From the NCBI GenBank assembly GCA_003149835.1, contig QAMX01000054.1, positions 1 through 7,376 of the forward strand: DNA of 7,376 bases, in the 5' to 3' direction. Made by a program: the position numbers and the translations under genes. The notes beneath the pieces were generated by a model, which did not search any database, was not told the origin of the DNA, and worked only from the letters and a program-made list of their open reading frames with translations. The stretch is from Clostridiales bacterium (lineage in GTDB: Bacteria; Bacillota; Clostridia; Oscillospirales; QAMX01). Shown in pieces: positions 1-7,376 of the stretch; the stretch's first letter is position 1, and each line of letters begins with the position of its first letter.

Positions 1-738
1 TCCGCGTTCAAAGACCGCGCCGGCGATCTCTTTCAATTCCTCCGGAAAACCGTTCTGCGGTTCCAGCGCGTTGATTCCGATACCGAGCACGGCGTATTCA
101 AGGCTCCCGTCCTCCATGCCGCAGACGCCCTCCGTGAGAATGCCGCAGATCTTTTTGCCGCCGCAGAACACATCGTTGACCCACTTGATCCCCGCCGGCC
201 TTCCCGAAACGGCCTCAACCGCCTCCGCCACGGCAACCGCGGCCGCCGTGGTGATAAAGAGCGCCTGTTCGGCGCCGATTTTCGGCCTCAGAATGACGCT
301 CATATAGACGCCTGTGTCATCCGGAGAAAAAAAGCTCCGGCGCATTCTGCCCTTTCCCGCCGTCTGGGTTTCGGCAACGACGACCGTCCCTTCCGGCGCG
401 CCCTGCCCTGCCAGCGCCTTGGCCGTATCGTTTGTAGAAGCAAGGGAGGGAAATACCTGTACCTGATAAAAGCCTTTGCCTCGGGTGAGCCGCCTTTCAA
501 CGCCGCCTTTGTGGACGGAATCCGTCTTCTCATTCAGCCGGTAGCCCCGGTTGGTTTGGGCGTCAATCTGAAACCCCTCTTCCTGCAAAAGCCGGATCGC
601 CTTCCACACCGCCGCGCGGCTCACCGCCAGCTGCTGGGCGAGCGCCTGCCCGGATAGGAAGCGGCCTTTCTCCCGATCCAAAAGCTCCAACACCTGTTCC
701 TTTAATGTCATGCGTTCAATCGCCTTTCTCTGATTCAT
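1..738 (-). CDS. birA: Bifunctional biotin-protein ligase / biotin operon repressor BirA (C-terminus cut by window edge)
   Basis: BirA makes biotinyl-5'-AMP from biotin and ATP, transfers biotin to a lysine of carboxylase carrier domains, and in holo form represses biotin genes. The 246 visible codons are uninterrupted to the left edge. Residues about 12-68 form the winged helix (SGQALAQQLAVSRAAVWKAI, then NRGYRL). The catalytic domain follows: STNDTA near 101, biotin/AMP loop GKGRMRRSFFSP at 128-139, YMSVILRP at 145-152, KWVNDV at 185-190, KKICGILTE at 195-203 (presumed catalytic Lys196) and GIGINA at 219-224. The C-terminal SH3-like domain lies outside the window. The loop has Arg where the family usually has Gly (GRGRxGRxW) and Phe for Trp. 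Start: ATG at 738 is in frame 36 nt after the predicted transcription start, with only a weak GGA ahead. ATG at 711 (MTLKEQ, weak AGAAAGG upstream) is a real alternative and fits the usual BirA N-terminus. It has its own promoter and a BirA operator. Confidence 0.95.
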   Translation of the reverse strand, partial: MNQRKAIERMTLKEQVLELLDREKGRFLSGQALAQQLAVSRAAVWKAIRLLQEEGFQIDAQTNRGYRLNEKTDSVHKGGVERRLTRGKGFYQVQVFPSLASTNDTAKALAGQGAPEGTVVVAETQTAGKGRMRRSFFSPDDTGVYMSVILRPKIGAEQALFITTAAAVAVAEAVEAVSGRPAGIKWVNDVFCGGKKICGILTEGVCGMEDGSLEYAVLGIGINALEPQNGFPEELKEIAGAVFERG

Positions 739-780
739 ATCGATCCGGCGCTGCGGAGGCGTCAGCAGACCGACATCGAC

Positions 781-809
781 ATTATAGCATCTCCTCTTCC
801 ATTTGTCAA
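781..809 (-). promoter_or_regulatory. Consensus sigma-A promoter of birA
   Basis: On the minus strand the sequence reads TTGACA (804-809), a 17-nt spacer, then TATAAT (781-786). Both hexamers match the sigma-70/sigma-A consensus exactly and the spacing is optimal. A TG one base before the -10 gives an extended -10 (TGCTATAAT). The transcription start is expected near 774, about 36 nt ahead of the ATG at 738. The -35 lies fully inside the BirA operator half-site, so this strong promoter is probably held down by repression. Confidence 0.88.
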
Positions 810-834
810 CCACAATCATAATATCGGTTTACAT
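803..834. promoter_or_regulatory. Predicted BirA operator (biotin box) overlapping the birA -35
   Basis: The plus strand reads TTGTCAACC (803-811), 14 nt, then GGTTTACAT (826-834), an inverted repeat. The known comparative-genomics consensus for BirA sites is TTGTAAACC-N14/15-GGTTTACAA, so each half matches 8 of 9 positions and the spacing is canonical. One half contains the -35 hexamer of the birA promoter, so bound holo-BirA would block RNA polymerase. Inference: the birA transcript, and any biotin genes downstream beyond the left edge, is shut off when biotin is plentiful. Being next to the gene for the protein that binds this site strengthens the call. Confidence 0.87.
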
Positions 835-866
835 TTATGGTTTGGCTCCGTCCGGCTCCCGACCAT

Positions 867-914
867 AAAAGCCGGGGGGCAGGCATCGAAACAATACGAT
901 GCCCGCCCCCCGGC
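867..914 (-). terminator. Intrinsic terminator after the 135-aa protein gene
   Basis: An 18-bp GC-rich stem (871-888 paired with 897-914, 8-nt loop) is followed on the minus strand by TTTTAT starting at 870. The only imperfect pair is G-U in the minus-strand RNA but A-C in the plus-strand RNA. The T-run is also on the minus side only, so it terminates leftward transcription. It closes the unit ending at 941 and insulates birA, which then starts from its own promoter. Confidence 0.9.
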
Positions 915-940
915 GAATCCATAGATTTCTGTCTGCTCCG

Positions 941-1348
941 TCAATCCCAGACAATGACGGCAAAGATATCCCTCTGCCTGCGCGGAGCCGTATCCAGCAT
1001 GCCGCCGACGGCGTACACGGCCAGCTCCGTCCCCTCTCGGATATCGGCCGGATCCACCGGCTCGCCTCTCGACGCCGACCAGAACAGAGTGAATTCGTTA
1101 AAAAACAGGCGAACTTTGTCTGTGTCGGAATATACCCTGACGGTGCGGTCGGTATCCTCCCTTATGGCCAGAACCCCGGATGCGTCCATATCCTCCGCCG
1201 TTTTGACGTTGTAAACGTTCAGGTCCGCAAACGGCGGCAGATAGTCGTCATATGGGTTGCGGTAATGCTTTCTCGCGGTAAAATAGCCGCCGGCAAAAAT
1301 TCCGGCCGCGACGAGCACAGCGCCGATCGTCAGCAAAAGCCGTTTCAC
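941..1348 (-). CDS. Small membrane-anchored protein of unknown function, 135 aa
   Basis: I do not recognise a firm family. The protein starts with a short basic stretch (MKR) and one hydrophobic segment at residues 4-24, which fits a signal anchor or uncleaved signal peptide. About 110 polar residues follow, probably outside the membrane. There is no lipobox cysteine. The C-terminal half is beta-rich and ends in LAVYAVGGMLDTAPRRQRDI plus a short hydrophobic strand. This loosely resembles the tail of small OB-fold secreted proteins such as DUF3221/YobA, but I would not name it on that. The start is GTG at 1348, set by a good GAGGAGG about 10 nt upstream. It is the last gene before a strong terminator and lies 96 nt behind the RraA-like gene, so it is probably on the same transcript. 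Confidence 0.8.
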   Translation of the reverse strand: MKRLLLTIGAVLVAAGIFAGGYFTARKHYRNPYDDYLPPFADLNVYNVKTAEDMDASGVLAIREDTDRTVRVYSDTDKVRLFFNEFTLFWSASRGEPVDPADIREGTELAVYAVGGMLDTAPRRQRDIFAVIVWD

Positions 1349-1444
1349 GACGAAGCGTCCCTCCTCGTTTTTTCTGTCATGCCATCCCGCCCGGGCGGTT
1401 CAGGTTGGAACATACCGGCTGCGGCGGCACGGATTGCCGCTGGT

Positions 1445-2173
1445 TCAGGCCTGGAAGTGTTCGGCTGCGGCGGCGTTGAAGCGGGCGACAGCCTCGGCGT
1501 ACCGGCGCACGAACTCCTCCTTCGGCATGCCCTGCACGTTCCGCGAAAGACTCAGAAGGTGATCGCATTCATTCTGATCCATAAACCGCACCGCGTCGAG
1601 CAGCCGCTCCGTATCGATTTCGTCGATGGCGATAAATCCGTGCTTATCGGCGTGAATCAAATCGCCTGTCCTGACCTTGACGCCGAACACCTCGACCTCA
1701 TGCCCCCAGCGCACCGGCGTGCTGTACGCATGGCCGACGCAGAGCCGGCGCGCCAGCGCGTGCATACCGGCGTTGGTCATCTCGTCGAGGTCGCGGACCG
1801 CGCCGTCCGTCACCGTCCCGACCGCGCCGAGCGCCTTGTGCAGGTTGGCGTTGACCTCGCCCCAGAACGAACCGATCGCATCCGTATCGCGGTCTTTGAC
1901 GACGATGATCTTCGGCCCGTCGATCTTCGCGAGAAATTCCATATATTCTCTCTGTGCGTCAGGGTTGTTTCGCTGATGCTCGGGATTAGAGGGCTCGATC
2001 TCGACCGTGACGGCCCAACCCGCCATGATTCCCATCTGCGGCATGAAGTCGCAGATGTCCTCGCGGTTGAAGCGGCCCTGCGTGCGTTCGAGGTGAGTGA
2101 TCTTTTCCCAGCCGTTGTAGATCGTCGGCGTATTCCAGCGTTTTAAATTCAAAATATCGGCGTTTGTCAGCAT
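1445..2173 (-). CDS. RraA / HMG-aldolase family protein, 242 aa
   Basis: Members of this fold (RraA-like, often mislabelled 'demethylmenaquinone methyltransferase') include Mg-dependent 4-hydroxy-4-methyl-2-oxoglutarate/oxaloacetate lyases and RNase E inhibitors. The hallmark is visible: GEVNAN at 105-110 leads into ALGAVGTVTDGAVRD at 114-128. Arg127 and Asp128 are the conserved substrate- and metal-binding pair, and GDLIHADKHGFIAI at 170-183 is the second conserved core strand. The protein is longer than E. coli RraA (about 160 aa), with extra N-terminal (about 40 aa) and C-terminal helical (about 55 aa) parts, as in catabolic members. Start is ATG at 2173 with AAAGGAA about 10 nt upstream. 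It follows the TIM-barrel isomerase by 75 nt. A lyase on a sugar-acid-derived keto acid is more likely than RNase E control, but the substrate is unknown. Confidence 0.88.
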   Translation of the reverse strand: MLTNADILNLKRWNTPTIYNGWEKITHLERTQGRFNREDICDFMPQMGIMAGWAVTVEIEPSNPEHQRNNPDAQREYMEFLAKIDGPKIIVVKDRDTDAIGSFWGEVNANLHKALGAVGTVTDGAVRDLDEMTNAGMHALARRLCVGHAYSTPVRWGHEVEVFGVKVRTGDLIHADKHGFIAIDEIDTERLLDAVRFMDQNECDHLLSLSRNVQGMPKEEFVRRYAEAVARFNAAAAEHFQA

Positions 2174-2196
2174 CTCTATTCTTTTCCTTTCACAAT

Positions 2197-2244
2197 ACTC
2201 GGCATTAGCGCTGTAAACTTACAGCGCCAATGCCGAGTTTTTTT
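2197..2244 (+). terminator. Long hairpin with T-run on the plus strand only
   Basis: A 20-nt inverted repeat (2197-2216 against 2219-2238, with the innermost bases forming the loop) is followed on the plus strand by a run of seven T (2238-2244). This has the form of a rho-independent terminator for rightward transcription, yet every gene nearby runs leftward. In the leftward RNA the stem is followed by AUUGUG and then the RraA-like gene's ribosome binding site, with no U-run. It may stop antisense transcription, act as a processing or stability hairpin between the two genes, or be a leaky bidirectional terminator. The one imperfect pair is G-U in the leftward RNA and A-C in the rightward RNA, which argues the stem also matters in the gene direction. 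Confidence 0.65.
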
Positions 2245-2248
2245 ATAT

Positions 2249-3217
2249 TTACGCCCACCACATCTCCGTTGGTTTTCCGTTCCGGATCAGCACGCGTTTC
2301 AAAAGCTCGATGGCTTTCTCAAGGCCTTCTTCCGGCGCCATCAGGCTGTCTTCATGCTCGATGGAGACGGAGCGGTCATATCCCGCGAGCACCAGCTCGC
2401 TCATCATCTCGCGCCATGCCTGCTCGTTCATGCCGTAGCCGACAGAGCGGAAAATCCAGGCGCGGTTCGCCTCGTCGCCGTAATGCTTTGTGTCGAGCAC
2501 ACCGTTTTTGGCGGCGTTGTAGCGGTCGATCTTCGTGTCCTTGGCGTGGAAATGATAAATCGCTCCGCGCAGCTCGCGGATCGCGGCGACCGGATCCATC
2601 CCCTGCCAGATCAGATGGCTGGGGTCGAAGTTTGCGCCGATCTCCTCGCCGACGGCCTTGCGAAGCTTCAAAAGCGTTTCGGGGTTATAGACGCAGAAGC
2701 CAGGATGCATCTCAAAAGCGATGCGCGTCACGCCGTGGGAACGGCAGTAGGCCGCCATCTCCTTCCAGAACGGGATCAGCACTTCGTTCCACTGGTAGTC
2801 GAGAATCGCCAGAAAATCCTCCGGCCACGGACAGGTCACCCAGTTGGGATATTTTGAATCGGAGCAGTCGCCCGGGCAGCCGGAGAATGTGACCACCGTA
2901 TCGATCCCAAGCTTTTCGGCGAGCAGCACCGCGTTTTTAAAGTCCGCGATATAGCCGGCCGCGATTTCCTTGTCAGGGTGTACCATGTTGCCGTGGCACG
3001 CGAGAGCGGAGATTTCCAGGCCGTTTCCCTTGATATCAGCCAAGAAACGGTCCAGCGCCTTTTCGTCGGCGAGCAGCTTCGCCGGATCGCAGTGCGCCTT
3101 GCCCGGGAAGCCGCCGCAGCCGATCTCCACCGTCTCGACGCCGAGCCCTTTCAGATACGCACAGACCTCGTTCAGCGGCTTATCGCCGAACAGAACCGTC
3201 AAAACACCGAGTTTCAT
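2249..3217 (-). CDS. Xylose-isomerase-like TIM-barrel sugar (phosphate) isomerase/epimerase, 322 aa
   Basis: The family (AP endonuclease 2 fold; IolE, hydroxypyruvate isomerase and 3-keto-sugar epimerase relatives) uses a divalent metal at the mouth of a TIM barrel to isomerise, epimerise or dehydrate sugars. Visible landmarks are VEIGCGGFPG at 30-39, ACHGNMVHP at 73-81, FEMHPGFCVYN at 168-178, NFDPSHLIWQGMD at 196-208, HFHAKDT at 222-228 and SIEHED at 285-290. Glu169, Asp198, His224 and Glu287 fit the four-ligand metal site. The length is usual for the family. Start is ATG at 3217 with AGGAGG 8 nt upstream. Pairing with an RraA-like gene 75 nt downstream suggests a short catabolic route for a sugar or polyol. 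The exact substrate cannot be assigned. Confidence 0.92.
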   Translation of the reverse strand: MKLGVLTVLFGDKPLNEVCAYLKGLGVETVEIGCGGFPGKAHCDPAKLLADEKALDRFLADIKGNGLEISALACHGNMVHPDKEIAAGYIADFKNAVLLAEKLGIDTVVTFSGCPGDCSDSKYPNWVTCPWPEDFLAILDYQWNEVLIPFWKEMAAYCRSHGVTRIAFEMHPGFCVYNPETLLKLRKAVGEEIGANFDPSHLIWQGMDPVAAIRELRGAIYHFHAKDTKIDRYNAAKNGVLDTKHYGDEANRAWIFRSVGYGMNEQAWREMMSELVLAGYDRSVSIEHEDSLMAPEEGLEKAIELLKRVLIRNGKPTEMWWA

Positions 3218-3332
3218 TTTTTCTTCCTCCTGCTGTCAATTTTATAAGGTTTGATTGCAAATACCGCTCACAGGGCGGCGCGTTTGTCTGTCGCAACGTT
3301 TTTTTCGCCAAGGCGGCCGCGTTTTGCACCTG

Positions 3333-3361
3333 AAAAAAATCGGCTATCCGCGGTAGCACCG
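3333..3361 (-). terminator. Possible weak terminator overlapping the PHP gene stop codon
   Basis: On the minus strand an imperfect stem (about six pairs with a 2-nt bulge and a 7-nt loop, 3361-3341) spans the stop codon TAG. It is followed at once by A and seven T (3340-3333). The T-run is good but the stem is short, so it may only partly separate the PHP gene from the isomerase gene. The rest of the 126-nt gap (3218-3343) holds the isomerase's ribosome binding site and a cre-like half-site, but no convincing -35/-10 pair. Confidence 0.4.
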
Positions 3362-4648
3362 GTCGAGATAAGCGGCGGCGCGGTCCTTGATTTCCGCGAG
3401 CAGTCTGACCGCTTCCTTGTCGCCCAAAAGCGCTTCCTTCATCAGGCGGCCCTCCTCATAGCAGAGCTCGTCATGGCGCGGGAAATAGTCTTCCAGCAGG
3501 AACAGCGTATACATCACATAGCGATAATCGCCGAAAGCGCGCTGATATTCCTGCGGATACTGTTCAAGCGCCGTCGAGCGCCCTGCTTTGATCGATTCGA
3601 TGATATCCTCGCGCGAGTCGGACGGGGCAAAAACGACCGTTTCCAGCCATTGGAAGTTGTCGCGGTTGACCGTCCCGTGGGAATCCGAGCTGCCGACCAC
3701 CGGCACCGCACAGCCCTCGGCGCGCATCTGCTGATAAAACGCCGTTTGCAGATTATTGGAACGAGCTTCCATGCCGTTGAGCAGCTCGAAGCAGTCAAAG
3801 AGACGGTTCTGAAACTGAGCGCGGCTCATCGCATCCGAGACGTTATAGACGTCGTTGCGCCAGTGCGGGTGCGCATAGATGGCCAGACCGCCGCCGGAGC
3901 GGATTTTATCGTAGCACCACTTGCAGCTCGCATAGACAAAGCGGTCGACGCCCTCGCCGAGATCGGGCAGAGCCGCCTCGATTTGGCGAACCTCTTGATA
4001 ATAGGTCTCCTCGTCGGCCTGGAAGCACTCGTTCACGCTGATGTCGCCCGCGAAATTGATGATATGTACATGGTTGTCAGGCGCGTGGACTTCCTCGCCC
4101 TTGAAAATTTTCAAAGCGGTGGGAATCTCCCGATAGGCGTCGATTGCTTCAAGGGACGGGAAAAAGCGCCGGTGATCGGTAATCGTCATAAAATCGAAGC
4201 CCGCTTTGCGGTAGTTGGCGCAGACGATTTCCGGCGCTTCCCGGCCATCCGAACGGAAGGTATGGACATGCAGGTCGCCGCGCAGCGGTTTCAGCCCGTA
4301 CAGGTCGGGTTTCAGCGAGTAGACGGACAGCTGTACGAGCTTGTCGTTGCGGCCTCCGTCAACGATCGGCGCCTTATAGACGCGGACGTAATGCTCCTGC
4401 TCGCCGCCGAAAACATGGCTGAACGTAAAGCCGCCGCGCTCGTCCGGTTCCGTTTCGGCGACAATGTAGTCCTTGATGCGGTCACGGTTGCGGTCGTCGC
4501 ACTCCGTCAGCGGGCGGACGGTAATGACATATTTCTGTCCGCGCTCAAACTCCGCCTGCCGGCCGCGCGGATAAATCGTCACCGTGCTTTCCTTGTCGGC
4601 GGGCAAGAGTTTGGGGAGGATTTCATAGTATTCGAGCTCCGTTTTCAT
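3344..4648 (-). CDS. PHP-domain metallohydrolase, CehA/McbA-like, 434 aa
   Basis: PHP domains are seven-stranded barrels with a di- or trinuclear metal site that hydrolyse phosphoesters or, in CehA/McbA relatives, other esters. An N-terminal region of about 120 residues looks beta-rich (ESTVTIYPRG, KYVITVRPL), typical of the accessory domain of this subfamily. The PHP motifs follow in order: GDLHVHTFRSDG at 124-135, ITDHRR at 156-161, KGEEVHA at 183-189, YAHPHW at 258-263 and SSDSHG at 320-325. All expected metal-binding His and Asp residues are present, so it should be active. The last 100 residues are mainly helical. I chose ATG at 4648 (MKTELEYYE): an AGAGG lies about 12 nt upstream. The longer in-frame start at 4723 would add 25 basic residues and overlap the preceding gene. 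No signal peptide is seen, so it is probably cytoplasmic. The natural substrate is unknown. Confidence 0.9.
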   Translation of the reverse strand: MKTELEYYEILPKLLPADKESTVTIYPRGRQAEFERGQKYVITVRPLTECDDRNRDRIKDYIVAETEPDERGGFTFSHVFGGEQEHYVRVYKAPIVDGGRNDKLVQLSVYSLKPDLYGLKPLRGDLHVHTFRSDGREAPEIVCANYRKAGFDFMTITDHRRFFPSLEAIDAYREIPTALKIFKGEEVHAPDNHVHIINFAGDISVNECFQADEETYYQEVRQIEAALPDLGEGVDRFVYASCKWCYDKIRSGGGLAIYAHPHWRNDVYNVSDAMSRAQFQNRLFDCFELLNGMEARSNNLQTAFYQQMRAEGCAVPVVGSSDSHGTVNRDNFQWLETVVFAPSDSREDIIESIKAGRSTALEQYPQEYQRAFGDYRYVMYTLFLLEDYFPRHDELCYEEGRLMKEALLGDKEAVRLLAEIKDRAAAYLDRCYRG

Positions 4649-4706
4649 TTTGAATATTCTACCTCTTTTCTGAAAGATATGCGCCTGAGCTTTCAAGCGC
4701 TCCGGC

Positions 4707-5015
4707 TCAGCTGAGAATCGCAATGATAAACGTCACGATATAAACGAGGATGCTGACAATTTTGAACGCCTTGAAAAACCCGATCCTTTCATAGCCCAGC
4801 TCCCCCAGCAGATCGACGCCGTGAACGTAAATCCCGAACAGAGTCAGGTAAATCACGACGCTGACGAAAGCCGCCTTCGAATACGGCGTAAACGCCAATA
4901 CGATGTTGACGGCCATCAACAGCACATGCGTCGCGCCCATCAGCGACGTGAGCCGGACAAGCTTTTTTTGCCGGTAGATCTCGGCTTCCGCGTTTGTATA
5001 TCCTTTCAACGCCAA
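4707..5015 (-). CDS. Small three-helix membrane protein, 102 aa, TTG start
   Basis: No family recognised. A polar N-terminus (residues 1-22, with YRQKKLVR) is followed by three hydrophobic segments at about 24-43, 48-66 and 84-101, with short loops GVDLLGELGYERIG and TPYSK. The last helix runs almost to the C-terminus. The start codon is TTG at 5015, fixed by a near-perfect AAAGGAGG 7 nt upstream. No ATG lies nearby in this frame, and the first possible internal ATG would lose the N-terminus and part of helix 1. It lies 71 nt behind the 59-aa membrane gene and just ahead of the PHP gene, all on one strand, so co-transcription with hflKC is plausible but not shown. Confidence 0.82.
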   Translation of the reverse strand: MALKGYTNAEAEIYRQKKLVRLTSLMGATHVLLMAVNIVLAFTPYSKAAFVSVVIYLTLFGIYVHGVDLLGELGYERIGFFKAFKIVSILVYIVTFIIAILS

Positions 5016-5044
5016 AGGAAATCCTCCTTTATATTTTTTACCGC

Positions 5045-5074
5045 GCGACCGGCTGGAATCCCACCCGCCGGCGC
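5045..5074 (-). other. Stem-loop between the two small membrane-protein genes
   Basis: An 8-bp GC stem (5067-5074 with 5045-5053, one bulged base) encloses a 13-nt loop in the 71-nt gap. No T-run follows on the minus strand (GCGGTAAAAAATAT comes next), so this is not an ordinary terminator. It may modulate how much transcript continues or protect the upstream message. It could also be chance in GC-rich spacer. Confidence 0.3.
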
Positions 5075-5086
5075 TTTCCGAGCCTC

Positions 5087-5266
5087 TCAGTCAATACCGC
5101 CTGTCAGCAGCAGCGTCAGAACGCTGTAAAACAGAAAAACCAGCGTAAAGATCGAGCAGGCAACCGCGCCGATGACCCACTTTCGATTTCGCTTCGCCAG
5201 CATAGCGCAGGCGGCGATTCCGGCCGCAAAAAGAACTGCGCACACGATCCCGATCCAAAATTCCAT
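5087..5266 (-). CDS. Tiny two-helix membrane protein, 59 aa
   Basis: An open frame from ATG (5266) to TGA (5087) encodes MEFWIGIVCAVLFAAGIAAC, then a basic turn AKRNRKW, then a second hydrophobic segment and the end LLLTGGID. The two hydrophobic segments (about 3-23 and 31-55) with positive residues between them give a hairpin topology with the loop probably inside. The family is unknown. The ribosome binding site is weak (GGAG about 14 nt upstream), which lowers confidence. However, the frame fills the space between hflC (36 nt upstream) and the next gene, and its composition is that of a real membrane protein. The other minus-strand frame here is Arg-rich and unlikely. It is a candidate accessory subunit of the HflKC membrane complex, by position only. 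Confidence 0.72.
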   Translation of the reverse strand: MEFWIGIVCAVLFAAGIAACAMLAKRNRKWVIGAVACSIFTLVFLFYSVLTLLLTGGID

Positions 5267-5302
5267 GTAACAGGCTCACGCTCCGTTTCCAGCCGGCTTC
5301 TT

Positions 5303-6220
5303 TTACTCCTGCGTTGGCGTTTTCTCTTCGAGCAGGGCGTTGTTGAGAATTTTCGCCAGCTCGCTGTCCGCGCCGAGAATCACGGTTTTATCCTCGCCGG
5401 TCATCGAAGCTTCCAGCGCGTCCAGCGCACGGATGAAATAATAAAACTCCTGCTTTTCCGGCGTATTGTAAGCCTCGCCGAGGATCCGCATGTATTCGGC
5501 CTCACCGGAGGCAATGATTTCCTCCGCCTCGCGTTCGGCGTTGGAGATCGTTTCGTTAACGATCCGGTCGACCTCGTTGCGCGTGATCGTCGCGGTCTTG
5601 TTGCCATTGGCAATCAGCTCTTCGGCCATCATGTTGCGCTCGGAGATCATGCGGGTATAAACCGCCTGCTCATTGTCCGAGGGGTAGTCGAGGCGCTTGA
5701 CCTTGACGTCAATGACGTCAATTCCGTAAATGACGGCTTTCTCCGTCACCTGCGCGGTAATCTGGGAATAGATCTCGTTGCGCTTCGCCGCGTCGTCCAT
5801 ATTGATGATCTCGTCCTGCTCGATCGTACCCATTGTGGTTTTCAAAGCGTTATAGGTAATGTTATCAAGCCGCACCTCGGCTTCGACAATTGAGCCGAGC
5901 GATTTGTAGAACGTCAGCGGATCGGTGATTTTCCAAAGCACATAGCTGTCCACCTGCATGGATTTGCTGTCCGAAGTGATGACGTCGCTGGGCGGAATAT
6001 CATAAATCAGAACGGTTTGGGGAAATTTGATGACCGTATCGATAAACGGCAGCTTGAAATGCAGTCCCGAGGTCTTTGTCACGTCGATGATCTTGGAAAA
6101 ACGGACGACGCAGGCGTACTCGTTTTCATAGACTGTAAAAAACGACGAGCCGATGACGATGAGCAGGAGGAGAACCAGCACCGGAACAATAAATTTCAGC
6201 GATTTTTTGACTTTTGACAT
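5303..6220 (-). CDS. hflC: HflC-like SPFH/band-7 membrane protein
   Basis: HflC with HflK forms a large membrane-anchored cage that in proteobacteria surrounds the FtsH protease and controls its access to substrates. The protein has one transmembrane anchor at residues 9-28. The SPFH domain begins at VYENEYACVVRFSKI and continues through GLHFKLPFIDTV (52-63), DSYVLWKITDP (91-101) and YGIDVIDVKVKRLDYP (165-180). A charged helical stretch (about 182-250) follows, and the HflC-type tail FYYFIRALDALEASM sits at 259-273. At 305 aa it is close to the usual length. I prefer the ATG at 6220 because AGGAGG lies 8 nt upstream. The in-frame ATG at 6226 is only 2 nt from that site. The site overlaps the hflK stop codon TAG, so the two are translationally coupled. 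Confidence 0.93.
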   Translation of the reverse strand: MSKVKKSLKFIVPVLVLLLLIVIGSSFFTVYENEYACVVRFSKIIDVTKTSGLHFKLPFIDTVIKFPQTVLIYDIPPSDVITSDSKSMQVDSYVLWKITDPLTFYKSLGSIVEAEVRLDNITYNALKTTMGTIEQDEIINMDDAAKRNEIYSQITAQVTEKAVIYGIDVIDVKVKRLDYPSDNEQAVYTRMISERNMMAEELIANGNKTATITRNEVDRIVNETISNAEREAEEIIASGEAEYMRILGEAYNTPEKQEFYYFIRALDALEASMTGEDKTVILGADSELAKILNNALLEEKTPTQE

Positions 6221-6232
6221 GTTCATATCCTC

Positions 6233-7249
6233 CTATTCCTCGACCGGGTCGGACGGATTCACCGCCGACGGCTGCTGGCCGTTGATGAAGCTTTCAAGGG
6301 GCAGCAGCTTCTGCGTGTTCCCGCCTGCGTCGATCACCAGCTTTACGCCCGGCAATGCCGCTTCAATCGCTTCAAAATACATTCTGGCCTTGGTAATCTC
6401 TTCGTTGGAGACGTATTCCTCATACATGGCGTTGAACATCGCCACCTGTTTTTTCGCCTGATTCACTCTGTCCAGCTTCAAAAATTCGGCGTTCTGCCGC
6501 AGCTGGTCGGCTTGGGCTTCCGCATTGGGAATCTGCGCGTTTTTGTAAGCTTCGGCGTCGTTTTTCGCCGTTTCTCCGACCTGTTTGGCGGTTTCGACGT
6601 TCTTAAAGGCCGCCTTCACTTCCTCCGTCGGCGGTTCCGCGTCCTGAATCTTGATATCCGTGAGCACGATGCCGATGTCATATTGTTCCAGCTCGGCGGT
6701 GATCAGTTCTTTCACCTCGGTCTGGATCTGGCTCTTGCCGGTTGTCAGGATGTCGTCGACATATTTGGAACCGATGACGTTGCGGATCTGGCTCTGCGCG
6801 AGGTTTTTCAGAACCGTTCCCGGATTCTGGGAGGAGTAGAGATATTTTGCGGCGTTGGAGATCTTATACTCGATGAAGAAATCGACGTTGACGATGTTAA
6901 AGTCCCCGGAAATCATTTTCGACTCGTTCTCTATGGTTTGATAATCGCCCATCTGGGCTGCGTCAGATCGGTATCCGAGCTCGATTTTGTGATATACGTT
7001 GACGTCGACGAGCTGCACTTTTTGAATACCGAACGGCAGCTTGAAGTGGATGCCCGCATCGGCCGTACCGGTGACCTTGCCAAACGTCGTGATGACGGCT
7101 TGCTGCTTGTCGTTGACGGTAAACCAGCAGGTCGACAGCACAAGAATGGCCAGAAGCGCGATCACGGCGATGATCACGATCCTCTTGATCTTTTTGGGAT
7201 CCATGTTTTTAAAGTCGCCGTTGAATTTGAAATCGGATGAAAAGCCCAT
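6233..7249 (-). CDS. hflK: HflK-like SPFH/band-7 membrane protein
   Basis: HflK is the partner of HflC in the membrane cage that modulates FtsH proteolysis. This protein is 338 aa. It has a short cytoplasmic N-terminus (1-22) without the Gly-rich stretch of the E. coli protein, a transmembrane helix at 23-42, and an SPFH domain from about 43 to 220 (VNDKQQAVITTFGKVTG, AGIHFKLPFGIQKV, VDFFIEYKI). A coiled coil of alternating Ala/Glu/Lys covers about 208-290, and the tail KLLPLESFINGQ (314-325) matches the HflK-type end. The motif IQDAEPPTEEVKAAFKNV at 201-218 is diagnostic of HflK over general flotillins. Start is ATG at 7249 with AAAGGAGA 6 nt upstream. It leads the operon and hflC follows directly. 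No ftsH, or nfeD-type partner of other SPFH proteins, lies within the window. Confidence 0.94.
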   Translation of the reverse strand: MGFSSDFKFNGDFKNMDPKKIKRIVIIAVIALLAILVLSTCWFTVNDKQQAVITTFGKVTGTADAGIHFKLPFGIQKVQLVDVNVYHKIELGYRSDAAQMGDYQTIENESKMISGDFNIVNVDFFIEYKISNAAKYLYSSQNPGTVLKNLAQSQIRNVIGSKYVDDILTTGKSQIQTEVKELITAELEQYDIGIVLTDIKIQDAEPPTEEVKAAFKNVETAKQVGETAKNDAEAYKNAQIPNAEAQADQLRQNAEFLKLDRVNQAKKQVAMFNAMYEEYVSNEEITKARMYFEAIEAALPGVKLVIDAGGNTQKLLPLESFINGQQPSAVNPSDPVEE

Positions 7250-7280
7250 ATGTTCTCCTTTTCTTGTCGTTTATTAGGCG

Positions 7281-7309
7281 ATTGTAAAACTCTCGCTTTC
7301 CCATTCCAA
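7281..7309 (-). promoter_or_regulatory. Candidate sigma-A promoter of hflKC
   Basis: On the minus strand TTGGAA (7304-7309), a 17-nt spacer and TACAAT (7281-7286) give 4/6 and 5/6 matches to the sigma-A hexamers at ideal spacing. The transcript would start near 7274 and leave about 25 nt before the hflK start, including its AAAGGAGA site. It lies between the right-edge hairpin and hflK, where a promoter is expected. Confidence 0.55.
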
Positions 7310-7313
7310 TTCG

Positions 7314-7376
7314 TTTTTGAGGCGGCTTTGCCACCTCAAAAACTCGACTTTGGCGAGCAAAGCGAGCCCTCGCGCC
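7314..7376. repeat. Palindromic intergenic element with short GCGAGC repeats at the right edge
   Basis: A 13-bp inverted repeat (7314-7326 with 7330-7342, loop TTT) has a GC core flanked by T5 on the left and A5 on the right. The one imperfect pair is G-U in the minus-strand RNA. Next to it GCGAGC occurs twice, separated by AAA (7353-7358 and 7362-7367), and the second copy can fold with CTCGC (7369-7373). No T-run follows the stem on either strand, so it is not a clear terminator. The look is that of a dispersed intergenic palindrome cut by the window edge; whether it recurs in the genome cannot be seen here. Confidence 0.45.

What the first reader, a model, noticed from the sequence alone, without database searches (positions are those of the whole stretch)
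781..834. BirA operator sits on the -35 of a full-consensus birA promoter: predicted autoregulation
TTGTCAACC-N14-GGTTTACAT matches the known BirA operator consensus at 16 of 18 half-site positions with canonical spacing. It contains the exact TTGACA of a TTGACA-N17-TGCTATAAT promoter that drives birA itself. In the classical E. coli arrangement the operator controls bioABFCD and not birA. Here the repressor would control its own synthesis, and possibly a co-transcribed biotin transporter or synthesis gene beyond the left edge. Such a loop would couple ligase level to biotin supply.
Basis: partly seen in the sequence, partly recalled or inferred. Interest (0 to 1): 0.7.

Follow-up and report, generated by a model that had tools for sequence, protein, structure and literature searches.

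The report
Self-regulated biotin ligase–importer operon
In an unnamed Clostridia-type bacterium the promoter of the biotin ligase and repressor gene birA carries the DNA box that its relatives carry in front of biotin genes, so BirA is predicted to turn down its own gene, likely together with a biotin importer gene just beyond the sequence; a tidy feedback loop of a known kind.

Summary
ATGTAAACC-N14-GGTTGACAA (minus strand, 834-803) matches the BirA operator consensus at 16 of 18 positions, and its right half holds the -35 of a 12/12 promoter for birA. Comparative data make it a real BirA box. It accompanies 58 of 96 sampled birA genes that encode the DNA-binding domain and 0 of 23 without it. 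In a phylum sample, 27 of 29 inspected strict boxes precede biotin genes.

One shift: the box goes with the biotin importer gene bioY. It is found at 47 of 49 HTH-type birA genes next to bioY and at 1 of 7 without bioY. In 37 of 38 loci with the box just before birA, bioY follows birA, including the syntenic nearest relative, where the genes overlap. The window ends inside birA, so its bioY is predicted. The likely mechanism is a self-limiting birA-bioY operon.

BirA autoregulation was predicted before (Desulfovibrionales, PMC5343134, passage). New member of a known kind; binding and biotin response are untested.

The parts
803..834 (-). predicted BirA operator: half-sites 834-826 (ATGTAAACC) and 811-803 (GGTTGACAA), spacer 14
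   Evidence: conserved in relatives
804..809 (-). -35 hexamer TTGACA inside the right half-site
   Evidence: same placement in 47 of 48 birA relatives with the box within 300 nt
781..789 (-). extended -10, TGC TATAAT (hexamer 786-781), 17 nt from the -35
1..711 (-). birA, start ATG 711, cut by the left edge; N-terminal HTH_11 and biotin protein ligase domain (Group II)
   Evidence: Pfam PF08279 and PF03099; full-length cluster P0001 also has PF02237; TIGR00121 over cut-off
871..914 (-). predicted intrinsic terminator of the upstream gene (18-bp stem), isolating the birA promoter
   Evidence: -44.7 kcal/mol, z -8.4

Best explanation
The inverted repeat at 803-834 is very likely the BirA operator of a birA-bioY operon: BirA loaded with biotinoyl-AMP would bind it, cover the -35 of the birA promoter and turn down its own gene together with a bioY biotin importer gene predicted just beyond the left edge. 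Shown here: the repeat, its overlap with the promoter, the HTH and ligase domains of BirA, conservation of the same box on the same -35 in relatives, its link to the BirA DNA-binding domain and to adjacent bioY, and its presence before other biotin genes. Inferred: binding, repression, dependence on biotin, and bioY in this genome. When biotin is plentiful, holo-BirA would dimerise on the box and lower importer, ligase and repressor together, which makes the repressor level itself part of the loop.
For: 16 of 18 match, beyond chance. Promoter 12/12 with the -35 in the right half. Footprint against the nearest relative: half-sites 17/18 and -10 6/6, against 5/14 and 5/16 in the gaps. Box with 58 of 96 HTH-bearing birA (48 within 300 nt, 10 in front of bioY-birA) and 0 of 23 HTH-lacking birA; Fisher p 2e-8, not corrected for relatedness; 33 of 56 clusters at 60% identity that contain HTH-bearing birA. 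Markov control 1 of 490. -35 in the right half in 47 of 48, with a -10 at 16-18 nt in 44 of 48 (204 of 960 random places pass the -10 test). Beside a TTGACA the left half scores 8-9 of 9 in 37 of 40 cases at boxed promoters, but 4-7 in the 6 cases at HTH-lacking birA and 3-6 in the 10 cases at HTH-bearing birA without the box within 300 nt. Gene order: 37 of 39 HTH-type birA-bioY pairs and 10 of 10 bioY-birA pairs have the box. Syntenic relative G069: hflC, PHP, TIM barrel, box, birA, bioY overlapping birA. Two genomes, G010 and G002, carry the box both at birA and before a bioY-bioB operon. Phylum sample: 27 of 29 inspected strict sites precede biotin genes. B. subtilis BirA binds three operators only with biotin and ATP (PMC4016012, passages).
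Against: No own genome is held, so bioY downstream of this birA and other boxes in this genome were not seen. 38 of 96 HTH-bearing birA genes have no box at the threshold used, and 2 of 39 HTH-type birA-bioY pairs have none (L072, L077), so autoregulation is not universal in the group. The first base of the left half is off consensus here (A for T). TIGR00122, the curated BirA repressor-domain model, scores 45.7, below its cut-off of 70, though PF08279 passes. The HTH classes rest on an HMM trained on 95 of the same sequences, and 2 of the 23 HTH-lacking hits (L109, L110) have a stop inside the hit, so they could be broken HTH-type genes.
Confidence: 0.85

Rival explanations
1. BirA binds the box but birA here is alone: a dedicated birA autoregulatory loop with no bioY in the transcript.
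For: bioY is outside the window; one relative (L069) has a box-like site 40 nt before birA and no adjacent bioY.
Against: In 37 of 38 loci with the box just before birA and downstream sequence at hand, bioY follows birA (within 600 nt), including the syntenic nearest relative.
Confidence: 0.08
2. The repeat is the site of another repressor that happens to control birA and biotin import.
For: No binding data for this organism; several regulators use palindromes over a -35 (general knowledge).
Against: Box is absent at 23 of 23 HTH-lacking birA, two of them in birA-bioY order; 27 of 29 strict sites inspected in a phylum sample sit before biotin genes; BirA operators before bioY-type genes are shown by gel shift in B. 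subtilis, L. lactis and S. suis (PMC4016012, PMC4861984, PMC4877710, passages).
Confidence: 0.04
3. The symmetry is an accident of a strong TTGACA promoter.
For: GGTTGACAA contains the -35, so half of the repeat is under promoter selection anyway.
Against: The left half has no promoter role yet is conserved 8 of 9 with G069 against 5 of 14 in the spacer; TTGACA sites before HTH-lacking birA lack a good left half in 6 of 6 cases (scores 4-7 of 9); Markov copies do not reach 15 of 18.
Confidence: 0.02

Closest known systems
Bacillus subtilis BirA regulon (bioWAFDBI, yhfUTS, yuiG)
   Same: Group II BirA, inverted-repeat operators before biotin synthesis and BioY-type importer genes; binding needs biotin and ATP (PMC4016012, passages)
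   Different: the three reported sites do not include birA itself
Lactococcus lactis BirA1 / bioY1 and Streptococcus suis BirA / bioY
   Same: BirA box at the promoter of a bioY importer gene, shown by gel shift (PMC4861984, PMC4877710, passages)
   Different: in the passages read the box is at bioY; no autoregulation of birA is reported there
Desulfovibrionales BirA
   Same: predicted autoregulation; the paper says that BirA is autoregulated only there among the Proteobacteria studied (PMC5343134, passage)
   Different: regulon there covers biotin and fatty acid synthesis genes; here the box belongs to a birA-bioY unit in Clostridia
Escherichia coli BirA / bioO
   Same: ligase-repressor with a palindromic operator
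   Different: operator lies between bioA and bioBFCD, birA elsewhere and not under bioO (recalled)

Membership tests
Group II biotin protein ligase (BirA) | N-terminal DNA-binding HTH domain | tested here: met
   PF08279 60.3 bits, cut-off 25; but TIGR00122 45.7 is below its cut-off 70
Group II biotin protein ligase (BirA) | catalytic ligase domain and C-terminal domain | tested here: met
   PF03099, PF02237 in P0001, TIGR00121 131.8 over 83.1; the full-length BirA equivalog models NF008846 to NF008850 score below their cut-offs
BirA operator | inverted repeat TTGTnAACC / GGTTnACAA, spacer 13-16 | tested here: met
   16 of 18, spacer 14; matrix score inside the relatives' range, above 21 of 48
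BirA operator | overlaps the promoter of the target | tested here: met
   right half holds the -35; transcript start not mapped
BirA operator | same box before biotin synthesis or uptake genes in relatives | tested here: met
BirA operator | bound by BirA with biotinoyl-AMP | not testable with these tools
   needs gel shift
birA-bioY operon | bioY directly after birA in this genome | not testable with these tools
   window ends inside birA; no own genome; predicted from 37 of 38 relatives with the box just before birA

The most novel reading that the evidence does not exclude
In this branch of Clostridia BirA autoregulation is common rather than an exception: one box on the birA promoter sets ligase, repressor and biotin importer together, in three gene orders (birA-bioY, bioY-birA, divergent bioY/birA). 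The amount of BirA itself then moves with biotin supply, unlike the fixed amount usually assumed from E. coli, so the biotin set-point is shaped by feedback on the sensor.
Probability: 0.65. Interest if true: 0.42.

Novelty: new member of a known kind. Interest (0 to 1): 0.32.

Why it matters
BirA is the textbook case of an enzyme that is also a gene switch, and in the E. coli picture its own level is not under its control (recalled). Here the sensor, the enzyme that uses biotin and the importer would share one operator. It gives a simple, testable case of a vitamin set-point with feedback on the sensor, in an order where BioY importers are common (226 of 295 sampled genomes match the BioY family).

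Tried and rejected
A search of the window's own genome was not possible. A near-identity plasmid search found nothing and Rfam gave no match in the window at gathering thresholds. The closer family search (family of G069, 21 genomes) added no nearer relative than G069 itself. The alignment used unsuitable coordinates for four of six rows and is not used; the footprint rests. The first gene-order tally missed overlapping birA-bioY pairs and counted two loci twice; one search replaces it. The looser pattern also picks up chance sites: 12 of the 30 loci laid out were not labelled birA or bioY; 9 of these 12 lie inside a long reading frame and one (L092) lies between birA and bioY. Specificity is therefore judged on the stricter pattern. 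With a similar exact pattern only 7 of 16 chosen relatives match (G069 itself does not), because their birA boxes carry one or two off-consensus bases; the counts allow 2 mismatches in 18.

Considered and rejected: promoter coincidence and another regulator (see rivals).

Selection of rows: of 32 loci, L032 (distant proteobacterial hit) was dropped. From the 30 laid loci were used, plus 20 of 21 listed hits that lacked the HTH part (G140 left out, contig start) and 40 further hits in rank order, passing over G136, G150, G180 and G290 (G180 does carry a box near its birA). Loci L071 and L060 repeat L025 and L022 and were dropped from then on. Other hits, listed or not, were not examined. Downstream gene order was read only in the 59 loci; there 'birA-bioY' allows up to 600 nt between the genes (L067 and L078 have 443 and 577).

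Full report
What is there. The window holds, all on the minus strand, hflK, hflC, a small ORF, a PHP-domain protein, an AP_endonuc_2-type TIM barrel, an RraA-like protein, a 135-aa protein without a family match, a strong terminator hairpin (914-871, z -8.4) and then birA, which runs off the left edge. Between terminator and birA lies one promoter, TTGACA-17-TATAAT with an extended TG, 12 of 12. Its -35 is inside the right half of ATGTAAACC-N14-GGTTGACAA (834-803), which matches the recalled BirA consensus at 16 of 18. No other place scanned in the window exceeds 13, and Markov copies do not exceed 14.

The protein. The window's birA encodes HTH_11 and the biotin ligase domain. The full-length cluster P0001 adds the C-terminal domain, scores 131.8 bits against TIGR00121 (cut-off 83.1) and is closest by sequence in the PDB to BirA/biotin ligase chains such as 6apw and 4ha8. 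Against this, the repressor-domain model TIGR00122 and the full-length BirA equivalog models stay below their cut-offs. I class it as a Group II BirA. The P0001 gene call starts at the ATG at 819, inside the operator. Homologues start at the position of ATG 711, and a transcript from this promoter could not contain 819.

Conservation. The nearest genome relative found is G069 (62% BirA identity), syntenic with the window: hflC 87%, PHP 74%, TIM barrel 88%, then birA. Its contig length equals that of P0006, which NCBI names Ruminococcaceae bacterium. There the half-sites are 17 of 18 identical to the window and the -10 is 6 of 6, while the spacer is 5 of 14 and the stretch to the -10 is 5 of 16. 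This is a footprint of selected bases. In a set of 119 distinct birA loci (31, 30 less two repeats, 60 fetched), 48 of 96 HTH-bearing birA genes have the box (16 or more of 18 on a relaxed consensus) within 300 nt, 10 more have it in front of an upstream bioY, and 0 of 23 HTH-lacking genes have it. The Markov control reached the threshold in 1 of 490. Relatedness is not corrected in the Fisher p of 2e-8; by single-linkage clusters at 60% identity, 33 of the 56 clusters with an HTH-bearing member include a boxed gene. In 47 of 48 the right half holds the -35, and in 44 of 48 a -10 follows at 16-18 nt. 38 of the 96 have no box at this threshold.

What the box is for. Read against gene order in 59 loci with downstream sequence, the box goes with bioY: 37 of 39 HTH-type birA-bioY pairs, 10 of 10 bioY-birA pairs (box before bioY), 1 of 7 HTH-type birA without adjacent bioY, 0 of 3 HTH-lacking, two of these three being birA-bioY pairs. 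By the coordinates there is also a divergent order, with the box between bioY and birA, in G086, G112, G116, G152, G166 and G170; G116 and G170 have two boxes. These are examples, not a count. G010 and G002 carry the box both at birA and before bioY-bioB. In a phylum-wide sample of 249 genomes a strict pattern hits 69 genomes, against 8 for the reversed control by my count of the table. Of the 29 new loci laid out by that call, 14 sites precede bioY, 7 bioB, 3 birA followed by bioY, and one each bioD, bioF and bioA. The other two precede a sodium:solute symporter beside birA and an ORF that reads like a GNAT acetyltransferase (my reading, no family search). The motif is therefore very likely the BirA operator of this phylum. 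The window's copy most likely serves a birA-bioY operon whose bioY lies beyond the edge.

Mechanism. Holo-BirA on the box would cover the -35 and block RNA polymerase. In B. subtilis the three BirA operators bind BirA only with biotin and ATP (PMC4016012, passages). L. lactis BirA1 and S. suis BirA bind bioY promoters (PMC4861984, PMC4877710, passages). Binding and repression in this organism are inferred.

Novelty. BirA autoregulation is on record as a prediction for Desulfovibrionales (PMC5343134, passage). Nine literature searches on BirA, bioY and autoregulation in this library (the listings show only 20 of 48 and 10 of 128 papers) gave no listed title, abstract start or passage read that reports it for Clostridia. 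The library lacks most subscription papers, including the 2002 Genome Research survey of BirA signals, and RegPrecise could not be read, so it may be listed there. I file it as a new member of a known kind, of modest interest.

Noticed in passing
L215 (G545:C15), box at 1501, ORF 1589-2953: A strict BirA box precedes a sodium:solute symporter (PF00474; nearest named models panF and PutP, both below cut-off), with birA just upstream on the same strand: a candidate BirA-controlled vitamin, perhaps biotin, importer of the SSS family.
   Followed up: partly
window 1-711 (-): The ligase motif recalled as GRGRxGR reads GKGRMRR here: the last Gly is Arg. Among 87 motif hits in relatives only G069/L049 shares this; the database protein P0002 does too.
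   Followed up: partly
window 811-819: Database start codon of birA (P0001) lies inside the operator; P0001 also differs from the window at residues 2 and 3, encoded by the operator spacer and the first base of the right half, so a variant of the box seems to exist in a near relative.
   Followed up: partly
G116:C13:157046-157115 and G170:C23:171905-171974: Two tandem BirA boxes between divergent bioY and birA.
   Followed up: no
window 941-2173 (-): RraA-like gene and a 135-aa protein without family match lie between the TIM barrel and birA; G069, otherwise syntenic here, has neither at that place.
   Followed up: no
window 2198-2247: An inverted repeat (about 2198-2237) followed by a T-run on the plus strand, between the TIM barrel and RraA-like genes, which are both on the minus strand; read by eye only.
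   Followed up: no
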